A DNA stretch of 10,399 nt, from positions 1-10,399 of the forward strand of contig CALCPB010000038.1 in assembly GCA_937897665.1 (NCBI GenBank). The letters are read 5' to 3'. The notes below the pieces were generated by a model. The model made no database searches. It worked only from the letters and a program-made list of their open reading frames with translations, and was not told the origin of the DNA. Shown piece by piece: positions 1-10,399 of this stretch (position 1 is the first letter of the stretch; each line of letters opens with the position of its first letter). The translations under genes and the position numbers were made by a program. The DNA is from an uncultured Halomicronema sp. (lineage in GTDB: Bacteria > Cyanobacteriota > Cyanobacteriia > Phormidesmidales > Phormidesmidaceae).

Positions 1-1
1 G

Positions 2-322
2 ATTTATAGCCAAGACCAACAGCCGCAAACCATCGAGCCACTGAAAACCTCGGGCCTGCCCATTGGCATGTTGCCAGATATGCAATACCACTGGCAGCGG
101 TGTTTTATTCCTCCTGCCAGTCGGCTGTATCTCTTTAGCGATGGCGTTTATGAGATCAAACAGCACGACCAGACCATGATGAATCTGAATGACTTTTTGG
201 ATATCTTGTCAACTCATACTGCTGATCAAACAATTGATGACATTTTGAAGCAAGTCAACGATCGCACTATGGATCGAACCTTCTCAGATGATTTGTCGCT
301 GCTCGAAGTTCATCTCGATTGA
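2..322 (+). CDS. SpoIIE/PP2C-family serine phosphatase, C-terminal part (5' end outside window)
   Basis: The frame is open from the left edge and ends at TGA 320-322, giving 106 residues of a C terminus. Near the start it reads SGLPIGMLPDMQY, then LYLFSDGVYEI, and near the end FSDDLSLLEV. This order is the C-terminal half of RsbU/SpoIIE-type PP2C phosphatases: a G-P-L/I-G turn, the 'SDGv.E' strand, and a final D-D metal-binding pair in the last strand. Such enzymes are Mn/Mg-dependent phosphatases acting on phosphoserine or phosphothreonine of anti-sigma antagonists or other regulators, often as effectors of a sensor or receiver domain that here would lie upstream of the window. The target cannot be told. 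There is no clear intrinsic terminator after the stop, only a small CGCTC/GAGCG hairpin near 347-363 without a T-run. Confidence 0.85.
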   Translation: MYSQDQQPQTIEPLKTSGLPIGMLPDMQYHWQRCFIPPASRLYLFSDGVYEIKQHDQTMMNLNDFLDILSTHTADQTIDDILKQVNDRTMDRTFSDDLSLLEVHLD

Positions 323-428
323 GAACTTGACTGCGGCTGCGGCACCGCTCGCTGGGGGAGCGACGAAAGGGGGTAAATCATCTGCACAACTGGGTTAACG
401 GCTGCCCTGAGCACGATGAGCAGGCCAC

Positions 429-453
429 AAAAAAGCTCACCATAATGGCGAGC
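429..453 (-). terminator. Rho-independent terminator for the small minus-strand membrane gene
   Basis: Read on the minus strand, a 7-bp stem (447-453 with 435-441, one G-U wobble) closes a 5-nt loop and is followed directly by six U (plus-strand A-run 429-434). It lies about 110 bp beyond the stop of the 565-735 gene, which supports that gene being transcribed. Confidence 0.7.
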
Positions 454-564
454 TAATGGAGTGTAGTGAGCCGGAACAAGAGTATATTATGGGTGCGACT
501 CGGTGGGACGAAGCGGGAACAGCGGCAGTAGCGACAAGCAAATGCCGTGAAGCCTGACTTGAGT

Positions 565-735
565 TCACGATGCCAGCTGGTCAATGATGACTGCGACTGT
601 GGCGGCAAATAGGGTGATGGCAATCGCCACCCACGGACTTTGCCCTTGGGCAACTGCCAACGAAGTGATGACGCCTGCCCCTAAAGCGGCAGTAACCAAT
701 GATCCCCAAACATCCTTTTCTTGTTTCTTATACAT
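565..735 (-). CDS. Small two-helix membrane protein, conserved-looking cyanobacterial hypothetical
   Basis: A 56-residue protein begins MYKKQEKDVWGSL and ends VIIDQLAS. After a charged N terminus of about 9 residues it has two hydrophobic stretches, roughly residues 11-31 (GSLVTAALGAGVITSLAV) and 36-53 (WVAIAITLFAATVAVIID), so a hairpin membrane protein is predicted. I believe small proteins of this style occur widely in cyanobacteria, but I know no function. I chose ATG at 733-735 over the TTG 15 bases upstream because a TATACT -10-like box (755-760) would place the transcript start at or inside the longer version. No good Shine-Dalgarno is visible. The gene stands alone, with its own terminator at 429-453, and converges on the phosphatase gene. 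The overlapping plus-strand frame is a shadow. Confidence 0.65.
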   Translation of the reverse strand: MYKKQEKDVWGSLVTAALGAGVITSLAVAQGQSPWVAIAITLFAATVAVIIDQLAS

Positions 736-754
736 AGAAGCTGCGGACAAAAAG

Positions 755-760
755 AGTATA
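755..760 (-). promoter_or_regulatory. -10-like box (TATACT) upstream of the small membrane protein
   Basis: On the minus strand TATACT matches the sigma70-type -10 consensus at 5 of 6 positions and lies about 20 bases from the ATG at 735. No good -35 stands 16-18 bases away, so it would be a -10-only promoter. It helps choose the ATG start. Confidence 0.35.
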
Positions 761-987
761 AACAGCCTTCAACGTATCACCTTGAAATGACAGATCTGTA
801 TTTGTTCTGAGCAGATGATACTAAGGTTAAACTTGAGATAAGCTTCTTAACAAAGCGCCGCTTTGCGGCGAGACTCAGTGGTCGAATTGCCCGTTTGCCT
901 CGAGTCCACATTCAACAACACGCTGATTTCAGGTCTCTGTCCTGAAACAACACCCCTAGAATGAAAGCGTTTTCTGCCCTAGTCTGA

Positions 988-1020
988 CCCGATTCCCCCT
1001 TTGCGATCGGGATGCTTTTT
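988..1020 (+). terminator. Terminator-like hairpin with T-run, possibly ending a small RNA
   Basis: A 6-bp perfect stem (CCCGAT 988-993 with ATCGGG 1006-1011) closes a 12-nt loop and is followed after ATGC by five T (1016-1020). No plus-strand gene ends just upstream, so it would terminate either an uncharacterised small RNA or read-through transcription. Confidence 0.4.
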
Positions 1021-1082
1021 GAGCCCTGCCCTTGGCTGCAACTTTGGTTAGGGCGATCGCGACAGGCAAAATTTTAACTCTC

Positions 1083-1285
1083 GACTATCAGACAGCGTGT
1101 TCTCTGGGCTGCGCTACACAGCCTAGGACTGCCCTGGCAGAAGTAATACCCATGCTCTGAAACTGGACTACCCGTCGGGTCTCCGACTGGGAGGAAGCCG
1201 ACTTGTCTGTGGCGCAATTTGTAGAACGGGTATAACGCCACGCTTACACGGTTCCCCAGCTTGCCCCTACACCGTGAATATAGGC
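1083..1285 (+). ncRNA. ssrS: Structured RNA, candidate 6S RNA (ssrS)
   Basis: About 200 nt form a long rod-like fold typical of 6S RNA, which binds RNA polymerase holoenzyme and mimics an open promoter. The ends pair in blocks: CTAT 1085-1088 with ATAG 1280-1283, GTGT 1097-1100 with ACAC 1269-1272, and CTGGG 1104-1108 with CCCAG 1255-1259. The 5' arm contains GTGTTC, which resembles the conserved start of 6S. At the tip, CCC-GTCGG-GTCT-CCGAC-T-GGG (1171-1191) followed by GGAAGCC is close to the apical hairpin of E. coli 6S, which is followed by GAAGCC. A 6-bp hairpin GTGGCG/CGCCAC (1209-1214, 1236-1241) sits where the 3' side of the central bubble is expected. Length and fold fit; the identity is from memory of the family, not from an alignment. 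A GCCCCT/AGGGGGC pairing with T5 at 1316-1320 could end transcription. Confidence 0.5.
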
Positions 1286-1510
1286 GACCCAATTGTTGAT
1301 CGCTGGTCAGGGGGCTTTTTAGTTGACGCGATCGCGAGCCGTTACGGCAAGCAATTGAGAAACAATAATGTGAATTTTGATAAAACCCCCAAAAATAATA
1401 AACAGCCGTTAGAACATGGCGGGCAAAATTTTAATAGTCATCAGCGATTAACCAAATCCGCCTGCGCTCACCATGAAAGCCCCAAATGTGGATGAAACAT
1501 CATCTGTTAG

Positions 1511-1592
1511 GCTCGTTCACTGCAGCGCATTCAGATTATTTAAAGCATCAGTGATTGTAACGATTGCCTTAAGTAACCTCATGTGAACGAGC
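1511..1592. repeat. 10-bp perfect inverted repeat enclosing 62 bp, upstream of the phycobilisome-like gene
   Basis: GCTCGTTCAC (1511-1520) and GTGAACGAGC (1583-1592) are exact reverse complements. The 62-bp interior is AT-rich and has no reading frame. Five T lie at 1601-1605. It could be the two ends of a tiny non-autonomous element, a 5' leader stem-loop, or a terminator of upstream transcription. TTAG occurs just outside both arms (1507-1510, 1597-1600), but only the left copy touches its arm, so a target duplication is not shown. Confidence 0.6.
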
Positions 1593-1620
1593 TTCATTAG
1601 TTTTTGACAATTTATCCTTT

Positions 1621-1625
1621 GGAGA
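1621..1625 (+). promoter_or_regulatory. Shine-Dalgarno-like GGAGA for the phycobilisome-like gene
   Basis: GGAGA stands 12 bases before ATG 1638, slightly far but the only candidate. No other in-frame start lies between it and the ATG. Confidence 0.4.
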
Positions 1626-1637
1626 CATTTTTCAAGT

Positions 1638-2099
1638 ATGCTTTCAACCTTTAGTCAAACGGCTGCTCACGCGGATGGTCGGTTTCTCAATGACCAAGAA
1701 CTACAGGGCTTAGAGGCCTATGTCGAATCTTTTTCGGCGCGCACTCAGACCTATCAGACGTTGAGCAGTCAAGCGAATGAATTGGTGCTTCGGTCTTTGC
1801 GTAAACTGGCTCAGACCCATCGTCAAGAAGTGGTAACCCACAGTGCCAAATGCAAGCGCGATATGGATTTTGCCCTGAAAGAAATTGCGCGAGCCGTGCT
1901 GTTAGATGAGCCCGAGGGGTTTAAGCAAGATTTCTCTTTATGGATGGAAAATATCACCCGCGCCGTTCATACCAACAATGCGGCGTCGCGGGCCTATCGT
2001 TGCCTCAAGGCAGAGATTTGCACAGCCCTCCCCGGTGACCATGCGGCATTAGTGACGCCGTACCTAGATGAGCTGATCACAGCATTTTCTGGACACTGA
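1638..2099 (+). CDS. Divergent phycobilisome-family (phycobiliprotein-fold) protein
   Basis: A 153-residue protein that follows the phycobilisome protein family (globin-like alpha/beta subunits of antenna phycobiliproteins) from end to end. The N-terminal HADGRFLNDQEL matches the usual 'aDaeaRYLspgEL'. Residues 71-80, KCKRDMDFAL, match the chromophore segment 'CLRDlDyyL', so the bilin-attachment Cys (C72) and its Arg (R74) and Asp (D75) partners are present. The C-terminal AYRCLKAEI...LDELITAF matches the last helices. It is shorter than typical subunits (about 160 residues), mainly because of a gap of some ten residues just before C72, in the B-E region that flanks the bilin. There is no alpha/beta partner, linker or lyase nearby, so it is an orphan and not an antenna operon member. 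It may bind a bilin as a sensor or carrier, or be a structural paralogue; the Cys alone does not prove binding. Spacing to the downstream kinase is 487 bp. Confidence 0.75.
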   Translation: MLSTFSQTAAHADGRFLNDQELQGLEAYVESFSARTQTYQTLSSQANELVLRSLRKLAQTHRQEVVTHSAKCKRDMDFALKEIARAVLLDEPEGFKQDFSLWMENITRAVHTNNAASRAYRCLKAEICTALPGDHAALVTPYLDELITAFSGH

Positions 2100-2196
2100 T
2101 TTCCGGCAGGCGTGACGCCGTGAGTCAGGCGCAACTAGGGCAATTTGCCCTTGGCTGAACCTGAGATCCTGAGCAGTCGGCCCTGTTGGTGCGATT

Positions 2197-2215
2197 TTGG
2201 CCCAGATTGGGCCAA
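2197..2215. repeat. Perfect 8-bp hairpin, 3-nt loop
   Basis: TTGGCCCA (2197-2204) and TGGGCCAA (2208-2215) pair exactly around GAT. No T-tract follows on either strand, so it is not a standard terminator. Confidence 0.6.
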
Positions 2216-2385
2216 CTCAGTCGCCGAAACTCAACATCGAGATCTCGTGAGCATCCCTGAATCTTTACGGATTGAGCAATGCTCACAAATGACCGAATCA
2301 GGCTAGACAGATCGCCGCAGTTCATCGCGCGATCACGGTTGATGCTGCCGGTGGGCATTCGCGGGCGACCCCTTAAAATTGGTGT

Positions 2386-2427
2386 AAGCCAGGTTGATGC
2401 CGCCCTCTCGCTGCCTCAACCTGGCTT
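2386..2427. repeat. Perfect 12-bp stem-loop, 18-nt loop
   Basis: AAGCCAGGTTGA (2386-2397) and TCAACCTGGCTT (2416-2427) are exact reverse complements around a C-rich loop. No U-run follows. This length of perfect stem outside a gene is unlikely by chance and may be a palindromic repeat unit or a leader structure of the following kinase gene. Confidence 0.65.
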
Positions 2428-2586
2428 GCTGCTGCTCCTCAATATGGCAAGTTATGATGAATTACTGGCTGTTTTGTGAGTTTATGAGAGCCGTTTGACT
2501 CGGTTCGTGAGGTCAGCAGCTATCTCGGTTGAGAACCGGATTTGAATCCGAGAGCATCCCAGCCCTTAAGGACGTGATCATAAGCT

Positions 2587-3051
2587 GTGACTGCTGATCG
2601 AGAGCTGGTGATGCCGTTGGTGTCTGCCCTCTCAAGTGCTTTGCATAAGCCAGACGCCATGCCCACTGATCCAATGAGACGAATGATCGAAGAGACCACA
2701 GCCGCGTCTTCGGTGACCTCTGAGCTATTGTGTCAGACATTAGATGCGGTGCCGACAGCCGTCTACATCAAAACTAGGGAGCACCGCCTGGTATTTGTGA
2801 ATGATGCCTGTTGTCAGCTATTGGGGCGATCGCGCCGGGAGCTGATCACCGTTTCTGAGGCAGAAATTTTATCGACCGCGACGGGCCAGAGCCTGCAGCA
2901 TCAAGACGAAGCCGTTTGGCAAGGGCAATTAGCAACTGCCGCCGCTGAAGCTGAAATCCTAGTCGTACCGACGTCAGCCCCCGCAAACGGGCAGTCGCTA
3001 ACTCGCCGCACCCAGCTCGCCGCCGATGGTCGAGCACTACTGTGTTGTTAA
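2587..3051 (+). CDS. Fragment 1 of the broken kinase: N-terminal PAS domain
   Basis: 154 codons from GTG 2587 to the first premature stop (TAA 3049-3051). AAGGA at 2568-2572 lies 14 bases before GTG; ATG 2611 with a weak GAGAG upstream is an alternative start. After about 45 polar residues the sequence LDAVPTAVYIKTREHRLVFV, then NDACCQLLGRSRREL, is a PAS core in which a small ligand or redox group could bind. The segment after it (QSLTRRTQLAADGRALL) fits the last PAS strands, and the stop falls at the end of that fold. If translated alone it would be a free PAS domain without output. Confidence 0.6.
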   Translation: MTADRELVMPLVSALSSALHKPDAMPTDPMRRMIEETTAASSVTSELLCQTLDAVPTAVYIKTREHRLVFVNDACCQLLGRSRRELITVSEAEILSTATGQSLQHQDEAVWQGQLATAAAEAEILVVPTSAPANGQSLTRRTQLAADGRALLCC

Positions 3052-3111
3052 GAGCCGGCAGTAACGCCGCCGCCACTGTCCGCTAGCACTGCCAACCCTT
3101 CGCTCTGGCAA

Positions 3112-4125
3112 ATGCCTCAACTGCAGGCACTCTTAGCCAACGTGCCCGCTGTGATTTATCAGCTCTGTCGGCAGCCAGGCGGGCAGCTGCAGTTCACGTT
3201 TGTCAGTCCTGGGGCCAATGAAATTTTTGGTGTCGCGTCTAGAGCCATTCTGGTGAACGCGGAGCAAATTCTGCAGTTGTTGCACCCGCTTGACCGCCCC
3301 GCGTTTGACCACTCTTTAGCGGCCTCAGCCGCAAAGTTGACACCCTGGTACTGGGAAGGACGCTACTACCAGCCTGATGGCAAAGTGGGTTGGATTCAAA
3401 CCGCCGCCCGTCCTCAGCTTTTGCCACGGGGGGCAGTCGTTTGGGATGGCTCGATGATGGATGTGACGAGTCGCAAGCAAGTGGCCGCAGCCACTATTGA
3501 ACAAGCGGTGATGGCTCAGGCGCTAGCGGATAATGAAACGCGTTTTCGCACCCTAACCGCAGCGATTCCGGGGGCGATTGTGCAGCTCCGGGTGCACGAT
3601 CGCGACTACACGATCGATTTTGTCAGCGATCGCATCGAAGCCATTACCGGCCTCCCGCCTGCGTTGCTCATGGCCGATGCCCACGCTTGGTTTGAGCAAA
3701 TGCATCCGGCTGACTATCAGCAGCTACAGGCAACTATCAGTACCGCTGTCACGACGATGAGTGCTTGGCACTTTGAAGGGCGACTCACGACCCGCTTAGG
3801 GGAAACCCGATGGTGGCGCATTGATGCGCTGCCGGGGCCGCAAGCGGCAGGAGACATCGTTTTCTATGGCGTCGTGCTAGATGTGACTGACCGTAAAACG
3901 ATTGAAGAAGCCTATCAAGAACACGATCGCCAGTTACGGATGGCGCTGCAGGTCTCGGGCATGGGGGTTTGGACTTGGGATATGGCCACCAATCAAATGG
4001 CGTGGACGACAGAACCTGGTACGTTGTTTGAGGTCTCGGCGGTCAGTTTTTGCGATACCTTTGATGCCTATTTGCAAAATGTGCATCCGAGCGATCGTGA
4101 CTTGGTTAAAGCTGCTGTGAGCTAA
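3112..4125 (+). CDS. Fragment 2 of the broken kinase: three PAS domains (third truncated)
   Basis: 337 codons between the first and second premature stops; the frame is open from 3052, and ATG 3112 is merely the first Met after the stop, with no Shine-Dalgarno. Three PAS units are visible, at residues about 1-120 (ANVPAVIYQL to DGSMMDVTSRKQ), 140-263 (AAIPGAIVQL to YGVVLDVTDRKT) and 270-337 (LRMALQVSGMGVWTWDMATN). The last is cut in mid-fold just after HPSDRDLVKAAVS, and its remaining strands continue in the same frame beyond the stop. The HPxD and final DVTxRK motifs are typical of cyanobacterial PAS-PAC repeats. Confidence 0.6.
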   Translation: MPQLQALLANVPAVIYQLCRQPGGQLQFTFVSPGANEIFGVASRAILVNAEQILQLLHPLDRPAFDHSLAASAAKLTPWYWEGRYYQPDGKVGWIQTAARPQLLPRGAVVWDGSMMDVTSRKQVAAATIEQAVMAQALADNETRFRTLTAAIPGAIVQLRVHDRDYTIDFVSDRIEAITGLPPALLMADAHAWFEQMHPADYQQLQATISTAVTTMSAWHFEGRLTTRLGETRWWRIDALPGPQAAGDIVFYGVVLDVTDRKTIEEAYQEHDRQLRMALQVSGMGVWTWDMATNQMAWTTEPGTLFEVSAVSFCDTFDAYLQNVHPSDRDLVKAAVS

Positions 4126-4170
4126 GCTGTCATAGATGGGCAAGACTATCATATCGAATTTCGGCTGCTG

Positions 4171-4764
4171 TTGGGTGACGATACTGTGCTTTGGTTTGGC
4201 GAACGGGGCGGGGTGTGGCGAAACCTTGATGGGATGCTGCTGGGCCTCATGGGCACGGTGCTGGATATCACCGATCGCATGACGGCGAGTGCGGCTCTAA
4301 AGGAAAGTGAGGAACGCAATCGCACGTTAATCAACAACATTCCAGGGGCAGTCTATCGCTGCAAAGCGGATAAAGATTGGACGCTGATTTTTCAGAGTGA
4401 TGCCATCTTTAACGTGACTGGCTATGCCATTGATCATCCGATTCATCACGAAGACTGGCGACTCATTCATCCCGACGATCGCGCGCGCGTCGATCACGAG
4501 ACTACCGCCGCGATCGCTCAGCGCCAACCCTTCGAGGTGGAATATCGCTTGCTGCATGCCGATGGCGGCATTCGCTGGGTGCTCGAAACCGGTCAGCCGA
4601 TCACTGACGCGACGGGCACTGTCCAGCTAATTGACGGCGTGTTGACAGACATTACCCGTCGTAAGCAATCGGAGACCCGTCTGCAAGACCTCGCAAGTCG
4701 CGAGGGGCTCATCAACCGTATCTCTAACCAAATTCGGGAGTCTTTGGAACTACAGCCCATTTAG
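4171..4764 (+). CDS. Fragment 3 of the broken kinase: end of one PAS plus a complete PAS
   Basis: The frame is open from 4126 to TAG 4762-4764. TTG 4171 is only the first start-like codon; the homologous coding begins directly after the stop (AVIDGQDYHIEFRLL). It holds the C-terminal strands of PAS four (GLMGTVLDITDRM), a full PAS five (INNIPGAVYRCKADKDW to DGVLTDITRRKQ), and the first helix of the GAF domain (GLINRISNQIRESLELQPI). Independent translation seems unlikely because the start would fall inside a PAS fold with no ribosome site. Confidence 0.5.
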   Translation: MGDDTVLWFGERGGVWRNLDGMLLGLMGTVLDITDRMTASAALKESEERNRTLINNIPGAVYRCKADKDWTLIFQSDAIFNVTGYAIDHPIHHEDWRLIHPDDRARVDHETTAAIAQRQPFEVEYRLLHADGGIRWVLETGQPITDATGTVQLIDGVLTDITRRKQSETRLQDLASREGLINRISNQIRESLELQPI

Positions 4765-4773
4765 CAAACGACG

Positions 4774-6102
4774 GTGCAAGCAGTACGGCAACAGCTAGCC
4801 ACCGACCGCGTTGTGGTCTATCGCTTTTGCCCTGATTGGACGGGGGAAGTGATTGTCGAAGATGTGGCGTCGCCCTGGCGGTCAACCCTCGGTGAGATCG
4901 GCACCGACAACTGTTTTCCGGGCGGCTTGGCCCAGTATTACGAAGCAGGCCAAGGACGCGCGATTGATGATATTTATCAGACTGGATTTGACGCCTGCCA
5001 CCTGCAGTATCTGGAAACTCTGCAGGTGCGAGCCAACCTGATTGTGCCAATCCTACTGAAAAAGCAGCTGTGGGGGCTTTTGATTGCCCACGAATGCCGT
5101 GGGCCTCGCCATTGGACCGATAGCGAGATCGAGCTACTGGCCGCGCTGGCGGGGCAGGTGGGGTTGGCCATCGGGCAGGCTGACCTGTTTCAACAGGCGA
5201 CGGAAAACGCGACTCGGGCGCGACAACAAGCTGCCGACCTAACCGCGACCCTGGCAGAACTCCAGCGAACTCAAGCCAAACTGGTGCAGACCGAAAAGAT
5301 GTCGAGTCTGGGGCAGCTGGTCGCGGGGGTGGCCCATGAAATCAACAATCCCGTCAGCTTTATTGATGGCAACATTCTGCATGCCGCCGATTATGCTCAA
5401 GACTTGCTTAAGTTGACCGAGCAGTATCAGGCGACCTATCCAAATCCTCCAGAAGCGTTAGCACAGCTAATTGCCAAGGTCGATCTCGAGTTTCTCGCTG
5501 CTGACTTTCCTAAGCTGTTGAACTCAATGCGGGTGGGGGCAGAACGCATCAAGACCATCGTGGCTTCCCTCCGCACCTTCTCGCGAATGGATGAAGCCGA
5601 AATCAAGGCCGTCAATATCCATGATGGGCTAGACAGCACTCTGATGATTCTGCAGCATCGTCTCAAAGCGGATGGCGGTCGTCCCAAAATCACCCTAACC
5701 CGACGCTACGACGATTTACCCCTGGTAGAATGCTATGCCGGCAAGCTCAACCAAGTATTTATGAACTTGATTAGCAATGCGATTGATGCGATCGAAGAGC
5801 AGATAGCTGCTGACAATCAAGGGCCGCTGCCAACCATCAGCATTACGACCGAAGCGCTGTCACCAGAGCAGATTCGCATCAGCATCAGTGACACTGGCTC
5901 AGGCATGACTGCAGCCAAACGCCAGCGCATTTTTGAACCCTTTTATACGACGAAACCAATCGGCAAAGGAACGGGCATTGGCCTTTCGATCAGCTATCAA
6001 ATTGTGACCGAGCATCATCACGGCACGTTAGAGTGTGAATCGCAAGCCGGGCAGGGCACAACTTTTCACGTCACGATTCCGGTGCAGCAGGGCACCACCT
6101 AA
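4774..6102 (+). CDS. Fragment 4 of the broken kinase: DXCF cyanobacteriochrome-type GAF plus histidine kinase core
   Basis: 442 codons from GTG 4774 to TAA. The GAF domain (residues 1-140) lacks only its first helix. It has DNCF at residues 45-48 and DACHLQYL at 73-80, so both the DXCF Cys (C47) and the canonical Cys-His (C75-H76) are present, followed by VRANLIVPIL and LWGLLIAHECRGPRHW. This is the pattern of bilin-binding cyanobacteriochromes, many of the DXCF class sensing blue/green or related colours. After a coiled linker (about 145-178) comes HisKA with the phospho-acceptor His at nt 5335-5337, then HATPase_c with N, G1 and G2 boxes. Autophosphorylation is expected; no response regulator gene follows in the window, so the partner is unknown. 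With the upstream stop in place, this piece would need internal initiation, for which I see no ribosome site. Confidence 0.7.
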   Translation: MQAVRQQLATDRVVVYRFCPDWTGEVIVEDVASPWRSTLGEIGTDNCFPGGLAQYYEAGQGRAIDDIYQTGFDACHLQYLETLQVRANLIVPILLKKQLWGLLIAHECRGPRHWTDSEIELLAALAGQVGLAIGQADLFQQATENATRARQQAADLTATLAELQRTQAKLVQTEKMSSLGQLVAGVAHEINNPVSFIDGNILHAADYAQDLLKLTEQYQATYPNPPEALAQLIAKVDLEFLAADFPKLLNSMRVGAERIKTIVASLRTFSRMDEAEIKAVNIHDGLDSTLMILQHRLKADGGRPKITLTRRYDDLPLVECYAGKLNQVFMNLISNAIDAIEEQIAADNQGPLPTISITTEALSPEQIRISISDTGSGMTAAKRQRIFEPFYTTKPIGKGTGIGLSISYQIVTEHHHGTLECESQAGQGTTFHVTIPVQQGTT

Positions 6103-6379
6103 CGCGGTCTTGCTCAGTGGTCCGTGGTCGCTCAGCCAGTCCCAGTTGAGGACTCTTATGATCGCCGGGTGCGTTATCGCCTGGCCTCGCCAGCGGGCCA
6201 AAGCTTCAGACATACCGTCGGGTGGGCAATGCCCACAGGTCATAGATTGCGGCCTGTTTCTATCAATTGACTGGAGGATAGCTGGCGATATGACGTACCA
6301 AGGTTAACCTCAGAAGTGTGAAAGCAGGGCTTACCTGACAACGTCGCATCGCTAGCCTTGAACTGGGAGGATTCGTGGG
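6103..6379. other. Convergent intergenic region between kinase and usp genes
   Basis: 277 bp with no supported gene. It contains GTGGGC-AAT-GCCCAC (6222-6236), a CTGGC/GCCAG hairpin near 6184-6196 and the palindrome AGGTTAACCT (6300-6309). None has a T-run, so I cannot assign an intrinsic terminator to either gene. Confidence 0.45.
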
Positions 6380-6916
6380 TTAACGCGCGGCCCCAGCGGT
6401 TGCACTTTCAGCCTGGTCAGCCGCCTGATCCTCGGTGTTAGTCCCTTGCACGATCAAGACAGAACTCGTCGCGTGGTGCATGACATAATTGCTGACGCTG
6501 CCGAGCAGGAATTCGGTGAGACCTGATCGGCCACGATTGCCAACCATAATCAGATCGGCATTCCAGCTCTTGGCGACATCACAAATAATTCGACCGGGAT
6601 CGCCTGCGGTTTGCGTAAACTCGGCTTTGATGCCCTGATCGGCCGCTTCCGCAGCAAACGCTTGGAGTTCTGCGAGTCCCTCTTGCTCGTAAGCAGCCCA
6701 GCGTTTTTGATAGGTATCCCAAGCGACGCTATCGGCGATGGGATAATAGGTATGGTAGGCTCGCACAGGCAGCCCTGGACTATTGTCTTCGTAGGCGGAA
6801 AGCGCATGCACGATCATCAAATCGGCTTTTGCCGCCTTGGCCATCTCAATCGCCTTACCGAGCAGATAAGTCCGAAAGGGAGAATGATCTAGCGCGACTA
6901 GAATCTTGCGATACAT
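6380..6916 (-). CDS. Universal stress protein, UspA family (ATP-binding class)
   Basis: 178 residues from ATG 6914-6916 to TAA. It begins MYRKILVALDHS, the usual Usp first strand with the adenine-contacting Asp. It ends with G126-x2-G129-x9-G139-S140 (GNRGRSGLTEFLLGS), the ATP phosphate-binding signature of UspA-like proteins that bind ATP, followed by the last strand SSVLIV. Residues about 41-80 form an aromatic-rich insertion (AYHTYYPI) seen in longer cyanobacterial versions, and the last 20 residues are an Ala/Gln/Glu tail. I chose this start because GGAGA lies 6-7 bases upstream, and the longer versions would place that site inside the gene. Usp proteins are cytosolic and rise under nutrient, light or oxidative stress, but the specific role here is unknown. 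It stands alone. Confidence 0.88.
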   Translation of the reverse strand: MYRKILVALDHSPFRTYLLGKAIEMAKAAKADLMIVHALSAYEDNSPGLPVRAYHTYYPIADSVAWDTYQKRWAAYEQEGLAELQAFAAEAADQGIKAEFTQTAGDPGRIICDVAKSWNADLIMVGNRGRSGLTEFLLGSVSNYVMHHATSSVLIVQGTNTEDQAADQAESATAGAAR

Positions 6917-6920
6917 AACA

Positions 6921-6925
6921 GTCTC
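6921..6925 (-). promoter_or_regulatory. Shine-Dalgarno GGAGA deciding the usp start
   Basis: On the minus strand GGAGA precedes ATG 6916 by a few bases, which favours the MYRKI start over ATG 6925 and the upstream start. Confidence 0.55.
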
Positions 6926-6969
6926 CATGAAAATCCACAGCATTGGGGAGAGCCGCAATACCGGGTGGC

Positions 6970-7058
6970 ACTGGTCCGTTCGGGGCGCTTTGGTCTGCCG
7001 TTGCGTGGGAGATCTGCAGACCGGCAGCTTAAACCAGAGGTATCACTGGCCCGTTCAG
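6970..7058. repeat. Imperfect direct repeat pair upstream of usp with an inverted repeat between
   Basis: ACTGGTCCGTTCGG (6970-6983) recurs as ACTGGCCCGTTCAG (7045-7058), 12 of 14 identical. Between them GGTCTGC (6992-6998) and GCAGACC (7016-7022) form a 7-bp inverted repeat, and CTGCCG/CGGCAG offers an alternative pairing. Lying 50-140 bp upstream of the usp start, it may be a regulatory site or leader structure. Confidence 0.45.
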
Positions 7059-7090
7059 AAAAGCATGGCTGCCATCAGCCAAGATGCTTT
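7059..7090 (-). terminator. Bulged 12-bp hairpin, likely terminator of the 7216-7692 gene
   Basis: AAAGCAT+GGCTG (7060-7071) pairs with CAGCC (7076-7080) and ATGCTTT (7084-7090), with a 3-nt bulge and a CCAT loop. On the minus strand it ends in TTTT, mostly within the stem, so termination may be weak. It sits 126 bp beyond that gene's stop, before usp. Confidence 0.45.
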
Positions 7091-7215
7091 CTTAATCTTG
7101 ATCTTAAAGGAGGCGTCACAGTTCAATGAGAATGCTTAACATGCGATCGCATCTCTCAACGAAATCATAATTGTTGTCCCTCGCGAAGCTTCACCCCATT
7201 GGCCGCGACTTGGGG

Positions 7216-7692
7216 CTATGGCTTGAGCGCTTCATCCAAAACTTGACGAGCCGTTTCGGCCTGCGATCGCGCATCACGATACTTCAAATTACTCTGAGCA
7301 AAGCTCTTAAGCGTTTTGAAGCCGTCTTTCAGCTCAGTCACCTGAGCTTCGGTGATGGGCTCATCGATAAAAAGCAAATCGATCAATTTTCTAATTTGCA
7401 GGGCGTCTTCTCGCGAGTCCTGCATTTTCATCTTCAACGTGGCTAAGTGGCTCAAGACTTGCACAGCCTCGACAACTGCATCTTCTTGGCTTTTGACATC
7501 CGAAGTTGTTTCAGGCGTTTTCACTTCAATAAACTGTTGAGGGTCGAATCCGTTAGCCAGATTAGTCGGCAATTTGCCATCATCCATCAGGTCTACCAGC
7601 TGATCCATCGCTTTTTCTCGGGCTTTGCGAGAATCTTTACCGGACACCGCTAAGATCACCTCTGGGCTCTGAGCCAGCGTATATTGCACCAT
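7216..7692 (-). CDS. Conserved-looking hypothetical protein, all-helical, cytosolic
   Basis: 158 residues from ATG 7690-7692 (MVQYTLAQSPEVILAVSG) to TAG. No signal peptide or membrane segment is seen. After an N-terminal beta-like stretch the rest is rich in Ala, Lys, Glu, Asp and Leu with heptad-like spacing, especially residues about 65-158 (SHLATLKMKMQDSREDAL, then LKDGFKTLKSFAQ), suggesting a helical bundle. I do not recognise the family. There is no Shine-Dalgarno, as is common in cyanobacteria. An AGTTC-ATAA-GAACT inverted repeat lies 15 bases upstream, and a TAAAAT box (7721-7726, minus) just beyond it could be the -10. It is flanked by usp and psb29 on the same strand but separated by non-coding DNA, so it is probably transcribed alone. 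Confidence 0.8.
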   Translation of the reverse strand: MVQYTLAQSPEVILAVSGKDSRKAREKAMDQLVDLMDDGKLPTNLANGFDPQQFIEVKTPETTSDVKSQEDAVVEAVQVLSHLATLKMKMQDSREDALQIRKLIDLLFIDEPITEAQVTELKDGFKTLKSFAQSNLKYRDARSQAETARQVLDEALKP

Positions 7693-7706
7693 GGTGGTTG
7701 CTTAAT

Positions 7707-7726
7707 AGTTCATAAGAACTATTTTA
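7707..7726 (-). promoter_or_regulatory. Possible -10 box and operator-like inverted repeat for the 7216-7692 gene
   Basis: On the minus strand TAAAAT (7721-7726) is a fair -10, followed by AGTTC-N4-GAACT (7707-7720) between it and the start codon. TTGACG at 7747-7752 is a -35-like hexamer but 20 bases away. The repeat placement would suit a repressor site. Confidence 0.35.
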
Positions 7727-7848
7727 GGATAAACCACTTTGGCGCTCGTCAACTCAGCTGACTGTAAAGCGTTACATCTGAACGGGTCATCACCTGAGCG
7801 ATCGCCCGTTGCATCACCGTGTTTCTATGCTCAATGTGATTAGCCTAC

Positions 7849-7881
7849 CCTAGCCTCGCCCCACCCCAAAACGAGGATAGG
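7849..7881. repeat. Stem-loop downstream of psb29
   Basis: CCTA-g-CCTCG (7849-7858) pairs with CGAGG-a-TAGG (7872-7881), nine pairs with one mismatch around a 13-nt loop. It could mark the end of the psb29 transcript, but no U-run follows on the minus strand. Confidence 0.4.
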
Positions 7882-7935
7882 CCATAAGTCAGGAGGAGGT
7901 TCTGTACTCAGGGCTGTCCGGTCGATTGATGGTGA

Positions 7936-8730
7936 CTAAGACTGATCTGTCGGCTCTTCACCTTCGCCTGCCGGAGTCGGTACCGGAGTCGTCGGTTCAC
8001 CTTCACTTTCCGGAGTCGCTTCGCCCGCCGCTGGCTTTTCTTCTGGCTGGTCTTTGGCGAGCTTGGCTTGGGCTCGTTCTTCCCGCTTTTTGCGTTCAGC
8101 TTCTAAAACTTCTGCCATGAGGGCCTTTGCCTGCCCCATCTTTTCGAGGTTGCTGCGATAGAGCTCAATATCTTTCTGCAACTTATCGAAGGAAATCGAC
8201 AGAGATTCCGCGGCTTCTTTCATAAAGCCCATCATCGGCTCTTTGTCTGCTGCTAAGTCAGGCGCGATGTTTTGCACCAGAGTGTAGAAGCCAATGCCAA
8301 ACGCGCGGCTGTATTTGAAGCGATCGCGCTCGGCCACTCCCTTCAACATGCCCGATAGCCCCTCTGTTCCGGCGGCGTCTATCTGGCCCAGCGTGCTTTT
8401 CAGGTCATCTAACGATACTCCTTCCGCTGCACTCAGAGCCAATTGAGCATCGTTGCGATATTGCTCGGGGGTAGACTCAACCGCGAGACATAATGCCGTA
8501 AAGAGATTGCTAATGTCCTCTTCTGGACGATAGCCCTCCATGAAGGTGTCATAGGTGGTGACAATTCCGAGAGCATAAATTGGGTCATAGACAAAACTGT
8601 CGCTGACAGAGAGAAGGTGCATCTCCACCATGAGTTCCTCGATTACTCGGCGATAGACCGACGTAACGGGACGGTTGAAATTTTTATAAAAAGCGCGTTT
8701 GGTGTCAGAAACAGTACGGACGTTGCTCAC
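7936..8730 (-). CDS. psb29: Psb29/Thf1 (thylakoid formation protein, photosystem II biogenesis)
   Basis: 264 residues from GTG 8728-8730 to TAG. The start MSNVRTVSDTKRAFY, followed by SVYRRVIEELMVEMHLL, YDPIYALGIVTTYD and FMEGYRPEEDI, is the hallmark of Psb29, known in plants as THF1. The family works at the thylakoid membrane in photosystem II assembly and repair and is known to associate with FtsH proteases. Residues about 180-225 (FDKLQKDIELY... EAERKKREERAQAKL) form the usual C-terminal coiled coil. The tail from 226 to 264 is Pro/Glu/Thr/Gly-rich and acidic, longer than many relatives. GTG fits the family start exactly; no strong Shine-Dalgarno is seen. Confidence 0.95.
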   Translation of the reverse strand: MSNVRTVSDTKRAFYKNFNRPVTSVYRRVIEELMVEMHLLSVSDSFVYDPIYALGIVTTYDTFMEGYRPEEDISNLFTALCLAVESTPEQYRNDAQLALSAAEGVSLDDLKSTLGQIDAAGTEGLSGMLKGVAERDRFKYSRAFGIGFYTLVQNIAPDLAADKEPMMGFMKEAAESLSISFDKLQKDIELYRSNLEKMGQAKALMAEVLEAERKKREERAQAKLAKDQPEEKPAAGEATPESEGEPTTPVPTPAGEGEEPTDQS

Positions 8731-8885
8731 AGAACTTTGCCGAAAATACAGCTATACCATTCTCACCTTTAGAAGTCGGTTTGCCAAGTTGAAAAGCAAA
8801 GTCGCCGCAATTCTCAGATTGAATTTACGGCGCGATTTTAGAGCCCAGCAGGGTTTGAGGTTGAGGGCCTGAGACAAAATTTAAG

Positions 8886-8910
8886 CACCCTGCCAGCCAG
8901 TGGCAGGGTG
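8886..8910. repeat. Perfect 10-bp hairpin, 5-nt loop
   Basis: CACCCTGCCA (8886-8895) pairs with TGGCAGGGTG (8901-8910) around GCCAG. On the minus strand it is followed by CTTAAATTTTG, an imperfect U-tract, and on the plus strand by GCAAACTT. It may be a terminator of minus-strand transcription or part of a small RNA. Confidence 0.6.
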
Positions 8911-8928
8911 GCAAACTTGAGACATCGT

Positions 8929-8984
8929 TTTCAGCCTGGCTGGGTCGACTCGCCAATCATCACTCAGGCTGGGCACGGCTGAAA
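8929..8984. repeat. 8-bp inverted repeat with 40-nt interior
   Basis: TTTCAGCC (8929-8936) and GGCTGAAA (8977-8984) are exact reverse complements; inside, AGCCTG and CAGGCT offer a competing stem. Confidence 0.5.
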
Positions 8985-9102
8985 TGAGAGATAAACAGAT
9001 TTTAGAGAAGCCTTGATTCCACTGCTCAATGCGTCGGCTGAGACGACGTCTCACTGAAGACGAACGAAAAGTAAATTCGACAACATGAGCTGCGCTAGAG
9101 GC

Positions 9103-9131
9103 TCGACCTTCCTAAACAGACATGGTATGGT
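9103..9131 (+). promoter_or_regulatory. Sigma70-type promoter of tRNA-Val
   Basis: TCGACC (9103-9108) and TATGGT (9126-9131) are spaced by 17 bases, each with 4 of 6 consensus matches. They would start transcription a few bases before the tRNA at 9143. Confidence 0.45.
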
Positions 9132-9142
9132 CGTAAGCTCAA

Positions 9143-9214
9143 GGGCGATTAGCACAGTGGTAGCGCGCTTCCTTCACACGGAAGAGGTCACTGGTTCGAA
9201 CCCAGTATCGCCCA
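9143..9214 (+). tRNA. tRNA-Val, anticodon CAC
   Basis: A complete cloverleaf of 72 nt. The acceptor is GGGCGAT/ATCGCCC (7 pairs). The anticodon arm is CTTCC-TTCACAC-GGAAG, with anticodon CAC at 9175-9177 reading GUG. The variable loop is AGGTC, and the T arm is ACTGG-TTCGAAC-CCAGT. The discriminator is A, and CCA is not encoded. The D arm GCAC-AGTGGTA-GCGC has one A-C mismatch (position 12 with 23). Confidence 0.95.
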
Positions 9215-9285
9215 TCATTGATGGCTAGCTTGGTCAGTCACCTTGCGCACTCTTGCCTTGAGAATGCCGAGGGCTCAGCTATTTG

Positions 9286-9308
9286 AATGGCGTCTCTAAT
9301 GCCATTTT
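9286..9308 (+). terminator. Probable terminator of the tRNA transcript
   Basis: AATGGC (9286-9291) pairs with GCCATT (9301-9306) around a 9-nt loop; the stem runs into TTTT. Confidence 0.45.
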
Positions 9309-9325
9309 GGGTGGAAATCGACCCC

Positions 9326-9362
9326 AAAAAACCGCCCCCGACAAGTGTCACGGGCGGATTTT
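9326..9362 (-). terminator. Strong, roughly bidirectional terminator after the cupin gene
   Basis: CCGCCC (9332-9337) pairs with GGGCGG (9352-9357), with an inner GACA/TGTC. On the minus strand six U follow (A-run 9326-9331); on the plus strand ATTTT follows. It sits 34 bp beyond the stop of the 9396-9821 gene. Confidence 0.8.
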
Positions 9363-9395
9363 GAGGAATTGGCGGAAGTTTTGGAATTGATGCCG

Positions 9396-9821
9396 TTACT
9401 TCTTCTCAGTGCGCGAATAATCATCTTGATAGCGCACGATATCGTCTTCTCCGAGATATTCACCATTTTGAACTTCGATGAGAATCAGGGGGATGACACC
9501 AGAATTCTCTAACCGGTGAGACGTACAGGGGGGCACATAGGTCGATTGATTCGTCGAAAGCAGGGTTTCCCGCTCGCCGCAGGTCACCTTCGCCGTACCA
9601 GAAACGACAATCCAATGCTCACTCCGGTGGTGATGCATCTGTAGGCTTAAGCGATGACCAGGCTTAACTTCGATACGCTTAATTTTGTAGCCTCTGCCTT
9701 CTTCGAGCACGGTAAACGAGCCCCAAGGGCGTAGTTCCGTGGCGGCAATTCTTTCGGGGCTAGCGGTAGCCTGCAGGGGCAGACTAGCCACAGATTCAGC
9801 CAATTCTTGCATTTTGGGCAC
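9396..9821 (-). CDS. Stand-alone cupin, mannose-6-phosphate isomerase type II C-terminal domain
   Basis: 141 residues from GTG 9819-9821 to TAA. The family signature is clear: RPWGSFTVLEEG (31-42), YKIKRIEVKPGHRLSLQ, then cupin motif one Q61-M-H63-H-H65-R-S-E68-H69-W, and motif two around P97-P98 to H102, ending IEVQNGEYLGEDDIVR. H63, H65, E68 or H69 and H102 are likely metal ligands. The domain is fused to GDP-mannose pyrophosphorylase in bifunctional ManC/AlgA; here it stands alone, as in many cyanobacteria, and would interconvert mannose-6-phosphate and fructose-6-phosphate for GDP-mannose and polysaccharide synthesis. The first 25 residues are a non-conserved extension. GGAGG lies 10 bases before GTG 9821, which favours it over ATG 9812. 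Confidence 0.88.
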   Translation of the reverse strand: MPKMQELAESVASLPLQATASPERIAATELRPWGSFTVLEEGRGYKIKRIEVKPGHRLSLQMHHHRSEHWIVVSGTAKVTCGERETLLSTNQSTYVPPCTSHRLENSGVIPLILIEVQNGEYLGEDDIVRYQDDYSRTEKK

Positions 9822-9831
9822 GACGACAAAT

Positions 9832-9836
9832 CCTCC
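9832..9836 (-). promoter_or_regulatory. Shine-Dalgarno GGAGG supporting the GTG start of the cupin gene
   Basis: On the minus strand GGAGG stands 10 bases before GTG 9821. The ATG three codons later has no such site at a usable distance. Confidence 0.5.
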
Positions 9837-10047
9837 AAGCTTGATGCTATTACTACGATTGCTTAACTATGATGCGTCCCAAGCACTGAGTTAAGAGTTC
9901 CCATCTGGGTTAACTGACGATCATAACCGGACTCTCTCAAAACACTCGCCAAAAAAAATGAGTTTGTCTCCAGCGCCTTTGTCCTGCTATCCTTAGCCAC
10001 CCAAAACGTGCATGTCAGATCTACACAGCACACAAAAACTTTAAGCT

Positions 10048-10073
10048 AAAGGCATAAGGTATTGAGCCTTTTT
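10048..10073 (+). terminator. Terminator-like hairpin in the leader region of the last gene
   Basis: AAAGGC (10048-10053) pairs with GCCTTT (10066-10071) around 12 nt, giving a T5 run at 10069-10073. It lies about 70 bp before the start codon and could end a short RNA or act as an attenuator. Confidence 0.35.
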
Positions 10074-10144
10074 GTCAGGGCACTTTTGGCCAGATCACTT
10101 TATAGACTAGGCTACGGCCTGGGTTGATAGGTTCTACTACGATC

Positions 10145-10399
10145 ATGCCTGAGAATAAACTTCCGACTCCTTCCTCTTTGTCGCCGTTGCCGCAGTTTAG
10201 TTCCCAGTCTTTCGGCATCTCGCCGCTCATCCGCATCACCTTGCTGCTGCTGTATGTCGCTCTCACCTTACCCTTACCGGCGCTGGCTACGGTGACTGAA
10301 GCCCCAGTGTCTGCGCGGGGCTTACAAGTTGGCATCGTAGTTGGCGGCATTCTCCTCTATGGTGGGCTGAGTGAACGCGTCTTTGTTGATGCCAAGGGG
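10145..10399 (+). CDS. Hypothetical membrane protein, N-terminal part (runs off window)
   Basis: 85 codons from ATG 10145 remain open to the right edge. The first ~30 residues are Ser/Pro-rich (MPENKLPTPSSLSPLPQ), followed by a hydrophobic helix about 30-48 (ITLLLLYVALTLPLPALA), a short polar loop (TVTEAPVSARG), and a second helix about 61-74 (LQVGIVVGGILLYGGL), then SERVFVDAKG. The first helix could be a signal anchor or cleavable signal ending in ALA. Two helices followed by a beta-type start suggest a membrane-anchored soluble domain, but that domain is outside the window. I do not recognise the family with certainty. No good Shine-Dalgarno is visible. A minus-strand frame over the same bases is a shadow. 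Confidence 0.65.
   Translation, partial: MPENKLPTPSSLSPLPQFSSQSFGISPLIRITLLLLYVALTLPLPALATVTEAPVSARGLQVGIVVGGILLYGGLSERVFVDAKG

Follow-up and report, generated by a model that had tools for sequence, protein, structure and literature searches.

Cyanobacteriochrome-type GAF domains are the top matches among solved structures for the GAF domain of the sensor kinase gene described here, with which they share an aligned Cys-His pair; what is established for the former, namely bilin binding and photoconversion, is predicted for the latter. The closest counterparts of the gene as a whole are the orthologues in G002/L019 (L019 being named an uncultured Halomicronema metagenome-assembled genome), in P0001 and in Halomicronema sp. 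CCY15110 (L022), which are the same gene by alignment and similar in length, and whose frames are open whereas that of the draft analyzed here carries three stops. The copy in Leptolyngbya sp. SIOISBB (L020) is likewise broken, with proteins of 472 and 676 aa under that name, although the break is a frame change there and the breaks here are stops. Draft-genome consensus error can also pose as a pseudogene, and the present case resembles that situation in its clustered substitutions and in the presence of stops in housekeeping genes; it differs in being known here from a consensus sequence alone.

A sensor kinase frame with three internal stops

The window, a stretch of 10,399 nucleotides from an uncultured Halomicronema sp., forms contig 38 in a draft assembly whose 1047 contigs total 5.2 Mb, with 90.34% completeness and 3.15% contamination. 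Positions 2587 to 6102 of its forward strand translate in one frame as 1171 codons plus a terminal TAA at 6100 (1172 in all) with the domains of a multi-PAS, GAF, HisKA and HATPase sensor histidine kinase, and the frame is interrupted by TAA at 3049-3051, TAA at 4123-4125 and TAG at 4762-4764. Alignment to the intact copy of G002, the nearest genome compared and a member of the same genus, revealed no frameshift in the kinase frame, the sole length change being an in-frame difference of three bases at 3065-3067. Translation and alignment thus bear out the first-pass annotation in reporting three stops in a single frame with no frameshift, while its description of the frame as fully conserved goes too far, as 51 of the 1167 compared codons change the amino acid relative to G002. 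The true start of the kinase is uncertain; the intact P0001 protein begins at a Met that, by counting, corresponds to window position 2659.

Pfam profiles identify PAS folds in all three of the pieces upstream of the last stop, and GAF, HisKA and HATPase_c domains in the final piece, where the HisKA match spans only profile positions 2-24 of 66 and the HATPase_c match lies at 5743-6087. The GAF domain (4774-5172, profile positions 10-133) is closest to phytochrome-type GAF structures, its best solved-structure match being 6bhn (E 8.5e-32), with the Cys-His pair aligned and kept; we take 6bhn, 6oap and 3vv4 to be cyanobacteriochrome-type GAF domains, and the aligned Cys is presumably the chromophore site. 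Among the aligned relatives the Cys is absent in L100 and the His in L021. The earlier designation of the gene as a light sensor therefore stands at the level of sequence, with the function itself a prediction, and the gene seems an unremarkable multi-PAS kinase whose GAF domain is of the phytochrome type.

The kinase gene in related genomes

The G002 kinase frame is open over 1188 codons and its product shares 95.6% protein identity with that of the window; the full-length P0001 protein shares 91.0%. The G002 locus (L010) and L019 are the same over 4326 identical bases, and DNA identity between the window and L019 is 93.4% across 7986 aligned positions and 89.7% across another 1132. Five more aligned relatives have the frame open at 1145 to 1160 codons, and L022 is 69% identical to the G002 kinase. 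The two of the eight loci compared by tblastn in which the frame is not open are L020, with its frame change, and L102, where a contig end cuts the gene. In a search with the full-length protein, 42 of the first 43 hits (among the 120 of 1552 matches listed) have lengths of 960-1200 aa and align over 81-98% of the query. Just three PAS-piece-sized proteins were found at E <= 1e-60, in a database clustered at 90% whose clusters may hide fragments, and separate pieces therefore do not look like the rule.

At the stop sites, ten relatives (G002, P0001 and eight others) carry sense codons of consistent identity: Leu in 10/10 at the first, Gln in 8/10 at the second (the exceptions being one Leu and one Ser) and Leu in 10/10 at the third. 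The first stop is two bases removed from the G002 codon and the third a single transversion.

Selection on the kinase gene

Between the window and G002 copies, 51 codons change the amino acid and 139 base differences are synonymous. Polarizing the missense changes with P0001, which is closer than the five distant relatives and is the outgroup we prefer, assigns 19 to the window branch and 19 to the G002 branch, with 13 ambiguous; polarizing with the five distant relatives gives 23, 15 and 13. By the Nei-Gojobori (NG86) method omega is 0.105 for the whole gene and 0.368, 0.107, 0.093 and 0.036 for the four successive pieces, compared with a median of 0.086 and quartiles of 0.041 and 0.117 among 117 background genes, and there is no relaxation overall. 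The first piece exceeds the upper quartile of the background, but its high value does not come from the window branch, since its polarized changes number 3 in the window and 8 in G002. The corresponding counts for the other pieces are 7 and 4, 8 and 2, and 1 and 5, the clearest tilt toward the window branch being in the third piece, after the second stop. Branch models of omega, each using one distant outgroup, were uninformative, with very long outgroup branches and several estimates at their bounds.

These figures fit poorly with a pseudogene in neutral decay, in agreement with the reasoning of the first-pass annotation: amino acid change is not raised on the window branch, omega is near the background, and the expected frameshifts are absent, the in-frame three-base difference being the only length change. 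With kappa set at 2 the neutral ratio of nonsense to missense changes is 0.0523, such that three nonsense changes would need about 57 missense changes. Were all 19 missense changes of the window branch neutral, 0.99 nonsense changes would be expected and three or more would occur with P 0.079; with eight of them neutral the value falls to 0.009.

Substitutions around the kinase stops

The second stop lies within a tract at 4017-4195 on the forward strand where each of 16 successive differences from G002 reads T in the window (12 C>T and 4 A>T). This is the longest run toward a single base among 10,480 differences in 141 kb, the next longest being 7, and the longest such runs in 300 shuffles ranged from 6 to 12. 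Some of these differences may reflect genuine divergence, because 12 of the 16 changes are C>T and ten of those fall at third positions, and the direction of the first 11 is not proven since all 11 are C in G002. The A>T changes are the unusual component of the run: four of the five A>T differences in the kinase gene lie within 4133-4195, and all four alter the residue. Among 143 A>T differences surveyed, only two places have four or more within 63 bases, this tract and a patch in the transketolase gene described below.

At the first stop the preceding codon also differs from G002, changing an aromatic residue (Phe or Tyr in 10/10 relatives) to Cys, while the lone transversion of the third stop has one missense neighbor, 12 codons upstream at a site that is Thr in 9/10 relatives. 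Within 12 codons of a stop lie 6 of the 19 window-specific missense changes of the kinase and 1 of the 19 that are specific to G002. For the kinase gene alone, the 8 missense codons near stops compare with a permutation mean of 2.72, and 67 of 5000 permutations reach 8.

Internal stops elsewhere in the draft

Reading G002 frames in the draft, and draft frames in G002 as the reverse comparison, shows that the kinase is not alone. The minimum for a frame to be retained was 150 aa in length, 60% coverage and 86% identity; duplicates were discarded, as were frames whose nonsynonymous codons exceeded 1.2 times the synonymous, and only stops between 12% and 93% of the frame were counted. The part of the draft surveyed comprised 62 loci totaling 426 kb; short tRNA loci count toward this figure, and some of these lie inside whole contigs. 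A piece of the window (L128) was then excluded. From G002, whose size is some 7 Mb, 101 slightly overlapping loci amounting to about 1.75 Mb were used. In this partial survey 119 G002 frames read in the draft, which are not a random sample because the contigs were chosen mainly from kinase or tRNA search matches, yielded 11 internal stops in nine genes and two frameshift flags, one close to a frame end and the other in a frame covered only to 64%. The 121 draft frames read in G002 yielded one internal stop and one frameshift flag. This contrast depends on the position rule, since a looser pass with no position limit (120 aa, 80% coverage) found stops in 11/85 frames as read in the draft and in 7/93 as read in G002, those seven near frame ends; frames free of a stop or frame-breaking indel were 64/85 one way and 75/93 the other. 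A second TAG, three codons from one of the counted stops, lies just beyond the cut.

Besides the kinase, the stop-bearing genes encode transketolase, LepA/EF4, TrmFO (where the stop is late, at codon 441 of 475), a WcaI-family glycosyltransferase and two other histidine kinases. Another stop-bearing frame has its best matches, all below the cut-off, to peptidoglycan peptidases, and the last (L113, frame L244:11398-12354) matches no family and is doubtful, its stop probably preceding the true start. Omega is 0.041 for transketolase, 0.016 for LepA and 0.049 for TrmFO, and these three constrained genes thus carry lesions like those of the kinase to which they are unrelated.

The stops do not stand alone in these genes. 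Missense codons within 12 codons of the 11 stops number 32, against 8.9 expected, and none of 5000 permutations (mean 7.2) reaches that count; the synonymous codons in the same neighborhoods number 40 where 37.6 are expected. The excess persists when the kinase gene is removed (24 against a permutation mean of 4.46) and when the doubtful frame is removed as well (20 against 4.06), with 0/5000 permutations matching either value. Within 71 bases of the transketolase gene, at L144 13500-13570, lie 17 differences, 12 of which are to T, a patch much like the tract at the second kinase stop.

Transversions outnumber transitions by 10 to three among the base changes behind the 11 stop codons. Nine of these codons lie a single base away from the G002 codon, and eight of the nine (the doubtful frame included) are transversions, where the expected transition share is 0.645 at the kappa obtained from all differences (P 0.0016) and 0.463 at kappa 2 (P 0.033). 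The 11 stops comprise TAA, TAG and one TGA, and replace seven kinds of residue (Leu, Gln, Tyr, Glu, Ser, Lys and Arg). The patches share no single error signature: four T>A differences cluster at L146 13095, where no stop was counted, the LepA patch near L145 19300 has A>C and C>A, and that of the glycosyltransferase near L147 2310 is a mixture.

Discussion

The three stops of the kinase are most likely wrong bases, because stop-bearing patches of the same kind occur in further genes of this draft, including ones of basic metabolism, and we regard local consensus error in a fragmented draft as the likely explanation of all three. The organism's own gene is then probably an intact PAS/GAF sensor histidine kinase. 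Under such error, short stretches of the draft would carry clustered wrong bases that are substitutions rather than indels, probably at places assembled from sparse or low-quality reads; in coding frames these would appear as local bursts of missense changes, some of which would by chance create stops. We infer that the patches arose in sequencing or assembly rather than in the cell, with thin read support as the presumed cause. Several observations weigh against consensus error: random error should raise synonymous differences near the stops too, and that excess is small (40 codons against 37.6 expected); the patches at the first and third kinase stops, with 4 and 1 missense neighbors within 12 codons where 1.04 is expected for each, are weaker than that at the transketolase stop; and to these are added the possible divergence within the T-ward run, the lack of one error signature, the high omega of the first piece and the dependence of the contrast between the two genomes on the position rule. 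Sequence error was one of several options that the first-pass annotation listed, and it is the one we favor together with its judgment that neutral decay is a poor fit; its proposals of read-through and of split genes gain no support, as set out below.

Where several stops interrupt a frame that has no frameshift, recoding or gene splitting is a tempting account; here, the other genes of the draft suggest that patchy substitution error can produce such frames. Measuring the missense excess near stops, and using the reverse reading as control, could serve to screen other drafts ahead of claims of recoding or pseudogenization. Narrowly worded literature searches linking stop codons in metagenome-assembled genomes with sequencing errors, in one case with pseudogenes as well, returned no papers.

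The main rival is a recent and true inactivation, with a pseudogene so young that little beyond nonsense changes is seen, and we consider this unlikely. Large multi-sensor kinases are often dispensable, redundancy is conceivable given that the draft has 76 HATPase matches, and a very recent loss predicts just the lack of relaxation that we observe. The 19 missense changes of the window branch, even if all are taken as neutral, nonetheless make three nonsense changes uncommon, and recent inactivation of the kinase leaves unexplained both the stops in transketolase, LepA and TrmFO and the missense patches beside them.

Real clustered mutation, in which error-prone repair or a strand-specific mutator wrote the T-ward patches with stops as by-products, appears very unlikely. 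Two patches are indeed strand-coherent, with 16 of 16 differences to T in the window and 12 of 17 in transketolase, but the patches in LepA and the glycosyltransferase differ from these, and selection would be expected to purge such damage to transketolase. A compound version, with stops and T-ward patches both real, a strand-specific mutator acting patch by patch, and survival through read-through or through multiple genome copies with intact alleles, is a still fainter prospect.

We give even less credence to read-through of the stops by a suppressor tRNA or an altered code, such that the kinase is made whole. Selection on the frame seems undiminished and internal stops occur in several genes, both of which read-through would accommodate, but the seven kinds of residue replaced by TAA, TAG and one TGA do not follow a pattern of one stop codon for one residue, and the missense patches beside the stops are not accounted for. 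No anticodon reading UAA or UAG was present in the 24 tRNA genes that ARAGORN identified from 25 RNA-search matches, a set too small to represent the whole complement.

Least probable of all is that the pieces are separate genes for PAS proteins and a GAF-kinase protein: a possible start follows every stop (ATG 3112, TTG 4171 and GTG 4774) and the GAF-kinase piece has the lowest omega of the four, but the relatives seen usually have a full-length copy, with the whole frame open in six that were aligned, the second stop falls within a match to a FixL sensor model (G002 residues 472-606) and seems to cut a PAS-like domain, and a start at GTG 4774 would cost the GAF domain its first nine profile positions.

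Internal stops and substitution patches in other genes of the draft

When other loci of the draft assembly GCA_937897665.1 are read against its nearest relative genome (G002), the transketolase frame contains a TAG within a patch, a short cluster of substitutions, at L144 13500-13570, where 17 differences fall in 71 bases and 12 of the 17 are to T. Two TAG codons, spaced three codons apart, lie inside a missense patch in the gene for a WcaI-family glycosyltransferase (L147 2148-3473), and the LepA/EF4 frame (L145 18116-19864) has one TAG adjoined by A>C and C>A differences, with only seven amino-acid-changing codons over the entire frame.

At L146 13095-13106 six differences from G002 fall in 12 bases, T>A at four positions, with a single C>A and a single C>T. 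This is possibly a further patch, free of stops; one reading frame of the surrounding stretch stays open across 1 kb.

Features of the kinase, its orthologues and the flanking region

The GAF domain of the window kinase (4774-5172) is similar in sequence to phytochrome-type GAF structures, with a Cys-His pair in the alignment. When the relatives are aligned, the GAF domain of L100 is seen to lack the Cys of this pair and that of L021 the His. The kinase orthologue of Leptolyngbya sp. SIOISBB shifts frame around L020 7257-7261, at about residue 481 of the G002 protein, and there are two protein entries under that name.

Downstream, the match between the window and L019, a locus from an uncultured Halomicronema MAG, stops at 9216, directly past a tRNA-Val (CAC) at 9143-9214.
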